Under the pieces are notes generated by a model that saw only the letters and a list, made by a program, of their open reading frames with translations, did not search any database and was not told the origin of the DNA. A DNA stretch of 64,000 nt. Source: Nitrospirales bacterium. GTDB lineage: Bacteria; Nitrospirota; Nitrospiria; Nitrospirales; UBA8639. A program made the translations under genes and the position numbers. This document shows, piece after piece, positions 1 through 64,000 of the stretch (position 1 is its first letter; the number at the start of each line of letters is the position of its first letter). The stretch spans positions 1 to 64,000 of the forward strand of contig JAJDBP010000016.1 of NCBI GenBank assembly GCA_029261295.1. The letters run 5' to 3'.

Positions 1-618
1 ATGTGGCGTGAAGTCCTGGGGGTTCATGCCGAAACGAAAGAGCCAATCGGCGTTATAGCGATTTCCCGAATCAGCCAAATTCGTGCTTTGCGGTCCGCCG
101 ACGAGTTGCCCGTTTTCTTCAATCGTATGGCAGCCGATACAGGCATGTTCCTTAAATATGAAAGCCCCATCCCCCACGTCTTTCTTTGTGACCTTGGCCA
201 CATCAAAAGCGCCAACGGTGACGCGTGAATCTTTCAGCTTCTTTTCAAAAAAATCGGCAATGGCATTGGCTTGTTCCTCGGTCACCATCATGTGGGTTAC
301 AGGTTCCTGCCCCTGATCCCATCTATAGTTCTTGGCATACAACAGCGGTTCCTTCCCGGTGAGCCAACGGATGAGCCAATCTCGCTGATACTTACTCCCA
401 CCCCACATGAGGTCCGGAGCTTTTAAGTTGAACCGGCTCTCTTCCTTCCCCTCAAATTTATGGCAGGTTGCACAGGTGTTTTTTAGCAATGTTTCGGTCT
501 CTTGACCTTCAGCTCTAATGGCTGAGGGGGAGACCATAAAAAAAATCAGTAAAAAGGGGAGGAGGACAACCCTGATTCTTGTTTGGGTATAAACAAAAGA
601 TGGAAGTAGCTTGTTCAT
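1..618 (-). CDS. Secreted multiheme c-type cytochrome, partial (3' end outside window)
   Basis: The reading frame is open from an ATG at 618 to the window edge, giving 206 residues without a stop, so the C terminus is missing. Residues 1-36 form a signal peptide (basic start, hydrophobic core around 17-30, Ala-x-Ala-like end). Two heme-attachment motifs are visible, CATCH at 49-53 and CIGCH at 160-164, so this is at least a diheme periplasmic electron carrier. Its redox partner cannot be read from sequence. Upstream it has a long leader, a GG-N10-GC sigma-54 promoter (763-778) and an inverted repeat (871-898), which tie it to the activator gene at 7965-9347. The gene is convergent with nothing visible and separated by about 400 bp from the DHH gene. 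Confidence 0.88.
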   Translation of the reverse strand, partial: MNKLLPSFVYTQTRIRVVLLPFLLIFFMVSPSAIRAEGQETETLLKNTCATCHKFEGKEESRFNLKAPDLMWGGSKYQRDWLIRWLTGKEPLLYAKNYRWDQGQEPVTHMMVTEEQANAIADFFEKKLKDSRVTVGAFDVAKVTKKDVGDGAFIFKEHACIGCHTIEENGQLVGGPQSTNLADSGNRYNADWLFRFGMNPQDFTPH

Positions 619-762
619 TGTAAGAGCTCCTTTTAAACCTTAATAGGGGGAGTATTTTTTGTCATCAAAAGCATGTGTAGAATTATTCCCCGCATCGGCA
701 CATGGCTGTCTGTAGTCTTTTGCCACAAAATATGACGTGTGAACTATCTAAAAACTTATTAC

Positions 763-778
763 AGCAATATCAAAGCCA
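763..778 (-). promoter_or_regulatory. Predicted sigma-54 promoter of the cytochrome gene
   Basis: On the minus strand the sequence reads TGGCTTTGATATTGCT. It has GG and GC separated by exactly ten bases, with the TGGC and TTGCT blocks of the RpoN consensus intact. The predicted start is near 752, giving a leader of about 134 nt to the ATG at 618. An inverted repeat suitable for an activator lies 92 bp upstream. Confidence 0.68.
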
Positions 779-870
779 TAATGCGTGGGCATGAATTTCT
801 GATTAAAAAACCAAAAAATTAGGAGTTAAATGAGAGAAAGAAAAAAACGAACAGAGGAAATAGAGGGAGC

Positions 871-898
871 GTTAACCCTAAACAGTTAATGGGTTAAC
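871..898. promoter_or_regulatory. GTTAAC-type inverted repeat, candidate activator-binding site
   Basis: GTTAACCC and GGGTTAAC form a perfect 8-bp inverted repeat around a 12-bp centre. A third half-site, GTTAAT, starts 8 bp before the right-hand GTTAAC. A very similar arrangement occurs at 7936-7963. Both sit about 100 bp upstream of a sigma-54 promoter, the usual place for enhancer-binding proteins. Confidence 0.6.
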
Positions 899-1022
899 TT
901 TGGTGAAGTAACGGTTTGGTTGAAATATGAAAAATGAAAGACGATTTATTACGAATCTCTGTCGAAGAAAAGGGCTAAGCTGTGAAGCTAGCTACACTAT
1001 CATACCCAGCCTCTATTGCCTG

Positions 1023-2000
1023 TTATCGGTTCGAGGTATATGCGGACTCTCCAGCTCCAACTGGGGTGAGGCTTTGCATGTGAATTGTCTCGGTTATTTC
1101 ATTGAGCTTTTCGCTGGCCACTTCATTTGCTACCTGACAGGTGCCTGCATTCTGATGCCCTCCCCCGCCATAGGTGAGGCAGAGCTCGCCGATATTGACC
1201 GTTGAACTTCTGTTCACGATCGACTTCCCAATCGCGAACACGGTGTTCTGTTTTTTCAATCCCCACATGACATGGATGGAAATGTTACAGCTCGGATACA
1301 GGGCATAAATCATAAAACGGTTGACAGCATAGATGGTCTCCTCGTCACGAAGATCCAATACCACCAAATCACCATGGACGGTTGAGCATCGCTGAATCTG
1401 TTGCTTGGCCAATTCGGAATGTTCCACGAAGAGCTGAACTCTTTCTTGAACATCGGGCAAGGCAATGATTTCGTCAATGCTGAGGCTAATACATTTTTCG
1501 ATGAGTTCCATCATTAACTGGTAATTAGAAATACGGAATTCTCGGAAGCGCCCAAGACCCGTACGCGCATCCATAATGAAATTCATCAATGACCAGCCGC
1601 TCGGTTTGAGAATTTCGCCAATACCATATTGAGCCGAGTCCCCTTTATCCACCGCGTCCATCATCTCATTCCATTCAGCAGGGAATGTCTTTTCGCCACC
1701 GTAATACTGATAGACCACCCGCGCTGCAGAAGGTGCGTTTGGATCGATGATATGATCACTTCTCTCACCCGTATTTCGAATCGTTTCACTCAGGTGATGA
1801 TCAAATGCGAGGCGAACTCCCTCAACAAAAGGAAGATTAGTGGTGATATCGTGGGCGGAGATGGCAATTTTGCCATCCTGCATATCTTTCGGGTGAACAA
1901 ATAGGATGTCCTCAATGATTCCCACTTTCTTAAGTAGAACGGCACAGACCAGTCCGTCAAAATCACTGCGAGTCACTAATCGAAATTTTTCAGTTGCCAT
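1023..2000 (-). CDS. DHH-family phosphoesterase (exopolyphosphatase/nanoRNase-like)
   Basis: A 325-residue cytoplasmic protein of the DHH/DHHA1 superfamily, whose members hydrolyse phosphodiester or phosphoanhydride bonds using metal ions. The first motif SDFDG is at 12-16 and the DHH signature at 67-69, inside AFDHH. The C-terminal DHHA1 glycine-rich motif GGGGHQNAG is at 278-286. These are the metal- and substrate-binding elements expected for an active enzyme. Whether the substrate is oligoribonucleotide, cyclic dinucleotide product or polyphosphate cannot be told from motifs. It begins with ATG preceded by GGGGACC. It stands alone, about 250 bp downstream of the pyruvate kinase gene on the same strand. 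Confidence 0.85.
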   Translation of the reverse strand: MATEKFRLVTRSDFDGLVCAVLLKKVGIIEDILFVHPKDMQDGKIAISAHDITTNLPFVEGVRLAFDHHLSETIRNTGERSDHIIDPNAPSAARVVYQYYGGEKTFPAEWNEMMDAVDKGDSAQYGIGEILKPSGWSLMNFIMDARTGLGRFREFRISNYQLMMELIEKCISLSIDEIIALPDVQERVQLFVEHSELAKQQIQRCSTVHGDLVVLDLRDEETIYAVNRFMIYALYPSCNISIHVMWGLKKQNTVFAIGKSIVNRSSTVNIGELCLTYGGGGHQNAGTCQVANEVASEKLNEITETIHMQSLTPVGAGESAYTSNR

Positions 2001-2250
2001 TGATAGGTCCCCAAATGTATGTGAGGTTCATAAGAATGTGTTTGCGAGTTTGTTGATGATTGCCTGGAGTAAGAACCATCATGTTCTTAGCCTAGACAGC
2101 TATGACTCACCATATATTCGGCAAAATGGTTGAGATCCTGAAGGCTCTGTGGCAAAAAGTAGAAGCGGGGAGGGGCGATACTGGTTTTTTAGGAGAAATC
2201 AGCTCGTGTCAGAGCTCAAATGGCGGGATTCCCCTTCACCTCGTCTGTAT

Positions 2251-3690
2251 TCATATGACCAAATGGACTTTGATTAAATTGGTTCCGAGCGCATGCCCCA
2301 GTCGTTCTCCGGTCACGACGACGATGAGCTGGCCTTCGACAATCATCCCTAGCTCTTTGAGCCGATCTTGAGCGTCGTGGATCCGCTCGTCGGTATCATC
2401 AATTTGGGAAAAGACAAAAGAGGCCAGGCCCCACACCAAGGCTAATTGGCGGGTGACGGCTGGGGAAGGCGTGAGGGCCAGAATTGGAACAGTTGGACGA
2501 TGATGGGCCAATAACATGGCGGTATGACCAGACTCGGTAAACACGACAATGGCTTGGGCCCCAACTAAGCGGGAAAGAGAAACGGCTGTCTCGCAGATGG
2601 CTTCCGGAGTAGAGAGAAGTGTTGGCGTTGCGGAGTCGAGTGTGTGTCTTGGAGTGAGACCTTCTTTTTCCGTCTGTCGAATAATTCGATCCATGACTTC
2701 GACGGTCTCGATCGGATAGCTTCCAGTGGAGGTTTCGGCAGACAACATGACCGCATCGGTGCCATCCAACACCGCGTTCGCCACATCTGAAGCTTCCGCA
2801 CGAGTGGGTGAGGGGTGTCGTGTCATGGATTCCAGCATTTGGGTGGCTGTGATAACTGGCTTTCCTCTTCGATTGGCTTGGGCAATAATGCGCTTTTGCA
2901 ACAGCGGGACTTCCTCAGGACTAAGCTCTAACGCCAAGTCGCCTCTGGCGATCATGACCCCATCCACAATATCGAGAATCTCATCAAAACAGGTGAGGGC
3001 TTCGGGTCTTTCAATTTTAGCAATGACGGGAATAGTGGCGGATCGTTCAGTAATCGCGGTTTGGACGGTTCTGATATCTTGCTGACTACGCACAAATGAC
3101 AGCGCTACATAATCTACCTGTTCCTCAATGGCTATCTGCAGATCTTCAGCGTCTTTTTGAGTAAATCCTGGAATTTCCAGCGGCACTCCTGGAAAATTGA
3201 CCCCCTTCCGTGAAGTCACCGTTCCCCCAATAAGAACCGTACAGATCAGTCGATCAGATTGTATGGTTTGTAGTTGAAGGGAAAGGTTCCCATCATCGAT
3301 CAACACGATTTGTCCAGGCTTGATGTCTTGGGGAAAAGATACCAGGTCAATCGGAAGTTCTTGGTCCATCGCGGGTGTGGGCCTAGATGCCGGAGGCGAA
3401 GGGTGTTTTGAAATCAAGGAGACTTTCTGATCGCGAACCAAGAGCGATCCTTCTTTAGGAAGATCTCCGACGCGAATTTTTGGGCCAGACAAATCTACCA
3501 GGATGGCAAGTGGAGTCTGCTTCTTCTGAGAGACCTGTCGAAGGCGTTGAATCGTGGCTCGGTGCCAATCGTGAGTCCCATGAGACATATTAAATCTGGC
3601 GACATTAATCCCTGCATCCAGGAGCCGTTCCAAATTTTCTGGTGAAGAAGTGGCTGGGCCAATCGTGGCGACGATTTTGACTTGGCGCAT
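2251..3690 (-). CDS. pyk: Pyruvate kinase
   Basis: Glycolytic enzyme converting phosphoenolpyruvate and ADP to pyruvate and ATP; 479 residues, normal for the family. The N-terminal NVARFNMSHG segment, the MIARGDLALEL metal/substrate region and the TATQMLESM active-site helix followed by PTRAEASDVANAVLDG are all clear. A C-terminal alpha/beta domain follows; the last residues diverge from enterobacterial enzymes. The start is the ATG at 3690 with AGGA about 8 nt upstream; an in-frame TTG one codon earlier is unlikely. It appears monocistronic: about 160 bp separates it from the preceding small secreted-protein gene, so it may or may not be read through from that operon. Confidence 0.96.
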   Translation of the reverse strand: MRQVKIVATIGPATSSPENLERLLDAGINVARFNMSHGTHDWHRATIQRLRQVSQKKQTPLAILVDLSGPKIRVGDLPKEGSLLVRDQKVSLISKHPSPPASRPTPAMDQELPIDLVSFPQDIKPGQIVLIDDGNLSLQLQTIQSDRLICTVLIGGTVTSRKGVNFPGVPLEIPGFTQKDAEDLQIAIEEQVDYVALSFVRSQQDIRTVQTAITERSATIPVIAKIERPEALTCFDEILDIVDGVMIARGDLALELSPEEVPLLQKRIIAQANRRGKPVITATQMLESMTRHPSPTRAEASDVANAVLDGTDAVMLSAETSTGSYPIETVEVMDRIIRQTEKEGLTPRHTLDSATPTLLSTPEAICETAVSLSRLVGAQAIVVFTESGHTAMLLAHHRPTVPILALTPSPAVTRQLALVWGLASFVFSQIDDTDERIHDAQDRLKELGMIVEGQLIVVVTGERLGHALGTNLIKVHLVI

Positions 3691-3852
3691 CAAAATCCTA
3701 TGGGGAAAAGTAGGGAAGAAGGAAAACGAATATGATGGCCCGATCTATCGAAACATGTAAGGGGTTTTCATAGCTGCCATAAAGGGCAATCGCAGGGGCA
3801 AGAAAAATTGTGAAAGGCCCTTCGTTCTTCTTGGCATGAAAGACTTCACGTC

Positions 3853-4257
3853 TTAACACGGTTGGCCATTGAAAACACAGGGTTTGTAGCGGGACACATC
3901 AAATTCGGTGTCTTCCTGATAGACCAGTTCATTCCCGTTTACCCCATCCAGTTGAGGATCGTTGAACATCGTATGGTTCCACCAATAAAAAATAGGATGT
4001 TCTGGTAAATAATAAACGGGATTTCCATAGTTGCTGCGAATATGGCCTTGAACGGTGCGACCGGTGACGTAGTCGACTTTTCCGTCGTCATTTAAGGAAT
4101 AGAGGGAAAGAAACAGGCGGGATTCTTGATCGTAAATTTCGTCGATGCGTGTGATCTCATCTGGTTCTGGCGGTAATGATGGTAAAGAAGGGTTGGACAC
4201 CTGAACTGAAGCGAACATGAGCCAGCTTGAGAAAGCGAGAAGGGTCAATCCTGACAT
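3853..4257 (-). CDS. Small secreted protein of unknown function, last gene of the sulfur-redox operon
   Basis: A 134-residue protein I do not recognise. Residues 1-20 are hydrophobic and look like a signal peptide. A Pro/Glu-rich linker follows, then an aromatic-rich body with YYLPEHPIFYWWNH. There are only two cysteines, both in the last dozen residues, spaced for a possible disulfide. A very good ribosome-binding site (GGAGG, 8 nt) fixes the start. It lies 16 nt behind the cytochrome gene, so it is almost certainly co-transcribed with it. A periplasmic accessory role for that cytochrome is a guess from position only. Confidence 0.72.
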   Translation of the reverse strand: MSGLTLLAFSSWLMFASVQVSNPSLPSLPPEPDEITRIDEIYDQESRLFLSLYSLNDDGKVDYVTGRTVQGHIRSNYGNPVYYLPEHPIFYWWNHTMFNDPQLDGVNGNELVYQEDTEFDVSRYKPCVFNGQPC

Positions 4258-4273
4258 GGTGTCGTCCTCCTAA

Positions 4274-4726
4274 CTAATTGCTAAATGATCTGACATATAA
4301 TAATACATGCCAAGCCTCCTCTTCAGTCAATACAAGGGGGATAAAGGAGGCCATATCTGTTCCTGGGCTTCCGTTTTTCAAGATCCAAAACAACTCGCCA
4401 TCCGTTCTGGCCGCTTGCCAGGTTTTGTCCGTGAAGTTTCTGGGCAGTTTTCCTCGTAAACCTGGAATATTTCCTAGGCCTTTTCCATCTCTTCCGTGAC
4501 AGGTTACGCAAAAGGCTTTCGAATGAAAAATCTTTTTACCTCTCTCAATATTTTTCGGATTCGAGGGGAAGGGGTTAGTCCAGGTCCTAGCTTCTTCAAT
4601 CTTATCAGCGGGGACTCTTGGCTTTAACACGGACTGGTCTGCTGCAAAGGCGGTGGTTATGTGGCAGATCCCAAATAAAGCAATTCCGCAGATTGTCCTC
4701 TGGAGGATACCACGATGGTGATACAT
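4274..4726 (-). CDS. Monoheme class I c-type cytochrome, secreted
   Basis: A 150-residue periplasmic electron carrier. A signal peptide covers about residues 1-29, ending in AFA. The single heme site is CVTCH at 73-77, followed by the usual GRDGKG loop. Met125 in GTDMASF is the probable distal ligand, and the final helix EEEAWHVLLYVRSF is typical of CBB3/cytochrome c family folds. It is preceded by a GC-rich hairpin (4746-4772) and the DUF1264 gene, and followed closely by the 3853-4257 gene. In context it could accept electrons released in sulfur oxidation by the upstream enzymes; this is inference. Confidence 0.92.
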   Translation of the reverse strand: MYHHRGILQRTICGIALFGICHITTAFAADQSVLKPRVPADKIEEARTWTNPFPSNPKNIERGKKIFHSKAFCVTCHGRDGKGLGNIPGLRGKLPRNFTDKTWQAARTDGELFWILKNGSPGTDMASFIPLVLTEEEAWHVLLYVRSFSN

Positions 4727-4745
4727 GAGCTATTTCCTTGAGGTA

Positions 4746-4772
4746 AACGGGGGATCAAATGGATCCCCCGTT
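4746..4772 (-). terminator. Intercistronic GC-rich hairpin
   Basis: AACGGGGGATC and GATCCCCCGTT form a perfect 11-bp stem with a 5-nt loop between the DUF1264 and cytochrome genes. No T-run follows on either strand, so it is more likely an mRNA-stability or partial-termination element inside the operon than a full terminator. Confidence 0.5.
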
Positions 4773-4785
4773 CCAGCGGTTTAAA

Positions 4786-5397
4786 TTATTCTGGTTGATT
4801 GAAAATATGGCCGAGGGATTGGGGGAACGTTACTGTACCATCAGGGAACTCTTTACCCTTTGGCCAGAGATGAAAAATCACACCGTCGGTCCCTGAAGCG
4901 ACTTCAGCAATGGCTTTGACCTTTTCTGGATCGTCGATGTCTAAAATTTGTACGCGGCCAGTGGCAATTTCTTGTTTATGATCATGGAAAAACCGATGCC
5001 ATTGGATTAACGGTAACGTTCGGGAAAGTTCTTTAGCCACAAAATATTCTATAGCCACGAGTGGCGCATTGGCATCCGTGCTTTCAAACAAAAGGCATTG
5101 TAAGATTTTGTCATTAATCCCTTTACAGTAATGATGATAGGGTCCACCTGGGGTACCGTCAGGCATCAAATGGGGCGCTTGCACATGGATGTCATAGCCG
5201 TGGGCAGGCCCTAGCGGACCTTTCATCCTAGGGGTAGCGGGGGCAGTTTCAAGGGTCGGCATGGAAGCTTGATCTGAGGATACTCCAGCGCAGAAAGAAC
5301 AATGTTGTGTTTCACCGAAGGCCGGTGTGCCAGCAAATACAATAAGGAACATGGTAAAAATCCAATAAATGCTTTTTCTTACAACTGAACGCTGCAT
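4786..5397 (-). CDS. Secreted DUF1264 (OBAP-like) protein
   Basis: A 203-residue protein with a signal peptide (1-28), then a CSFC motif at 33-36, which could hold a metal or heme-independent thiol pair. From about residue 60 it matches the DUF1264 family: GPLGPAHGYDIHVQAPH, HHYC at 88-91, QCLLFES near 100, IEYFV near 116 and WHRFFHDHKQEI near 133. The family is known from plant oil-body-associated proteins and many bacteria, but no biochemical function is established. Start is fixed by AGGAGG 6 nt upstream. It lies within the rhodanese/cytochrome operon, 77 bp after the zinc-ribbon gene. Confidence 0.85.
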   Translation of the reverse strand: MQRSVVRKSIYWIFTMFLIVFAGTPAFGETQHCSFCAGVSSDQASMPTLETAPATPRMKGPLGPAHGYDIHVQAPHLMPDGTPGGPYHHYCKGINDKILQCLLFESTDANAPLVAIEYFVAKELSRTLPLIQWHRFFHDHKQEIATGRVQILDIDDPEKVKAIAEVASGTDGVIFHLWPKGKEFPDGTVTFPQSLGHIFNQPE

Positions 5398-5474
5398 AAT
5401 GACCTCCTGGTGATAAATGTGTGATGGATTGATCTGAGTCCCTATTTAAAGAATGAATGAAAAGTATAGGCCTT

Positions 5475-5696
5475 CTATCGTGTGATAGCTAATGGACTTC
5501 TTTGGTCGACCCAACTTGTTGATTTTGAGCGTGGCGGCATCCCTTGCTCTTTTTGCTGTATTCGATTTTGGAGAATCATGGAATCGAAATTTTCACCACA
5601 ATTAAGACACCGCCATATGGCCAGCACATGCATGGCTTCATCTGCGTTATAGACTTGATCACTCATCAGTAAGCCTTCGCATCGTGGACAATTCAT
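5475..5696 (-). CDS. Small zinc-ribbon protein
   Basis: A 73-residue cytoplasmic protein with two CxxC pairs, CPRC at the N terminus and CLNC about 32 residues later, which together make a zinc ribbon; the rest is hydrophilic. The start is the ATG at 5696, with GGAGA 7 nt upstream. This ATG overlaps the stop of the upstream rhodanese gene as ATGA, a sign of translational coupling. A longer in-frame reading exists but would run into the rhodanese gene. Function is unknown; coupling to a sulfur-transfer protein suggests a partner or regulator of it. Confidence 0.8.
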   Translation of the reverse strand: MNCPRCEGLLMSDQVYNADEAMHVLAIWRCLNCGENFDSMILQNRIQQKEQGMPPRSKSTSWVDQRSPLAITR

Positions 5697-6283
5697 GATG
5701 GATCTCCTTTCTTCCCGTTTGCTGATTGGGAATTCGTGATTCGGCTCATGGGAAGTTTGGATAACAGCATGCCCATCAAACACGAATCAGTTAATCCGGC
5801 GTGGAGAAGCCCTGCACCGACGATGGCAGGGAGGATAAAGAATCCACTATGGACCGTGAAGCCCAAGGCGACTCCTAACAAAATGAGTCCCCCTGCGATG
5901 GCTCGAACTTGCCCTTCCAACGAAATACCCTGTCGCCCTTTGATGATTGGTTTTCCCCGATCAACCCAAGCGGTGATACCACCTTCTAGGATGGCACAAT
6001 TTTCCAGGCCATTGTTCGTTAGATATTCATACGCGATCTTCACCCGGTTCTGCGTGCGACACACCAACATGATAGGCCGTTTCTGAGAGAGGGTTTTCAG
6101 TTCGTCCACATAGGTATGTAAATCAGGCAAGGGGATATTCCGAGCCCCAGAAATATGTACGCTCTCAAATTCTTGAGGCGTCCTGACATCGATATAGACA
6201 GCGTCGTTCGAGGTATAGTCGAATTTCTCGGTGCCAGGTATTTTTTCTGCTTGGTGTTCTTGATCGAGTACGGTGGTGCTCAT
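5693..6283 (-). CDS. Membrane-anchored rhodanese (YgaP-like, rhodanese plus DUF2892)
   Basis: A 196-residue sulfurtransferase-like protein. The rhodanese domain spans about residues 18-115; the catalytic Cys75 sits in CRTQNR and the domain has the IDVRTPQEFESVHISGARNIPL signature. From about 118 a DUF2892 region supplies two membrane helices, as in YgaP of E. coli, so the rhodanese would sit at the cytoplasmic face. Known YgaP-type proteins move sulfane sulfur from donors such as persulfides. It follows the CstB-like gene by 24 bp and overlaps the zinc-ribbon gene. A start site with AAAGGGGA upstream supports the ATG at 6283. Confidence 0.93.
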   Translation of the reverse strand: MSTTVLDQEHQAEKIPGTEKFDYTSNDAVYIDVRTPQEFESVHISGARNIPLPDLHTYVDELKTLSQKRPIMLVCRTQNRVKIAYEYLTNNGLENCAILEGGITAWVDRGKPIIKGRQGISLEGQVRAIAGGLILLGVALGFTVHSGFFILPAIVGAGLLHAGLTDSCLMGMLLSKLPMSRITNSQSANGKKGDPS

Positions 6284-6307
6284 AAGTTTTCCCCTTTCAA
6301 ATCGTTC

Positions 6308-7735
6308 TTAGGCGCAACTTGTGACGCATGCTGTTTGAACCTGATGTTTAGGATGCCCCCAGGTGGTGAGCCAGGCGTCATAGCCTCCAATTAAATCCAT
6401 GGGCTGCATTCGACCGGCCTTCTCCAAAACTCCAAGCGCGGCTGAAGATCGGTATCCGCTCGCGCAATGGACCACCACTGGAGTGCCCGCAGGAATTCTC
6501 TGAACCTGTTCGGCGAGATGTGGAAGAGGAATGTTGAGACTCTGATCAATATGTCCCGCCTCCCATTCTTTTATTCCGCGCACATCCACGACGGTGGGCG
6601 GATTGGTTGTCGTTAACAATTCGGCTAGGCCTTGTGCGGAAATCCGTTGGCCTTTTTGAAGGAGATCAGGCCTGTTCTGAATGGCCTGCATTCCGCCATC
6701 CAGATAGCCCACAACCTGATCAAAGCCAATTCGGCCTAGGCGTTCAATCGCTTCTTTTTCCGTTCCTGGCTCTGAGATCAAAACCACGGGGCGTTTTGGG
6801 TTCAACAGCGTGCCCGCCCATGTGGCAAACTTCCCAGACAATCCAATATTGAGACTGTCTTTCAAGTGGCCACCGGCATAGTCCACGGCTTTCCGGACAT
6901 CAAGAATTTGGGCACCGTTTTGTTGAAGCTCCAACGTCTCTTCCAACGGGAGAGGCGTTAAACTGTTCTTCACCACCTCTTCCAATGTTTGGTGGGCTTC
7001 ACGATTCATCTGTGCGTCATATCCAAAGTAGGCCGGAGTTTCTGGCTGATCGGCAGTGACCAACCCGATAAACTCTTGCTTCGTCATGGGTTGCAACGCG
7101 TAATTCTCCCACCGCTGTTTGCCTAAGGTCGAGACTGTCTCACTACTCAGGTTTTTTCCACACATAGAGCCTGCGCCATGCGCGGGATAGACCAAGGTGT
7201 CATCGGGAAGGGTCATCAATTTGTTTCGAAGTGAATCAAACAATTGACTGCCTAGTTCTTCGGCTGTGGTTCCTACCGAGGCCATCAGATCTGGACGCCC
7301 CACATCACCGATGAACAAGGTGTCACCGGTTAGGACGCAATGTGGATGCTCAGAACTGGTGGCGAGGTCATAGACCACCAATGAAATGCTCTCCGGTGTA
7401 TGGCCAGGGGTTTCTAAGACCTGGATCCTGAATTTTCCAAATTCCAGCACGTCTCCATCTTTGTAGGAGGTGATTGGAAAATCCGTTTTGGCTTTGGAAC
7501 CCATGCCGATGTCGGCACCCGTTTGTTTCTGGAGTTCCAGATGCCCAGCTAAAAAGTCGGCATGGAAATGAGTGAGGAAGACGAAGGGAATATGCCATCC
7601 GTGGGTCTGAGCTTCCTGAAGATATTGATCGATATCGCGCTGGGGATCGACGACGACAGCTGTTTTAGTCTCCTCGTCGGCAATCATATAGGAAGCGTGA
7701 GCTAAACATTGTAAGTAGAATTGTTTCACTACCAT
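6308..7735 (-). CDS. CstB-like persulfide dioxygenase-rhodanese (MBL, pseudorhodanese, rhodanese)
   Basis: A 475-residue three-domain protein. The N-terminal metallo-beta-lactamase domain carries THFHADFLAGH (His56, His58, Asp60, His65), ETPGHTPES and GDTLFIGDVGRPDL, the metal set of ETHE1-type persulfide dioxygenases. Next is a rhodanese-like domain (about 265-355) without a catalytic cysteine, then an active-looking rhodanese with Cys424 in VVHCASGYRSS. This order matches CstB, known to oxidise low-molecular-weight persulfides to thiosulfate. The tail adds two cysteines (470, 474). It is the first gene of the operon, with AAGGAG before the ATG, a sigma-54 promoter at 7802-7817 and an activator gene next door. 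The substrate is inferred from the family. Confidence 0.93.
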   Translation of the reverse strand: MVVKQFYLQCLAHASYMIADEETKTAVVVDPQRDIDQYLQEAQTHGWHIPFVFLTHFHADFLAGHLELQKQTGADIGMGSKAKTDFPITSYKDGDVLEFGKFRIQVLETPGHTPESISLVVYDLATSSEHPHCVLTGDTLFIGDVGRPDLMASVGTTAEELGSQLFDSLRNKLMTLPDDTLVYPAHGAGSMCGKNLSSETVSTLGKQRWENYALQPMTKQEFIGLVTADQPETPAYFGYDAQMNREAHQTLEEVVKNSLTPLPLEETLELQQNGAQILDVRKAVDYAGGHLKDSLNIGLSGKFATWAGTLLNPKRPVVLISEPGTEKEAIERLGRIGFDQVVGYLDGGMQAIQNRPDLLQKGQRISAQGLAELLTTTNPPTVVDVRGIKEWEAGHIDQSLNIPLPHLAEQVQRIPAGTPVVVHCASGYRSSAALGVLEKAGRMQPMDLIGGYDAWLTTWGHPKHQVQTACVTSCA

Positions 7736-7801
7736 GGCATGACTCCTTTTGGGTTCTATCCCGTGTCCGAATTCTTGAGTTTCTTCTGCTATTTATATAA
7801 A

Positions 7802-7817
7802 AGCAACCCCTATGCCA
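7802..7817 (-). promoter_or_regulatory. Predicted sigma-54 promoter of the CstB-like operon
   Basis: The minus strand reads TGGCATAGGGGTTGCT: GG and GC exactly ten bases apart, with TGGCA and TTGCT matching the RpoN consensus. The predicted start is near 7791, giving a leader of about 56 nt. The GTTAAC inverted repeat lies 118 bp upstream, and a sigma-54 activator is encoded beside it. Confidence 0.78.
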
Positions 7818-7935
7818 TGATACGCTATTTAGATTAATCATTAAAAACTTAAATAAAAACAAATGCTTATAAATTTTTAGTTGTTTCTAAACGCGATGGG
7901 AGGCTTACGTGTTAATTGATATGATGAACACAAAG

Positions 7936-7963
7936 CGTTAACTGCTAACTTAACAAGTTAACG
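7936..7963. promoter_or_regulatory. GTTAAC-type inverted repeat, candidate activator-binding site
   Basis: CGTTAACT and AGTTAACG form a perfect 8-bp inverted repeat around a 12-bp centre. An internal TTAAC lies 8 bp before the right-hand copy, the same offset as the third half-site in the repeat at 871-898. It touches the end of the activator gene and lies upstream of the sigma-54 promoter at 7802-7817. Confidence 0.65.
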
Positions 7964-7964
7964 T

Positions 7965-9347
7965 TTATGGGGAGGCGGGAGTTTCCAGCTTAAGAAATTT
8001 AAGTTTCTTCCAGAGGGTGACCCGGCTTACACCAAGAAGCTTGGCCGCTTCGGTTTTGTTTCCGCGAGCTTGCTGGAGGGCCTCTCGAATGCGAATTTCT
8101 TCGGCAGGGTCCAGAGAGGAAGAAGTGGTGGAAGGTAATGAGGTCTTTAGGGAGGGGCGTTGAATTTCTGGTGGAAGATCCCAAAGCGTAATGCAATTGT
8201 CTGCGACGGTCACAAACGCATGTTCAATCGCATTTTTAAGTTCGCGGACGTTCCCTGGCCAAGGATGTTCGTGAAGTCGTTGCAAGGCATCTTGCGCGAT
8301 TTCGTTGATGTCGCGATTGAAGGTCTTGGTATTGTCTTTCATGAAATGAGTAACCAAAAGAGGGATATCTTCGCGCCGTTCTCGGAGGGGTGGCAGGGTA
8401 ATTTCAAAGACATGAATACGGTAATAAAAATCTTCTCGCAAGGTGCCTGCAGCCATTAGCGTTTGTAAATTGCGATTCGTTGCCGTAATCAAGCGGACGT
8501 TCACCTTGATCGCGCGGTCATCCCCGACCCGGCGGACCTCGCTTTCCTGCAATACCCGAAGTAGCTTGAGTTGCAGTAATGGATTGGTGTCCCCGATTTC
8601 ATCCAAAAATAACGTGCCACCGTCCGCCGCTTGAAACACGCCGATCTTGTCTCGGATGGCGCCAGTGAATGCGCCCTTCACGTGACCAAACAATTCGCTT
8701 TCCAATAAGGTTTCAGGAATGGCGGAACAGTTAATCGCAAAAAAAGGTTTGTCTTTTCGGGCACTCAAGGCATGGATGGCTCGTGCGGCCAATTCTTTGC
8801 CGGTGCCGGATTCTCCAGTGAGCAGCACTGTGACATCGCTTTGGGCAGCCAGCCGTAATCGACGAAAGACTTCCTGCATTGCCAGGCTTTTGCCAATGAG
8901 CTGTTGAAAGGCTTCTCGTGATTTTGCCTGCTCTTCAAGAACCGCGATTTTTTGGTTGCTGAGAATAAAGGAGGTGAGATCGGTAAAGGTCCCTACTGCG
9001 CCTGCGACGTGTCCTTGCTCATCTCTCAGAATCGAGACATTGCCAAAGAGGTAGAGTTCTCTCCCGTCTTTGCCTAAAACCTTACATTCTTGATTACAGA
9101 TGCCCCAGGGATAGGGCGAGGGATTGTCGAGAAATTCTGTGAGAACTCGAAACCCCTTACAGTTCTGGCCTTCTAAAATGTGGCAGGATTGTCCAATGAC
9201 ATCATTGCCGGAATAGCCGGTGATCCGTGCCGCGCCACTGCTCCAGGCGACGATATGGCCCTTGGCATCGACGGTAAACACGCCGTCCGCCATCACGTCC
9301 AGCATGTTACTGAGGATGGCCGGATTTTTTCGGAAATCTAATTCCAT
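7965..9347 (-). CDS. Sigma-54-dependent activator with cysteine-bearing PAS domain (FisR-like role proposed)
   Basis: A 460-residue NtrC-family enhancer-binding protein. The N-terminal PAS domain (about 10-125) carries Cys55, Cys63, Cys84 and Cys88. A linker helix leads to the AAA+ domain (about 150-385) with Walker A GESGTGKE at 178-185, the sigma-54 contact loop GAFTGA at 225-230 and Walker B LFLDE at 246-250. A Fis-type helix-turn-helix ends the protein (about 420-452). All parts for open-complex activation are intact. FisR-type activators are known to sense persulfides through cysteines and switch on persulfide dioxygenase genes; position beside the CstB-like operon suggests the same here. 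Redox or other ligand sensing by the PAS domain remains possible. Confidence 0.94.
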
Positions 9348-9420
9348 CAGATCAATGAAGAGAGCCGTGAAAATGATAGGAGGCGAGAGAGAATAATGAA
9401 TGGTGAAATGTCAGACCAGT

Positions 9421-9469
9421 GCGTAAGGACCCTAACGCAAGGATGAGGACGAATTGCCTATCCTTACGC
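9421..9469 (-). terminator. Weak hairpin between the 582-residue protein gene and the activator gene
   Basis: GCGTAAGGA (9421-9429) and TCCTTACGC (9461-9469) form a 9-bp stem with a 31-nt loop, downstream of the stop at 9503. No T-run follows. It may separate the two transcription units, but the support is modest. Confidence 0.3.
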
Positions 9470-9502
9470 CAGTCCCCTAACAGTCTTCGTCTATCTCTTG
9501 CC

Positions 9503-11251
9503 TTATCGTGCTGCCAATAACGATTGGAAGGTTGGATCGGTTTTGACGATTCCCTTGAGCGTATTGTTCTCCAGCATATAGGCCCAACCTTGTGGAGTCG
9601 TGCCAGGAATTTTTTCGTACCAATCTTTTGCTTGATGCAAGAGGCCCAACATGGCGGGATTGTCACGTGGCACCTGAAAAGCAAGGCTATAGGCCATGGC
9701 ATAGGCGGCCGTAAATTTATTCAAGGGATCTTTGGTCAGATCAAATGCTTTTTTGGCCGACTCATACCCTTTGTGGATATCAGGGTCGTCGAAATGCCGG
9801 TTCCATGCGACTTTCCCAATGCGAGCCCAAGCCAATTGCAATAACACTTCGGCACGCACTTCTACTTGTTCGACTGGTACGGCCGTGAGCAATTCTTGTG
9901 GAGCAGAAAGAGCAGCCATTTGGTCATTGACCCAACGATACGTAGAAATGAGATGTAAGCGATTATTGAAATCTCCTGGCTCAACTGAGGCTAAAGCCTC
10001 CATAACTGGAATCATGCGATAGAGATAATCCGCAGGAGTGGGTTCCGCTTTTCCTCCTGTCACCATGCCTAAGCCTAAATCAAAACGATCAGTTTGTGAT
10101 TTCACGGTCCAATACAATTCATTAAATCGCTCAGCTAATCTGACATTCTCAATGGGAATGCCATTGAGTCGTCCCCCAAAGCTCAACAGACCTTGGTACA
10201 GTTGATTGGCAAAGACACTCAATACCTGTTGATTGTTTGGGGCAATCATTAAGACACGATTGAGCTGCATGAGGGTATCTAATGGATTACCAGCGGCTTG
10301 TGCCTGTTTCACACCAGCGAGCGCGGCTGGAATTTGATCGTCAGGTCCAAACCATTTCGTTGAATGTTGGACGAATCCACCGGCATCAACAACAAAAGGA
10401 ATTGTGGTGCCATGGGGACCTTCAAGAGGAAGATCCAGGACCGCTTGATCAACGGGAAACCCCAATCGTTTGAGGTCCGAAAGCACGACCCATTTTACCT
10501 TCACCGATTGAATGACACGCTGGAATTTTTTGTAGGGCACCACCCAATCCGCAGATCCAGGTCCATTTGAAATCGGGGCGGTCAACGGATTCGGATAGGA
10601 AATAGTTGTGATGACAAAATTGGTAGGAGCCGCATGAACCGTACTCTCATCAGGCGAGGGAAAAGAGGCATGAGGCAAGGTTCCTGCTTCAACGGCTTCA
10701 ATGGTAAAAGGATGGTCGGGCTCATGCCGGGCGATGTCATGCATGACAAAAAATGATGGGGCCAGTTGCTTGCTCGATGTTTCGGCAATATAAAAGCGTT
10801 GAAAATCGACAAAATCCACTAACTTACCTGGTCCAGGCCATACATTATCTAACCCTCCATCGTGTTCATTCAGGAGTCGACTATGGGCGGCGGTACGGCG
10901 CTGAGCACACCATTCATAGACAGGGCTTAACGCGTCTGGAAAATTTCCGTCGACCAACAATTGTTGTTGAGCCATTTTCAACAAGCAGACAAAATCCCGT
11001 TGTCCGGCTGCAACACGATCATTCTTGCCAACGGCTTGCGCATATTCATTGATCGTCGCGAGCAATGCGTCTTGATTGGCCGCATGGGACTCGCTGGCCC
11101 AAGGGGTCATCGTCCCAAATAAGAACACGGTACCTAAGAGAAGTCCCATCTGAAATCTGCCGATGAAACCGGAGCCAAAAGAAGCCGAAAGACGATCAGC
11201 TCCGTCTGCAGGGATATTTTTTTCAATTAAGGGGTGACAAGCTGTACTCAT
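9503..11251 (-). CDS. Large secreted protein of unknown function
   Basis: A 582-residue protein I cannot assign to a family. The start has AGGAGGAG upstream, giving a long N terminus before a hydrophobic segment at about 34-50 and an Ala-rich cleavage region near residue 58, so it is probably exported. The first half is rich in aromatic and Pro residues with several short VVPYKKF-like blocks. The second half (about 310-582) is helical and resembles TPR/SEL1-like repeats, with MQLNRVLMIAPNNQQVL and repeated Ala/Leu helices. There is no obvious catalytic motif. It lies between a cupredoxin gene upstream (hairpin in between) and the sigma-54 activator gene downstream. Confidence 0.8.
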   Translation of the reverse strand: MSTACHPLIEKNIPADGADRLSASFGSGFIGRFQMGLLLGTVFLFGTMTPWASESHAANQDALLATINEYAQAVGKNDRVAAGQRDFVCLLKMAQQQLLVDGNFPDALSPVYEWCAQRRTAAHSRLLNEHDGGLDNVWPGPGKLVDFVDFQRFYIAETSSKQLAPSFFVMHDIARHEPDHPFTIEAVEAGTLPHASFPSPDESTVHAAPTNFVITTISYPNPLTAPISNGPGSADWVVPYKKFQRVIQSVKVKWVVLSDLKRLGFPVDQAVLDLPLEGPHGTTIPFVVDAGGFVQHSTKWFGPDDQIPAALAGVKQAQAAGNPLDTLMQLNRVLMIAPNNQQVLSVFANQLYQGLLSFGGRLNGIPIENVRLAERFNELYWTVKSQTDRFDLGLGMVTGGKAEPTPADYLYRMIPVMEALASVEPGDFNNRLHLISTYRWVNDQMAALSAPQELLTAVPVEQVEVRAEVLLQLAWARIGKVAWNRHFDDPDIHKGYESAKKAFDLTKDPLNKFTAAYAMAYSLAFQVPRDNPAMLGLLHQAKDWYEKIPGTTPQGWAYMLENNTLKGIVKTDPTFQSLLAAR

Positions 11252-11304
11252 GGATCCGAACTCCTCCTCAAAAACATGTTGAATGAAAAGTATCTAGTAA
11301 TCTT

Positions 11305-11323
11305 CCGAGGTAAAAACCCTCGG
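11305..11323 (-). terminator. Short intercistronic hairpin
   Basis: CCGAGG and CCTCGG form a 6-bp stem with a 7-nt loop, starting 12 bp past the cupredoxin stop codon. There is no following T-run. It may reduce read-through from the cupredoxin gene into the 582-residue protein gene. Confidence 0.35.
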
Positions 11324-11334
11324 TGGCAAAGCAA

Positions 11335-11829
11335 TCACTGTACCATACCAAGATTCTCACGCACTACGATGGTACCGCGCATTACATGCCCTGGTAAATC
11401 GCAGAAATAGGGGTATGTCCCTGGACGAACTGGCGTAAAGACGATTTCTGTTTGTCCTCGGGTCGGTAGGAGCACCCGGATAAAACCTTCTTTGGCGAAT
11501 TGCGGAGCCCCATTCCCACTTACGGCCACATGGGAATCAGCGAGTAACCCCACGGGCACAAAGGCATGTAGTTCGGTATCTAAATTTTTCAAGATCAATC
11601 GTGTTTGTTGACCAACCGGGATCGTCAATGATTCTGGCTGAAACGCACGATGGCGAATATGAATGATTTGTTCGAGCACCTCGAGCTTTGGACTTGGATC
11701 AAGTCGGGCGGGTGTGGCACTCCATGCGGAAAAAACGGGTGAAACACATAGGAAACTGGTCAGGCACAAAGAGGTGGCGACGAGTCGGAGACGGGAAAAG
11801 CATGGGAATTGAGACAATAATATAGTCAT
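11335..11829 (-). CDS. Secreted cupredoxin (blue-copper protein)
   Basis: A 164-residue periplasmic copper protein. A signal peptide covers about residues 1-37. The cupredoxin fold follows with the complete type 1 copper set: His88 in TELHAF, then Cys143, His148 and Met150 in YFCDLPGHVMRG. The spacing resembles plastocyanin-like and nitrosocyanin-adjacent families with CxxxxHxM. It probably shuttles electrons in the periplasm or stores copper. It is followed 83 bp downstream by the 582-residue secreted-protein gene. Two further cupredoxins occur in the window (43386-43871 and 45064-45441). Confidence 0.92.
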   Translation of the reverse strand: MTILLSQFPCFSRLRLVATSLCLTSFLCVSPVFSAWSATPARLDPSPKLEVLEQIIHIRHRAFQPESLTIPVGQQTRLILKNLDTELHAFVPVGLLADSHVAVSGNGAPQFAKEGFIRVLLPTRGQTEIVFTPVRPGTYPYFCDLPGHVMRGTIVVRENLGMVQ

Positions 11830-12023
11830 GGGACATTATACTGGCTAGCTTCTGTGGGGCGAAAGATATGCGAAAGGGGGTGGAGTAGTTTTCTGGCAAA
11901 ATCTTGAAATAAAAGCCTAGGTAAAAAGCACTATTATTGAAATGGTATTCAATATGTGAGGAGAAAACCTTAAGATATTGACGAACCAGCCGAAAAATCT
12001 CGTGAAAGGAGAAAAGGGAAAGA

Positions 12024-12191
12024 ATGAATCCAATTGCGGCTTTTATTGCCAATAATACCCCAACCATGATTTTGGGAGTGGTACTCGTTATGGGCGTGTT
12101 GATCTTTGCCTGGTTTGATTATAGACGGACCTCCCGCTTACCCCATTTGGGCATGGTCATGGTCAAAAATCGGTTGAAGAGCTCTAATTAA
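12024..12191 (+). CDS. Small single-span membrane protein (55 residues)
   Basis: This frame is too short for most gene finders. It starts with ATG after a purine-rich stretch with GGAG and AAGGGAAAG. The protein has one strong membrane helix at about 15-31 (rich in Leu, Val, Met, Ile) and a basic tail containing YRRTSRL and KNRLK, so it should sit with its C terminus in the cytoplasm. The distribution of charged and hydrophobic residues looks like a real small membrane protein rather than noise. It is divergent from the cupredoxin gene. No function can be assigned. Confidence 0.55.
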   Translation: MNPIAAFIANNTPTMILGVVLVMGVLIFAWFDYRRTSRLPHLGMVMVKNRLKSSN

Positions 12192-12378
12192 GGGGCCTCA
12201 TATCTTCGAAGTTCCTAAGACTCTCCCCTTTTCCTGACATCTTACCCAAGAACAGCACAAGGTATAATTAGGTTCTACCCTGGAAGGGGGGAATCCCAAT
12301 TCGTGCATTTTTCTAAAGATCAATGCCCGCAAAGAACGAGGGACATGTTGGGTAGGGATATGGGGGTTGAGAAGGTGC

Positions 12379-12588
12379 TTAGTGAATATTGTGGTTTGAT
12401 GGAGACTTCGAAGAATGGGGGAAGGGAGCGACTGTTCGACGAAGAAGGGTTCGACGATACCCATGACGCAGACGGAGCGCATGATTGCGACAAATTCCAT
12501 GAGATATTTGGCCAGGCAAACGTCCAGCCATCTTTTCATAAATATCTTGTTGGCCTTCTTGCTCACACCATGCACAAATCTGAATCAT
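12379..12588 (-). CDS. Small CxxC protein
   Basis: A 69-residue hydrophilic protein. It opens with the CAWCEQEG motif and has SHGICRNHALRL about 25 residues later, a pattern I know from small uncharacterised proteins where two cysteine motifs (CxWC and SHGIC) probably hold a metal. The second motif here has CRNH in place of CxxC, giving a possible Cys3His site. GGAG lies 7 nt before the ATG at 12588; another ATG at 12600 lacks such a site. The opposite-strand frame over the same bases shows no such motif. Function unknown. Confidence 0.6.
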   Translation of the reverse strand: MIQICAWCEQEGQQDIYEKMAGRLPGQISHGICRNHALRLRHGYRRTLLRRTVAPFPHSSKSPSNHNIH

Positions 12589-12600
12589 ACGCTGCTCCAT

Positions 12601-12886
12601 CGAGGGTTTGGATGAATGGCTCTGTACTCATGTTGATATGATAAGAAGACTAAGCAAGATCAACGCCAGCAAGTTCTCTCAATGAAATTTCCCAAAAACA
12701 CAGGGGTTTCCCACATTCCCATTACATTCAAGACTGTTCCATGGGACAAACCGATACACCAGTGAATCGAAAGAGATACAGAAATTTTTATCTTCCTTTG
12801 AGGTTTTTAAGAATTACTTTCTGGAGAATTGAGATGTCTGAATTGAAAAGTTGCTGAATGGATGCCCCTAACCAGATAATACTGCC
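12601..12886. other. Intergenic region before selO
   Basis: A 286-bp AT-rich gap between divergent genes. It should hold the selO promoter and that of the small CxxC protein, but I see no inverted repeat or clear -35/-10 pair that I would assign. Confidence 0.4.
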
Positions 12887-14356
12887 ATGAATAAAATTGA
12901 AGACCTTTCCTTTGACAATACCTATGCGAAGTTGCCCGAAGTGTTTTGGGAACGAGTGAAGCCGACGCCGTTTCCGAATCCATATGTGGTGAGTGTGAAT
13001 CCCAGTGCTGCGGATTTGCTGAATTTAGATCCTGGGGAATTCTCACGGTCTGACTTCGCGGAATATTTTTGTGGTGCGAAACTACTGTCGGGGAGCGATC
13101 CGATTGCGATGCTGTATTCGGGCCATCAGTTCGGCCATTATGTGCCTCAGCTGGGTGATGGGCGTGCGATCATGCTGGGCGAGGTCAAAAATGACCAAGG
13201 CGAACCGTGGGAACTGCAACTTAAAGGTGCAGGACTTACACGGTTTTCACGCGATGGAGACGGGCGTGCCGTCCTGCGCTCGACGATACGAGAGTATCTC
13301 TGTGGCGAAGCCATGCATGGGTTAGGCATTCCCACGACTCGTAGTTTGTGCATTGTGGCGGGTGAAGAAATCGTCTTGCGAGAATTGCCTGAACCAGGCG
13401 CGATGCTCTTGCGCATGGCTCCATCCCATGTTCGGTTTGGCTCGTTCGAAGTTTTTCATTATCGACGCCAACATGAGTACTTAAAACTCTTAGCTGACTA
13501 TGTGGTTGATCATCATTATCCGCATGTCCGTGAAGCAGAGAATCCTTATGCCCGACTGTTGCATGAAGTGGCCATGCGGACTGGTCATATGGTGGCCCAA
13601 TGGCAGGCTGTGGGTTGGGCGCATGGAGTGCTCAACACCGACAATATGTCTATCTTAGGGTTAACGATGGATTATGGTCCGTTTGGATTTATGGAACGAT
13701 ACGATCCTACGTTTATTTGTAACCATTCTGATCACCAGGGTCGGTATTCCTTTCAACATCAGCCGGATATTGGCTATTGGAATATTCGTGCTTTGGCGCA
13801 AGCCTTGTCTGTGTTAATCGATGAGGACGCACTGAAATTGGCTCCGCAACTGTATGAACAGGCCATGCTGGAGAAGTATGCTGAATTGATGCGAGGTAAA
13901 CTTGGATTAGTTGAAACCCACGCGGGCGATGATAAACTTCTGACAGACCTTCTGAATATGATGGATTCCAGCCGAACGGATTACACCACGTTCTTCCGGA
14001 CATTGGGGGCTTTCCAGCAGGAATCTGCTTCTGCCAATGGAGCCCTTCGGGATTTCTTTCTCAATAGGGATGTTTTTGATGATTGGGCTGGTCGTTATCG
14101 CGAACGGTTATTGGCTGAGAAAAGCCAGGATGCTGAACGGAAGGTTCGCATGGATCGAGTGAATCCCAAATATGTCCTGCGGAATCATTTGGCGGAACGG
14201 GCAATTCAGTTAGCCACACGAGAGAAAGACTATTCAGAAATCGACCGACTTTTGGAACTGCTCAGTCATCCGTTTACCGAGCAGCCCGGGATGGAGGGCT
14301 ATGCCTGTCCGGCTCCAGATGATAGCCCTCAAATCATCGTGAGTTGCTCTTCTTAG
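12887..14356 (+). CDS. selO: Protein adenylyltransferase SelO (YdiU family)
   Basis: A 489-residue pseudokinase-fold enzyme known to AMPylate proteins in redox homeostasis. The family blocks are all present: SGHQFGHYVPQLGDGRAIMLGE, the LQLKGAGLTRFSRDGDGRAVLRS nucleotide-binding loop, HGVLNTDNMSILGLTMDYGPFGFMERYDP and the NIRALAQAL helix. The C terminus ends VSCSS, so the residue that is selenocysteine in animal SelO is cysteine here, as in E. coli YdiU. Length is normal. It is a lone gene, followed by an inverted-repeat element; the ribosome-binding site is weak. Confidence 0.96.
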   Translation: MNKIEDLSFDNTYAKLPEVFWERVKPTPFPNPYVVSVNPSAADLLNLDPGEFSRSDFAEYFCGAKLLSGSDPIAMLYSGHQFGHYVPQLGDGRAIMLGEVKNDQGEPWELQLKGAGLTRFSRDGDGRAVLRSTIREYLCGEAMHGLGIPTTRSLCIVAGEEIVLRELPEPGAMLLRMAPSHVRFGSFEVFHYRRQHEYLKLLADYVVDHHYPHVREAENPYARLLHEVAMRTGHMVAQWQAVGWAHGVLNTDNMSILGLTMDYGPFGFMERYDPTFICNHSDHQGRYSFQHQPDIGYWNIRALAQALSVLIDEDALKLAPQLYEQAMLEKYAELMRGKLGLVETHAGDDKLLTDLLNMMDSSRTDYTTFFRTLGAFQQESASANGALRDFFLNRDVFDDWAGRYRERLLAEKSQDAERKVRMDRVNPKYVLRNHLAERAIQLATREKDYSEIDRLLELLSHPFTEQPGMEGYACPAPDDSPQIIVSCSS

Positions 14357-14409
14357 CCTGTCTGAAGGACTGTTTCACCATCCTTACAGTGGGCTTAATA
14401 TTCCTCTGT

Positions 14410-14539
14410 CCCCCGCCTTTGTAAGGCGGGGTTAGGGGAGGTAGAAGCCAGGGGTCAGGCTATTAGGTTCTTGTCTATAGATTAGCAATAATTGGAAAAC
14501 TCTACCCCACCTTAGTCCTCCCCTTACAAAGGGGAGGAG
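14410..14539. repeat. MITE-like inverted-repeat element
   Basis: Two arms of about 36 bp, at 14410-14445 and 14501-14539, are imperfect inverted copies of each other. Each arm is itself a palindrome (CCCCGCCTTTGTAAGGCGGGG on the left, CCTCCCCTTACAAAGGGGAGG on the right) next to GTTAGGGGAGG or its variant. About 55 bp of AT-rich DNA lies between. Such GC-rich arms flanking a short spacer are typical of dispersed non-autonomous repeats in many genomes. It fills the gap between selO and the next gene and could act as a terminator. Confidence 0.7.
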
Positions 14540-14560
14540 ACTTGAAATGCGATTGTAGAT

Positions 14561-15244
14561 ATGCGTCTGATTTTTCTATCAATCATATTAATAGCGCTGG
14601 TGCTAGGCCCGCAGTTGTGGGTGTGGTGGGTGTTTAAACAGTACAGGCAACCGCGAGAAGATTGGCCTGGAACGGGTGGTGAACTGGCGCGCCATTTATT
14701 GAATCGATTTGGCCTGCAGGAGGTGCGCGTTGAACCAACGCCAATAGGGGATCATTACAATCCTGAAACAAAATTCGTGGGCTTGCTACCGCAGCATTAC
14801 AATGGGAAGTCCTTAACCGCAGCAGTCATTGCGGCGCATGAAGTGGGGCATGCATTACAGGATCATGATGGGTATCAACTCTTGAAAGATCGGACGCAGT
14901 TAATCAAGGTCGCCCAGAAAGCCGAAAAAGTGGGGTCATACTTAATGTTGGGAATGCCCATCTTGGCCGGAATTACGCGAATTCCCGCAGTAGGACTCGC
15001 CGTGTTAGTGGTCGCTATTGGGACAATGAGTGTGTCGGCCTTGGTTCATCTCATCACCTTGCCTGTGGAATGGAATGCCAGTTTTCGTCGGGCCTTGCCT
15101 ATTCTTGAAGAAGGTGGCTATCTAGCGCCCACCGATATGGAAGGCGCTCGACGTATTCTTAAAGCGGCAGCGTTAACCTATGTCGCTTCTTCGCTGTTTA
15201 GCCTCGTAAATATGTGGCGATGGATTCGCCTCATCCGCCGATAA
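14561..15244 (+). CDS. Membrane zinc metallopeptidase (YugP family)
   Basis: A 227-residue integral membrane protein of the neutral zinc peptidase family PF04298. A first membrane helix covers about residues 3-25. The zinc motif HEVGHALQDHDGYQ is at 93-106. Two or three more helices lie at about 123-165 and 203-220, and the conserved LPVEWNASFRRAL region follows at about 168-182. Substrates are not known for this family. The gene begins right after the inverted-repeat element, so its promoter must lie within or beside that repeat. No partner gene is adjacent; an HNH gene faces it. Confidence 0.92.
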   Translation: MRLIFLSIILIALVLGPQLWVWWVFKQYRQPREDWPGTGGELARHLLNRFGLQEVRVEPTPIGDHYNPETKFVGLLPQHYNGKSLTAAVIAAHEVGHALQDHDGYQLLKDRTQLIKVAQKAEKVGSYLMLGMPILAGITRIPAVGLAVLVVAIGTMSVSALVHLITLPVEWNASFRRALPILEEGGYLAPTDMEGARRILKAAALTYVASSLFSLVNMWRWIRLIRR

Positions 15245-15282
15245 TTTTTGCTGATGTAAAAGTTCTTCGAAAGTCTCAAAAA

Positions 15283-15612
15283 TCAATCAGAGTTCAAATC
15301 GTCCTGGGCGGTTTTTAAGCGATCCAACAACGTTTCGACTGGCGTGTCCAACTGTTTTTTCTTGTTACAGGTAGGACAGGCAGGGACGATATTCCCTTTG
15401 GTGCTTTTGCCTCCTCGGGCGAGAGGCACGAGATGGTCCATAGTGAGATTGTCTGCTCCCACCAATTGTTGGCAGAAGTGGCAGAGGCCTTTTTGTAAGT
15501 GTGCTTCCCACCAAGAAGATTTCCGAAGTTTTTTGGCTTTATCTCGCTCAAGTTTGATGTGCCGTTGAACGGTATCATGATCCCCGAGATCGTAGAAGTT
15601 TTCTGTGGTCAT
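15283..15612 (-). CDS. HNH-family nuclease-like protein
   Basis: A 109-residue protein with a compact HNH fold: Cys44-x2-Cys47, Asp59-His60, Asn74 and Cys79-x2-Cys82, which give one structural zinc site and the catalytic His and Asn. A charged helical region precedes it. Small stand-alone HNH proteins of this kind are common and often of unknown target; no intron, restriction modification gene or phage genes are adjacent. It is convergent with the zinc peptidase gene, with 38 bp between the stops. Confidence 0.85.
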   Translation of the reverse strand: MTTENFYDLGDHDTVQRHIKLERDKAKKLRKSSWWEAHLQKGLCHFCQQLVGADNLTMDHLVPLARGGKSTKGNIVPACPTCNKKKQLDTPVETLLDRLKTAQDDLNSD

Positions 15613-15827
15613 TAATCGTGGGCTGTGGTTACCGAGTATTGAAATAAAGAAGGATTCTACTCCTTGTCGTGTATCTTTGAAAGAATTTCTTTCATGAAGA
15701 TATTGGCAAAACTTATCTGAAAGGAATGAATGTTTCCAATAGGAAGATTCAGCGAAAGGGGAGCCGATGATTCAAATGCACGGGGTTTGGATGATATACT
15801 AAGAAAATCTATGGGAAGGGTGGTGCG

Positions 15828-16466
15828 ATGAGAACACAGAAATATCTCTTACATTGGACAGCCGCAAGTGGTGTAGTCGCAACGTTTCTGTTCTGCCAAC
15901 TGGCTTTGCCTGTCTGGGCTTCCCCGGGAACAGAAGTCTTTCAGGGTTTTACCCAACATATCAGTAACCAAATTGGCAAAGATAAACTGGCGTTCGCCGA
16001 GGCTGATACGTGCACGGCTTGGTTTTATAAAAAAATGGGGAAGAAGCCACCCCCAGCTGCCGCGATTGAGAAGATTCATTTTGTGCCCATATCACAACCA
16101 AACACGACTGCCGATTGTGCCACACGATATCCAAAAGGTTTAGAGGCAGCTCGGGCAGATTTTGGGGAGACTCAGCAACGACTTTCGTTTAGTCTGACGT
16201 TTTTCCAAATGGCGCTCGTCAGTGATAAAGACGATGATCACGCCTACAACACGCAAGAAATGCAAGATGTGTTAGAGGCTTTTGATCGAACCTACCGCAG
16301 CGGGCAATCAGTTGATCAGTATGTGAGCCAACTGATTGGGTTGTTTGATCACAATCAGCCAGAAGTGCAGTTCCCTGCATTGATGAATAGTATGCAAGCC
16401 CTCATGAATAAAGGGTATCGATTTACCAAGGTGGATCAGGCGGCTTTGAATCGAGAGCTCGAATAG
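15828..16466 (+). CDS. Secreted protein of unknown function
   Basis: A 212-residue protein with a signal peptide (about 1-31, ending WAS). The mature part is mostly helical with acidic patches; CysCys pairs occur at ADTCTAW and TADCATRY, probably one disulfide. A KDDDHAYNTQEMQDVLEAF segment looks like an EF-hand-type calcium loop followed by a helix, but only one such loop is seen. GGAAGGGTGG before the ATG supports the start. It is convergent with the HEAT-repeat gene, with only 16 bp between stops. I cannot name its function. Confidence 0.75.
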   Translation: MRTQKYLLHWTAASGVVATFLFCQLALPVWASPGTEVFQGFTQHISNQIGKDKLAFAEADTCTAWFYKKMGKKPPPAAAIEKIHFVPISQPNTTADCATRYPKGLEAARADFGETQQRLSFSLTFFQMALVSDKDDDHAYNTQEMQDVLEAFDRTYRSGQSVDQYVSQLIGLFDHNQPEVQFPALMNSMQALMNKGYRFTKVDQAALNRELE

Positions 16467-16482
16467 TTCGACGAGATCGCCT

Positions 16483-17130
16483 CTACGCGAGGCGTTCGAG
16501 GGCTTCACGAGAGCGACTGCGAACGGTTTGATCCCAATCTTCCTTCATTTTTTCTTCCAGCTTTTCTTTGGCTTCTTGGGCTCGCATTCGTCCTAAAGAC
16601 AATGCGGCACAAGCCCGCACATGCGCATGATCATCTTCAAGGTATCGAATAAGTAACGGAATGGATTCCGTATATTTGAGAATGCCTAAGTAACTCACGG
16701 CCATTCCCCGAACACGATGTTGCTTGTCCCCTAAGGCGGTCTTTGTCGTCCAAATAAAGAGTTTGGCCATGGATTCAGCGATGTCTTCCAACCCTTTGGC
16801 TTCAAATTGATTGACTTCAACGAGGGTAAAGGCGAGATCCCGTTGTTTGTGTGGGGACGGTTCTTTTTGAAATCGTTTGATGAGGCGGTCTCGGAGTTGA
16901 AGGCGGTCCTTGTGCGTGCGCCATTTTCGCCAGGAAACGAAGATCCCAATGCTGAGTATGAAGACAATACCGATAATGGGAATGATTTCATCAACGATAT
17001 AATCTTGTGTGTCGAAGTTGAGATGGTTCCAACCCCAAATGCCTGCTACGATGACGCCAAGCCCTAGCAAGCCAACAAATGGATTAATCGCCCGATTGGT
17101 TTCCGGTTGTGTTTGAGCAGGACTTGGCAT
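16483..17130 (-). CDS. Membrane-anchored HEAT-repeat protein
   Basis: A 215-residue protein. Two membrane helices lie near the N terminus (about 17-35 and 50-66), followed by a cytoplasmic helical domain. The last 90 residues contain HEAT/PBS-lyase-like repeats: RVRGMAVSYLGILKYTESIPLLIRYLEDD, then HVRACAALSLGRMRAQEAKEKL. These repeats usually mediate protein contacts. The ATG at 17130 is preferred; an in-frame TTG lies three codons upstream. It could scaffold a membrane complex; the partner is unknown. Confidence 0.8.
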   Translation of the reverse strand: MPSPAQTQPETNRAINPFVGLLGLGVIVAGIWGWNHLNFDTQDYIVDEIIPIIGIVFILSIGIFVSWRKWRTHKDRLQLRDRLIKRFQKEPSPHKQRDLAFTLVEVNQFEAKGLEDIAESMAKLFIWTTKTALGDKQHRVRGMAVSYLGILKYTESIPLLIRYLEDDHAHVRACAALSLGRMRAQEAKEKLEEKMKEDWDQTVRSRSREALERLA

Positions 17131-17180
17131 TAATTTCAATGGTCTATAGTACTTTAACTTTCAATTCTTGACTTCAGAAC

Positions 17181-17217
17181 TCCCTCGCCCTGCCAAGGAG
17201 AGGGCTGGCGTGAGGGT
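17181..17217. repeat. Short GC-rich dispersed-repeat fragment
   Basis: A segment with CCCTCGCCCTGCCAAGGAGAGGG followed by GTGAGGGT resembles the dispersed GC-rich intergenic repeats found in many bacterial chromosomes and recalls the style of the element at 14410-14539, although it is not a copy of it. It lies between the HEAT-repeat and MBL-hydrolase genes. Confidence 0.4.
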
Positions 17218-17285
17218 AAAGACTCATTGGGCGGACCCAGCCCCATATTTTATCAGTCGTCGAAAAACAGGAAACGACCATTCCC

Positions 17286-18059
17286 ATGAAGGTCACCATC
17301 CTAGGATCCGGGACTAATCTTCATCCCACTCGGGCCGCCGCTGGCTATCTTATCCAGACTGACGAGCCTATTCTACTGGATTTTGGTCCACGAACGCTCT
17401 CTAATTTACTGAAAACTGGTGTGGATCGCCATACTATTCAACACCTACTGTTTACCCATTACCATGTCGATCATTTCTCTGATTTTCTGACCTTCTTCTT
17501 CGATGCCATTTGTCATTCAAAATTTACCAGTATTCGTCCAGACCTGACTATTTATGGGCCTCCAGGGACCAAGAGAATCTTTCGGTCAATGTTCCGGACA
17601 TTCCCCAATTTTTCAGATCCCCCCTTTCGAGTGATTCTCAAGGAAGTGAAAGAAAAGCCATTTGTCATTGGTAAGACTATAATTATGCCATTGCCGATGA
17701 CCCATTCTGAAAAACAAGTCTGTCTGGGCTATCGGGTCGAGTATGAGCGCCGGTCTGCGGCCTTTTCAGGAGATGCGATGGTGTCGTTGAATCTGGTGAG
17801 CCTCTGCCAGAATGTTGATCTGGCAATTTTAGATTGCTCTTTTTCATCTCATGAGCCTGGCGGATCACATATGAATGCCCAAGAATGTGGAAAAGTGGCC
17901 AAAAAAGCCAAGACCAAAAAGCTGGTCCTGTCACATTTTTATGAGAAGGCAGATCGGTCGAATGTCGTCACTCAAGCCCGCCAATTTTTCAAAGGACCAA
18001 TTGTGAAAGGCAAAGACCTCCTGACTTTAAATGTTGGAAGGACAACCATTGCAGATTAG
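17286..18059 (+). CDS. Metallo-beta-lactamase-fold hydrolase (RNase Z-like group)
   Basis: A 257-residue protein. The N terminus MKVTILGSGT and the metal motif THYHVDHFSD (His58, His60, Asp62, His63) match the RNase Z/arylsulfatase branch of the MBL superfamily. A GDAMVS-like metal aspartate block follows (FSGDAMVSLNLV), then DCSFSSHEPGGSHMNAQECGKVA and the terminal VLSHFYEKA. The usual long exosite arm of true tRNase Z is not evident, so a tRNA role is doubtful. Two metal ions are expected. It is a single gene divergent from the HEAT-repeat gene. Confidence 0.88.
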   Translation: MKVTILGSGTNLHPTRAAAGYLIQTDEPILLDFGPRTLSNLLKTGVDRHTIQHLLFTHYHVDHFSDFLTFFFDAICHSKFTSIRPDLTIYGPPGTKRIFRSMFRTFPNFSDPPFRVILKEVKEKPFVIGKTIIMPLPMTHSEKQVCLGYRVEYERRSAAFSGDAMVSLNLVSLCQNVDLAILDCSFSSHEPGGSHMNAQECGKVAKKAKTKKLVLSHFYEKADRSNVVTQARQFFKGPIVKGKDLLTLNVGRTTIAD

Positions 18060-18584
18060 GACTAATGGCGACACACGCCACCCCTTGCAGGTCGGCCAAC
18101 TGGGCTGAGGCTCAAATCATAGGCGGACCTTGTCTAAGCCTGGCGATTTGGTGTGCCCCTCCAAGGTTGTCGTCAGCCCTATTTGATGTGGGTGACCGGG
18201 GTGGAAATTGTTTTTGTTCTTTTAACGAAAGAAAAGGAATTGGGAGCCCCAGCTCTTTAGAGTGCCAAGGGCAAATCACAACAAATGCGGGAGAAGAAAA
18301 ATATCAGGCTGAGGAAGCTCTTAACAAAAAAAGACATAACCTTTTTGGTTAATTATCGAACAGAAAATCTGTTTAAACGGTACTTGAAGATCTACCTTGT
18401 CTACGTTTCGCCCTAATTGCGAAGTAAATTGAAAGAATTTCTCATATAGCCTTTTCTTATTTCCGGAAATTCAATATCCTAATTTTAATCAAAACTTTCG
18501 TAGGATCAAAAAACACTAAAAAAGGAATATTAATAAATCTTCTAACGACCTACCTGCCACTGAGAAAATTTCAAAAATCCTAAA
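18060..18584. other. Intergenic region, no gene supported
   Basis: This 525-bp gap follows the MBL gene. A plus-strand frame at 18065-18352 (95 codons) lacks a ribosome-binding site and any recognisable feature. Base composition falls sharply to AT-rich after about 18340, continuing into the next gene. No hairpin terminator was found. Confidence 0.4.
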
Positions 18585-19412
18585 ATGCGACATTCCCTCC
18601 CTAATAATTTCGGAATTCTGATTTCGAATCCTTTTTTACTTGGCTTAACGATCCTCTTAGCAAATGATTTTTACTTTAAGCCCTATTTTCATAATTGGGT
18701 AACAGGAAAACTTTCCGATTTTTCTGGTCTCTTCATTTTCCCACTTTTTTTGTCTAGCTTTTTTCCTAAATTCAAAAAAACAATCTTCATCATGACCGGG
18801 GTGGGATTTGTATTTTGGAAATCGCCTGCTTCACAACCATTTATTGACTTGTGGAATGCATGGAATCTGTTTCCCATACAACGGGTAATAGATTATACCG
18901 ACCTATTGGCATTGGGCGTACTTCCTATTGCATTAGTTTTTAGTAATCAAAGGCCAGCTTTGTCGCTTCCTTTTTCTTTTCGGCCCGTTTTAGTTTCCGC
19001 TCTGTGCATTTTTGCCTTTATGGCAACGACTCGCGCACTCACCCCTGAAGAAGCGGCATTTTTCAAAACGCTACATGCCAATAACCCTTACTCATTTCAC
19101 CTTTCTCTGGACAATCTAGCGAAGTTTATTGACAAAGAGCTTTCCCTACCAGAACCCTTGTCTGTAAGTGGGGAAATAAGGAGATTTTATGCATACGGAA
19201 AAACACAAATATTACTCAATAGCTGCCCAAAAACTATATTAGCTTCCTTTACGATTACAGAAACATACCCAGGCTCTGGCAATCCAGATTCCAATATTGC
19301 ATTAAGCCATGTGACAGATTGCGGCACTATTACACCTGAAGAGTTCCGTGCCGCTTTTGAAGATCAATTCATCACACCTTTACAAAAAAAACTCTCATTA
19401 AACCCTTCCTGA
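18585..19412 (+). CDS. AT-rich membrane protein of unknown function
   Basis: A 275-residue protein I do not recognise. Four or five membrane helices occupy about residues 12-170 (for example FLLGLTILLANDFYF, LFIFPLFLSSFF, the segment near 60-72, LLALGVLPIALVF and the segment near 137-152), followed by a soluble part with a CPKT cysteine and a DCGT cysteine. Its DNA is clearly more AT-rich than its neighbours, with AAA, TTT and ATT codons dominant, and it is flanked by 525 bp and 361 bp of non-coding DNA. This hints at recent acquisition. No mobility gene is adjacent. Confidence 0.7.
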   Translation: MRHSLPNNFGILISNPFLLGLTILLANDFYFKPYFHNWVTGKLSDFSGLFIFPLFLSSFFPKFKKTIFIMTGVGFVFWKSPASQPFIDLWNAWNLFPIQRVIDYTDLLALGVLPIALVFSNQRPALSLPFSFRPVLVSALCIFAFMATTRALTPEEAAFFKTLHANNPYSFHLSLDNLAKFIDKELSLPEPLSVSGEIRRFYAYGKTQILLNSCPKTILASFTITETYPGSGNPDSNIALSHVTDCGTITPEEFRAAFEDQFITPLQKKLSLNPS

Positions 19413-19773
19413 AATCGCTTCCCCATTCTCTCAATCCTTAATCTTGTACTCCTTCTAGCAAGGATTTCTCTTAAGGTAAACCCATGAATTTAATATTCCG
19501 ACTCATCGGCCATCTTCCTATTTGGGAAAAGAATGTTCCTCCGCGGCAACGTGGCCACGCATGGATTTTTCAACAATCTGGTTTGATATTTCTAGGGTAA
19601 TGACCTGCGCCTATTGATTTGGTGGCAGGGCACTTATTAGCAAACCGATTACGGGTCAGATCTTTTGTTGTTTGTTGGAGAGAGCAAAAAATAAATGGCA
19701 AATAGGGCAAATCTTTTGATTAGAGTTGTCCTTGTTGATGGAAGGGCACTCTATTGGGAACACGTTAGCGAGG
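19413..19773. other. Intergenic region, no gene supported
   Basis: A 361-bp gap between convergent genes. A 38-codon frame at 19484-19600 has no ribosome-binding site or recognisable feature. I see no terminator hairpin that convinces me. Confidence 0.4.
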
Positions 19774-20679
19774 TTATTTAGGAATAGGTTCTTCGTTTTC
19801 TAGTAACTCAAGGAAGGCACGGACTCGGCGGGCCATCTGGTCTTCTGACTCTTGTTCATAAATACTCAACAAATTTCTAAGCATGCGCGCCAAGATGGTT
19901 GGAGTTGAAATTTTTTCCAAGAATTTCGGGTCAAAATCCAAACCAGACGCCTTAATAAATTGTTCGCAGTCTTGCTCACGTAGTATCGTGCCTCCATTGA
20001 AGCAATCCACGAATTGCGCCGGGGTCTCCCCTTCAATTTTGACGAGAAAGTGCCCTGGAATTCCCACGCCCGCTAAGGGTAAGCCCAGTCGGTTTCCCAC
20101 AAACACATACAGCGCGGATAAGCTAATCGGAATGCCTTGTCGGGTTTCAATGACCCGATTCATGAAACTGTTATCGGGCTCATAATACTCGTCTCGGTTT
20201 CCTGAATATCCTTTATCCTTAAAAAGGAAATTGCTGAGTAGGCGTGCAGCCTTTCCTGGAGGAGATTCTGCCGCATGCCATTTTGTACGAAATTCCTCGG
20301 CTAACTGATCCAGAGATTCGGTGTAATGTGGAATGTCGAGATTGGGATAAGCCAATTTGGCTATTAAAAAAGCGCCCTGTTCCCAATCTCCTTGCCGTGC
20401 ACTTTGAGAAACATATTTTTGGAATTCCTGTTGTATTTGGCCAAAGCGAATTTCTTCTTTAATGAAGGCCACACGTGGTTGCAACGTGGCATCTGCTGTT
20501 CCCGCTTGTTCAAGAAAGGGGAGGACGGCTGCACCAAGACGTGCTAATTGGTCTTGGATGGTACAGGCTACCTGTTCGTTTGGGTCAGAAAGAAGTCGGA
20601 GCAATGCGTGGATGGTGCTTTCTGGAGGAAGACTCATTACCATGGTATCGGATGATACAGATTCGTCTTTAGGTAACAC
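19774..20679 (-). CDS. SirB1/transglutaminase-like protein
   Basis: About 301 residues. The N-terminal third is a helical HEAT-like segment, followed by the Transglut_core2 domain: NFLFKDKGYSGNRDEYYEPDNSFMNRVIETRQGIPISLSALY, GLPLAGVGIPGHFLVK and FVDCFNGGTIL. The last part is a TPR-like helical tail. This domain order is that of SirB1-type proteins, whose catalytic role is unclear; a Cys and a His of a papain-like set are visible (DCFNGG, PGHF). The start may be GTG at 20679 or ATG at 20643. It is the last gene of a four-gene run with the ABC transporter. Confidence 0.88.
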   Translation of the reverse strand: MLPKDESVSSDTMVMSLPPESTIHALLRLLSDPNEQVACTIQDQLARLGAAVLPFLEQAGTADATLQPRVAFIKEEIRFGQIQQEFQKYVSQSARQGDWEQGAFLIAKLAYPNLDIPHYTESLDQLAEEFRTKWHAAESPPGKAARLLSNFLFKDKGYSGNRDEYYEPDNSFMNRVIETRQGIPISLSALYVFVGNRLGLPLAGVGIPGHFLVKIEGETPAQFVDCFNGGTILREQDCEQFIKASGLDFDPKFLEKISTPTILARMLRNLLSIYEQESEDQMARRVRAFLELLENEEPIPK

Positions 20680-20719
20680 AGGAGAGCCTTTTCTTGAACG
20701 TCTTCAAGTGGGTAGAGGG

Positions 20720-21499
20720 TTAACCGACGGAACGCTTAAAAGCTTTAGCCCCACCGTAGAGACACAGAGCATCAAATGCGGCCAGGACTATAAGTGCCAT
20801 GCCCACTTGTGGAAGTGCTTCACTCCAACCCGCGATAATAAGGGGACGTACTGCATCAATCACCCACGTCATGGGATTAAAAAACGCCAAGGCTTGCATC
20901 CAGCCCGGCATAGCCGCTAATGGCACTAACGCCGAACTGAGAAAAATCATGGGTAGTGAAAGGAAGCCTAACATGGAAAAGAAATCGCCATGGCTTTTGA
21001 CGGTAAAAGCCATGGCCATAGAAATGGCGGTTAATCCCACCCCAAATAGCATACCAATGAGGAGAATGACGGTAATTCCCAAAATTCCCGTTTCTGGGAC
21101 AACACCAAAGAGGAACGCCACGGCTAAGATGACCAAAATTTGCATGCCAGTAATGGCCATGACAAAGAGAAAACGACTAAGAATGATCGAAGAGCGTTTG
21201 ATGGGCGTGGACATGAGGCGTTCGAGAAATCCGTTCTCTTTATCGAAGAGTAAGTCGATTCCTCCGGCTAATCCATTGTTGAGCACGGTCATCACTACGA
21301 CTCCAGCAGCCAGAAAGCTCATGTAGTTTGGGGCTTGTAGCACTTGAATGTCAGCGGCTCGTTGGAATAAGTTGCCAAAGAAAATGAGCCAGAAAATCAT
21401 TGGCTGGGCAAGGGTAAAGAGCATGCTGAACTTTTCTCGGCTGAGTCGCTTGCCCCAGCGATTTGTGAGAGCGAGCACTTCTTGTATTTGTTCATTCAT
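20720..21499 (-). CDS. ABC-2 type transporter permease (DrrB-like)
   Basis: A 259-residue integral membrane protein with six predicted helices, for example the segments near 31-46, 58-76 and 100-140. The DRLMSTPIKRSS-like region (ERLMSTPIKRSSIILSRF) is the hallmark of ABC-2 permeases that pair with DrrA-type ATPases. It lies 32 bp downstream of the ATPase gene and 40 bp upstream of the SirB1-like gene. Substrate cannot be deduced; such pairs export drugs, lipids or polysaccharides. Confidence 0.93.
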   Translation of the reverse strand: MNEQIQEVLALTNRWGKRLSREKFSMLFTLAQPMIFWLIFFGNLFQRAADIQVLQAPNYMSFLAAGVVVMTVLNNGLAGGIDLLFDKENGFLERLMSTPIKRSSIILSRFLFVMAITGMQILVILAVAFLFGVVPETGILGITVILLIGMLFGVGLTAISMAMAFTVKSHGDFFSMLGFLSLPMIFLSSALVPLAAMPGWMQALAFFNPMTWVIDAVRPLIIAGWSEALPQVGMALIVLAAFDALCLYGGAKAFKRSVG

Positions 21500-21531
21500 A
21501 ACGAGTGTTCCAAAGAGAAAAGGCTAGAGGA

Positions 21532-22506
21532 TTAGGCTTCGGGGGCAGCAGGTTCGTTTGTCAGCGAACGCCCGGTATGGGCGACAAACACATCATCCAA
21601 TCGAGGCCGATGGTATTCAATGCCATCCAACAGGCAGCCGACTTTATGGGTTGTTTCCATGATGGCCGGCAGGGCTTTTTCGGGGCCATCCACCCGGATG
21701 TCCAGGCCATTTTCCCTCGGACGGATGCCACGAACAAACGGTAATCCCTGTAGAGCGGTCGTCAATTGTTCGAGTGCTTCTGGGGTGGCATCGCTGAGAG
21801 TGAGCCAAACCCCATCTCCCCCTAAGCTGGCCTTGAGGTCTTTCGGTGCGCCCATGGCTCGGATTTCTCCGCGATCAATGATCGCAATCCGATCACAGAG
21901 CTGGTCAGCTTCATCTAAATAGTTTGTGGTGATGACAATGGTGATACCCTGCTGCTTGAGTTGTCGAATATGTTCCCAAATATTGAGACGGCTTTGGACA
22001 TCTAAGCCAAGCGTCGGTTCATCGAGAAAGAGTATTTTCGGATGCGGGAGCAATCCGCAGGCAATATCGAGTTTCCGCTTCATGCCCCCCGAGTACCCTT
22101 TCGCGACTCGGTCGGCATCGTTCTCTAGGTTCACAAGCTTTAAGAGAGTGGCAATGCGGCTCAGCGCCTCTTGTTTGGGTATATGATAGAGTTCGGCAAA
22201 GAGCAAAAGGTGTTCTCGTCCAGTCAGAAATCGATCAATGGCGCGTTCTTGTGCCACATAGCCAATGAGTCGTCGAACCGTGTCGGCTTCTTTGACGACA
22301 TCGTGTCCGAGTATGGTGGCGGTGCCGGTTGTGGGGCTGAGCGTGGTAATCAGGATTCTGAGTGTCGTACTTTTCCCTGCGCCGTTTGGCCCTAACAGCC
22401 CGAAGATTTCTCCGTGCTGGACACTCAGGGAAAGATTTTTGACGGCCTCGACAGTATCATAGACTTTGCCGAGGTTTGAGACTTCAATGGCAACAGAAGT
22501 GGACAT
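21532..22506 (-). CDS. ABC transporter ATPase (DrrA-like)
   Basis: A 324-residue nucleotide-binding subunit. Walker A GPNGAGKS at 39-46, Q-loop AQERAID, signature YSGGMKRKLDIA near 138 and Walker B ILFLDEPTLGLD near 157 are complete. A C-terminal extension after about residue 225 is typical of DrrA-type ATPases and may contact the permease. It ends 32 bp before the permease gene and begins 5 bp after the LON-domain gene, so the three genes are probably one transcript. Confidence 0.95.
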   Translation of the reverse strand: MSTSVAIEVSNLGKVYDTVEAVKNLSLSVQHGEIFGLLGPNGAGKSTTLRILITTLSPTTGTATILGHDVVKEADTVRRLIGYVAQERAIDRFLTGREHLLLFAELYHIPKQEALSRIATLLKLVNLENDADRVAKGYSGGMKRKLDIACGLLPHPKILFLDEPTLGLDVQSRLNIWEHIRQLKQQGITIVITTNYLDEADQLCDRIAIIDRGEIRAMGAPKDLKASLGGDGVWLTLSDATPEALEQLTTALQGLPFVRGIRPRENGLDIRVDGPEKALPAIMETTHKVGCLLDGIEYHRPRLDDVFVAHTGRSLTNEPAAPEA

Positions 22507-22511
22507 ATATT

Positions 22512-23168
22512 TTAGCCCTGTGTTTGGAGATCAGCGAGTTTGAAGCGAATGAAATCAATGAGTCGGCGTGCTTGTTGGGGGAGATTGTCAGACTCAAGCA
22601 AAAATTGTTTTTCCAATGGTGACAAATCAAGTCCAGCCGATAGATTATTGACGAGAATGGGATCTGTGAGTATTGCGGACCCAATAATGTCACAGAGTTC
22701 GTTGGCTTTCTTAGACGTGAGATATTCTTGTGCCGTTTGTTCAAGATGGCGTCGAATATCTGAAGTCAAGGAAGCGGAAGTTTCAGGCACATGCGGAGTA
22801 ATCCGGGCTTGACGATAATTGGTCATCACCGACTGCTCTTGATAGGTGCACCGCTGTAGACCCTGCAAAACAATATTATAGCGACCATCGGATAATTGGT
22901 GAGAACTGATAATCCGTCCGACGCATCCCTTAGAGTAAATTGGGGGCGCCTGGTCATATTGGTCTTCCCATCCATCTTTCAATAAGGCCATACCTATACA
23001 TTGTTCGTGAGCGGAGGCCTCTTGAATCATTTCTCTATACCGGGGTTCAAAAATATGCAGGGGTAAATAGGTTTGAGGGAAAAATACCACCGTCGGGAGT
23101 GGAAAGATCGGAACCACATCCGGTAAAGGAAACACCTCAGGTTCCTCTGACGAAAAATGCAAAGACAT
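22512..23168 (-). CDS. LON substrate-binding-domain protein
   Basis: A 218-residue protein matching the N-terminal domain of Lon protease without its ATPase and peptidase parts. Family marks are PLPDVVPIFPLPTVVFFPQTYLPLHIFEPRYREMI near the start, GMALLKDGW, GCVGRI and GRYNIVLQGLQR. The C-terminal half is helical with LDLSPLEKQFLLE. Stand-alone LON-domain proteins are of unknown function, possibly substrate adaptors. The ATG at 23168 gives a clean domain start; a longer frame begins at 23258. Only 5 bp separate it from the ABC ATPase gene. Confidence 0.93.
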   Translation of the reverse strand: MSLHFSSEEPEVFPLPDVVPIFPLPTVVFFPQTYLPLHIFEPRYREMIQEASAHEQCIGMALLKDGWEDQYDQAPPIYSKGCVGRIISSHQLSDGRYNIVLQGLQRCTYQEQSVMTNYRQARITPHVPETSASLTSDIRRHLEQTAQEYLTSKKANELCDIIGSAILTDPILVNNLSAGLDLSPLEKQFLLESDNLPQQARRLIDFIRFKLADLQTQG

Positions 23169-23299
23169 GCGGTACGATAGCCGAGGATTTTCTTGAAAGT
23201 CAACGTGGCGACCAAGCAATTGGCTGATTGACAAAATGAGAAAATGCTTGTGGGACAAGGGAATTGTGCGTTTTAAGGCATCGTGGTATAAACGAGCGG

Positions 23300-24430
23300 A
23301 TGAGAATGGTGCTGTGTATCGTGATGATGAGTTTGATCGGGAGTCCGGATATCTTTGCGTCAGATTCCCCTCACGTTATGCCCAAGTTTTCTCTTGCGAA
23401 GCCAGGATACGCGTATGTTTTTCCCCGCGATCATGGGAGCCATGACCAATTTCAGACCGAATGGTGGTATTTTACTGGGCATCTATTGGGATCGAATGGA
23501 CGACGTTTTGGGTACGAGCTGACCTTTTTTCGGCGCGGAATTGATTCATCCGATGTTCGGGCCAATCCATCGAAATGGGCTATGCGGCATGTGTACCTGG
23601 CCCATTTTGCCTTGACCGATGAGAAAGCTCCACAATTTCTGGTTGCAGAAAAAATTAGTCGGGCGGGTATTGGTAAAGCTGGGGCAAAGGCAGATGTCTT
23701 AGATGTCTGGATCGACCGATGGCGTGTCATGGCGGTCAGCCCGGATCATCGACAATTTCGTCTTCAGGCAGAGACAGACGAATTTTCTATTGACCTCATC
23801 GTAGAATCACAGAAGGCGCCCGTGATTCATGGGCCTACCGGGGTGAGTTATAAGGGGCCTCAACCAGGGCAGACCTCCCATTACTATTCACTCACTCGTC
23901 TTCGTACTCATGGGTCACTTCAAGTTGGTGATGACACGATGGCTGTCGAGGGCGTGAGTTGGATGGATCATGAATTTGGGTCTGGCGAGTTGGCAGATCA
24001 TTTGGTCGGGTGGGATTGGTTTAGCCTTCAACTTAACAATAACCATGAAATAATGGCGTATGGCTTGCGTCAAGCCGATGGCACGTTCGATCCTGCATCG
24101 AGTGGGACCTTGGTGTTGCCGAATGGATCTTCGCAGTCCTTGGCACTTCAGGATTTGCAGATCCTGGTCAATCGTCATTGGACAAGCCCTGTGAGTGGGG
24201 CTCGCTATCCTCATTATTGGACGTTTACCCTCCTAAATGAGGGCATTGAATTAACCCTGGCCCCGCGAATGGCCAACCAAGAATTGGTGACGACTCGTAG
24301 CACTGGGGTGACCTATTGGGAAGGCTCCGTTGATGTTTCGGGAACATGGAAGGGTGATGATATTCATGGACAAGGTTATGTGGAGTTGACGGGCTATGCG
24401 CAACCCTATCGTCCCTCTGGCCCTAAGTGA
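23300..24430 (+). CDS. Lipocalin-like CrtC/AttH-family secreted protein
   Basis: A 376-residue protein with a signal peptide (about 1-20) and a two-barrel lipocalin-like fold. The AttH/CrtC motifs FQTEWWYFTGHLLGSNGRRFGYELTFFRRG and WMDHEFGSGELADHLVGWDWFSLQL are clear. Relatives include carotenoid hydratase and AttH-type proteins that often go with lipid-exporting ABC systems; activity here is not known. No carotenoid genes lie nearby. The ATG at 23300 is preferred over an upstream TTG. The beta-propeller gene starts 8 bp after its stop, so the two are probably co-transcribed. Confidence 0.9.
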   Translation: MRMVLCIVMMSLIGSPDIFASDSPHVMPKFSLAKPGYAYVFPRDHGSHDQFQTEWWYFTGHLLGSNGRRFGYELTFFRRGIDSSDVRANPSKWAMRHVYLAHFALTDEKAPQFLVAEKISRAGIGKAGAKADVLDVWIDRWRVMAVSPDHRQFRLQAETDEFSIDLIVESQKAPVIHGPTGVSYKGPQPGQTSHYYSLTRLRTHGSLQVGDDTMAVEGVSWMDHEFGSGELADHLVGWDWFSLQLNNNHEIMAYGLRQADGTFDPASSGTLVLPNGSSQSLALQDLQILVNRHWTSPVSGARYPHYWTFTLLNEGIELTLAPRMANQELVTTRSTGVTYWEGSVDVSGTWKGDDIHGQGYVELTGYAQPYRPSGPK

Positions 24431-24437
24431 GGGGGCT

Positions 24438-25484
24438 ATGATGAGGTCTCTGGTTCTGAAAACTCTTCTTTGGGTGTCGACCTTGATTGTCTTGTTGGGA
24501 CTTGTCGCTTGCGGGCAGCGCAGTGATACGATCGTGTCCATCGCCTTACATCCGACTAAATCCAATATTATCTATGTGGCCACTGATGAAGCGGTCTATA
24601 AATCCAGCGATACCGGCGAGACGTGGACCAGGTTTGCAGGAGAATTGACCAGAACGCGTGTGATTAGTTTAGCCATTGACCCGAAATTGTCAGCGACGGT
24701 ATTTGCTGGAACAATGGGTGATGGAACATATAAAAGCCCGGATGGAGGAAGAACCTGGCATCAATTTAATGCAGGTATTCAAAAGGGTACGATCTCAGCA
24801 ATTGTGAATCAGGTTGTCTTTAATCCTCGTGGAACCGAGATGGTGTATGCCGCAACGACGGTTGGGGTGTTTCGCAGTTTAAATGGAGGTCGTCAGTGGG
24901 TCGAGCGAATGGTGGGCATGAATGAAGTAAATTTTGTTGTTTCGTTGGCCTTAGACCCACAGCGCCCGAATGTATTGTATGCCGGAACGACGGGTGGAGT
25001 GTATCGGACATTGGATGGAACGGAACGTTGGGAAAAGAAATCGAGTGGGATGGTTGCGGCTGATGCCAAAATGGCGTCGATGGCATTGGGTGTCAATGGA
25101 CTCGCGGTTGATCCGACCAATAGTGATGTGGTGTATGCCGGAACGACGAAAGGTTTATATAAATCCATGGATCAAGGGGAACATTGGGCCAAGCTTGAGG
25201 GATCGGTTCAAGATTCCTATGTTAGTGCTATTCAATTAGACCCTTCTCAACCCTCCACATTGTATTTGGCAACCAGTGATCGCGTTCAAAAAAGTGAAGA
25301 TTCAGGAGCGACCTGGCAACCCAAAATCAAGGGGTTAGACGCGACGAGCATTCGGAGCTTGAAGATAAGTCCGAGTAATCCGCAAGTGCTCTATGTCGGT
25401 ACCAACGGTGGAGGGCTTTATCGCAGCACTGATGGAGGTGAATCCTGGAAGCGCTTACCTTTAACCATCACAGCTTCTCTATAA
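24438..25484 (+). CDS. Beta-propeller (BNR/YCF48-like) lipoprotein
   Basis: A 348-residue protein with a lipoprotein signal; the lipobox LVAC puts the lipidated residue at Cys25. The mature part consists of about six repeats, each with an Asp-box-like SxDxGxTW: SSDTGETW, SPDGGRTW, SLNGGRQW, TLDGTERW, SMDQGEHW, SEDSGATW, STDGGESW. Such propellers are found in sialidases and YCF48 assembly factors, but no catalytic residues are visible. The start at 24438 gives a short clean signal; an upstream in-frame start would overlap the lipocalin gene. Confidence 0.9.
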   Translation: MMRSLVLKTLLWVSTLIVLLGLVACGQRSDTIVSIALHPTKSNIIYVATDEAVYKSSDTGETWTRFAGELTRTRVISLAIDPKLSATVFAGTMGDGTYKSPDGGRTWHQFNAGIQKGTISAIVNQVVFNPRGTEMVYAATTVGVFRSLNGGRQWVERMVGMNEVNFVVSLALDPQRPNVLYAGTTGGVYRTLDGTERWEKKSSGMVAADAKMASMALGVNGLAVDPTNSDVVYAGTTKGLYKSMDQGEHWAKLEGSVQDSYVSAIQLDPSQPSTLYLATSDRVQKSEDSGATWQPKIKGLDATSIRSLKISPSNPQVLYVGTNGGGLYRSTDGGESWKRLPLTITASL

Positions 25485-25559
25485 GCATCTCATGGCGATG
25501 ATGTCATGCAGGCACATCGTTCACTCTATAATATTGACTCTCAGGGGGTTCCGTAACCT

Positions 25560-26384
25560 ATGAGTGGCATTCCTCAACAATCCACCAGAAACGCTCCTCT
25601 TCCTGAATCGCTTGGCGGATTGTCCTGGTGGTCTTCTTCTGGGAAGCCGGCCATTCCCTTTGGTGAGTTGGTCACGGCACTAATTCCTCTACTCTTTCTC
25701 GCCCTCATATGGATATCGTTTTGGATCTCGCCCAATTTTTATTTTACGTTTCTACTTGAAGAGAACAATCGAGAGTATCAAATTATTGAAATCCTGACCT
25801 TTGTCGCTGGGGCCATAGCCGGATTGGTCCTGGTTTATGTGGCTTTTCAGTTTTGGGTCATCCATCGCTGGGAGGCTGCAGTTTGGGTTGGGATAATGGC
25901 TTTGGCTACGATCTTTTTTGCTGGAGAAGAAATTAGTTGGGGGCAAAGTTATTTAGCATGGGAAACTCCCGAGTGGTGGGGGGAATATATTAGTCGTGAA
26001 ACAAATTTTCATAATAGTCGAGCAGATCAAGCCAACCATTTTCGATTGACTCAGTGGGGGGGGATTTTTCTTCTGGTCATGTTTGTGGTTGCTCCAATCG
26101 TGTGGGTCTACCAGGATCGACTAGGATTATCCTTGAATCTTGCTCCTGCTATGCCTGATTTTGGATCGATGGTCACGATAGTCGTCGCGTCTCTTTATCG
26201 AGAGTCAAAAGGTATTTTTCAATCCTTGTTGCCCTCCGGGCAGATCTACGAAGATTTTCTTTGGGGCATTAGTGAACATCGAGAAATGCTTGTAGCAATA
26301 GGACTTTTAATCTATGCCCTATCTCGCTGGAAGGTGTTAAAGAAACTTCGAAAAACGGCCAGAGTTCCCAATCCTCTAAATTGA
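25560..26384 (+). CDS. Multi-span membrane protein with GEEISWGQ motif
   Basis: A 274-residue integral membrane protein with about seven helices (near 33-60, 75-98, 103-125, 165-190, 240-265). Helix three leads into FAGEEISWGQSYLAWETPEWW, then NFHNSRADQANHFRLTQWGG. I recognise the GEEISWGQ motif as conserved in uncharacterised membrane proteins, but no function is assigned. The acidic and aromatic residues in a membrane context could line a channel or active site. It starts 75 bp after the beta-propeller gene on the same strand and ends convergent to the next gene. Confidence 0.82.
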   Translation: MSGIPQQSTRNAPLPESLGGLSWWSSSGKPAIPFGELVTALIPLLFLALIWISFWISPNFYFTFLLEENNREYQIIEILTFVAGAIAGLVLVYVAFQFWVIHRWEAAVWVGIMALATIFFAGEEISWGQSYLAWETPEWWGEYISRETNFHNSRADQANHFRLTQWGGIFLLVMFVVAPIVWVYQDRLGLSLNLAPAMPDFGSMVTIVVASLYRESKGIFQSLLPSGQIYEDFLWGISEHREMLVAIGLLIYALSRWKVLKKLRKTARVPNPLN

Positions 26385-26404
26385 ACCCTAAATTGAGGTG
26401 TATC

Positions 26405-27394
26405 TTATTGGCCAGTCCAGGATTGAGGGAGGAAGGAATAGAGATCCATTGTCAGGCGCGCACCATAAGTTGGACCAAAATCTTTACTATTGAGTTGGTC
26501 GTTCCATGTTTCCGCTGTAAAGGGATACGCGCGGATGGCAACGGTCCAGAACCGTTCTTCTAATGAATCGCCGAGTGCTCCATTGAAAATTCCAGAATCT
26601 ATTGTGGCTCCAATTTCCACTTCAAACCACGGGTGTAGGGTTTTCTCGTCGTACCACCCATAACTAATAGATCCCTGGGCCGTGTAGGCGACATTCGCCA
26701 AGTCATGAAAAGCCGCCCCAGTATAAATACGTGCGCCTCTCCCCATAGCTGAAAGTCTCAGAGGCCGAAAAATGTTCGCAACTACCCCTTCGGTTTTCCC
26801 ATTGAGATGCTCAATGGTCTTGAGGGGAGACCAGCGACGAAATCCGGTTCTCGCAAATATTTCATGGAATAAACTTCCAGTCTGACCCCCTCCACTCAAA
26901 TACAAAACACGTTTCTGCCCAGGAATTTCCCACCAGCGAGTGAGGGATCCGGAAATGGCAAAATCCGTTTCTTTTCGTTTGTCTCCCACTGGAACAGGTT
27001 CAATACCCCAAACTCCGTCATGAATGAGATCGTTTTGTAACCATTCCGTAGGTTGGTTCCTGGTGGGTCCTATTCCTAGAGTAAAGTTGGTACTCCAGTT
27101 TTCGAATTGATTAGTTAAATGTTCTGTCCAAGAAAGGGTAATGAAATTGAGGCCAATTGTTTCGCTGATTCCATTGAATCGTTCTCCATCTCCGTTAAAC
27201 TCAGTAAACCGAAAGAGGGAGAGTCCCATTTCGAGAGAGGGCTCTTGATCAGGGTAGGAGAGGGCACCCCAATGTATAAATGGAGCGGGAGTTTCTCCCA
27301 TGGATATAGATGGATTTACGGCATAATTTCCAAATAAAAAGACTACCAAAACAAGGCGTATGGAAATTTTTGAGAGATGAAACTGTTTGTTCAT
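26405..27394 (-). CDS. Probable outer-membrane beta-barrel protein
   Basis: A 329-residue protein with a signal peptide (about 1-32). The rest is made of alternating amphipathic strands with many aromatic girdle residues (for example FENWSTNFTLGIGP, ISGSLTRWWEIPGQKRVLYLSGGG, ARIYTGAAFHDLANVAYTAQGSISYGWY). No plug or periplasmic enzyme domain is present. The final strand ends in QSWTGQ, not the usual terminal Phe, which makes the barrel call less certain. The style recalls LpxR/DUF2219-type barrels but I lack the catalytic motif. It is convergent with the GEEISWGQ gene. Confidence 0.7.
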   Translation of the reverse strand: MNKQFHLSKISIRLVLVVFLFGNYAVNPSISMGETPAPFIHWGALSYPDQEPSLEMGLSLFRFTEFNGDGERFNGISETIGLNFITLSWTEHLTNQFENWSTNFTLGIGPTRNQPTEWLQNDLIHDGVWGIEPVPVGDKRKETDFAISGSLTRWWEIPGQKRVLYLSGGGQTGSLFHEIFARTGFRRWSPLKTIEHLNGKTEGVVANIFRPLRLSAMGRGARIYTGAAFHDLANVAYTAQGSISYGWYDEKTLHPWFEVEIGATIDSGIFNGALGDSLEERFWTVAIRAYPFTAETWNDQLNSKDFGPTYGARLTMDLYSFLPQSWTGQ

Positions 27395-27593
27395 GTGGTT
27401 TTGGGAAGGAAAAGGGGCTCTTCCATGCGAGAGGAACTCATCTTTAATTTTAAAGGAAAATTGGGGCGAATAAAGAACCAACCATGGATCTATTTACCGT
27501 ATACTACAAAGAAACCTGGTTAGAATATGGTATCTATCGGATTCCCTGATCATCACATCGATAGTGAGTGGAAGGGGGGATTATGTAAAGGGG

Positions 27594-27983
27594 CTAGGGG
27601 GTAATGGCTTCGTTAACTTTTACAACAAGCTCTCGAAAATTGCAGGGTTTATCAATAATGGCATAGGCGCCGAGGTCAATGGCTTTGAATTTTTCTTTTT
27701 CTTCAATAATTCCACTCAACATGATCACGCGAGGGGTATGTCCATTCAGTCTAGACTGAACTTTTTCAAGAAGACTCAGTCCATTCATTATGGGCATATG
27801 ATAATCGGCAATAATGACATCTGTATGATGGTCCTTTAACCATTCTAGAGCCGACGCCCCATTTTCAGATTCCGCACATTCAAATCCTGATGATTCCAAT
27901 ACCCCACGAACGGTATGACGTACTGCCGGTTCGTCATCAACTATGAGAACATGTCGTTTTGACTCGGAGTTCGAATTCACCAT
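27594..27983 (-). CDS. Single-domain response regulator
   Basis: A 129-residue receiver (REC) domain without an output domain. The acidic pair Asp16-Asp17, the phosphoacceptor Asp60 in IIADYHMPIMNG and Lys113 in IIDKPCNF are present, so phosphorylation is expected. Such proteins act as phosphate sinks, phosphorelay carriers or by protein binding. No kinase gene is adjacent. A second lone receiver is encoded at 31470-31856. Confidence 0.9.
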   Translation of the reverse strand: MVNSNSESKRHVLIVDDEPAVRHTVRGVLESSGFECAESENGASALEWLKDHHTDVIIADYHMPIMNGLSLLEKVQSRLNGHTPRVIMLSGIIEEKEKFKAIDLGAYAIIDKPCNFRELVVKVNEAITP

Positions 27984-28432
27984 TTCAAATTATTCCTCTG
28001 AAAAATCACAAATACTGTCAGAAAGTTTTCCTGAAATGGGGTAACTGATGGCCAGTGTCCAAATCTCTTTGTTATTGCACGCATTGTACATACGTAATAC
28101 GCCTTGGGGAATACCCTCACCATATATTTTGTGGGATTAGGCATCTCCTAGCACAATGCTTAAAAAATAGGCAAAGTGGTGTTTAGTCTATGAATGACTG
28201 AATCCAGGGAAAACACCGTGGTTTGCGCACAACATTATCCACAGAATTGGGGGATTGACTGTTTTAGATCTAAACCATTGATAAATATAGATTATCAATT
28301 AGCTTCTTCAAACAGATTCAGAGACCAAAATGGTATTCATGAACAGGACTTCTGAGTCTACAATGTTTCAAACTGGTGAAGAAGCAAGTGATAGAAGAAT
28401 GCATGTATATGGAGGACAAGCGAGGAAGGGAA
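27984..28432. other. Intergenic region, no gene supported
   Basis: A 449-bp AT-rich gap. It contains one exact DnaA-box-like sequence, TTATCCACA at 28235-28243, and a weak hairpin with 7-bp arms, GGTGTTT near 28176 and AAACACC near 28210. No rRNA, tRNA or gene was found. Confidence 0.4.
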
Positions 28433-28906
28433 TTATGATTGAGGTGATTCAGATATCCGAGATTGAACTGCCTGATACAGAGAAGTTCCGGGATGTAATT
28501 CAACACTGGGGTAGCCAAAACGAATGGCAGCCTCCACGGCTAACCGGGCTATTCTCATATGGGGAATGTTGGTGGCAGAGGGCAATTTTTTTAGCGCTTG
28601 GAAGGTCTCGTGTGGAATTTTTAGAGAAAAGGTGTCCCCCTCAGGCGATGAAAAAATAAAGCATTCCACATTTGAATGACCTACCCTGTAGTTCAATTTG
28701 AACGAGAGGTTTGTTGGCTGGATGGAATGTTCTTTCGAATCAAATTGTTGAAACGTACTTTCGACAGTTTCAAGGTTTATTCCCATAGGAAGGCCCGTCA
28801 GCCAATCTGGCATCCCTGAGGGTTCTCTGTGGAAATAGCCATTTGGGGTTTTGGCGATCCGCCAGGTCACGTCTTCATTGAAAAAGGAAAGGATGCTTAA
28901 TGACAT
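28433..28906 (-). CDS. Hypothetical protein
   Basis: A 157-residue protein with no family I recognise. It is mildly acidic at its N terminus (FNEDVTWRIAKTPNGYF) and shows alternating hydrophobic strands in the middle with VECFIFSSPEGDTFSLKIPHETF. The C-terminal half is helical (RIARLAVEAAIRFG). No signal peptide or membrane helix. The ATG at 28906 lacks a strong ribosome-binding site, and a plus-strand frame overlaps it at 28330-28659; I prefer the minus frame because of its length and regular composition. Confidence 0.5.
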   Translation of the reverse strand: MSLSILSFFNEDVTWRIAKTPNGYFHREPSGMPDWLTGLPMGINLETVESTFQQFDSKEHSIQPTNLSFKLNYRVGHSNVECFIFSSPEGDTFSLKIPHETFQALKKLPSATNIPHMRIARLAVEAAIRFGYPSVELHPGTSLYQAVQSRISESPQS

Positions 28907-29383
28907 ACGCTGGAAAGTCGGTGAGGCACCCAAAATTCAGAGGATGATGGGGGACTGGAGGGTCAGCATAACTGGAATGGCGATCCTTATCAAACAGTTA
29001 AGACCGAAACCTCCATATGCAGAAGTAGGGCGCGTGGCATAGAGGACTGAACGCCGACATCGACAAGTTGGGATACGATCTGAGACAGGAGCCAAAATAA
29101 AAAATTACGTAGATTCATTGTGCCATACTAAATATGGTAGAATTTTATTCCTGCTCTACTATATATGTAGTTTGAGGATAAACCTATTTGGCTATTATCC
29201 GTCTTACTCCGGTCCTTCTCACCCACCCACAGGGGCAATCGTTGTCATACCAGTGGGATAAGACTTGGTCAAAATAAATTGAGATGCCAACTTTTTCGGA
29301 AATATTTCATTGAAATTCTAGTCATTCCGGTATTTCATTTTTTCCCCACGAATGAATAATTTGTGGGCAAGGGAGGGCTTGAT
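28907..29383. other. Intergenic region, no gene supported
   Basis: A 477-bp gap, AT-rich between 29080 and 29350, upstream of the plus-strand lipoprotein gene. I see no clear promoter or inverted repeat; the lipoprotein promoter probably lies between 29100 and 29340. Confidence 0.4.
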
Positions 29384-30520
29384 ATGGAATGCAGAATTCT
29401 AAGTCGATTAATAATGAAGATGGCCATTTTGGGGGTGTTGTGTTTGGCACACGGGTGCGTCAGCACCCCTATAGATAAAGAAATTTTTATGGGGGAAGGA
29501 TTTCAGTCAGCCCTACCCGAGGCAGGTACCCGAGTTGTGGTATGGGGGAATCATTCTGGAGCCGTTTCGCGCACCTTAGTGTGGTTGAATGATCACCAAA
29601 TTCTTGCAGTTGATTCTTCCTGGATTGAAAAAGAGTTGCATGATCCAGGTTTCGCACATCGAAATAGAGCTGAGAAAAAGGCTCAAGTGTTAGCGGCAGC
29701 GAAATCTCTTGGAGTTCCGCTTGTTTTATTTGCCCAGGTAGATGATAGTCAGTTAGGCCGGAAGTTTGATCTCATGAGCTTTGGTCAGCAACGGTTGAAA
29801 ATTTTTGGGGTAGAAATCCGTGGTATGAAAACGGAATCCGGAGATGTCGTTTTTGGAGCGAAAGCATGGAATTCTGAACCCCTCGTCGAATCTGAGCAAA
29901 TTGTGCAGGATTTGACGACTCTAGCTTTGCAAAAAGCCTGGGATGAACCCGATCAGACTCTTTCAACTCTGGACAAGGTTGTCGAGTCAAAGCTCCCGCA
30001 AGAAGAGATGGTTGAGGTGACGGCTTCTCCCCAAGAACTGATTGTGGAGCCGGAACAATCACAGTTGGATATTCATGCGTTTACCCAAGAGCCTCCTTTG
30101 CCTGATGAGGTTGTCGAGCCGACGTTCCAACAAGAAAAGGTACGTGTCGTGGTCTCTTCCTCTGAAGAGCTGACGCTTTCACATGATCCCGAATTTGAGA
30201 TTGGGGAATCGGACCCATTGGACGAAGAGCCTTCCTTGGGACTTCAAGTGGCTGGCGGAGCACTTTCTGTACTCTATACTCCTATCAAAATTGTGTATGC
30301 CGGGTTGGGAGGTTTGATGGGAGGGGTCGCGTATCTTGTGACGGCGGGCAATGAAAAAACGGCTCAGTCCATTTGGGATGCCAGTTTACGCGGAACCTAT
30401 TGGCTTAAGGCCGAGCATATACAAGGGGAAGAACCCATCTTGTTTAAAGGAGAGCCCTCATTTAGTGATTCGATTCATGAGGCTCGTATAGAGAATAATG
30501 GGATTCCAACGGCTAAGTAA
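29384..30520 (+). CDS. Lipoprotein of unknown function
   Basis: A 378-residue protein with a lipoprotein signal; the lipobox LAHGC places the lipidated residue at Cys25. Residues 40-180 form an alpha/beta domain of CsgG-like flavour (RVVVWGNHSGAVSRTLVWLNDHQILAV, then AAAKSLGVPLVLFAQVDD and SGDVVFGAKAW), the layout of lipoproteins that report family 'curli assembly-like' folds. A long acidic Pro/Glu-rich linker follows, then a Gly-rich membrane-contacting C-terminal segment near 295-330. GGGAGGG upstream supports the ATG at 29384. The CsgG likeness is an impression, not a match I can verify. Confidence 0.72.
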   Translation: MECRILSRLIMKMAILGVLCLAHGCVSTPIDKEIFMGEGFQSALPEAGTRVVVWGNHSGAVSRTLVWLNDHQILAVDSSWIEKELHDPGFAHRNRAEKKAQVLAAAKSLGVPLVLFAQVDDSQLGRKFDLMSFGQQRLKIFGVEIRGMKTESGDVVFGAKAWNSEPLVESEQIVQDLTTLALQKAWDEPDQTLSTLDKVVESKLPQEEMVEVTASPQELIVEPEQSQLDIHAFTQEPPLPDEVVEPTFQQEKVRVVVSSSEELTLSHDPEFEIGESDPLDEEPSLGLQVAGGALSVLYTPIKIVYAGLGGLMGGVAYLVTAGNEKTAQSIWDASLRGTYWLKAEHIQGEEPILFKGEPSFSDSIHEARIENNGIPTAK

Positions 30521-30577
30521 TCTTAGATCTTCTCTCATGGTCATTAGAATAGAAAAGTCCTCAAGGATGGTGGAGAG

Positions 30578-31339
30578 CTAATTTAGATATGTATCCTCCC
30601 AGTCCCAAAAGGAAATTTGAGCGGAGGGCCAGGCAAGAGCCACAGCCCCGACATGTTCATCTCCAGCGCCTATTCGGTACAAAGAATAATTTTCTTTCTG
30701 CCCGTGTTGGTCAGGATGTGAAATTCTGACCTCTGGTTTTTCAAGGTCAATAGAAAGCTCACATTGGGCTAACCCCTCCGTAATTCCCTTTCCTTCCATC
30801 TTTAAATACGCCTCCTTACAAGTCCAATACGAAAGAAATTGGTTGGTACGTTCCGGCAATGGCAGCGATGCCAAATGGGCTGATTCCCGTTTGGAAAAAT
30901 AGCGTTCGGCTATGTCGCATTCCTGTATTTTCCGATCAATCCGTTCCACATCTATGCCAACAGGGTGTTGATAGGCTACAGCGATCAATGCCATCCCTCG
31001 AGTATGTGACACATTAAATTGAATAGGCATTTCTAGCCGGGTATCCAACATGGGTTTCCCCAGCGGCTGAAGAGCGAAATGGATTGTGGTTGGTGAAACT
31101 TCCAAATATCGACTTAACAGTATTCGAAGAATACCTCTGGTGATCACGAATTGATATTGGGGGTGGGGGGCAGGACATCGATCAGCTTTCGAGCGTTCAA
31201 TATCTGAGAGATGAGCTCGGAATCGTGAGGCACGATCCGGAGAATCATCTAATAGCACTCGCCAAATATCCACGGCACCTGACGCCAAGTTATTCGACAA
31301 GTTATGTGGGGGTGCACCCCAATTGGTCATGATTGACAT
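30578..31339 (-). CDS. 4'-phosphopantetheinyl transferase (Sfp type)
   Basis: About 253 residues. It carries the two Sfp signatures: GIDVERIDRKI (metal-binding Asp and Glu) and FLSYWTCKEAYLKMEGKGI (catalytic Trp, Lys, Glu). FNVSHTRGMALIAVA supplies the coenzyme A-binding His. The enzyme would move phosphopantetheine from CoA to carrier proteins of fatty-acid, polyketide or peptide synthases. No synthase is nearby. The start is uncertain: ATG at 31339 or 31387 are both weakly supported. It is divergent from a receiver gene, with 130 bp between. Confidence 0.93.
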   Translation of the reverse strand: MSIMTNWGAPPHNLSNNLASGAVDIWRVLLDDSPDRASRFRAHLSDIERSKADRCPAPHPQYQFVITRGILRILLSRYLEVSPTTIHFALQPLGKPMLDTRLEMPIQFNVSHTRGMALIAVAYQHPVGIDVERIDRKIQECDIAERYFSKRESAHLASLPLPERTNQFLSYWTCKEAYLKMEGKGITEGLAQCELSIDLEKPEVRISHPDQHGQKENYSLYRIGAGDEHVGAVALAWPSAQISFWDWEDTYLN

Positions 31340-31469
31340 GGCATTAGAAAAATATTGTAACCGAATACAAGATGACCTGAAAGGCATTCCCAATCAGGAT
31401 GACTTGTCAGCTTATAGCTATCTAACGCATGGGATTCGAGTCAGGGTGTACAATAAATATGAATATCTT

Positions 31470-31856
31470 ATGCCCACGAACAAACAAATTTTACTTGTTG
31501 ACGATGACTCAAGTCTTCGGAGCACCCTGCGGGTATGTTTAGAGGCTGTGGGTTATCAATGCCATGAGGCAAAAGATGGTTATGAGGCGAAAGAGTGGAT
31601 GAAGGGAAGTCTATTGGTTGATCTCATTGTAATTGATCATCAAATGCCAAGAATTTCTGGATTGGAACTTATTAAAAAGTTAAAAAGTCAAAAGGGCACA
31701 AAAGCCATCCCCATTATATTTTATAGCGGGGAAATAACTGCTCAGCTAAGAAATCAGGCGATTCAGGTAGGTGTCAACGCGGTGTTGGAAAAACCCTTCC
31801 CTCTTCAGGATTTTCTTGATCTCGTTGGTCAGGTCTGTGGTAACAACACGAAGTAA
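31470..31856 (+). CDS. Single-domain response regulator
   Basis: A 128-residue REC domain without an output domain. DDD at 11-13, phosphoacceptor Asp56 in VIDHQMP and the conserved Lys in LEKPFPL are present. The frame is open further upstream, but the ATG at 31470 begins the domain directly. It is divergent from the phosphopantetheinyl transferase gene and convergent with the metallophosphoesterase gene. It differs clearly in sequence from the lone receiver at 27594-27983, so it is not a recent duplicate. Confidence 0.9.
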   Translation: MPTNKQILLVDDDSSLRSTLRVCLEAVGYQCHEAKDGYEAKEWMKGSLLVDLIVIDHQMPRISGLELIKKLKSQKGTKAIPIIFYSGEITAQLRNQAIQVGVNAVLEKPFPLQDFLDLVGQVCGNNTK

Positions 31857-31946
31857 TGTTCCAAGCCAGCCGTCTTTTCTTTAAAGGTCTATTGAAGTAA
31901 CCCTTTCTTCGAGTTAAGCAATAGGATAAATGTTAGGCAGCTTATT

Positions 31947-33176
31947 TTAAAGGGTTTCAGGCCCAGACGTGTTGACGCATATTCCGGCGCCCATATCGGA
32001 AGGCTTTTCTTCTTTTACCGGTAAAAATTGCCAGGTGTAATAATTGGAATACAGGTCTAGTCTTAGAACCCCAAATGTATCTGCTCGAAAGACCTCGCTA
32101 TTTTCATGTCGTTTTTTCAGGGGGCGCAAGGAGCGCCCTCCAGTTCCTATGACAAAATTTCGAAAGCCTCGTAAGGGATCAATGGATCCAGAAGGATTCT
32201 GCGGGGCGAATCGTTCATAATGATGGTCATGGCCTGTGAGTACCACGCTGACGCCTGCTTCATAGAGGATTTCTAAAATATGCTTCATTCTTTCTGTTCC
32301 TCCATGCTGGCCAGAGCTAAATACTGGATGATGCCAATAGGCAAGGATGCATCTGTTGTTTGTCGCTGATAAATCTTTTTTGAGCCAAGTCTGTTGGGCT
32401 GAAATGGTATCCTTCCCTTCTTTTCTTTCCGATGGGCTATTTAAGGCAATAATATGCCACTCGCCTAGATCAAAACTGTAAAACCCTCTTTTGTCTGATC
32501 CAGCTTGTCTGCCCCAATAGGCGAAATAGGGTGCAGCGCCTTTTTCCCTATATTCGTGATTGCCAGGAACAGGATGAGTTCTAGATTTGAATTGACCCCA
32601 AGTTGATTCATAGCATTCTTGAAATTGCTGGTCGGTTCCTGCTGGATACACCAAATCTCCGAGGGCAAGTACTCTTCCTGATAAATGGAGAATTAAATTA
32701 GCTGTTAGTGCAGCGTTGGATGGATAGTCGGTCTCTTCGCTGATGGAAAGCAACTCAAGAAAATTTTCGAGGAAAGGTTCACTCGGACCCTCATCAGGGA
32801 TGAGTTTCACGAGTTTCAGGAACTTAACTTTCCAAGAATCTTCGTTATCACATTTGGCAATGTCACCAGCGGCCAAAATCGTGGTTTGGGAATTGCCAAC
32901 AATTTGTGCTGTGGAGAAGGGTATTTCAGGATTGGGAATCTGCCCTTTTCCTTCAACCTTTTCGAATGGAGAGAAATGGGTATGGGAGTGATGTGGGTTT
33001 TCCTTTCCGGAGGCTGCGCCATTTGTACCGCCAAAAAATGTGTGATCAATAATCGGTGAACCAAAAATCCATAGAGCCATAAAATACATGATGCCACCAA
33101 TGACCATCCGAAAGTTAGCGATCGTCGCATACCTTTTGAGGTACTTTGCTGGTGTGAAGGGCTTGTGGTTTTTCAA
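31947..33176 (-). CDS. Membrane-anchored metallophosphoesterase
   Basis: A 409-residue protein with one N-terminal membrane helix (about 21-42) followed by a periplasmic calcineurin-type phosphoesterase. The metal-site motifs are in order: AGDIAKCDNED, ALGDLVYPAG, PGNHEYRE, the HHPVFSSG block and GHDHHYERFAP. These resemble purple-acid-phosphatase-like enzymes acting on phosphomonoesters or diesters. A cysteine-containing C-terminal tail follows. It is convergent with the receiver gene and shares no operon. Confidence 0.92.
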   Translation of the reverse strand: MKNHKPFTPAKYLKRYATIANFRMVIGGIMYFMALWIFGSPIIDHTFFGGTNGAASGKENPHHSHTHFSPFEKVEGKGQIPNPEIPFSTAQIVGNSQTTILAAGDIAKCDNEDSWKVKFLKLVKLIPDEGPSEPFLENFLELLSISEETDYPSNAALTANLILHLSGRVLALGDLVYPAGTDQQFQECYESTWGQFKSRTHPVPGNHEYREKGAAPYFAYWGRQAGSDKRGFYSFDLGEWHIIALNSPSERKEGKDTISAQQTWLKKDLSATNNRCILAYWHHPVFSSGQHGGTERMKHILEILYEAGVSVVLTGHDHHYERFAPQNPSGSIDPLRGFRNFVIGTGGRSLRPLKKRHENSEVFRADTFGVLRLDLYSNYYTWQFLPVKEEKPSDMGAGICVNTSGPETL

Positions 33177-33281
33177 GGCTGTGATAAATCCAAAAGATTT
33201 ATCATGAAGCCTATAGAGCGAAACTCACCCCAAACTGGTGCGATGATTACGAGGTGATGAAGTGTTGAAAATAGAGGGAAA

Positions 33282-34685
33282 CTAAGTGGAAGGGGCGGAC
33301 GGGAGAATACTGGTGAAGATGGTACCTTTAGCGGCGTCGCTCATGAGGGTGATATCACCACCATGTGCTCGAGCAACCGAGCGAGCAAAACTCAATCCGA
33401 GCCCGCATCCCTCTTGTGAGCGGCTGTGGTCACATCGAAAAAAGCGATCAAAGACCCGAGGTTGATCTGGAAGAGGAATGCCCAGACCTGTATCAGCGAC
33501 AGTGAGCCGAAATTCGTGAGAAGTCTGCTCTAGAGCGATGCTGACTTGACCTCCATCGGGAGTGTACTTAATGGCGTTATCCAACAGATTGGCAATCATG
33601 CGTTGGAGATTATGTTTATCGCCAATCATCTGACAGTTTTGGGCGAATTGCACGGACAAATTTACCTGCTTAGCCTCTGCAAGTGGTTCAAATAAATCTA
33701 CGAGATCGGCCAGCAGTTGATCAAGTTGAATGGGCTCTTTGTCCACATTAGTGACCCCTGCATCAAATTCGGCCATATCTAATGTAGTATTTATAAGATG
33801 CATGAGTCGGTCACATTCTTTGAGAGTGTCTGTGGCCATCTTGGTGCAGTCGGTTTTGAGAGTCTTCTCGGTAAGGACCGTTTCTGACAAAGCACGAATT
33901 CGTGCGAGGGGGCTCCGAAGGTCGTGCGCAATATTATCCGTCATTTCCCGCATTTCCTGGATGACATGTTTAATCCGTGTCGCCATGGCGTTAAACGTGT
34001 CAGCTAAGGTTTGAACCTCATCACCTTGTGCACCGACTGAGACTCGATGATCAAGGTCGCCTCGTTCGATTGCTTTTGCGGCTCGACTCACTTCCTGAAT
34101 ACCACCCACGGCTTTTCTCGCGATCAGCCAACCTACGCTAGATGCCACAGGAATTCCAAATAACAACATGGCCCCAAATACTGTGAGCAGTACTTCCATG
34201 ATTTCTTCTTTTTTCTCAAGGGTTTCCCCTATCTGCAGCGTGATGGACGAACTAATCAGCCCAGATATCACTCTAGCGGGATAATCCTGTTTGGAAAGTT
34301 GAACCGTTTGTAACCGGTGGCCATTCGAGGAGAGACTGTTGAGAGACGGAAGCATCCTGGCGAAATCAAGGCCTTCCCATTCAGCCATATCCGAACTATA
34401 GAGGACGTTCCTCTTCGCATCATACACTCGTAAGAATTCTACACTTTCATCGCTCAAATTCACTTCCCGCTCAATCTCAGCAATGACTTTTTCGATCCCA
34501 TGCTCTCTGAATAATTCCTGATATTCTTCGATGTCTTCCTGTAAATCTGCATCTATGCGAGTATTGAACGTTGAATTTAGTGAAAGGTATAACCCCACAA
34601 AAGCGACCCCCAAACACACGAGAAAGGCGGAGGCATACCACAGGGTGAGGCGAAAGCTCAGGGTGTTGGGAAGTTTAATCATCAT
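33282..34685 (-). CDS. Membrane sensor histidine kinase with HAMP domain
   Basis: A 467-residue kinase. Helices at about 13-34 and 165-188 enclose a periplasmic sensing part of about 130 residues. A HAMP domain (about 189-240) leads to the phosphoacceptor His254 in NIAHDLRSPLARIR and a complete HATPase domain with NLLDNAIKYTPDGG, DTGLGIP and GCGLGLSFARSV. The architecture matches heavy-metal- or envelope-stress kinases such as CusS. It is coupled to the response regulator upstream; only one base lies between stop and start. The input signal is unknown. Confidence 0.95.
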   Translation of the reverse strand: MMIKLPNTLSFRLTLWYASAFLVCLGVAFVGLYLSLNSTFNTRIDADLQEDIEEYQELFREHGIEKVIAEIEREVNLSDESVEFLRVYDAKRNVLYSSDMAEWEGLDFARMLPSLNSLSSNGHRLQTVQLSKQDYPARVISGLISSSITLQIGETLEKKEEIMEVLLTVFGAMLLFGIPVASSVGWLIARKAVGGIQEVSRAAKAIERGDLDHRVSVGAQGDEVQTLADTFNAMATRIKHVIQEMREMTDNIAHDLRSPLARIRALSETVLTEKTLKTDCTKMATDTLKECDRLMHLINTTLDMAEFDAGVTNVDKEPIQLDQLLADLVDLFEPLAEAKQVNLSVQFAQNCQMIGDKHNLQRMIANLLDNAIKYTPDGGQVSIALEQTSHEFRLTVADTGLGIPLPDQPRVFDRFFRCDHSRSQEGCGLGLSFARSVARAHGGDITLMSDAAKGTIFTSILPSAPST

Positions 34686-34686
34686 G

Positions 34687-35355
34687 TTACTTTAGGACAT
34701 ACCCCAGGCCTCGTATTGTATGAATGAGGGGAGTCCCAAAGTCCTTATCAATTTTCTCCCGTAGTTTGCTGATGCGCGCCTCCACGACATTAGTGCCGGG
34801 GTCAAAATTGTAATCCCAAACCCGTTCCATGATCATGGTTTTTGATACCACATGTCCTGCGTTGCGAATGAGGTATTCTAAGAGAGCAAATTCTTTTGGC
34901 TGAAGGTCAACTTTTTTACCTTCACGGACAACGGTACGAGCCAACAGGTCCAAGGATAAATCATGAAAAGTAAGACTCGTCGGTTCTACGACGTGTTGAG
35001 CTCTTCGCAATAGTGCGTCAACCCGAGCGAGAAGTTCGCTAAATGAAAAGGGTTTAACGAGGTAATCGTCTCCTCCGTGTCGTAGTCCTTTAATGCGATC
35101 ATCAACCGATCGTTTGGCACTTAAAATGATTATGGGAAGGTCTTTTTTTTCTTGTCGCAATTGATCAAGGATTGATAGCCCATCTAACTGAGGGAGCATC
35201 AGATCAAGGATGCCTACATCATAGTTGTTAGTGAGAGCGGCATGGAGTCCCATGAATCCATCATCGAAATGGTCTATGGTATACCCTGCCTCTTTCATCC
35301 CTTTCTGAATGAAATCAGCAATGATTTGATCATCTTCAATTAAGACAATTCTCAT
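34687..35355 (-). CDS. OmpR-family response regulator
   Basis: A 222-residue regulator with a receiver domain (phosphoacceptor Asp51 in ILDLMLP; Lys in VKPFSF) and a winged-helix DNA-binding domain ending in GYVLK. It resembles CusR/CopR-type regulators in domain detail. The ATG at 35355 is preferred to an upstream in-frame start. It and its kinase face the LbtU-type porin gene across about 280 bp, so they may regulate that gene. No inverted or direct repeat was convincing enough to list as the operator. Confidence 0.94.
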   Translation of the reverse strand: MRIVLIEDDQIIADFIQKGMKEAGYTIDHFDDGFMGLHAALTNNYDVGILDLMLPQLDGLSILDQLRQEKKDLPIIILSAKRSVDDRIKGLRHGGDDYLVKPFSFSELLARVDALLRRAQHVVEPTSLTFHDLSLDLLARTVVREGKKVDLQPKEFALLEYLIRNAGHVVSKTMIMERVWDYNFDPGTNVVEARISKLREKIDKDFGTPLIHTIRGLGYVLK

Positions 35356-35638
35356 AAAGAATTTTTCTGAATAACCAAGCGGCAGCTCGATTATATCTTG
35401 CACAAGGAGCAAGACAAAAAGTCAGGATCTTGCCCTCTTCCCGTCAGTATGCGAAAGGTTCGTTGGGGTAGATATCTGAAATGACATATTGTAGCCCAAT
35501 CGTTCAACGTCAGGACATTACGATGTGGTGAACTTTGCCTAAAATTGTTGTTTGGCCAGGTGTGGGCTTGCCCTATAATCCAGGATCCGTACATTATTTA
35601 TACATTATTTTTTTTGTGAAGATGGTTGTCATTTCAAT

Positions 35639-36742
35639 ATGAGATTCTGGTTAAGCCTGCTGATCTGTAACCTTTTCATCCTGCCCGTAGGAGTTCTTCA
35701 GAGTATTGCCCAAGAACAGTCTTCCAGTAATCAAGAATTGGTTACCCCCGCATCCGTGAGAATTTATCGAAATCCGGAGGAACGAAGAGAGGCTGGTCTA
35801 GGAAAACAGATCACCGATTGGTTGAAGTTTGGTGGTGTCGTCGAACTAGAAAAGGAATGGCAGAAAAATATTATTAGAGGAAAGGATAATACCGAAAACC
35901 CAGATCCTGAACTTGCAATCGAATTAGGGTTTGAAGTTGATTATCACGATTGGCTTGAGGCCGAGGTCTTGTTTGCTATTGAAGAAAATGGTCGTCGCCA
36001 TTATCAAGAATTAGATGAAGGTCTTATTGGGGTAAGTTTGGGAGATTGGGGATTAAAGATTGGGCGCCTCTACGTCCCGTTTGGAGTCTATTATAGTCAC
36101 TTTGTTTCTGGGCCATTGCTGGAGTTTGGGCAAACCCGCGGTGATGCGATTCTGATGGACTATACAGTCTTTGATTCGCTTGAATTTTCAGCCTATATCT
36201 TTGATAGTAAAGTGGATAGACGGGAAAATCATAATGAAGTCGACTGGGGCGTAAGCTTTGAATATGTGTCAGAAGGTGAATCTTTTCGTCTAGGGGCAGG
36301 GTATCTTTCTGATTTGGGTGAGAGTCAGGATGAATTGCTCCTGGATTTCAATCAGAACTTTCTTCGTCGGGTCCCAGCTTGGAATATCTATGCGTTGGTT
36401 GGCCTTCCTCCTTTTGAATTGACAGCTGAGGTCGTCAGGGCAGCACGCACATTTAAAGAATTTCCCAAAAATGCCAATCAACCTTTTGCCTATAATGTCG
36501 AGTTGGCTTACTTCCCGTTCAATTTTCTTCAATTCGCAGGTCGAGTGGAACATAGTGAAAAATTTGATGGAAATCCTGAATGGCAATATGGTGTGTCGGG
36601 GACATGGGCACCATGGGAGAATATGACTATTTCGGCGGATTATTTATATGGTCGATATAAAAATAAATTTGTAATGGATAGATTTGACAACATCCAAAAG
36701 TCCCATCACTTTACTGCGCTTCAGCTCACTTGGGGATTTTAA
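35639..36742 (+). CDS. LbtU-type porin/outer-membrane barrel
   Basis: A 367-residue protein with a signal peptide (about 1-24). A short helical segment precedes an outer-membrane barrel with KFGGVVELEKEW, LGFEVDYHDWLEAEVLFAIEE, GLKIGRLYVPFGVYYSHFVSG and a terminal Phe (LTWGF), a normal barrel end. The run resembles the LbtU/phosphate-selective porin families. Substrate is unknown. It is divergent from the OmpR/kinase pair and convergent with the 604-residue TPR gene, with 4 bp of stop overlap. Confidence 0.88.
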   Translation: MRFWLSLLICNLFILPVGVLQSIAQEQSSSNQELVTPASVRIYRNPEERREAGLGKQITDWLKFGGVVELEKEWQKNIIRGKDNTENPDPELAIELGFEVDYHDWLEAEVLFAIEENGRRHYQELDEGLIGVSLGDWGLKIGRLYVPFGVYYSHFVSGPLLEFGQTRGDAILMDYTVFDSLEFSAYIFDSKVDRRENHNEVDWGVSFEYVSEGESFRLGAGYLSDLGESQDELLLDFNQNFLRRVPAWNIYALVGLPPFELTAEVVRAARTFKEFPKNANQPFAYNVELAYFPFNFLQFAGRVEHSEKFDGNPEWQYGVSGTWAPWENMTISADYLYGRYKNKFVMDRFDNIQKSHHFTALQLTWGF

Positions 36743-38553
36743 GAGGTGTGGTTTGGCTCTACGATACGAAACCGAATTTCGTCCGATTGGGTATAAGAGG
36801 AGACCGTGTCACCAACAAATAACCCACACCGATAGAGTCCTGCGGTCCATCCTGATTTCGGGGGAGTCAGAACAAAGTAGCCTGATTGTTCATTTGTGGA
36901 CATGACAACTTGGTCTTGAACCAAGGGGGCATCCCCCCATACTATCGGGGATGTTTCAAGATAACATTCCGTAGTGAGTGGAATGGCATCATATGATGCC
37001 GTGACGAGCGCAAAAACTAAAAAAATTTCTTGCTGGCTCGTCAGAAAAGTGTCATGGGGATTAATGGGAATAAACTCATGATTGCCAACTTGTAGGTCAT
37101 CGCGCATGACTCGCTCTGAGGGGATCACAAAACGAAACCAGCTAAAATCGGCATCCCGTCCCATCAATGAAGCTCGTGTGTGAAACAATTCATCAGGTTT
37201 AAACTTTTTGGCCGCAAGATTTGTATAGTAATCGGGAGGTACCTCTGTAGGATCGGCAGCCGGTAAAGTTTCATTGGCATCCTGAGAGGGTTTTTCTGGC
37301 TTGGGAACATGTTGCCATATCTTTTCAAGCCAATAGTCGAGTTTTTCCTTATCGATAATCTTGCCACTTGGTGTGGTGAGAGGGGCATCGATGTTTTCCC
37401 CTGACCCTGGATCGAGTGCGGGTGGCTCATTCTCTTTAGGTGATGCCACATTGAGGATTTCAGGAGGGACGGTGGTTAGTTCTTGGAGAATCTCAAAATG
37501 GAGTAAGGCTTCTTCCCATCGTTCTAATGCGACAAAGCTTTGGCCAATACGAAAAATGGAATCTAAAAATATTTCACTGAAACTCCCACTGCTGGGACCG
37601 AGTTCAATACTTTTCTGAAGGAGGGTAACAGCTTCTTTATGTTGGCCCAACTCCATTAAGGTGCATCCTAATTCATACGTAACGCGGTGATCGGTGGGTT
37701 TCAGTGAGAGTAGTTCTCGAAGAATCGGTTCCGCCTCCTTATAGCGTCCCTTGGCAAAATGTTCCCAGCCTTGATGCCGAATTAATCCCCATCGCTTTCG
37801 GTTTTCCGCAGACCCATCCGGGCTAAAAATGGGCTGATAGCGTCGACCGCGCTCTTTTGTGGCCCCATACGTTATCATTAATAAATTTCTGGCTGCCATT
37901 TCCACGGGGGAACCGCGAGACACATTTCGTAGGACATATTGCACCGCTTTACGTGCATCATCATATTGCAAGACATCAAATAGGGCACGTGCCATATTCA
38001 ACCGCCAGCCAGACATATCGGGGACGAGTTTAACGGCCTTCTTATGCCATTCGACGGATTCTTCGAGTCGATCAAGCTTGCGAAGTTCTTGAGCTAGACG
38101 TAATGGAACTAAGGGATTAGTGGGTACGGATTGAGCGATTCGTTGTAACTCATTAATGGCCAAATTGCCTTTTCCCATTCGAGTTAACACGCTCCATTTG
38201 GCCCAACGTACAGCTAAGGATTCAGGGATTTTCTTGAGAATGGTTTCATAATGTTCCAAGGCTTCCTGATTACGACGAGTCGTGGTCAGGATATCCCCTT
38301 GCAATTTCTTAAGAAGGAGAGAATGCGAAAATTCACGTAGTCCATTTTCCACAATATCTAAGGCCTGGCTGGGTGCACCACTTATCCAAGCCTCATTGGC
38401 TTGATCAACTATCACCTCCTCAGATTCTATTGAAGTATTTTGTCCCCAAGTCAGTGGGACAGGGGTGCTGAGAAGGTAGGTTATGGCCCCGAGGATAAGG
38501 GTCATGACGGTGAAACGGGAAAGTGAAAGAGAAGTCGATCGGATAGAATGCAT
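36739..38553 (-). CDS. Secreted TPR protein
   Basis: A 604-residue protein. A signal peptide (about 1-38) is followed by at least eight TPR units between about 42 and 375 (for example RLAQELRKLDRLEESVEWHKKAVKLVP and ELGCTLMELGQHKEAVTLLQKSIELGP). A Pro-rich linker near 385-420 leads to a beta-rich C-terminal domain with YQ-type strands. TPR proteins bind partners; the C-terminal part may be the effector. The stop overlaps the porin stop by 4 bp. ATG at 38553 is preferred to a TTG two codons upstream. Confidence 0.85.
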   Translation of the reverse strand: MHSIRSTSLSLSRFTVMTLILGAITYLLSTPVPLTWGQNTSIESEEVIVDQANEAWISGAPSQALDIVENGLREFSHSLLLKKLQGDILTTTRRNQEALEHYETILKKIPESLAVRWAKWSVLTRMGKGNLAINELQRIAQSVPTNPLVPLRLAQELRKLDRLEESVEWHKKAVKLVPDMSGWRLNMARALFDVLQYDDARKAVQYVLRNVSRGSPVEMAARNLLMITYGATKERGRRYQPIFSPDGSAENRKRWGLIRHQGWEHFAKGRYKEAEPILRELLSLKPTDHRVTYELGCTLMELGQHKEAVTLLQKSIELGPSSGSFSEIFLDSIFRIGQSFVALERWEEALLHFEILQELTTVPPEILNVASPKENEPPALDPGSGENIDAPLTTPSGKIIDKEKLDYWLEKIWQHVPKPEKPSQDANETLPAADPTEVPPDYYTNLAAKKFKPDELFHTRASLMGRDADFSWFRFVIPSERVMRDDLQVGNHEFIPINPHDTFLTSQQEIFLVFALVTASYDAIPLTTECYLETSPIVWGDAPLVQDQVVMSTNEQSGYFVLTPPKSGWTAGLYRCGLFVGDTVSSYTQSDEIRFRIVEPNHTS

Positions 38554-38902
38554 CGCCAACTATTGTAGAAAAGTAACAGGCATACAAAACGATAAAATTG
38601 AGGGAATTCAGCTCAGAAATCCCTTGTCTGAGTATAACATATTCATAAACAGGTATATTCCCTCAAAAGAAGGAGAAGCGGCATGTAGAGGAGGTGTGAT
38701 TTGAGAATGTAGGTGTACCAGAGAAATAAGTTGCATAAAAAGCGATGTTGCAAGATCCTCAAAATCACCCCTCAGTGAAACGGAAAAGAACCGCAATAAT
38801 GTCTTAGGGAAAAGAGGCATTTTCACACAACGTATTTCGTGCCACGATCCTTCATCCAGGAATTTCGGATTTAACCGATAGGATGAAAGATTGGAGGTTG
38901 AA
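38554..38902. other. Intergenic region, no gene supported
   Basis: A 349-bp gap between divergent genes. A minus-strand frame at 38608-38949 runs antisense into the lipoprotein gene and shows no family features. I see no terminator or operator. Confidence 0.4.
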
Positions 38903-39289
38903 ATGCGAAATCGCGGTATGCTTGGGCTTGTGGGTATTTCCATTTTCATCCTTGTTGGATGCGCAACGGTGTCTCCAGATAGGGGGAATAATGACGAGCA
39001 AGTCGATCTTTATCTCAGTACTCTAGATGATAAGCACTTTGTCTGGTGTGAATTAGACCTGGAGCAATGTCGCAAAGATTTCGAAAAGTGGAAACGCACT
39101 CCACGAGGTCGAGCGATCATCAGTGAATATGAAAAAGAGGATACTGGCCAAACATACAATAGGCATCATGTGCCGAACGTCTTTCGTACTCGATTTGTTA
39201 AGGAAAATCGACTTATTGAACAAGGTGAAAGTCTGTTGCATGAAGAAATCGAGGAATCCTCTCAAATCTATGGTCCTGAACTCCCCTGA
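38903..39289 (+). CDS. Small lipoprotein
   Basis: A 128-residue protein with a lipobox (ILVGC, Cys20) and a strong ribosome-binding site (GGAGG) before the ATG at 38903. The mature part is charged, with one Cys pair at CELDLEQC and a short WKRTPRGRAIISEYEKED segment. No family is recognised. It is followed by the TPR gene at 39421 on the same strand, 131 bp away. Confidence 0.72.
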   Translation: MRNRGMLGLVGISIFILVGCATVSPDRGNNDEQVDLYLSTLDDKHFVWCELDLEQCRKDFEKWKRTPRGRAIISEYEKEDTGQTYNRHHVPNVFRTRFVKENRLIEQGESLLHEEIEESSQIYGPELP

Positions 39290-39420
39290 CCTCTTTCTTA
39301 GTAGGGCAATGTATGTTATCGACACACAACCCCATCTTGTACTCTCAGTGCAATGCTTCTAGAATTTCCTCCTAATGATCATTCGTAGTTTCTGACGCCT
39401 TCAGCATCCCCGTTATCCCA

Positions 39421-40197
39421 ATGTCCAGTTCAGCATCTCACCGGGGCGAAATCTTTCTGCATCGTGGAGATGTGACTCAAGCTCGTTTTTGGTACGAGCA
39501 AGCTGTTTCGGAAGCAAGAGAAACAGGTTCCATGAAGGACTTGTCAGATGCATTAGGAAACCTAGGCAATGTATTTGCTTTGCTGGAGGATCATTCTTCT
39601 GCGGAAACATGCTATCGAGAGGTCCTGGATATTCAGCGTACCTTAAAAGAGGGCAACGTCATTGGTGAAACGCTGGTCAATCTAGGAAATCTGAAAGCTG
39701 ATGCTGGTCAACCCGAGATGGCGCGTGCGTTTTATCTTGAAGCGTTGGATGCGTTAAAGCCTCTAGAAAATGACCGCGCCCTCGGTATTCTTTATAGCAA
39801 TCTGGCACTTCAAGAATTTCAATTGCATAATAATGATGCGGCCATTGAGACCTTCCAAGCGGCGTTAGAGTTTCATAGAAAGGTGGGTAATGAGGATGGT
39901 TTAGCGGCGACCTATGGGCAACTCGGGAAAACATTTCTTCTAGTAGGAAATGATCGGAAGGCGGAGGCTTGTTTGAATAATGCGACGGAACATTTCATGA
40001 AGTTGAGTAATGGTCCGGGAGAGGCCGGAGCCTTACGTTTGTTGGCTGACCTGTATGTGGAGAGAGGCGATAAGATATCAGCCCTTCGGTGCTTAGAGAG
40101 AGTCGTGCAAATAGATAAGATGTATCGATTGCCTCAATATGAAGAAGATGATCGGCGATATGACACATTGAGGCGAGGCGAACAAAAAAAAGAGTAA
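39421..40197 (+). CDS. TPR-repeat protein
   Basis: A 258-residue cytoplasmic protein composed of about six TPR units: residues 8-40, then DALGNLGNVFALLEDHSSAETCYREVLDIQRTL, LVNLGNLKADAGQPEMARAFYLEALDALKPL, LYSNLALQEFQLHNNDAAIETFQAALEFHRKV, ATYGQLGKTFLLVGNDRKAEACLNNATEHFMKL and LLADLYVERGDKISALRCLERVVQIDKM. The end is acidic and Arg-rich. No signal peptide. It is a scaffold or adaptor; partners unknown. Confidence 0.85.
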   Translation: MSSSASHRGEIFLHRGDVTQARFWYEQAVSEARETGSMKDLSDALGNLGNVFALLEDHSSAETCYREVLDIQRTLKEGNVIGETLVNLGNLKADAGQPEMARAFYLEALDALKPLENDRALGILYSNLALQEFQLHNNDAAIETFQAALEFHRKVGNEDGLAATYGQLGKTFLLVGNDRKAEACLNNATEHFMKLSNGPGEAGALRLLADLYVERGDKISALRCLERVVQIDKMYRLPQYEEDDRRYDTLRRGEQKKE

Positions 40198-40259
40198 CCG
40201 TGTGCAAAAGTGGGCCGCTCTTGTCTCCCTCTACACGGATAGGTGATCGCGACTCCGTT

Positions 40260-41021
40260 TTATTCCAGCCCATATCCAAAACGCTTAATAATGATTTGAG
40301 CCTCTGGCCCTTTCACATAATCAAGGAAAGCTTTGGCAGCTTCATTATCTTGACCGTGGGTCAGGAGTACAGCTTGTTGGCGTAGCGGCTCATGTAACGT
40401 GTCGGGAACATCCCATCTACTGCCGGATCCGTTTATCTTTGGATCTAACACTTGAGCGCGTGCCACAAAGCCAAGTTGTGCATTGTTGGAAAAAACAAAA
40501 TGGAACGTTTGTCCAATATTCTCCCCTAGTACAATCCGATCCTTTACATGAGTCCACAAACCTAATCTTTCTAACGTTTCTTGTGCAGCCAAGCCATACG
40601 GAGCGGTCTTAGGATTGGCCATGGCTAGATGGTTAAAGCGGCCTCTGGCCAAGACTGAAGGACCATCCTTCTTGAGCCTATTAGGATCGGGACTCCACAA
40701 GGTCAAACGTCCTAGGGCATACGTAAATCGGCTGTCTGCCACGGCGAGTCCTTCTTTCTCGATCAATTGAGGCCGATTCACATCAGCGGAAAAGAACACA
40801 TCGAATGGGGCGCCATGTTTAATCTGCGCAAAAAATTTCCCACTCGAGCCAGAACTGATCAAGGTGGTGTGTCCGCTCTTTCTCTCAAAATGAATGGCAA
40901 TTTCTTGTAGAGTTGTTTTGAAGTTGGTGGCCACTGCGATCCGGACTTCCTTGGCCGACGCATTTATTAAAAGAATGTGGAAAAAGAGAAGGAGGGCGAT
41001 GAGAAAAGGTCTGATCATCAT
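40260..41021 (-). CDS. modA: Periplasmic molybdate-binding protein (ModA-like)
   Basis: A 253-residue type II periplasmic binding protein with a signal peptide (about 1-23). The ModA blocks are VRIAVATNFKTTLQEIA, SGSSGKFFAQIKHGAPFDVFFSADV, YALGRLTLWSPD and NPKTAPYGLAAQETLERLG. The residues that hold molybdate in ModA (Ser/Ala/Val/Tyr) fall in these blocks. No modB or modC is adjacent, so the transporter would have to be encoded elsewhere. It ends upstream of nothing and starts 24 bp after the AlgE-type porin gene, so the two are probably one operon. Tungstate binding is also possible. Confidence 0.9.
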   Translation of the reverse strand: MMIRPFLIALLLFFHILLINASAKEVRIAVATNFKTTLQEIAIHFERKSGHTTLISSGSSGKFFAQIKHGAPFDVFFSADVNRPQLIEKEGLAVADSRFTYALGRLTLWSPDPNRLKKDGPSVLARGRFNHLAMANPKTAPYGLAAQETLERLGLWTHVKDRIVLGENIGQTFHFVFSNNAQLGFVARAQVLDPKINGSGSRWDVPDTLHEPLRQQAVLLTHGQDNEAAKAFLDYVKGPEAQIIIKRFGYGLE

Positions 41022-41045
41022 AAAAGTAATCCAGTATTAAGGGTT

Positions 41046-42566
41046 CTAAAATCTGACTTTTGTCAGAATGTAAAAATAATCAGTGTCTTTTCTCCCTCTG
41101 GATGGCAATCCCGCGCTAGCAGGGAGCCGATCGAAATAACTACCTTTGAACCAGTGGTCATAGCCGGCATCAAACTCAACATTCTCATTTAATTTCCATT
41201 GAACTCTCACTTCGACATCATGCCCAAGAAAATTTCCAGACTCCCCTGTAGCATCACGCAGTCCGCTATCAGCAAATGGGCCACGTGAGGTGGCGAGATA
41301 CCAGAAACGTTGCTTCAACTGGAATTTCCAGCCCTGAATCGGGATGAGGATCACTCGCCATCCTGGGCTACTAATATTTGATCGGAAGAACGGTCCGAAG
41401 TTGCCTGTAGCCATATATTCAAAACGCCGTGCACCAAAGAGTGTATCAAAAGCTGAAGACTGGCTATCGTTTGGGTTGCGGTCTCCGCTAGCATAGTCGT
41501 ACTGGATCAGGAATTGTGGCGACCATGGGAGGTTGAAGGAATAGCCGAGATTAATATGTTGAAAGTGGGCAAAGTGGTCAGTATTTCCACGTTTCCCTGT
41601 TTGCCATGCACTTTCCACTTCATAGTCAATTTTTCCTATTTGAGGAAGAGTATAAAGCTGTCCTCCAAAGGTGGAAAATGTCCGTTGTAAGTTCAGCGTC
41701 GAAAATCGCTGGTCGTTCAACCCGAAATAATACGTATTGAGTCTCAACCAGGGTATGTGATCTGTTTCGACAGATGTTCCCCAGAAAACCAAACGTTTTG
41801 ATTGTTCATCGAGCTGAACTTGGTTGCGTATAACTGGTTCAACTAGAAAGGCGCGAATACGCCAGGTCTTCTCTTTGGCTAATTGCCAATGTACGCCATC
41901 GAATGCGTTTGTTGTATTACGAAAATCGTTTCGGGCAATCAATCGCCGCAGGCCAAAGTCCATGGTGAGGCGTCCAATATGCAAGTCGGTTCGGAGGTTA
42001 GTTCCAAGCACATTCTTTGCTGTCGCGGAGACCAATACTTGGAGAATGTCATATTCATTCCTGGTGCCGGTGTTGAGACCGGCAACGTCACTCAAATCAT
42101 CAAGGTGTACTCGAGAATCCTGCCCTTCAAATAAAACTTTAAAGGGGCCGCCACTCAACCCAATTCGCAGTCGGGAACGTTGTTGAATTTGAGCGTCAGT
42201 ACGCCCTAAGGCCTGATTAGTTCGCCATGGATGATCATAGGTTTCAAAGCGTGTTCGGTGCTCAAGCCCCAAGTCCAACCAATCTGGAAGATCCAGAGCA
42301 TTCTTAAGATAGCGTTGCCAATGCCATTCCTTCATCTGAATGAGCACGGCATCGGCAGGTTCTGGAAGTGGTGTGGTGGAAGCAGCCTTGATCCTTTCAA
42401 TGACCCCATGTGTATGGATGAAGCGACCTGCTTCTGTCAGGTTACCGTTCAATGAAATATCAGGAGTGCTATGCGTGATTTCCAGGGCTCCAGAGGCGAG
42501 GAGGCTCAAGCTGCTAAGGAGAACATATCTACATAGTGTCTTCATTCTTTTCATTATTAACGACAT
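41046..42566 (-). CDS. AlgE-type outer-membrane porin
   Basis: A 506-residue outer-membrane barrel of the alginate-export (AlgE) superfamily. After a signal peptide and a helical N-terminal part, the family landmarks appear: LDLGLEHRTRFETYDHPWRT, RSRLRIGLSGGPFKVLFEGQDSR, NTYYFGLND, YDYASGDRNPNDSQSSAFDTLFGARR, and a terminal Phe (LTKVRF). Members of this group in non-alginate producers serve as porins of unknown substrate. It lies directly upstream of modA, which suggests a joint uptake role, possibly for an anion. Confidence 0.88.
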   Translation of the reverse strand: MSLIMKRMKTLCRYVLLSSLSLLASGALEITHSTPDISLNGNLTEAGRFIHTHGVIERIKAASTTPLPEPADAVLIQMKEWHWQRYLKNALDLPDWLDLGLEHRTRFETYDHPWRTNQALGRTDAQIQQRSRLRIGLSGGPFKVLFEGQDSRVHLDDLSDVAGLNTGTRNEYDILQVLVSATAKNVLGTNLRTDLHIGRLTMDFGLRRLIARNDFRNTTNAFDGVHWQLAKEKTWRIRAFLVEPVIRNQVQLDEQSKRLVFWGTSVETDHIPWLRLNTYYFGLNDQRFSTLNLQRTFSTFGGQLYTLPQIGKIDYEVESAWQTGKRGNTDHFAHFQHINLGYSFNLPWSPQFLIQYDYASGDRNPNDSQSSAFDTLFGARRFEYMATGNFGPFFRSNISSPGWRVILIPIQGWKFQLKQRFWYLATSRGPFADSGLRDATGESGNFLGHDVEVRVQWKLNENVEFDAGYDHWFKGSYFDRLPASAGLPSRGRKDTDYFYILTKVRF

Positions 42567-42792
42567 ATTCGCTGACAGGAGCGGAAGAGAGTCCTTTCAA
42601 GACGAGGATCCAAAATTGTATTTTTAAAGATACTATATGTCAATTAAAAATAATTAAGGAATCCTTATGTCTCTTGGCAAATTTCTATGGAAAAGTGAAA
42701 AACCAGAAAATGGTGGATAGGAGAAAAAGGAGAGAGGATAATAGAAGAAGGGGTCGAAGGCGACTATGAGTGCGGGTAAAGAGTTTTCATCA

Positions 42793-43332
42793 TCAAGTCA
42801 GGGGACGTTGAGCGATGATTTTTTGCCATTCATGTTCGGTCACGAGATCATGTGTCGTTTCGACTCGGTCTAGAAAAACTGTGCCGTCTAAATGATCGAC
42901 TTCATGTTGAAAAACGCGGGCTAGAAAACCGTTGTATTCTGATTCGACAAGGAGGTCATCACGGGTGTGATATCGAATTCGAATACCGACATGTCGTGGT
43001 ACGAGTCCACGAATGCCAGGAACCGTGAGGCAGCCTTCCCAATCTTTTTCGGTGTTGGATGAAGCCCAGATCAACTCAGGGTTAATCATCACCGTGGGTT
43101 CCATAGTAGGAGCATAGGGATAGCGAGCGTTGGGTTTTGGTGATAGGATAATAATCCGCTTGCCTACAGAAACTTGTGGCGCCGCGATACCCATTCCCTG
43201 TTCCTTCGCCACGGTTGCTAATAAATCATCGATGAAAGTCTGTAGCTGAAGATCATGTACATCGGTGACCTCCGAAGCTCGTTCCCGTATGACGGGATCT
43301 CCTAATTGAGCAATTTCTAAAATGCGAACCAT
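42793..43332 (-). CDS. def: Peptide deformylase
   Basis: A 179-residue enzyme that removes the formyl group from nascent proteins. All three motifs are present: GMGIAAPQ at 46-53, EGCLTVPG with metal ligand Cys101, and HEVDHLDG with His143, Glu144 and His147. EGCLT instead of EGCLS is a common variant. Length is typical of type 1 or 3 enzymes. No fmt gene follows. It lies 53 bp downstream of a cupredoxin gene on the same strand and could be co-transcribed with it. Confidence 0.96.
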   Translation of the reverse strand: MVRILEIAQLGDPVIRERASEVTDVHDLQLQTFIDDLLATVAKEQGMGIAAPQVSVGKRIIILSPKPNARYPYAPTMEPTVMINPELIWASSNTEKDWEGCLTVPGIRGLVPRHVGIRIRYHTRDDLLVESEYNGFLARVFQHEVDHLDGTVFLDRVETTHDLVTEHEWQKIIAQRPLT

Positions 43333-43385
43333 AATACGAATTAAATTCTTTCTGAAAGGATGGCGATGGACGAAGGCCTTCTTAA

Positions 43386-43871
43386 CTAGGGCATAATCTG
43401 TAAGGAAGCAAACATTCCCTTGTCATAGTGCCCCGGGATATTACAAAAGAGTACATAGTGCCCTGCGCTTAAGCTTATCGTTTTCTTTTGCCTGGTTCCA
43501 GCTGGGAACTCTTCAATTTCATCAATAGTTGTAAGTCGAGCATCGTCTTCATTGACGAGATACTCCGTAGGAGCAACCTGGCCATTTTTGAATTTTTTCC
43601 GTGGTAAAGCGTCCGGCTTTAGGTCGGTTCGTAGAATGACCAGTTCATGGGTGTTTATTCCCTCATTGGCGGCATCAAAGATGAATGTTCTGGCGGTGGT
43701 TTGGGAAACGCTGGGGTGGACATTAAAGTCGTTGAGGACAATTGAGATCTTCTGATGGGGAGTCTCAGATTGCCCGGTAACGGGTTGGATCACCAAGAGA
43801 ATGCCCACAATAAAAAAGGTTACAAATTGCGCAAGCCGAATTCGAAGAATTGATGAACGGTGATGTCTCAT
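43386..43871 (-). CDS. Secreted cupredoxin
   Basis: A 161-residue blue-copper protein. A signal peptide or anchor covers about residues 12-33. Type 1 copper ligands are His in NTHELVI, then Cys, His and Met in YVLFCNIPGHYDKGMF. The longer loop before the second half, with TEYLVNEDDARLTTIDEIEEFPAG, is typical of sulfocyanin-like cupredoxins. The ATG at 43871 is preferred to an upstream TTG. An inverted repeat (43918-43942) lies in the leader. It may be an electron carrier or copper store. Confidence 0.9.
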   Translation of the reverse strand: MRHHRSSILRIRLAQFVTFFIVGILLVIQPVTGQSETPHQKISIVLNDFNVHPSVSQTTARTFIFDAANEGINTHELVILRTDLKPDALPRKKFKNGQVAPTEYLVNEDDARLTTIDEIEEFPAGTRQKKTISLSAGHYVLFCNIPGHYDKGMFASLQIMP

Positions 43872-43917
43872 TGGAGCGTGATCTTTCAAAAAAAACCAGA
43901 TTGATTGTTAACAAAAA

Positions 43918-43942
43918 CTGTTCTTCTATTAGAGAAGAACAG
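43918..43942 (-). promoter_or_regulatory. Inverted repeat in the leader of the cupredoxin gene
   Basis: CTGTTCTTCT and AGAAGAACAG form a perfect 10-bp inverted repeat around a 5-bp centre, 47-71 bp upstream of the cupredoxin ATG. On the minus strand TTTTTG follows directly, so it may be an attenuator-like terminator; as DNA it could equally be an operator for a dimeric regulator. Confidence 0.5.
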
Positions 43943-44123
43943 CAAGTAGGCGTGCTGAAGTTTTTCTATGACATCTCTCTAACTTACAGATGGTACCGTG
44001 TGTGAACTTGGCAGTCTACTGAATATGATGATGTCAAAACCCACATTGGTGAAACGGAGTCATGCTGTGCGCCTACAATGATTCTCCGGAATGCTCACGT
44101 CAGAATGTTCTCATAAATCCGAT

Positions 44124-44657
44124 CTAGGCCGTAATTTTTTGAAACCGCGAAAATGTATGGAGATTGACTATTTTGTCAGAACTATGGGGAGGTTTGATCG
44201 ATGGGGAATATTGGTCTTGGCAATGTTTCAGGATTTCGGTGAGAAATGGTAGTCCTCTCCAGTTCAATTGATGGATCAGGTGATATCTTATGACCCTTTC
44301 TGGATCAATGATAAAACTTTCGCAGCAATTTGTAGAGGAATTTTGAGTTAACCCAAATGTTCGACGCAATCGCTGTAATGGGTCAGCCAAAATGGGCATG
44401 CGAAGGATTTTAGTTTTTTGAAGGCGAGGATCGAGAAACGGGTCTGCAAATGGCAAGATTCCCAAAAGGAGTGTTCCATCTTTTTTGGTTTTCCGATGAT
44501 ATTGATTGAGGGAAATGGCTTCAGCAAACCCAAAAGTGGGCAAGAATGAAACAATGCTCCATCGCCCTTGTAGGCTGGCCAAGTCGAATATAGTTAGCTG
44601 CCCTTTGAGAAAGGCCGGGACGCGTAGGGTTGGTATTGTAGAAATTCCAATTCTCAT
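44124..44657 (-). CDS. Peroxiredoxin-like protein lacking the peroxidatic cysteine
   Basis: A 177-residue AhpC/TSA-like thioredoxin fold. The core FDLASLQGRWSIVSFLPTFGFAEAISLNQYHRK matches the family, but the peroxidatic Cys of the PxxxTxxC motif is replaced by Ala (P40 to A47). FIIDPERVIRYHLIHQL is the usual second landmark. Two adjacent cysteines (111, 112) remain. Peroxidase activity is therefore unlikely; a binding or regulatory role is possible. AAAGGAGA before the ATG supports the start. The gene is isolated, about 230 bp from the cupredoxin promoter region. Confidence 0.82.
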   Translation of the reverse strand: MRIGISTIPTLRVPAFLKGQLTIFDLASLQGRWSIVSFLPTFGFAEAISLNQYHRKTKKDGTLLLGILPFADPFLDPRLQKTKILRMPILADPLQRLRRTFGLTQNSSTNCCESFIIDPERVIRYHLIHQLNWRGLPFLTEILKHCQDQYSPSIKPPHSSDKIVNLHTFSRFQKITA

Positions 44658-45063
44658 ATCTGAGATCTCCTTTCAAGATAGTGACCATCAATAAAGAGGA
44701 ATGGGGCGCCCAACAGGAGAGAAAGGCACCCCACTCCAGCGGGCGAGGAGAGACCTCGTCCGGGAAGCGTAGCTTGTCGAATGAAGTAGGTTGAAAGACG
44801 GAGTTGAGGAAAAGGACCTTCTGAAAATCATGAGATAGGAACTGTTCATTTGTTGATAGAGGTGGAAATGTATTTTTATCTAAATGAAATTGAGAATCGT
44901 TATTATTTTCAATATTAATAGCAGTAATGTTTAAAGGAGTCAATATTTCCAAATAAAATTTCGCGAGAATATTCGGAAAATGAGGAGTGTGACGAACTCT
45001 ACGAACGTAGTTGAGTGAAAGATAAGAGGATAAAGAAGGTGTGTGGGATTTCCTGTGAACGGT
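44658..45063. other. Intergenic region, no gene supported
   Basis: A 406-bp gap. A minus frame at 44521-44952 overlaps the peroxiredoxin-like gene by 137 bp, starts with TTG and shows no family features. The region probably holds that gene's promoter. I see no repeat of note. Confidence 0.4.
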
Positions 45064-45441
45064 TCAGGTTTCGTTTAGGCTCTCAGTATCTTGTACAACC
45101 AGAACCCCGCGCATGATTGGATGGAAGGTGCAATGATAAGAATACGATCCCGGGGAAAGGCGATGTATTGTAAACGAGCCGTTAGGCCCAAGGGGACCAG
45201 AATCAAATGCGCATTGTGTACCATTCTGGCAATCGTCGTGTGTGATGGAATGAAGCGCAGCTGTCGGGTTGTCCCAAGAAATAGGGGTGCCTGTGTAAAC
45301 GCTAACGTATGTTGGAGAGTAATAGGGGGCGAAAGTGCCAATTGTAATGCGGAAGGTCGTGGATGGGGCGGCTAAAGCCAAAGACATGAGAGCCAAAAAG
45401 CTGCCGATCAAAAAAAGAAGTATTTTGCTTTTGTGCCGCAT
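45064..45441 (-). CDS. Plastocyanin-like secreted cupredoxin
   Basis: A 125-residue periplasmic copper protein. The signal peptide ends near residue 25 (ALA-A). Type 1 copper ligands are His64 in ALHSITHDDC, Cys104, His107 and Met110 in YHCTFHPIMRG. A second Cys pair (71, 77) may form a disulfide near the site. It resembles small plastocyanin/azurin-like carriers that serve nitrite- or sulfur-oxidising chains. A C-tract palindrome (45511-45546) lies about 70 bp upstream. Confidence 0.92.
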   Translation of the reverse strand: MRHKSKILLFLIGSFLALMSLALAAPSTTFRITIGTFAPYYSPTYVSVYTGTPISWDNPTAALHSITHDDCQNGTQCAFDSGPLGPNGSFTIHRLSPGSYSYHCTFHPIMRGVLVVQDTESLNET

Positions 45442-45510
45442 AGAGTCGATTAAACCTCTTTGACCTTTCGATCTTCAGGGCAGGATTTTTTTTGCTCCCT
45501 TCTTTTAATT

Positions 45511-45558
45511 ATACCCCCCTGTGTACCCTTTTTGTCAGGGGGGTATTGTTTTTTTTCT
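45511..45558 (+). terminator. C-tract palindrome with T-run: orphan plus-strand terminator or CsoR-like operator
   Basis: ATACCCCCCTG and CAGGGGGGTAT form a perfect 11-bp inverted repeat with a 14-bp centre (45511-45546), followed by TGTTTTTTTTC. Read on the plus strand this is a good intrinsic terminator, yet no plus-strand gene ends here. Read as DNA, TACC(C)n...(G)nGGTA half-sites recall operators of the CsoR family (copper or persulfide sensors). It lies 70-105 bp upstream of the minus-strand cupredoxin gene. Confidence 0.5.
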
Positions 45559-45732
45559 CGTCTGCCTAGAGTGTATTCACATTTAGTTGCAGTAGATTGT
45601 AGGAAGAATTACAAGAAATGGGGGAAGGTGTAGGGGGAAGCTTCAGTTCGTGGTGCTTGGTATGGAATCTGTAGGCCCCTTTGGGTCATGTGAGGCAGGA
45701 GGGGATAGGCAGGGACGGGATCATGACAGTCT

Positions 45733-45759
45733 GAGCCAGCCCTTAGGTAGGGCTGGCTC
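45733..45759 (-). terminator. GC-rich hairpin downstream of the 95-residue protein gene
   Basis: GAGCCAGCCC and GGGCTGGCTC form a perfect 10-bp stem with a 7-nt loop, 43 bp after the stop at 45802. No T-run follows, so it may be a weak or Rho-assisted terminator or an mRNA 3'-end stabiliser. Confidence 0.5.
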
Positions 45760-45801
45760 GCCGTTGTTAGATGAGAATGCACATGACCTTGGAATTAGGG
45801 C

Positions 45802-46089
45802 TTAACTTCCAACATTTTTTACGGCAGAAGCATGCCCAGCTTTGGTCACCTCAGCTTTGACCTGAGATCCAGGTTGTACCTTACCGATGATCAATGTGCT
45901 TTTATCGACATGAATGCGTTGTTCTTTGCCTGAACTGTCCATAATGACATAAAAAGAGCCATCAATTTCCATAAGAGTGCCTTGCACGACGGGGCTACTT
46001 GCCTTAGGAGTTGGTGCACTTTGGACAAAGGTGGCAGTCGTCAATCCTAATGCACAAAATATGGCCAGAACGCTTAGGAATCTTTTCAT
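45802..46089 (-). CDS. Small secreted protein
   Basis: A 95-residue protein with a signal peptide (about 1-24) and a compact beta-rich body: VVQGTLMEIDGSFYVIMDSSGKEQRIHVDKSTLIIGKVQPGSQVKAEVTKAGHA. It looks like a small OB- or YdeI-type beta barrel. GGAGG lies 7 nt before the ATG at 46089. There are no cysteines in the mature part. The function is unknown; the fold is common in periplasmic proteins that bind small ligands or metals. Confidence 0.78.
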   Translation of the reverse strand: MKRFLSVLAIFCALGLTTATFVQSAPTPKASSPVVQGTLMEIDGSFYVIMDSSGKEQRIHVDKSTLIIGKVQPGSQVKAEVTKAGHASAVKNVGS

Positions 46090-46439
46090 CACAAACCTCC
46101 AATTTTAAAGAAAAAAAATGAACAGTGCCCCAGAGCTCCATGAGCAATACGCGTATGAAAGTGTAGAGCAAAATTAATACCTATTAAATGGAACAGAGAA
46201 ATGTGTTCTAATATCAACCATATTGATGGTGGGGATCTTTGAAAAGCTGTTCAGGCAGGCGGCGGTGGCTGTAGGAGGGAACCTACAAATTTGGCCAAGA
46301 GCATGCAGTAAGGGGAGTAATTGTTGAAAAATGGTTGTCCTGAAGGGTAAGCATTTTTGGTAATTCCATTCACCAGAGGATATTGTATGACACATTCACC
46401 GCAGGGACAATGAATCCTTAACTTGCAGGAGCGCGATGT
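46090..46439. other. Intergenic region, no gene supported
   Basis: A 350-bp gap between the 95-residue protein gene and the AGCS transporter gene, both minus. A frame at 46174-46395 has no homology marks. I see no terminator hairpin after the transporter gene. Confidence 0.4.
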
Positions 46440-47789
46440 CTATGTTTTTTTCATGATGGAGTGCTGGCGGGTCAGCTGAAAAATGATCGGGCTTAACGCC
46501 AAGAGTGCGATGAGGTTAGGGATTGCCATGAGTCCGTTCAGAATATCAGCGATGGTCCATACCACTCCCAAGTTTCCCATGGCTCCGATAGGAATGATTA
46601 TGATCCATAAGATTCTAAACGGTTGGATCCCTCGAACGCCAAATAAATATTCTGCACATCGTTCGCCATAATAACTCCATCCTAAGAGAGTGGTGAAGGC
46701 AAACAGGACCAAAGCGAGTGTAACCATTACTCCACCACCTTCAGCTAATCCGATATTAAACGCGTTAGAAGTAAGGGCTGCTCCAGTTTGGCCGCTGGTC
46801 CAAGACCCGGTCAGAATGATGACAAGGGCCGTCACGGTGCAGACGACTATGGTATCAATGAACGTGCCAAGCATAGCGATAAGCCCTTGATGAACGGGGT
46901 CCTTGGTTTTCGCAGCTGCATGAGCAATGGGAGCGCTCCCCAGTCCGGCTTCGTTGGAAAAGAGGCCGCGGGCCACTCCAAAATGGATGGCCATAAGCAC
47001 CGTTGCTCCGGCAAAGCCTCCTGCTGCCGCGGTTCCTGTGAACGCATGGTGAAGAATCGTCATGAATGCTGTTGGGACCTGTTCTATATTAAGCAGAATG
47101 ATGATTAGGGCTCCGGCAATATATGAAAGAGCCATGATGGGGACTAATGTTGCCGCGACTGCACCAAGCCGACGAACTCCGCCAATGATGACCGCACCCG
47201 TGAAAACGGCCATCACCAGTCCTGAAACCCACACCGGTAAATAAAGTGAGGATTCTACGGCCGTTGCGACAGTATTGGCCTGAACGGTGTTGCCAATTCC
47301 AAAAGCTGCCAACATTCCAAAAATGCTAAACAGGACCGCGAGCCAACGCCAGCCTGCCCCTAGACCGTTTTGAATATAATACATGGGGCCTCCCACGTGA
47401 TTTCCTAATTCATCGACTTCGCGGAAATGGACCGCAAGGACTGCCTCGCCATACTTGGTTGCCATCCCTAATAAGGCTGTGACCCACATCCAAAAAATCG
47501 CGCCTGGTCCGCCCAAATATATCGCGGTGGCCACACCTGCAATATTGCCACTACCAACAGTGGCAGAGAGGGCTGTCATGAGTGCTTGAAAGGGAGTAAT
47601 GTCTCCCTGATCATCCTGAGATGAAGCGCGACCATGCCACAGGATACGAAAACTATAAATCAGTTTTCGCCAGGTAATGGCCCGCAAGCCCGCAGTCAAA
47701 TACATGCCGACTCCCACCAATAAGGACAGCATTATGGGCCCCCAGATGACTCCACTAGTGGCATTCAGGAAATGTTCTAATGCTTCCAT
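46440..47789 (-). CDS. Sodium:alanine/glycine symporter (AGCS family)
   Basis: A 449-residue carrier with about ten membrane helices. AGCS marks are present: GDITPFQALMTALSATVGSGNIAGVATAI near the N terminus, GGPMYYIQNGLG, LFSNEAGLGSAPIAHAAAKTKDPVHQG and FAFTTLLGWSYYGERCAEYLFG. It would import small neutral amino acids with sodium (or protons). Start: ATG at 47789 rather than TTG at 47804. It is a single gene, facing the large membrane protein gene across 357 bp. Confidence 0.95.
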   Translation of the reverse strand: MEALEHFLNATSGVIWGPIMLSLLVGVGMYLTAGLRAITWRKLIYSFRILWHGRASSQDDQGDITPFQALMTALSATVGSGNIAGVATAIYLGGPGAIFWMWVTALLGMATKYGEAVLAVHFREVDELGNHVGGPMYYIQNGLGAGWRWLAVLFSIFGMLAAFGIGNTVQANTVATAVESSLYLPVWVSGLVMAVFTGAVIIGGVRRLGAVAATLVPIMALSYIAGALIIILLNIEQVPTAFMTILHHAFTGTAAAGGFAGATVLMAIHFGVARGLFSNEAGLGSAPIAHAAAKTKDPVHQGLIAMLGTFIDTIVVCTVTALVIILTGSWTSGQTGAALTSNAFNIGLAEGGGVMVTLALVLFAFTTLLGWSYYGERCAEYLFGVRGIQPFRILWIIIIPIGAMGNLGVVWTIADILNGLMAIPNLIALLALSPIIFQLTRQHSIMKKT

Positions 47790-48146
47790 GCGACCAAGAT
47801 CCAAACGAGGCTTTGAATGGAATTCCCCGTTCGAAATTCCAAATCCTTTTGCAAAGATTGTGGCTTCACGCTGAACATATTCTGCCTAAGGGTTTTGAGC
47901 AAGGGATCTTTCCAATCAAAGGAGGAAAATTGTGGGTAGAGAACTTTCCGAAGAATGTTCGCCATAAAGCCTTGGGTGCTTGCTTGTCATCTGGGAGAGG
48001 TGTGAGACAATGCCAAAAGATAGGGTTAAGGCAGTCCCTATTTGTTGTAAGCATGCGAAAGGAAGTGGTTTGAAAGGATTGAGATACGTGTGACATATCC
48101 TCATGAGAAATGGATCTTGCCAAGATGGCGAAGAAAGGATAGAGAA
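47790..48146. other. Intergenic region between divergent genes
   Basis: A 357-bp gap that should hold the promoters of the AGCS transporter and the large membrane protein. Frames on both strands across it lack ribosome-binding sites and features. No repeat or operator stands out. Confidence 0.4.
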
Positions 48147-51100
48147 ATGAACGGACACGATAGACAAAAAATGTTCATTGGTCTAGTTCTGGGGATTTTG
48201 TTTCTTGGAGGTATTCACGTTTCTTTAGCAAAGACGCCCCTTAAGCCTGAAGATGTTCCAGCTCCCTTAAAGCCATGGGTGTCCTGGGTACTCAAGTCGC
48301 ATGACGATTGGGCTTGCCCGATGTTGTATAACGATGCAAAAGAACGGGTCTGTGCTTGGCCCTCTCGCTTAGCGCTAACCGTAACCTCTGAAGGCGGTTC
48401 GTTTACTCAAAAATGGGAAGTGATTCGGGAGACGACGGTCAGGCTTCCTGGAGAACGCGCCTTTTGGCCTCAAGATGTTTCAGTCGATGGGCAGTCAGTT
48501 GTTGTTCGGGATAATCGAGGACGCCCAACGATGGTACTACCGAAGGGGCAACATATCGTAAAGGGTTCATGGAGGTGGACGCGAATTCCTGAATCATTGT
48601 TACTCCCAAAAGAGACCGCCTTGCTTGCGGTCAGCATGAATGGAAAGTCGGTGTCTTTTCCTCAAGTTGATTCCAAAGGTCGACTTTGGTTTCGTCCTCA
48701 AATCGTTGCGTCAGTTGGGGCTGAGGCATCCGATACCTTGGAAGTTCGGGTGTTTCGAAAGTTAATTGATGAACTTCCATTTCAAGTCATGACGCAGTGG
48801 CAACTCGTGATAGGCGGACAGGCTCGGGAAGTCCTGTTGCCGGGGGTGTTGGATGTTGGGATGCGGCCGTTGGTCCTTGAAAGTCCGCTCCCCGCTCAGA
48901 TTGACACAAATGGGCAGTTGCGGCTGCAAGCTCGTGCGGGTGAGTGGACAGTGACGTTGACGACGCATTCACTAGATCCCATCAATGCTGTCACCATGCA
49001 CCCTCGGCCCCTGCCATGGCCCAAGGAAGAAATTTGGGTAGTAGAAACCCGCCCTGCCTTACGTGTGGTCGAGATTACTGGAGCACCTAGTGTTGATCCT
49101 CAACAAACCCTCCTCCCGGAGGAGTGGCGGGTATTTCCGGCGTACCGCATGACACCTGAAACGACCATAACGCTTACTCAACAACGACGAGGGCATGAAC
49201 AGCCAGGGATGGATCATCTGAACCTCGCTCGTGAATGGTGGCTAGATTTTGATGGACAAGGGTATACGGTTCGAGATGAGCTAACGGGCACCTTGGTGCA
49301 ATCGTGGCGGTTGACGGTTCAGGCACCAATGCAATTAGGACGAGTAGAGCTGAATGGGCGTCCTCACGTTGTGACACATTTACCTGGACAAGAGGATGCA
49401 GGAGTCGAAGTCCGACTAGGAGAGATGAGGATGGTAGGGGAAAGTCGAATGAATGCCTCTGCTAGGACACTTCCTGCTGTGGGGTGGGAGACGGATGTCC
49501 ATGCAATGGGTTCGACCCTGCATGTGCCCCCAGGTTGGCGCGTCTTACATGCAAGTGGAGTGGATCGGGCTACGTACACCTGGATCACCCGCTGGACACT
49601 GTTGGATATGTTTTTGGTGTTGATCGCAGCCGCGGTCGTAGCGCGCCTCTGGTCATGGCCGTGGGGCTTGGTTGCTGGGGTGACGCTCGCGCTGATTTAC
49701 CATGAGCCTGAGGCCCCGGTTTGGGTATGGGGTCATGTGTTGGCGGCCGCGGCATTCTTGCGTGTGTTACCTAGCGGGCGATGGCAGATGATGGTGTTCG
49801 GCTATCGAGCAGTGAGCCTTTTTGTCCTTGTGGCCTTCGCGTTGCCTTTTATGGTGCAGCAAGTACGTGTGGGTCTCTATCCGCAATTAGAATATCCATG
49901 GCAGCAAGTAACATCGGAAGTGAAGCAATTCCCGGCAACGCCGGAAAATGAAGCTATGCCTCTGGAAGAGTCTTCCCGTGTCGAGGATGAAGGGGATATG
50001 GCGACTAATAAGTTACTTGAAACTCGACGATTGAAGTCGAGAGTTCCCATGCAAGATCGCTCAATTTCAGATTCGTTTGGATCCTCTTACTCCAAAAGTT
50101 ATGCGCCGGATATGGCTGTGCAGACTGGTCCAGGTCTGCCGACTTGGGGATGGAATCAGGTGCGGTTGGAGTGGAGCGGGCCTGTCTCTCGTGATCAACA
50201 ACTCTCACTTTGGTACCTTTCGCCTTCGATGACATTCATGATGCTTTTACTTCAAGTGGGAGGGGTTGGATTATTAATATGGCGGGTTCTAGATTATCGA
50301 TCGACTCAATGGCCCATTTCAGGGGAACGTGAAGGGAAACTTGCAGCAGCGGTTCTTTCTGCAGGACTTGTGTTTATGATGGCCAGTGGGTTGTTGGCAC
50401 CCTCGTGGAGCCAGGCAGAGATGCCCTCGAAGGAAATGCTGATCGAATTAGAGCAACGACTTATGGCTTCACCTTCGTGCTTGCCAGCTTGTGCCGATAT
50501 ACCCTCTCTCCATCTTACATCCACGACCGAGACCTTACGGCTTCGTCTTTCCATTCATGCCAACGAATCGGTGGCGGTGCCGCTACCAGGTCCACCTCAA
50601 CAATGGCGGCCACAGCAAATTTTAGTAGATGGGAAGCCAGCCAAGGGATTGACGCAAGAAAAGCACGGGCAATTATACGTGTTGCTCCAACCTGGCGTAC
50701 ACCAAGTGATCATGGAAGGCAGAGTCCCGGATCAACCGGCGTTTGTATTGGCCCTGCCCTTAACTCCGCATCATGTGAAGACCACCATTCAAGGATGGAT
50801 CGTTCAGGGAATTGGGGAAGAAGGGGTGCCGCAGAAACAACTTCACTTACGTCGTGAGAAAGGAGCTTCTCGCTCACAAGTGTCTTCCACTTCCACATGG
50901 CAACCAAAACCCATCCCACCCCTGGTACGTATTACGCGGACGATACATGTAGGGTTAGATTGGAGGATGCAGACGGTTGTTGAGCGGATGTCTCCCCACG
51001 GCAGTGCGTTAGCACTATCGATTCCGCTGATTCCTGGAGAGGTGGTTAAGCAGGCAGGGTTGACGGTGAAAGAAGAGCAGGTGCAACTTCAAATGGGACC

Positions 51101-52304
51101 GAACATGAGTCGCCGACAATGGTCGTCCCAGCTGACGCCGACAGAGGTTTTAAAGTTGACGGCGAGTCATGATGATGCTTGGGTAGAAACGTATCGGTTT
51201 AATATCAGTCCGTTATGGCATCCAACGTTTGAGGGGATTCCGGCTATTCATCCTCAGTCAGCTGCTGAAGGAGCGATTCCTGAATGGAGGCCATGGCCGG
51301 GAGAAGAATTCACAGTGAAGGTCATTCAACCACTCGGGGTAGAAGGAGCGACCTTTACCGTGGAATCCAGTCACCTGACATGGAAACCAGGCCAGAGGGC
51401 CACGGATGGGTCATTGGTGGCTTCGTTTCGAAGTAGTCAAGGCCGACAGCATGCGGTGCGTGTTCCGGAAGGGGCTCAAGTGGAGTCAGTAAAGATGAAT
51501 AATGTCTCTCAGCCGATTCATCAAGAAGCCACCCTCGTGACGTTTCCCATACGTCCCGGGCAACAGATAGTGGAAGTGGCATGGCGAGTACCAGAGGGAA
51601 TACAAGCGTGGTTTACGACACCAACCGTGGATTTAGGTGTTGAGAGCGTGAATGCGCAGGTGACTCTTTCCGTCCCATCAAATCGCTGGCTTCTCTGGGT
51701 GAATGGCCCGAGGTTGGGCCCGGCCGTTCTCCTTTGGGGAATTCTCGCCGTGATGGTGGGAGTGGCTATTGTGTTAGGGCGCCTTTCTTTTTCGCCATTA
51801 CGCACGTGGCATTGGGTGTTTTTGGGATTAGGACTTACTCAAATTCCCATGGTCGCGGCACTCATTGTTGTTGGGTGGTTCGGAGCGATGGCGTGGCGAC
51901 GAACCATCTCATCCAACGTATGGTCTCCGTTATCATTCAATGTGATGCAAATAGGGCTAGCACTGCTAACTTTTCTGGCTGGTATTGGTTTGTTGTGGGC
52001 CATACAAACAGGCTTAGTGGGGCAACCTGACATGGGTATTGTGGGGAATGGTTCCACTCCATGGCAATTACAATGGTTTCAAGACCGTGCGGATGCGAAG
52101 TTGCCAATAGGAACGATGGTGTCGCTCCCATTGTGGGTCTATCGGATAGGAATGTTGCTGTGGGCATTGTGGCTGGCCATGGCCGTTGTGACCTGGGTGC
52201 GTTGGGGTTGGAAAGGTTGGACGACAGGTGGTTATTGGCAGCCCGTCGGGAAACAAACTATTGTGTCTCCGACATCAGAGATAAGTTCTTCCAAGCAAGA
52301 ATAA
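48147..52304 (+). CDS. 1385-residue membrane protein of unknown function
   Basis: I do not recognise this protein. A signal anchor (about 8-28) is followed by a periplasmic beta-rich domain (about 30-475), a cluster of helices (about 480-590), an acidic periplasmic or cytoplasmic segment with coiled flavour (600-690), two more helices (about 695-750), a second beta-rich domain (about 760-1180) and four or five C-terminal helices (about 1185-1370). Both soluble domains have similar blocks, such as VRLPGERAFWPQDVSVDGQ and VPLPGPPQQWRPQQILVDGK, so it may be an internal duplication. It is one of the largest genes of the window. GAAAGGA precedes the ATG at 48147. A role in envelope processing or polymer handling is a guess. 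Confidence 0.85.
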   Translation: MNGHDRQKMFIGLVLGILFLGGIHVSLAKTPLKPEDVPAPLKPWVSWVLKSHDDWACPMLYNDAKERVCAWPSRLALTVTSEGGSFTQKWEVIRETTVRLPGERAFWPQDVSVDGQSVVVRDNRGRPTMVLPKGQHIVKGSWRWTRIPESLLLPKETALLAVSMNGKSVSFPQVDSKGRLWFRPQIVASVGAEASDTLEVRVFRKLIDELPFQVMTQWQLVIGGQAREVLLPGVLDVGMRPLVLESPLPAQIDTNGQLRLQARAGEWTVTLTTHSLDPINAVTMHPRPLPWPKEEIWVVETRPALRVVEITGAPSVDPQQTLLPEEWRVFPAYRMTPETTITLTQQRRGHEQPGMDHLNLAREWWLDFDGQGYTVRDELTGTLVQSWRLTVQAPMQLGRVELNGRPHVVTHLPGQEDAGVEVRLGEMRMVGESRMNASARTLPAVGWETDVHAMGSTLHVPPGWRVLHASGVDRATYTWITRWTLLDMFLVLIAAAVVARLWSWPWGLVAGVTLALIYHEPEAPVWVWGHVLAAAAFLRVLPSGRWQMMVFGYRAVSLFVLVAFALPFMVQQVRVGLYPQLEYPWQQVTSEVKQFPATPENEAMPLEESSRVEDEGDMATNKLLETRRLKSRVPMQDRSISDSFGSSYSKSYAPDMAVQTGPGLPTWGWNQVRLEWSGPVSRDQQLSLWYLSPSMTFMMLLLQVGGVGLLIWRVLDYRSTQWPISGEREGKLAAAVLSAGLVFMMASGLLAPSWSQAEMPSKEMLIELEQRLMASPSCLPACADIPSLHLTSTTETLRLRLSIHANESVAVPLPGPPQQWRPQQILVDGKPAKGLTQEKHGQLYVLLQPGVHQVIMEGRVPDQPAFVLALPLTPHHVKTTIQGWIVQGIGEEGVPQKQLHLRREKGASRSQVSSTSTWQPKPIPPLVRITRTIHVGLDWRMQTVVERMSPHGSALALSIPLIPGEVVKQAGLTVKEEQVQLQMGPNMSRRQWSSQLTPTEVLKLTASHDDAWVETYRFNISPLWHPTFEGIPAIHPQSAAEGAIPEWRPWPGEEFTVKVIQPLGVEGATFTVESSHLTWKPGQRATDGSLVASFRSSQGRQHAVRVPEGAQVESVKMNNVSQPIHQEATLVTFPIRPGQQIVEVAWRVPEGIQAWFTTPTVDLGVESVNAQVTLSVPSNRWLLWVNGPRLGPAVLLWGILAVMVGVAIVLGRLSFSPLRTWHWVFLGLGLTQIPMVAALIVVGWFGAMAWRRTISSNVWSPLSFNVMQIGLALLTFLAGIGLLWAIQTGLVGQPDMGIVGNGSTPWQLQWFQDRADAKLPIGTMVSLPLWVYRIGMLLWALWLAMAVVTWVRWGWKGWTTGGYWQPVGKQTIVSPTSEISSSKQE

Positions 52305-52338
52305 TTGGTATCTTTCTACCTCACAACGAGATCTTCGA

Positions 52339-52929
52339 ATGAAGGTGGCCTTAAAAATACTCCTTGATGAGGTAAAGAGCTGTGAAGTATGTAAGCCATT
52401 CTTACCCAGGGGACCGCGCCCGGTCATCCAACTTCATCCAAAAGCTTCAGTCTTAATTGTTGGACAAGCACCGGGAAGAAAAGTGCACGAAACGGGAATT
52501 CCGTTTGATGATCCAAGTGGGGAACGCTTACGGGATTGGATGGGTATTGATCGGGCAACCTTCTACGACGCGAAAAAGATTGCGATTCTGCCAATGGGTT
52601 TCTGTTATCCGGGAACCGGGAAATCTGGGGATCTTCCACCCCGACCGGAATGTGTCCCGACTTGGCGGGAACAGTTGCTAAGGCAAATACCCCACCTTAA
52701 GCTCACCCTCGTGATCGGACAATATGCACAGGATTATCATCTTGCGAATTCTCCTCCCAAGATGGTCACCGAAACCGTCAAAGCATGGAAGAAGTTTTGG
52801 CCCACCCAGTTACCGCTGCCTCATCCCAGTCCTCGGAATAATCTCTGGCTCAAACGAAATCCGTGGTTTCAAAAAGAACTCCTGCCAATTCTTCAATCTC
52901 AAATTAAGATGTTGTTACCTGATTCGTGA
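52339..52929 (+). CDS. Uracil-DNA glycosylase superfamily protein, Fe-S type
   Basis: A 196-residue protein. GQAPGRKVHETGIPFDDPSGERLRDWMG is the family block around the uracil-binding loop, and LPHPSPRNNLWLKRNPWF is the HPSPRN-like leucine-loop block. Four cysteines at 15, 18, 89 and 105 have the C-x2-C ... C-x15-C spacing of family 4 and 5 enzymes, so a [4Fe-4S] cluster is expected. The active-site motif is degenerate (GQAPGR), so true uracil removal is uncertain. It starts 34 bp after the large membrane protein gene. Confidence 0.88.
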   Translation: MKVALKILLDEVKSCEVCKPFLPRGPRPVIQLHPKASVLIVGQAPGRKVHETGIPFDDPSGERLRDWMGIDRATFYDAKKIAILPMGFCYPGTGKSGDLPPRPECVPTWREQLLRQIPHLKLTLVIGQYAQDYHLANSPPKMVTETVKAWKKFWPTQLPLPHPSPRNNLWLKRNPWFQKELLPILQSQIKMLLPDS

Positions 52930-52981
52930 GCATCCGTACGCCTCCCTCCAACCTCTATTCAATTGGCATGTACATCCTTTT

Positions 52982-53701
52982 TCAAATATGAGTTGGTAGT
53001 AAGTGTCCGACCTTCACATAAATGAGGGCGCCTTCCTCTTTTGTAAAGGGCGTATGTGTACTGAGATGGGGGGAGCGGATCCATGAGCCCGTTGGATAGC
53101 GATCATGCTCGTCATAAAAGATTCCTTCCAAGACAAGGATTTCTTCTCCACCTCGATGGGAGTGTTGTGTGAACTGAGTATGAGGTGCCCACCGAACCAG
53201 TGCCACATGTTCATGTTCATTTTCGTGTAGCGGCATGACCTGAAGTCCATCTGCAATTCCAGGACGCCAGGTGGCCTGGTGGGTATTGATCGCCATGGGT
53301 TGCTTATCGTTCTGAGAGAATTGATAGGCTTTGATGAATAATATGCATCCTTGAGTTCCTACTCTTGCCCTAGGCAAGGTTCCAATTGGATTTCTGACAT
53401 AGGTTCCTACGGGATATTCCCTCTGATCATCAGTGAAGGTTCCTTCGAGAATAAAAATTTCTGTGTCACCATCATAAAGGTTCAAAGCCAATTCGTGATG
53501 AGAGGTGTAGCGAACAATGTTGGTTGATCGGACGGAGTCACTACCTATCCGATCAAATGGCATCTGTTCAACTCCGAGTCTTGAGGAAGCCGTCCAAGAA
53601 TACTCTTCAGGTTTAATCACCACCCGTTGGTGAATATCACCATTCACGTATCCATCTTCTGGCGACGAGGCGAGGGTATGTTGATTGGAAAAGACAGACA
53701 T
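52982..53701 (-). CDS. Double-cupin ChrR-like protein
   Basis: A 239-residue protein made of two cupin domains of the ChrR anti-sigma C-terminal type. The first has HHELALNLYDGDTEIFILEGTFTDDQREYPVGTYVRNP, the second FTQHSHRGGEEILVLEGIFYDEHDRYPTGSWIRSPH. His and Glu ligands of a cupin metal site occur in both, more completely in the second. The zinc-binding anti-sigma domain of ChrR is absent and no sigma factor is adjacent, so it is probably an enzyme or sensor of the singlet-oxygen-response type without the sigma partner. Confidence 0.88.
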   Translation of the reverse strand: MSVFSNQHTLASSPEDGYVNGDIHQRVVIKPEEYSWTASSRLGVEQMPFDRIGSDSVRSTNIVRYTSHHELALNLYDGDTEIFILEGTFTDDQREYPVGTYVRNPIGTLPRARVGTQGCILFIKAYQFSQNDKQPMAINTHQATWRPGIADGLQVMPLHENEHEHVALVRWAPHTQFTQHSHRGGEEILVLEGIFYDEHDRYPTGSWIRSPHLSTHTPFTKEEGALIYVKVGHLLPTHI

Positions 53702-53899
53702 TACTTGAAAAGATGACCCCAGTTGAAATGGTTGCCTACTTGGAAATGTCCGGCAAGATCATATTCCTTATCGGAGCAAATGGGGAAGCCCACACCCGTT
53801 CGGAATTTCCAGTTAGATTTGGGATGCCAAAGAATAGTGAGCTATCCAAAATTTACGTGAGAGCAGGGAAGATTCCCCTCCCCCAACAAGGCAGTGTGA

Positions 53900-54571
53900 T
53901 CAGTTGAGTGGCTGAAGACACGCCTCAGAATCATGTTTTGGATTATTTACCAGAGTACTGACCGGAAATGCCTCCATTTCCTCTGGAGGAAATGATTGTA
54001 GCAGGGGTGCCAAGTGTTGCGGATCCTGAATTCGGGGATCTAGCCACGTGTCATAATCTTGTGGCTGTAAGATAACTGGCATTCGGTGGTGGATCGGTTC
54101 CATGATTGAGTTGGGGCCAATGGTAAGCATGGCACATGTTTCCACGGAATCATTGGTTTCTGGCCTCCATTGTTCCCAGATTCCTGCAAAGCAAAAAGAG
54201 CGTTGATTCTTCATTCGAATATAGTAGGGCTGCTTCGCCTTCCCTTCACGTTTCCATTCAAAGAATCCATCAGCTAAAACCACACAGCGTTGTTGTTTAA
54301 ACGCCTTCCGAAAGGAGGGTTTCTCAGACACCGTTTCGGCTCGGGCGTTAATCAGCTTGTTCCCGATGCTCGAATCTTTGGCCCAGGATGGAACGAGGCC
54401 CCATTTGAATTCTCTCCATTCTCGTTCATGAGATCCTGGAATAGAACGCACGCAAGCAATGGGTTGTGACGGGGCAATGTTGTAGCGTGGCGGTAAGATC
54501 GGAGGATTAGGGAAGCCTAGCAGAGCGGCAAGATTTTTAAAGTTTTCTTTTCGAGTGAAGCGGCCGCACAT
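53900..54571 (-). CDS. SRAP-domain protein (YedK/HMCES type)
   Basis: A 223-residue DNA-repair enzyme that crosslinks to abasic sites. The essential Cys2 in MCGRF is right after the start Met. NARAETVSEKPSFRKAFKQQRCVVLADGFFEWKR supplies the Asn and Glu, and IHHRMPVI the His of the active site. Length is typical. Its ATG overlaps no other gene, but the DUF1499 stop lies directly upstream with zero bases between, so the two are probably co-transcribed. Confidence 0.96.
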   Translation of the reverse strand: MCGRFTRKENFKNLAALLGFPNPPILPPRYNIAPSQPIACVRSIPGSHEREWREFKWGLVPSWAKDSSIGNKLINARAETVSEKPSFRKAFKQQRCVVLADGFFEWKREGKAKQPYYIRMKNQRSFCFAGIWEQWRPETNDSVETCAMLTIGPNSIMEPIHHRMPVILQPQDYDTWLDPRIQDPQHLAPLLQSFPPEEMEAFPVSTLVNNPKHDSEACLQPLN

Positions 54572-55093
54572 TTATGAATAGCCGGAAGGTTTGGGGTTTG
54601 TCCGAATCATCTTTTCAGAACCTGATTTGGCGTGTTCCTGAAACAAACTCGAAATTAATTCAACTCGTTTTCTGTTAGCTCCAAAGTCACTATGCCCCAC
54701 CCTTGAGGCTGAACGGATGTGGATGGCGTGATTCGAGCGATCATGTCGGACTTCCAAATCATCGACAAACCCAAAAAGCTTTGAAGCAAATGTGGCAGCC
54801 AGATAAGCTTCTTCCTCAATGCTAATCTTGCCACCAACCTTCTGAATGGTGTGTTTCAACGCATTCATCGCGGAGCCGGTCATGGCAGCTGGATAGTGAA
54901 TAGGGGGAATAGCATGTGAATCACCCTCAGCAATTTCACTCACGACACAGTTGGGTGAATCAGGGCAAGGAGTGAGACGTCCCCCTACTAACCCAGGAGG
55001 TTTCCCTGACTTGGACATCGTGCCAAGCATATAAAATCGAGCAGCGATAAGGAGGGAAATAAGAACGGTAATAATCAGAATCGCTTTGAACAT
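54572..55093 (-). CDS. DUF1499 family protein
   Basis: A 173-residue protein with one N-terminal membrane helix (about 3-20). The DUF1499 landmarks are LTPCPDSPNCVVSEIAEGDSHAIPPIHY, TIQKVGGKI, YLAATFASKLFGFVDDLEVRHD and the terminal SASRVGHSDFGANRKRVE. The family has no proven function. It is next to the SRAP gene, ending at its start, so translation may be coupled. Confidence 0.92.
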   Translation of the reverse strand: MFKAILIITVLISLLIAARFYMLGTMSKSGKPPGLVGGRLTPCPDSPNCVVSEIAEGDSHAIPPIHYPAAMTGSAMNALKHTIQKVGGKISIEEEAYLAATFASKLFGFVDDLEVRHDRSNHAIHIRSASRVGHSDFGANRKRVELISSLFQEHAKSGSEKMIRTNPKPSGYS

Positions 55094-55294
55094 TTTATTA
55101 GTACAGCAGTATAGGGAATATCCGGCTGGCTTTATGATATCGAGAAGGAAGGCATTGGGATCGAAGATGTCCTACAATGACAACCTTCTAGTCCTTCAGT
55201 GTTCCTGCCATGAGACCTATTCTCCAACGACCACGAAATACAAGAAAAAATGGGAAAGATAAAGTCTCTAAAACTTTATTGTTCCGTATAAAGC

Positions 55295-55822
55295 CTATTG
55301 GCCTTTTTTCAAGGTGATGTCGATCATCATTTCGTCGGCGAGGCGTTCGAGAATGGTGCGGATCTGTTCAGAATCGGTTTCGGTAGGTGGGACAAGCTCG
55401 GCCTCGGCCCGAAAAAGCCGGTCTCCTGACATGGGGGCACTTTCGACAACCGTTCGAAGATCTTGCATGCTGACTCCAAGGGCAGCCAATTTACCTGAAA
55501 TCTCACGCATGATCCCTGGACGGTCTTGTCCAACCAGTTCCAGGCGCAACGAGTTATGATGGTCGATATGCGCCAGTGACCAGTCACTGTCCACCACACT
55601 GACGGACAGCCCTCTGTCTGCTAGCGTCGGTAGTGCCGCAATGAAACCCTCCGCCTGACTTTCAGGAAGGTGAATCTGAACAACTCCAGCAAAATGCCCT
55701 GCTAGGCGAGCCATTCGGCTCTCGTCCCAGTTACCCTCATGTTTGGCAATTAAATCTGCCAGAGTCTCGACCAACCCAGGCCGATCTTTGCCGATGACTG
55801 TAAGAACCAGTGCACGCGCCAT
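55295..55822 (-). CDS. ACT-domain protein (GcvR-like)
   Basis: A 175-residue protein made of two ACT domains: ALVLTVIGKDRPGLVETLADLIAKHEGNW at 3-31 and LRLELVGQDRPGIMREISGKLAALGVSMQDLRTVV at about 92-127. This is the layout of GcvR, the repressor partner in glycine-cleavage control, and of similar amino-acid-sensing regulators. The glycine-cleavage genes are not nearby. It is flanked by 200 bp and 84 bp of non-coding DNA. Confidence 0.92.
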   Translation of the reverse strand: MARALVLTVIGKDRPGLVETLADLIAKHEGNWDESRMARLAGHFAGVVQIHLPESQAEGFIAALPTLADRGLSVSVVDSDWSLAHIDHHNSLRLELVGQDRPGIMREISGKLAALGVSMQDLRTVVESAPMSGDRLFRAEAELVPPTETDSEQIRTILERLADEMMIDITLKKGQ

Positions 55823-55906
55823 GGCGGCAGTCTAGACATTCATACTGTCGAATGACAAGACCTGGTTGGAAATTCTGAATACCTCTGAATTCAGAAGAAA
55901 TAGGGG

Positions 55907-56578
55907 TTAGGGAATCCGATCAACCGTCAGAATCAAATACCCACAATTATTGCTATAAAAATAATCGAGTTGGGTATCGTTCGCAAAGACATACAACTCC
56001 CCAGTGCCTGGTGCAGTGAATGTTCCAGTCACGACTTCCATATGAGCTAACTCTTCCACATTTTCCATATTCGTGGCGAAAGAAAAGTGGCCATTTTCAT
56101 TCTTCTCTGACCCTTCTACCACACCTTGAAGGACCATAAGATCATCATCCCAAGAAGAACTAAATAAGCGCCCAAACAATCTTATCGTCTTACGCCAAAA
56201 CGTATTAGCATGATTACCCCAACCCAGTATGGGGTGGGCATCAATCCCAGCATCAAACCAGCCATGAGCAAATTTTTCTATACGAAACCGATATCGCATA
56301 TCCTTCACTAGTTTGATACCCGAATAATTTTTTCGTTCATGGGCTAGAACAAAAAACCGTTTTTCACCATCTTCCTTCTTTAACTCTTCGGCAGGGTCAT
56401 GGGAAGTGGATGCTCTATCGTTTTGTGATTGTATATGGTCAATCTCCTTTTTCAGCTTCTTTGAAATATTTTCTTGCTCTTTCGTCTCCCCTGACGATTC
56501 ACTACACAGCGATACAGACTGACAGCCTTGTAACGTGATCAGCAAAAGAAACCAGGGAAGGAGTCTTCGAATACACAT
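55907..56578 (-). CDS. Lipoprotein with lectin-like C terminus, partner of the DUF2235 lipoprotein
   Basis: About 223 residues with a lipoprotein signal (LITLQGC). A charged coiled segment follows (KKEIDHIQSQNDRASTSHDPAEELKKEDGEKRF). The last 150 residues are a beta sandwich with GWFDAGIDAHPILGWGNHANTF and GTGELYVFANDTQLDYFYSNNCGYLILTV, recalling PA-IL-type galactose lectins. It is 16 bp or more downstream of the DUF2235 gene on the same strand, so a functional pair is likely. An upstream ATG (56605) is possible; the ribosome-binding site is weak for both. Confidence 0.75.
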   Translation of the reverse strand: MCIRRLLPWFLLLITLQGCQSVSLCSESSGETKEQENISKKLKKEIDHIQSQNDRASTSHDPAEELKKEDGEKRFFVLAHERKNYSGIKLVKDMRYRFRIEKFAHGWFDAGIDAHPILGWGNHANTFWRKTIRLFGRLFSSSWDDDLMVLQGVVEGSEKNENGHFSFATNMENVEELAHMEVVTGTFTAPGTGELYVFANDTQLDYFYSNNCGYLILTVDRIP

Positions 56579-56621
56579 ACCGTCGAAAGAAAAAATGCAA
56601 GACATGCGCTGCTAGCGCCGC

Positions 56622-57932
56622 CTATTCCTCAGAACATGTCGGTTGAAGTGGGTAATTCACCCCTATTATTTCGTCTTTAAAACGGATAGGGACAGAATCA
56701 GCATCCTTCCGCTCTTCATAACTTGAATGGATATTGGCTTCCTTTGGAAGTTTTCGGTCCTCACAATCGCTCCCGATATTGGCAGGCCAATCTCCAAATG
56801 ACCAATGAGTTAATCCTTTTGCGTTCGCATTCGTTTGATGAAGGACTCCACTGTTGAAGGTATAGTGATCATCTAATAAATCGAGCATCCAGTTATAGGA
56901 TAGGCCCGGGAGCTGATCCGAATCCGCGTAGCCTCCTCCCACATCGGCGTGAGCGCCTGGAAACCAGACTTCATCAATTTTGGTCCTAGGGTTCATAGGT
57001 TGACACATCAAAGTTTGTTGGAAATTTGTCCGCTTTTCGTCGATAGAAACTGCATGCGCGATATGCTGAAAAGGCGGATAGGCACCTAATTTGTATCGAT
57101 GACTGTTTCTCGCATCACAGTTGCCATATTCTATAAACGAAGAACCAGGCACCGTATCCCAAAGTCCTAAAAACGTCACTTCCACTGGTATGACGTCAAT
57201 TTTGTGTTGAGTGTGAATTTCTTGAGCCAGAGGTGGGGGAGTCTGAGGAGTCCAGTTTTTCCAATAGGTTTGTTTTTCGTAATCTTTAGCCGTTTGAGAA
57301 TTTCCATCATTTTCTGGATTGTCAGGATCATATACCCCTTTAGTTCTCGCATCCTTCGTCAACTCAATAATCTTATTGCTAATCCTGATTTGTTCTTTTT
57401 CTTGGTCTGGCCCAGGAAAATTTTCGGGAAGACCGCTATAGCCTAATAACCCAGCAAGAATGCGAGCTTGGTGGGCGCCTCGACTAAATCCCAATATAAA
57501 GATCTTGTCTTTAGCGCGATAATGTTGGGCAAGAAATCGATATCCAATTAATATCCGCTCTTCCATACCTAACCCTAAAATCATTCCAGTCAGGGTTAAA
57601 AAACTATTTTTTGTCCCTACTCCATCAATGTAAATGCTTTGGGTTAATGGAGCATTGCTATGAGCAAGGACGGTATAGAGGCGGTGAACATTGGTTTCCA
57701 AAATAGGATCATTGGCGGTTCCATCAAAAAACACAAAAAGGTTTTTATGCTCCACCGATTCTTCTAAATTCTCATTGGCTTGTTTATCCCTTGGGTATGT
57801 AATGGTCGTCGGGAAGGTCGGAATGTACGCACAGCCCGAACTCAATATGAACGCCAACAGACAAAAGACCAACAAAAAACGGTGCATCATTTGTTCTGGC
57901 AGTGAGTTTTTTGTCTTGTGATTTGAATCCAT
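56622..57932 (-). CDS. DUF2235 lipoprotein (Tle1-like alpha/beta hydrolase)
   Basis: A 436-residue hydrolase of the DUF2235 family, which includes Tle1-type phospholipases of type VI secretion. FVFFDGTANDP opens the fold; the nucleophile Ser150 sits in GFSRGAHQARILAG; FLGLWDTVPG and VWFPGAHADVGGGYAD give the other catalytic-site blocks. Unusually, a lipoprotein signal precedes the domain: lipobox with Cys34 in SSGCAY. AGGAG 8 nt upstream of the ATG at 57932 supports the start. The lipid anchor argues for a resident envelope enzyme, not a secreted effector. The partner lipoprotein gene follows. Confidence 0.93.
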   Translation of the reverse strand: MDSNHKTKNSLPEQMMHRFLLVFCLLAFILSSGCAYIPTFPTTITYPRDKQANENLEESVEHKNLFVFFDGTANDPILETNVHRLYTVLAHSNAPLTQSIYIDGVGTKNSFLTLTGMILGLGMEERILIGYRFLAQHYRAKDKIFILGFSRGAHQARILAGLLGYSGLPENFPGPDQEKEQIRISNKIIELTKDARTKGVYDPDNPENDGNSQTAKDYEKQTYWKNWTPQTPPPLAQEIHTQHKIDVIPVEVTFLGLWDTVPGSSFIEYGNCDARNSHRYKLGAYPPFQHIAHAVSIDEKRTNFQQTLMCQPMNPRTKIDEVWFPGAHADVGGGYADSDQLPGLSYNWMLDLLDDHYTFNSGVLHQTNANAKGLTHWSFGDWPANIGSDCEDRKLPKEANIHSSYEERKDADSVPIRFKDEIIGVNYPLQPTCSEE

Positions 57933-58478
57933 AGTGCACTCCTTGGATGAAAGAAAAGCCTCAAACCTTGAATGAAGATTCTTTATAAAAAACAGAAGCT
58001 CACGGAATCTCTGAATAAGGTAAGCGCCTCCCTGAATGATAAACGTTTGAGGGTAATGGAATATAAATAATTTAGAAATAAGTCAAGAAAATAATTCTAT
58101 CCATTGACCAGACGGATGCAACAGGCGGATTTGCGAGCAGATGAGGGAGTCTGATACTCGGTGCCACGACAACTAAGTGCGGTTGGTAATGGCGAAGCTA
58201 TTATTCAAAGAAAAGGCGTAAGAGGGGAATGAGGTGGGAGAGGTCCACGGATCAACAGTCAGCAGCCTTAGCCTTTTACGGTAAAGGCTTTACGTCAATA
58301 CCAGGGTGAGGAAAACCGGTATTCGAATTGGCTTGGAGGGCCCGGGATCAGTACATCCTGGGATTGAACTGCACAGCGTGACTGATGAGTATGGAGCGAA
58401 AACAAAACTCGCAGCTGTGTGTTTTAGGAATCATCATCCCAGTGTCAATTGCAGGTGACCTGTTGGTCTAGGGGTGAA
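57933..58478. other. Intergenic region, no gene supported
   Basis: A 546-bp gap between the DUF2235 gene and the gene at 58479-58940, all minus. Both strands lack a frame with a ribosome-binding site and family features. No operator or terminator was found. Confidence 0.4.
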
Positions 58479-58940
58479 TCAACTTGAGGTTGCGGGAATC
58501 GTACCCCGTTCTTCGACCGTCTCCTTTCCTTCGCCCCCAAATCGAGTGGCGAAATACCCGATGATGATTCCAACAATGGCTCCTTCGAGTATAAACCAAA
58601 ATGGCGAGGACAATATTCCGTTCGTGCCGAAGGTATGCACCATAATGGCCTTCATGTCGTTGTAGGCGAAGAACGTCAGTACGAAATTCATCCATGCGCC
58701 AATGACCGTGGATCGAATCCACCATGGTAACGGCAACTTGAGAATGGGGTGCCATGTGAAGACTCCGAATACCCCAATGACCGCCCCAACAGTTGTATAC
58801 CAAAACAAGATCCCCCAGCGTAGCAACCAGCTGGCATCCGGCAGAAAGAAGGGAAAAGACACAAATCCTAGAAGGCCGAAGATCAAGCCCATGCTCTTGC
58901 CAATAGTAATTCGGGTAATGAGTGATGGATTGCTCAACAT
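58479..58940 (-). CDS. Small integral membrane protein
   Basis: A 153-residue protein with four predicted helices (about 15-33, 38-60, 75-100, 112-135) and a short acidic tail with EGKETVEERG. AAAGGAGGGG upstream makes the ATG at 58940 strongly supported over an in-frame start eight codons earlier. The helix pattern has two Trp-rich ends typical of small membrane enzymes or transporters. No family name can be given. Confidence 0.8.
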   Translation of the reverse strand: MLSNPSLITRITIGKSMGLIFGLLGFVSFPFFLPDASWLLRWGILFWYTTVGAVIGVFGVFTWHPILKLPLPWWIRSTVIGAWMNFVLTFFAYNDMKAIMVHTFGTNGILSSPFWFILEGAIVGIIIGYFATRFGGEGKETVEERGTIPATSS

Positions 58941-59452
58941 TGAATCCCCTCCTTTCGCCGTCATTCGCCCTATTCTGGGTGGTTACCCGTTATAGTATAT
59001 TAGCCTGTTCTCTAGAAGAGAAAGAAGGCAAAAGTGAGGCCAGCCGATAATTTATTTCTGGTCATATCATTGTAAGTTGTTGCCTGACCTCAAGAAAATC
59101 CAACCCTCCTTCCGAGCTGTTTTTCCCAGAATGGTTTTTATGTGTTTGAGATGGGGTATTTCGGGGCAGGCCTCCTTTTTGAAATTGGGGCAAAAATTCA
59201 CTGCTACAGTAAAAGACTGACTTGATCCGCGCTCAGCTTCAAAAACTTTCACGCGGCTCAACGAACGTTAGGGGGAATGGGAGTCTTGGCAATGATCAAG
59301 AAAGGGTAAAAGAAAGCCCGGGCGTGAAATGAGCAATCATTCACCTAACAGTTATAAACACTGGCGGCATAGTGAAGGCAATCCCTAAGGGATTATCGTC
59401 TCAATGCAGTCTTTGCAATAGAATCGATTTTGCCGCAGGGTATTTCGAAGGG
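58941..59452. other. Intergenic region, no gene supported
   Basis: A 512-bp gap. A minus-strand frame at 59067-59261 (64 codons) has no features. It would contain the terminator of the RapA-like gene, but I see no strong hairpin after 59453 on the minus strand. Confidence 0.4.
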
Positions 59453-62233
59453 TTAGTGCGTATAAATGACACGCAGGGCGGACAGTTTGAGGGTACTGCC
59501 TTGCAAGCGCTTTTCCAGATCGGAAATTTTAGTGCTCAGGGAATGAACTTCTTCATTGCGAATTGTAGGGTTGCGTTTTTTCAGAGAAAGCAGACGCTGT
59601 AACTCGCTATCTAATTCTGTGTGCATCGACGTGATGGCAGTATTGCGAAACATGGGGAGCTGTTGCGAGGCAATTTCCTCAATGACTTGCACCTGCTTTT
59701 TTAATGTCGCGCGTGTTCTATCGATCATTTGCCGAGCGACGTCCTGATCCATTTTTTCTAATAGAGTTTCGTAGGTGTCAGGTGGTAGTCGTTGGGCATA
59801 GTTTCTTCCCTCCTGGTTGATAAGTAAGCGCAATGCATTGCAAGGAAGGTAGCGACCGATGTCTACCCAAGCGGGAGCCGGGCAGTTTGGTTCGAATAGT
59901 GCTTCGATTAAAATACTGCGAGGTGAAACTTGTGGCATGTGTAACGTGCAAATGCTGACTCGGCCTTTTTCTCCGTTCAAAATCATGTCGATTGTCGCGC
60001 GCACCAATGGGTGCTCCCAGCTCAGAAAGTGCATATCTTCTCTGGCCAAGGCGGTCTCGCGATTGGTGGTTACGGTGATGCCGTCTTCTGGTACCTCAGG
60101 AAATTGGTCGACCTCTAAATGAGCACCAGGTCGTACGATCCAACTGTTTATCGAATGATCTTCCATTTCAACCCCAAAACAGTCAAAAGCCTTTTCGAGG
60201 TATTTGGATAACACGCCCGCATGCTCATGTTGCTTGATTTCTTCAATCAACGGGTCGGCAATTTCTGGACGACAACTACTGAGTTCGAGTAACCGGTTTC
60301 GTCCAAGGTCGAGTTGTCTGATTTTTTGTTCGTGCAGATGCTTGCACTGGCTGATAAACCGGTCTTCATCGAAGTGTTCACCGATTAGGTAGGCGGAAAA
60401 TTGTTCATGCATCTCGGCCTTGATGTATTGACCGGTTATGCAACTACATTCAAATGCATTAAGTGCATGATGGTACCAGTTGCTTAGCCGTGCCTCTCTT
60501 GAACCTGCCGCAAAAGGTACGTGAATGTTGATATCATGTTGCTGGCCAATTCTATCCAGGCGGCCAATGCGCTGCTCCAGCAAATCGGGGTTATCGGGTA
60601 GGTCAAACAAGACGATATTGTGGAGAAATTGAAAGTTTCGGCCTTCGCCACCAATCTCTGAGCAAATCAATATTTGCGCACCTTCCTCGGCATCAGCAAA
60701 CCAGGCGGCAGCGCGGTCTCGCTCCAGGAGATTCATCTGTTCGTGAAAAACGCCGGCATGCACACCATGCTTTTTCCGCAGTATGGTTGATGTGGACACT
60801 GCGGTCTCGGCTGTCGCGCAAATTAATAGAACTTTGTGGGGCGAGAGTTCTCGCAGTGTATCGGAAAGCCAGTGAATACGAGTTTCGTTTCTGTCATTGT
60901 CGAGTACAGCAGGCAGGAAATGACGCTGGGGAAACCCTTTGATCGTCGCTCGCGTATTCCTAAACAGCATACGGCCAGTGCCGTGTTGATCAATTAAATG
61001 GTTGATGAGGTGTCGTCGAATCGTATGGGCATCGTCGTTATCGGCATTGATGCGGGTTAGGTCGATGGCATCGCTATCATGAATGAGCGAACGTAATCGC
61101 GCCAGATCATCTTCAGCCATTGCCTGATTATCGAGTAAGAGATTCACTAGCTCGACAGTCCCGGCATGTTGTTCCTCTTCGGCAAAATAGCTTTCGAGCG
61201 AGTGGAATCTGGGCGGGTCGAGTAGGCGCAAGCGGGCAAAATGCCCCGCAGTACCAAATTGCTCGGGTGTCGCTGTTAGCAACAAGACGGAATCTGTCTG
61301 ATTAGCCAAGGTTTCGATTTGTCGATACTCTCGACTGCTCTCATTCGGTGTCCACTCAAGATGGTGCGCCTCATCGACGACCAATATATCCCAATCGCAC
61401 GTGGCAATAAACGGGGCGATGTCATCGCGGCAGGCAAAGTGCAATCCGCATAAAACAAGGGAAAATTGATCGAAATAATTTTCAATAGGTACCGATTCTT
61501 CAAAGTCGTCGACTGCCTCGTCGGCACTTGAAAAATACCCTTCATCGATTATGGTGAAGCGCAAATTAAAGCGCCGGAGTAATTCGACCAGCCACTGATT
61601 CAGTAGGGGTTCTGGCACGATAATTAATGCACGGTGTATTTGTCCGGTCAGTATCAGGCGGTGCAGAATTAAGCCAGCTTCAATGGTTTTACCGAGGCCC
61701 ACTTCATCGGCGAGCAGAACACGCGGGGCTATTCGATTTGATACTTCATGGGCAATATACATTTGATGTGGGATCAGGCTGACACGTGGCCCGTGCAAGC
61801 CAAAGCTTGCTGATGCGTGTTGCGTAGAAAGGTGTCGCAGGGTTTCCGCCCGCAACTCAAACCATTTATTGTCGTTAACTTGCCCGGCAAACAGTTTGTC
61901 TTGCGGTAAATTAAAAGCCATCTCATCGGACAGTTCACATTCATGCATGGTGGCAGCCTCGCCATTTTCTCGCATGCCGTGGTAACGCACGGTTCCGCTG
62001 ACATGTTCTATTTTGGTGATTGACAGGCACCAACCATCGATACTTGTAATTGAATCACCGATATCAAATTCAACACGGGTCAGCGGAGCAGTGTCTTTTG
62101 CATACGTGCGTGTTTCATCGGCGGCGGGAAATTCCATTTCCACTGTTCGGAAGGCAACAGATTGGACGATGCCCAAACCGAGTGTGGCATCATTGTCGCT
62201 CACCCAGCGCTGGCCAGGGATAAATTCATGCAT
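59453..62233 (-). CDS. rapA: RapA-like SNF2 helicase (RNA polymerase-associated)
   Basis: A 926-residue SNF2-type ATPase. After an N-terminal pair of Tudor-like barrels (about 1-110), Walker A LADEVGLGKT is at 174-183 and the DEAH box in VVDEAHHLEW near 285. Helicase motifs V and VI follow as GGEGRNFQFLHNIVLFDLP and EQRIGRLDRIGQQHDI. The C-terminal half has the long helical region of RapA, which helps recycle RNA polymerase in gammaproteobacteria. The start is well defined. Codon use looks different from neighbours, and no other transcription gene is near, consistent with transfer. Non-coding gaps of 512 bp and 858 bp flank it. Confidence 0.93.
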   Translation of the reverse strand: MHEFIPGQRWVSDNDATLGLGIVQSVAFRTVEMEFPAADETRTYAKDTAPLTRVEFDIGDSITSIDGWCLSITKIEHVSGTVRYHGMRENGEAATMHECELSDEMAFNLPQDKLFAGQVNDNKWFELRAETLRHLSTQHASASFGLHGPRVSLIPHQMYIAHEVSNRIAPRVLLADEVGLGKTIEAGLILHRLILTGQIHRALIIVPEPLLNQWLVELLRRFNLRFTIIDEGYFSSADEAVDDFEESVPIENYFDQFSLVLCGLHFACRDDIAPFIATCDWDILVVDEAHHLEWTPNESSREYRQIETLANQTDSVLLLTATPEQFGTAGHFARLRLLDPPRFHSLESYFAEEEQHAGTVELVNLLLDNQAMAEDDLARLRSLIHDSDAIDLTRINADNDDAHTIRRHLINHLIDQHGTGRMLFRNTRATIKGFPQRHFLPAVLDNDRNETRIHWLSDTLRELSPHKVLLICATAETAVSTSTILRKKHGVHAGVFHEQMNLLERDRAAAWFADAEEGAQILICSEIGGEGRNFQFLHNIVLFDLPDNPDLLEQRIGRLDRIGQQHDINIHVPFAAGSREARLSNWYHHALNAFECSCITGQYIKAEMHEQFSAYLIGEHFDEDRFISQCKHLHEQKIRQLDLGRNRLLELSSCRPEIADPLIEEIKQHEHAGVLSKYLEKAFDCFGVEMEDHSINSWIVRPGAHLEVDQFPEVPEDGITVTTNRETALAREDMHFLSWEHPLVRATIDMILNGEKGRVSICTLHMPQVSPRSILIEALFEPNCPAPAWVDIGRYLPCNALRLLINQEGRNYAQRLPPDTYETLLEKMDQDVARQMIDRTRATLKKQVQVIEEIASQQLPMFRNTAITSMHTELDSELQRLLSLKKRNPTIRNEEVHSLSTKISDLEKRLQGSTLKLSALRVIYTH

Positions 62234-63005
62234 AGTATTTGGTCATCTTCTTTTATAGGGTCAGGCATTGTTGCTCTACGAAGCACTAAAAAACAGTTTC
62301 GTAGATATGGAAGTCAGTTGTTTACATGGCCAGCGAAAAGGAAAAGCGGTTAAGACTCTCCTTGATTCAGGGGCACGTCTGTTGTTGAATTAAAAACTCG
62401 TCTTTGTCAATTTCGAGAAACACAAAATTTGGAATAGAATGCGGGATAAATTAGATACATACAATGCAATTAAGAATATTCAATTACCAAAGAGAAATCG
62501 AGAAAAATCACCTTTCCGTTATCTTTAGGTAAAAAATGGCGGCAATTGTTGGAAATTCCTACCCAATTTTGAAGCTCCAGTGAAAAGGTTAATCTCAATT
62601 TCTAGAAACAGGTTTATAGCAGAATTTGCCCAGAACAGAGTACTGGCGTTAACCACCTCAATCGTTGATTGGATTGGTGGGCCCTACAAGGGTCGGGCCT
62701 GTGGCTAGCTGCTATAGAATCAGGGGGCCAACTAGATAAAGTTTCAACTTTCGGAAGGGTTTTGTTTATCCCTATTAAGGATCAAATTTGTTTAGAACCT
62801 ACTTAGATCGGGTCTTCATCCTTAGCAGTAGGGTTTCCACATGGTGAGGGGCCGACGTCTTTCTCGTAGCCTTTGACTGGACCATTAACGAATCGGTTGT
62901 GTTTTTATATATTGGCCTCACCTCCAAAGAAAGCCAAGCAAAATGGGTTTTTGGGTTTCCCTTGTTAGTGGGCAAGGAAATAGGTGCAAAAAGAAAAAAC
63001 GTAAT

Positions 63006-63024
63006 ATTGCAAATAATTTGCAAT
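63006..63024 (+). promoter_or_regulatory. Perfect 9-1-9 palindrome, Fur/Zur-type operator candidate
   Basis: ATTGCAAAT-A-ATTTGCAAT is a perfect 19-bp palindrome with the 9-1-9 (and internal 7-1-7) geometry of Fur-family boxes. It lies just upstream of a -35/-10 pair and 68 bp before the ATG of a His-rich secreted peptide, which fits metal control. Confidence 0.62.
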
Positions 63025-63029
63025 TGGCA

Positions 63030-63058
63030 TTGACTGCACTTGCTCTCCTTGTTAAATT
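63030..63058 (+). promoter_or_regulatory. Sigma-70-type promoter of the His-rich peptide gene
   Basis: TTGACT (63030-63035) and TAAATT (63053-63058) are spaced by 17 bp, a good housekeeping promoter. Transcription would begin near 63065, giving a leader of about 27 nt. The palindrome at 63006-63024 ends 5 bp before the -35 box. Confidence 0.62.
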
Positions 63059-63091
63059 CCATTCCCAAGTCCTGAAAGAGTAATCGAGGCT

Positions 63092-63415
63092 ATGACTGAT
63101 AACAGATCTCTCCGAACTCAACTAGCCTTTTCACTCCTGCTCCTACTCGGTGGAGTGCTCCTTTTCTCTGTCCCCTTTGGGTTGGCCCTTGAAGTTCATC
63201 ATGTATTTTCTGAAGTTGACCATGATGGACATGAACACGCCGAGCACGACCTCTGTACGTGGGTGGAGCACCATGCAGGAGGATCCTACGTTCAGGATTG
63301 CTATCGGGGTTGCATCTCTACCGATCTCATCGATCTTCTTCCCCCGCGTTATGTCCAATGGGTGTATTCCTTAAATATACGTATTGATCAGTCCCGAGCA
63401 CCTCCCCTCTCCTAA
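63092..63415 (+). CDS. His-rich small secreted protein
   Basis: A 107-residue protein with a signal peptide (about 10-33). The next 28 residues contain eight His (36, 37, 44, 47, 49, 52, 60, 61) with interspersed Asp and Glu, a typical metal-buffering segment. Cys55, Cys70 and Cys74 may add thiols. The C terminus is amphipathic (YVQWVYSLNIRI). Such small proteins accompany metal efflux genes in other bacteria. The Fur-like box upstream fits zinc, iron or nickel control. The next gene starts 126 bp later on the same strand. Confidence 0.72.
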   Translation: MTDNRSLRTQLAFSLLLLLGGVLLFSVPFGLALEVHHVFSEVDHDGHEHAEHDLCTWVEHHAGGSYVQDCYRGCISTDLIDLLPPRYVQWVYSLNIRIDQSRAPPLS

Positions 63416-63541
63416 ATTTTTCTTCATCTGATTTATTCACCAATATCTTTTTTGACCTGCTTGGGGAAGAAGTAGTCCTGTACCTCTTCCACGACATTAT
63501 TCAAAAAAGGGAAAAATTTAGGAAAATTTGGAGGAATGACT

Positions 63542-64000
63542 ATGTTTTATTCAAGAAAGACTTTTTCCCTATTTCTAAGAGTTCGGATGCTCTGTCTCAC
63601 CCTCGTTTCTATACTATTCTTTGGCTCAATGGAAATATGGGCTGCAAGCATAAATGAGAATCGCAAAGAACTAAATGGGCACGGGGATGAAATTCATCGA
63701 ATGCAAAGATCACAGGATTTACGCTTTGCATCTGCTAAATCCCCAACCGCGAATCAGATGTCTGTAAAAAATTCCAACAAGTGTGATAATTGTAAGCCTA
63801 CAGATGCACCTGGGAATTCCTCACCGGATTCTTCCTTAGAGAATCGATATCCTGGAGCAAAGTCTTCGGCCAAGCCCAAGGATTTACTTGATCGAACAGG
63901 GGGTATGCCGATGGACGTTCCACCCGTCCAGGACATGACTGATGGAGCGGGAACTTCCACGCATGGGCCTGCGTTAGAGAATCGATATCCTGGAGCGAAG
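63542..64000 (+). CDS. Secreted repeat-containing protein, partial (3' end outside window)
   Basis: The frame starts at ATG 63542, with GGAGG upstream, and remains open to the window end (153 residues). A signal peptide covers about 1-37 (AAS cleavage region). The mature part is hydrophilic and Pro/Gly/Asn-rich with a CDNC motif near residue 82. The block LENRYPGAK appears at 99-107 and again at 145-153, encoded by 27-bp direct repeats (63836-63862 and 63974-64000, one mismatch), so a 46-residue unit is probably repeated further. No family is recognised. It follows the His-rich peptide gene and may share its promoter. Confidence 0.72.
   Translation, partial: MFYSRKTFSLFLRVRMLCLTLVSILFFGSMEIWAASINENRKELNGHGDEIHRMQRSQDLRFASAKSPTANQMSVKNSNKCDNCKPTDAPGNSSPDSSLENRYPGAKSSAKPKDLLDRTGGMPMDVPPVQDMTDGAGTSTHGPALENRYPGAK
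63836..64000 (+). repeat. Direct repeat encoding LENRYPGAK, period 138 bp
   Basis: The 27-bp segment at 63836-63862 recurs at 63974-64000 with a single mismatch. The distance is 138 bp, a multiple of three, so the encoded 46-residue unit stays in frame. At least a third copy may lie beyond the window. Confidence 0.75.

Follow-up and report, generated by a model that had tools for sequence, protein, structure and literature searches.

What does a DUF1264 protein do in a bacterium, and what is it doing in one predicted operon with a CstB-like enzyme and a cytochrome c? The family (DUF1264/OBAP) spans plants, fungi and bacteria, and in the open literature searched no function is described for its bacterial members. 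The Beggiatoa protein called 'CSP-DUF1264' probably refers, as we take it, to another domain, DUF1294. That name is used in PMC4679880. In the window, by which we mean the whole 64,000-nucleotide stretch of the Nitrospirales contig analysed here, six genes follow one another on the minus strand and encode a CstB-like enzyme, a rhodanese with a transmembrane segment, a zinc-ribbon protein, DUF1264, a cytochrome c and a small secreted protein (Table 1). All six reading frames are open, and Pfam matches are clear for the metallo-beta-lactamase (MBL) domain and two rhodanese stretches of the first protein, for the separate rhodanese, for DUF1264 and for the cytochrome. The intergenic distance is 24 bp between the CstB-like and rhodanese genes; a 4-nt ATGA overlap at 5693-5696 joins rhodanese to zinc ribbon, and the next gaps measure 77, 59 and 16 bp. 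With a single consensus sigma-54 site ahead of the series (7802-7817), the original prediction of six tightly spaced, same-strand genes behind one sigma-54 promoter, with an ATGA shared by the membrane rhodanese and zinc-ribbon genes, is borne out. We interpret the locus as a reactive-sulfur response operon under sigma-54 control, with a periplasmic DUF1264–cytochrome redox pair at its centre; we consider this reading about equally likely to prove right or wrong.

Table 1. Features of the locus and of the window start, in order of position
Feature	Position	Strand	Basis or remark
Multiheme cytochrome c gene start	1..618	-	truncated by contig end
Second sigma-54-like promoter, TGGCTTTGATATTGCT	763..778	-	upstream of multiheme cytochrome
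Second UAS-like repeat, GTTAACCCATTAACTGTTTAGGGTTAACG	870..898	-	
Small secreted protein	3853..4257	-	no Pfam family; counterpart in 21 related loci
Secreted mono-heme cytochrome c (CVTCH)	4274..4726	-	Pfam
RNA stem-loop between DUF1264 and cytochrome c	4745..4773	-	12 bp, loop 5; then TACC, no T-run
DUF1264 (OBAP-family) protein	4786..5397	-	PF06884; predicted signal peptide
Small zinc-ribbon protein, two CxxC	5475..5696	-	zinc-ribbon matches weak, all below cut-off
Rhodanese (C75) with C-terminal YgaP-like transmembrane segment	5693..6283	-	Pfam Rhodanese 5e-16
CstB-like persulfide dioxygenase + pseudo-rhodanese + rhodanese	6308..7735	-	phmmer, residue positions
Sigma-54 promoter, TGGCATAGGGGTTGCT	7802..7817	-	just downstream of activator gene
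Putative activator binding site (UAS), inverted repeat CGTTAACTTGTTAAGTTAGCAGTTAACG	7936..7963	-	immediately past regulator stop codon
Sigma-54 enhancer-binding activator, PAS + AAA+ + Fis-type HTH	7965..9347	-	Pfam

The regulatory elements of this locus recur in its relatives. The site TGGCATAGGGGTTGCT is the sole match in the 64 kb, where 0.06 would be expected by chance, and the repeat CGTTAACTTGTTAAGTTAGCAGTTAACG has one match in the whole 4.06 Mb genome with up to three mismatches allowed. In the window's family, UBA8639 (Nitrospirales lineage IV), 22/24 loci retain the activator together with its GTTAAC site and sigma-54 promoter: UAS-equivalent repeats occur in 22 of 24 relatives, as against 2/24 for a reversed control, and a sigma-54 site with at least 14/16 consensus positions is likewise found in 22 of 24. 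The first gene after the promoter is not fixed and may be CstB, rhodanese or DUF1264. The activator's PAS cysteines C55, C63, C84 and C88 are invariant in all 27 family members. Like FisR, the protein combines an AAA+ sigma-54 domain with a Fis-type DNA-binding domain and adjoins the sigma-54 promoter of sulfur genes; the FisR-type C53–C64 cysteine spacing is absent from it. The adjoining regulator gene (7965-9347), the putative UAS (7936-7963) and a second, similar site at the window start go beyond what had been predicted. The sigma-54-like promoter there, TGGCTTTGATATTGCT, emerged from a search for the UAS plus promoter pattern as the only match in the genome with that spacing (0 for the reversed-pattern control). 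In some relatives the DUF1264–cytochrome pair is followed by a same-strand homologue of the multiheme cytochrome gene at the window start.

The CstB-like enzyme points to sulfur by family. With phmmer the CstB-like protein aligns over its full length with 3TP9 (E 2e-89) and 3R2U (E 2e-61, residues 2-452 of 3R2U), and it has the full CstB architecture of MBL, pseudo-rhodanese and rhodanese. Residues H56, H112 and D138, which from knowledge of ETHE1 we take to be the 2-His-1-Asp iron ligands, are present, as are C192 and C424, and the first rhodanese has no Cys. In all these respects the enzyme resembles CstB of Staphylococcus aureus (PDB 3R2U) and the MBL-rhodanese 3TP9: the Fe-ligand motifs, the Cys after PAHGAG and the confinement of the active Cys to the last rhodanese are common to them. 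Unlike S. aureus CstB, the window operon has no CstR-type repressor gene, is preceded by a site for sigma-54 activation and carries DUF1264 and cytochrome c alongside. The YgaP-like_TM match of the membrane rhodanese (5e-5, 23.7 bits) lies just under the cut-off of 25.3. Genes for CstB, rhodanese and zinc ribbon accompany DUF1264 in no family other than the window's, and not all loci of that family have them; a number of streamlined relatives retain activator, DUF1264 and cytochrome with no CstB or rhodanese nearby.

What stays constant is the gene pair. The DUF1264 protein scores 58.6 bits against PF06884 (gathering cut-off 25), and its alignment conserves HHYC, QC, E117, H138, H140, E143 and W178. 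In 130 of the 145 DUF1264 loci surveyed, a cytochrome gene of the same orientation lies no more than 400 bp downstream of DUF1264, and in nitrite-oxidising Nitrospirales DUF1264 almost always directly precedes one small cytochrome c. DUF1264 and the mono-heme cytochrome are thus the constant cargo of the activator regulon, and outside it they still form a near-obligate gene pair. That DUF1264 has a non-random neighbourhood had been predicted, and this held; the partner envisaged, MBL-rhodanese, did not, the constant one being cytochrome c. Against NCBIfam NF033864 (cytochrome 579) the mono-heme protein gives E 8e-30 and 103.9 bits, far under the cut-off of 280, so we regard it as a distant relative and not a member. 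Sequence searches returned no solved DUF1264 structure. The core of the predicted structure is good (pLDDT >90 across much of residues 65-180); Foldseek gave no match at E<=0.001 and the best VIA-align Z was 4.4, so nothing could be read from the model. Plant OBAP1 has the Pfam family in common with the window protein; it is an oil-body protein, whereas the window protein is shorter, carries a predicted signal peptide and has a cytochrome for a partner.

Between the two genes the message folds into a stem-loop, predicted originally at 4746-4772 and measured at 4745-4773. For the window spacer the folding energy is -23 kcal/mol (z -3.49), and none of 200 shuffles was equally stable. Across 118 distinct DUF1264–cytochrome spacers the median z is -3.6 against +0.1 for controls; most have comparable stem-loops, which are strong, diverge in sequence and as a rule lack a U-tract. 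Few two-sided changes appear when small groups of spacers are aligned with MAFFT, and a stem-anchored pairwise count gave 69 two-sided kept, 118 one-sided kept and 50 unpaired. Covariation being sparse, and the pairwise count coming from spacers picked for their stems, the case for a conserved structure depends chiefly on the energy statistics. Most likely the stem-loop makes the upstream message more stable and keeps DUF1264 in excess of the cytochrome. The element might instead be a weak terminator or attenuator that splits two transcription units, with the cytochrome expressed mostly from its own promoter. Six or seven T within 8 nt past the stem, as such a role would have it, occur in 3/97 homologous spacers, and a T-run is seen in a Nitrospinota spacer (L139); nearly all others lack one, the window stem runs into TACC, and no sigma-70-like site is found on the minus strand of the spacer. 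Lacking a U-tract, the window hairpin is not predicted to break the transcript, and we consider the terminator quite unlikely.

How far do relatives and other lineages tie the pair to sulfur? In lineage IV, the accessible parts of PMC12342949 and PMC8115632 report periplasmic sulfite:cytochrome c oxidoreductase SorAB, mostly without SQR, and describe neither the activator nor CstB nor a connection to DUF1264. SorAB, with cytochrome c as acceptor, lies beside the cluster on the same strand in relatives. SorA is absent from the window itself; the genome carries SorAB on another contig (C33), beside a TSUP exporter, and C33 shows no visible continuation of the window's contig end. In another Nitrospirota family (G029) DUF1264–cytochrome is divergent from a FisR-type activator with C57, C68 and C75, the spacing of 11 being that of Cupriavidus FisR (C53–C64; PMC8614764). 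Its 53% homologue in C. metallidurans CH34 adjoins PDO and SQR genes, these and the plasmid neighbours below having been assigned by Pfam and PDB searches. FisR-controlled pdo–sqr operons are known from Cupriavidus pinatubonensis and Acinetobacter baumannii (PMC7315123); in them, as in the window, a Fis-family sigma-54 activator is encoded next to an operon that has a sigma-54 promoter and includes a gene of the persulfide dioxygenase family. The window differs in its PAS cysteines (55/63/84/88 versus 53/64), in the upstream, same-strand activator, in having no SQR beside the operon and in the added DUF1264–cytochrome pair. Two proteobacterial PDO/TauE/YeeE/ArsR clusters, in Azospirillum sp. 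TSA2s p1 and P. fluorescens pPHE24, place DUF1264 beside a sulfite exporter and an MBL gene of persulfide dioxygenase type, the former also with a DUF2892 gene, the latter with c-type cytochromes and thiol-disulfide proteins. Unlike the window, they have an ArsR-type regulator, a longer DUF1264 with a full Pfam match and no adjoining Nitrospira-type mono-heme partner. The predicted role of DUF1264 in sulfur chemistry is supported in part, by the SorAB neighbours, the G029 regulator and these two clusters, but the association with sulfur does not hold everywhere: some 100 other, Nitrospiraceae-type loci have the bare pair, with a sigma-54 site in 0/99 and sulfur genes in only five, and in ten further proteobacterial contexts DUF1264 lies outside sulfur clusters.

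The Nitrospiraceae-type loci suit a different account, in which the DUF1264–cytochrome c pair has nothing to do with sulfur and serves nitrifying Nitrospirales and Nitrospinota as a general module for periplasmic electron transfer or respiratory stress; the window's family would have given it a new activator and later sulfur genes. The pair is found in Nitrospiraceae-type loci that lack sulfur genes and sigma-54, beside multiheme cytochromes or a CCP/MauG gene, in Nitrospinota at 77-78% identity and, in one Nitrospira (L065/L112), directly upstream of NxrA. The independent FisR-type and PDO/TauE contexts in other lineages speak against it, as does the lack of NxrA association in Nitrospirales (DUF+/Nxr+ 104, DUF+/Nxr- 22, DUF-/Nxr+ 14, DUF-/Nxr- 4, counts that carry noise from MAG incompleteness). 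We regard this account as a real possibility, albeit one that we would not favor. The candidate role of DUF1264 as an NXR-linked protein was rejected, with no association within the order and NxrA adjacency in one genome only. An activator whose PAS cysteines bind a metal or Fe-S cluster might, alternatively, sense nitrosative, metal or redox stress, making the operon a general thiol/redox defence with persulfide chemistry as one output. Its cysteine spacing, unlike FisR's, the zinc-ribbon and rhodanese genes, which suit general thiol stress, and a DUF1264 gene near a manganese catalase gene on one P. syringae plasmid are compatible with this; SorAB and CstB belong to families of sulfur enzymes, and Pfam recognises no ROS/RNS enzyme in the window's cluster, which makes such a defence improbable in our view.

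The reading as a reactive-sulfur operon draws its support from an activator, UAS and sigma-54 site that are conserved while the first gene varies, from the DUF1264–cytochrome adjacency, the four invariant PAS cysteines and the hairpin statistics, from a full-length CstB match that keeps iron ligands and catalytic Cys, and from SorAB, the G029 locus and the plasmid clusters. It is weakened by the bare pairs, by relatives without CstB or rhodanese, by the ten non-sulfur contexts, by the activator's cysteine spacing, by the lack of an SQR gene beside the operon and by a DUF1264 model that resembles no solved fold. Under this reading, a persulfide, polysulfide or related thiol-reactive signal would modify the cysteine-rich PAS domain, and the modified activator would bind the GTTAAC repeat and open the sigma-54 promoter. 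Judging by family, the cytosolic CstB-like enzyme would convert persulfide to sulfite or thiosulfate, while the membrane rhodanese would relay sulfane sulfur. Sulfite reaching the periplasm would be oxidised by SorAB, with electrons passing to c-type cytochromes, for which the operon's mono-heme cytochrome is a plausible candidate. DUF1264, rich in His, Cys and Glu, and the cytochrome would be secreted partners; the former may bind a metal or sulfur species and may exchange electrons with, protect or mature its own cytochrome. We speculate, with considerable doubt, that DUF1264 is an unrecognised periplasmic metal- or sulfur-binding redox protein and the obligate partner of a cytochrome c, which would feed sulfane-sulfur or sulfite oxidation into the respiratory chain at a stoichiometry set by a structure-conserved stem-loop.

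What are the implications for the family? The role of DUF1264 becomes directly testable through its nearly invariable cytochrome partner, an activator of its own whose cysteines are conserved, and a likely class of inducer. If the reactive-sulfur reading is true, the sulfur-gene picture of lineage-IV Nitrospirales, represented in the accessible parts of the published work by SorAB, would come to include a regulated response of nitrite oxidisers to sulfur.

Sequence comparison shows a DUF1264–cytochrome c pair, a conserved regulon architecture, invariant cysteines and a stem-loop. A search of 396 Nitrospirota genomes recovered DUF1264 in 128, of which 126 are Nitrospirales, and a scan of named genomes added 80 loci, some from the same species. 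Of 145 DUF1264 loci whose downstream sequence was long enough to judge, 130 have the cytochrome downstream on the same strand, at no more than 400 bp (median distance 135 bp, measured between homologous segments); most of the loci that break this rule are paralogous copies or the first member of a tandem DUF1264 pair. The original prediction had coupled DUF1264 to the CstB-like gene: its neighbours are indeed non-random, but the constant partner is the cytochrome, and CstB, rhodanese and zinc ribbon occur at clear identity only in the window's family. We infer that this family is UBA8639 (lineage IV): isolate UBA8639 and the NPIRA genomes are among its relatives, and SorAB is reported in PMC12342949 as largely restricted to lineage IV. 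Loci L055, L056 and L057 carry tandem DUF1264 duplicates ahead of a single cytochrome; L032, L038, L072, L094, L095 and L098 carry a second DUF1264 type without a cytochrome partner, and a CBS-domain-like gene is near several. In Nitrospira sp. RSF12 (L065/L112) the pair is directly upstream of NxrA. The Nitrospinota loci L129 and L139, both from MAGs, hold the same pair followed by multiheme cytochromes, with DUF1264 at 77-78% identity, which suggests that the pair moved between nitrite-oxidiser phyla, or else that contigs were mis-binned.

In the window, the six genes sit at the predicted places, all on the minus strand, with successive gaps of 24, -4, 77, 59 and 16 bp, the second being the anticipated ATGA overlap. 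Pfam supports a CstB-like MBL-rhodanese-rhodanese protein, a rhodanese carrying a YgaP-like membrane tail, DUF1264 and a mono-heme cytochrome c, recognises the zinc-ribbon protein weakly and assigns no family to the last, small secreted protein. The proposed sigma-54 promoter was located as one perfect site, where 0.06 matches are expected in the window. The original prediction was silent on a regulator, yet the next gene upstream encodes a sigma-54 activator. The likely activator-binding repeat CGTTAACTTGTTAAGTTAGCAGTTAACG has a single occurrence in the 4.06 Mb genome, also when 3 mismatches are allowed. Among 24 distinct loci of the window's family, a sigma-54 site matching at least 14 of 16 consensus positions is present in 22, and in 22 the activator gene is followed by a GTTAA..TTAAC repeat (reversed control, 2/24); one further locus has both, slightly further down. 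The activator's PAS cysteines C55, C63, C84 and C88 are kept in 27/27 sequences. The upstream regions of 99 Nitrospiraceae-type loci yielded no sigma-54 site. The first gene behind the promoter varies: it is CstB in some genomes (the window's included), other genomes start with the rhodanese gene, and streamlined relatives start with DUF1264 itself. The DUF1264–cytochrome pair is therefore the promoter's invariant cargo. A homologue of the multiheme cytochrome behind the second site directly follows the pair in some relatives.

Features of the window and of contig C33 of the same genome
Feature	Position	Strand	Remarks
Second site of likely UAS (activator-binding repeat) plus sigma-54 type	763-898		Precedes multiheme cytochrome gene running off contig
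DUF1264 N-terminal extension	5280-5310	-	HCSFC; absent in most relatives; similar RCWFC in L053
Sigma-54 site	7802-7817
GTTAAC inverted repeat	Between activator stop codon and promoter		Single occurrence
Activator gene	7965-9347		PAS, AAA+ and Fis HTH (Pfam)
Two genes preceding activator	9503-11829	-	582 aa (no Pfam family) and 164 aa; kept with activator in most of the family's loci
SorA–SorB–TSUP exporter	C33 (L165) 1118-4112		SorB 118 aa, one heme motif

The first 70 nt past the DUF1264 stop codon are strongly folded (median z -3.6 in 118 distinct loci versus +0.1 in 300 control regions of the same loci; -23 kcal/mol, z -3.49 in the window). Stems of at least 11 pairs occur in 73% versus 12% of controls and begin a median 11 nt past the stop codon, while arm sequences vary widely among relatives. 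A classical terminator does not match this profile, at least 6 T in the 8 nt after the stem being present in 3/97. By analogy with known intercistronic stem-loops, the structure likely protects the upstream message and sets unequal stoichiometry.

What process might the pair serve? An NXR-specific role is argued against within Nitrospirales, where DUF1264 presence does not track NxrA (both 104, DUF1264 only 22, NxrA only 14, neither 4). A sulfur role, as originally proposed, has recurrent links. The CstB-like protein aligns over its full length with S. aureus CstB and 3TP9 and keeps H56, H112, D138, C192 and rhodanese C424; its first rhodanese domain is without its Cys. SorA and SorB, by family a sulfite:cytochrome c oxidoreductase, are in the cluster on the same strand in many relatives. 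In the window's genome SorA lies on C33, and SorB, which has 221 aa and two heme motifs in L036, may be cut short. PMC8115632 reports N. marina with sulfite:cytochrome c oxidoreductase and without SQR, a finding more in keeping with a sulfite/persulfide than with a sulfide-quinone route. In G029, a genome of another Nitrospirota family, the pair and an activator gene are oriented divergently; this activator has C57/C68/C75, with the cysteine spacing of Cupriavidus FisR, in which C53 and C64 are joined by a tetrasulfide (PMC8614764). The G029 activator has a C. metallidurans homologue (53%) that adjoins PDO (ETHE1 E 5e-29) and SQR (E 7e-93). Two plasmid contexts, in Azospirillum and P. fluorescens, place DUF1264 inside ArsR/YeeE/TauE/MBL clusters, but in ten others examined it is outside such clusters, so the sulfur link is recurrent and not universal.

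A literature search found no bacterial function for DUF1264, and its predicted fold had no match among solved structures. Its conserved residues are H88/H89, C91, C101, E117, H138, H140, E143 and W178. We propose that DUF1264 may be a metal- or sulfur-binding redox partner, that electrons would pass to the mono-heme cytochrome and that sulfur would be the signal.
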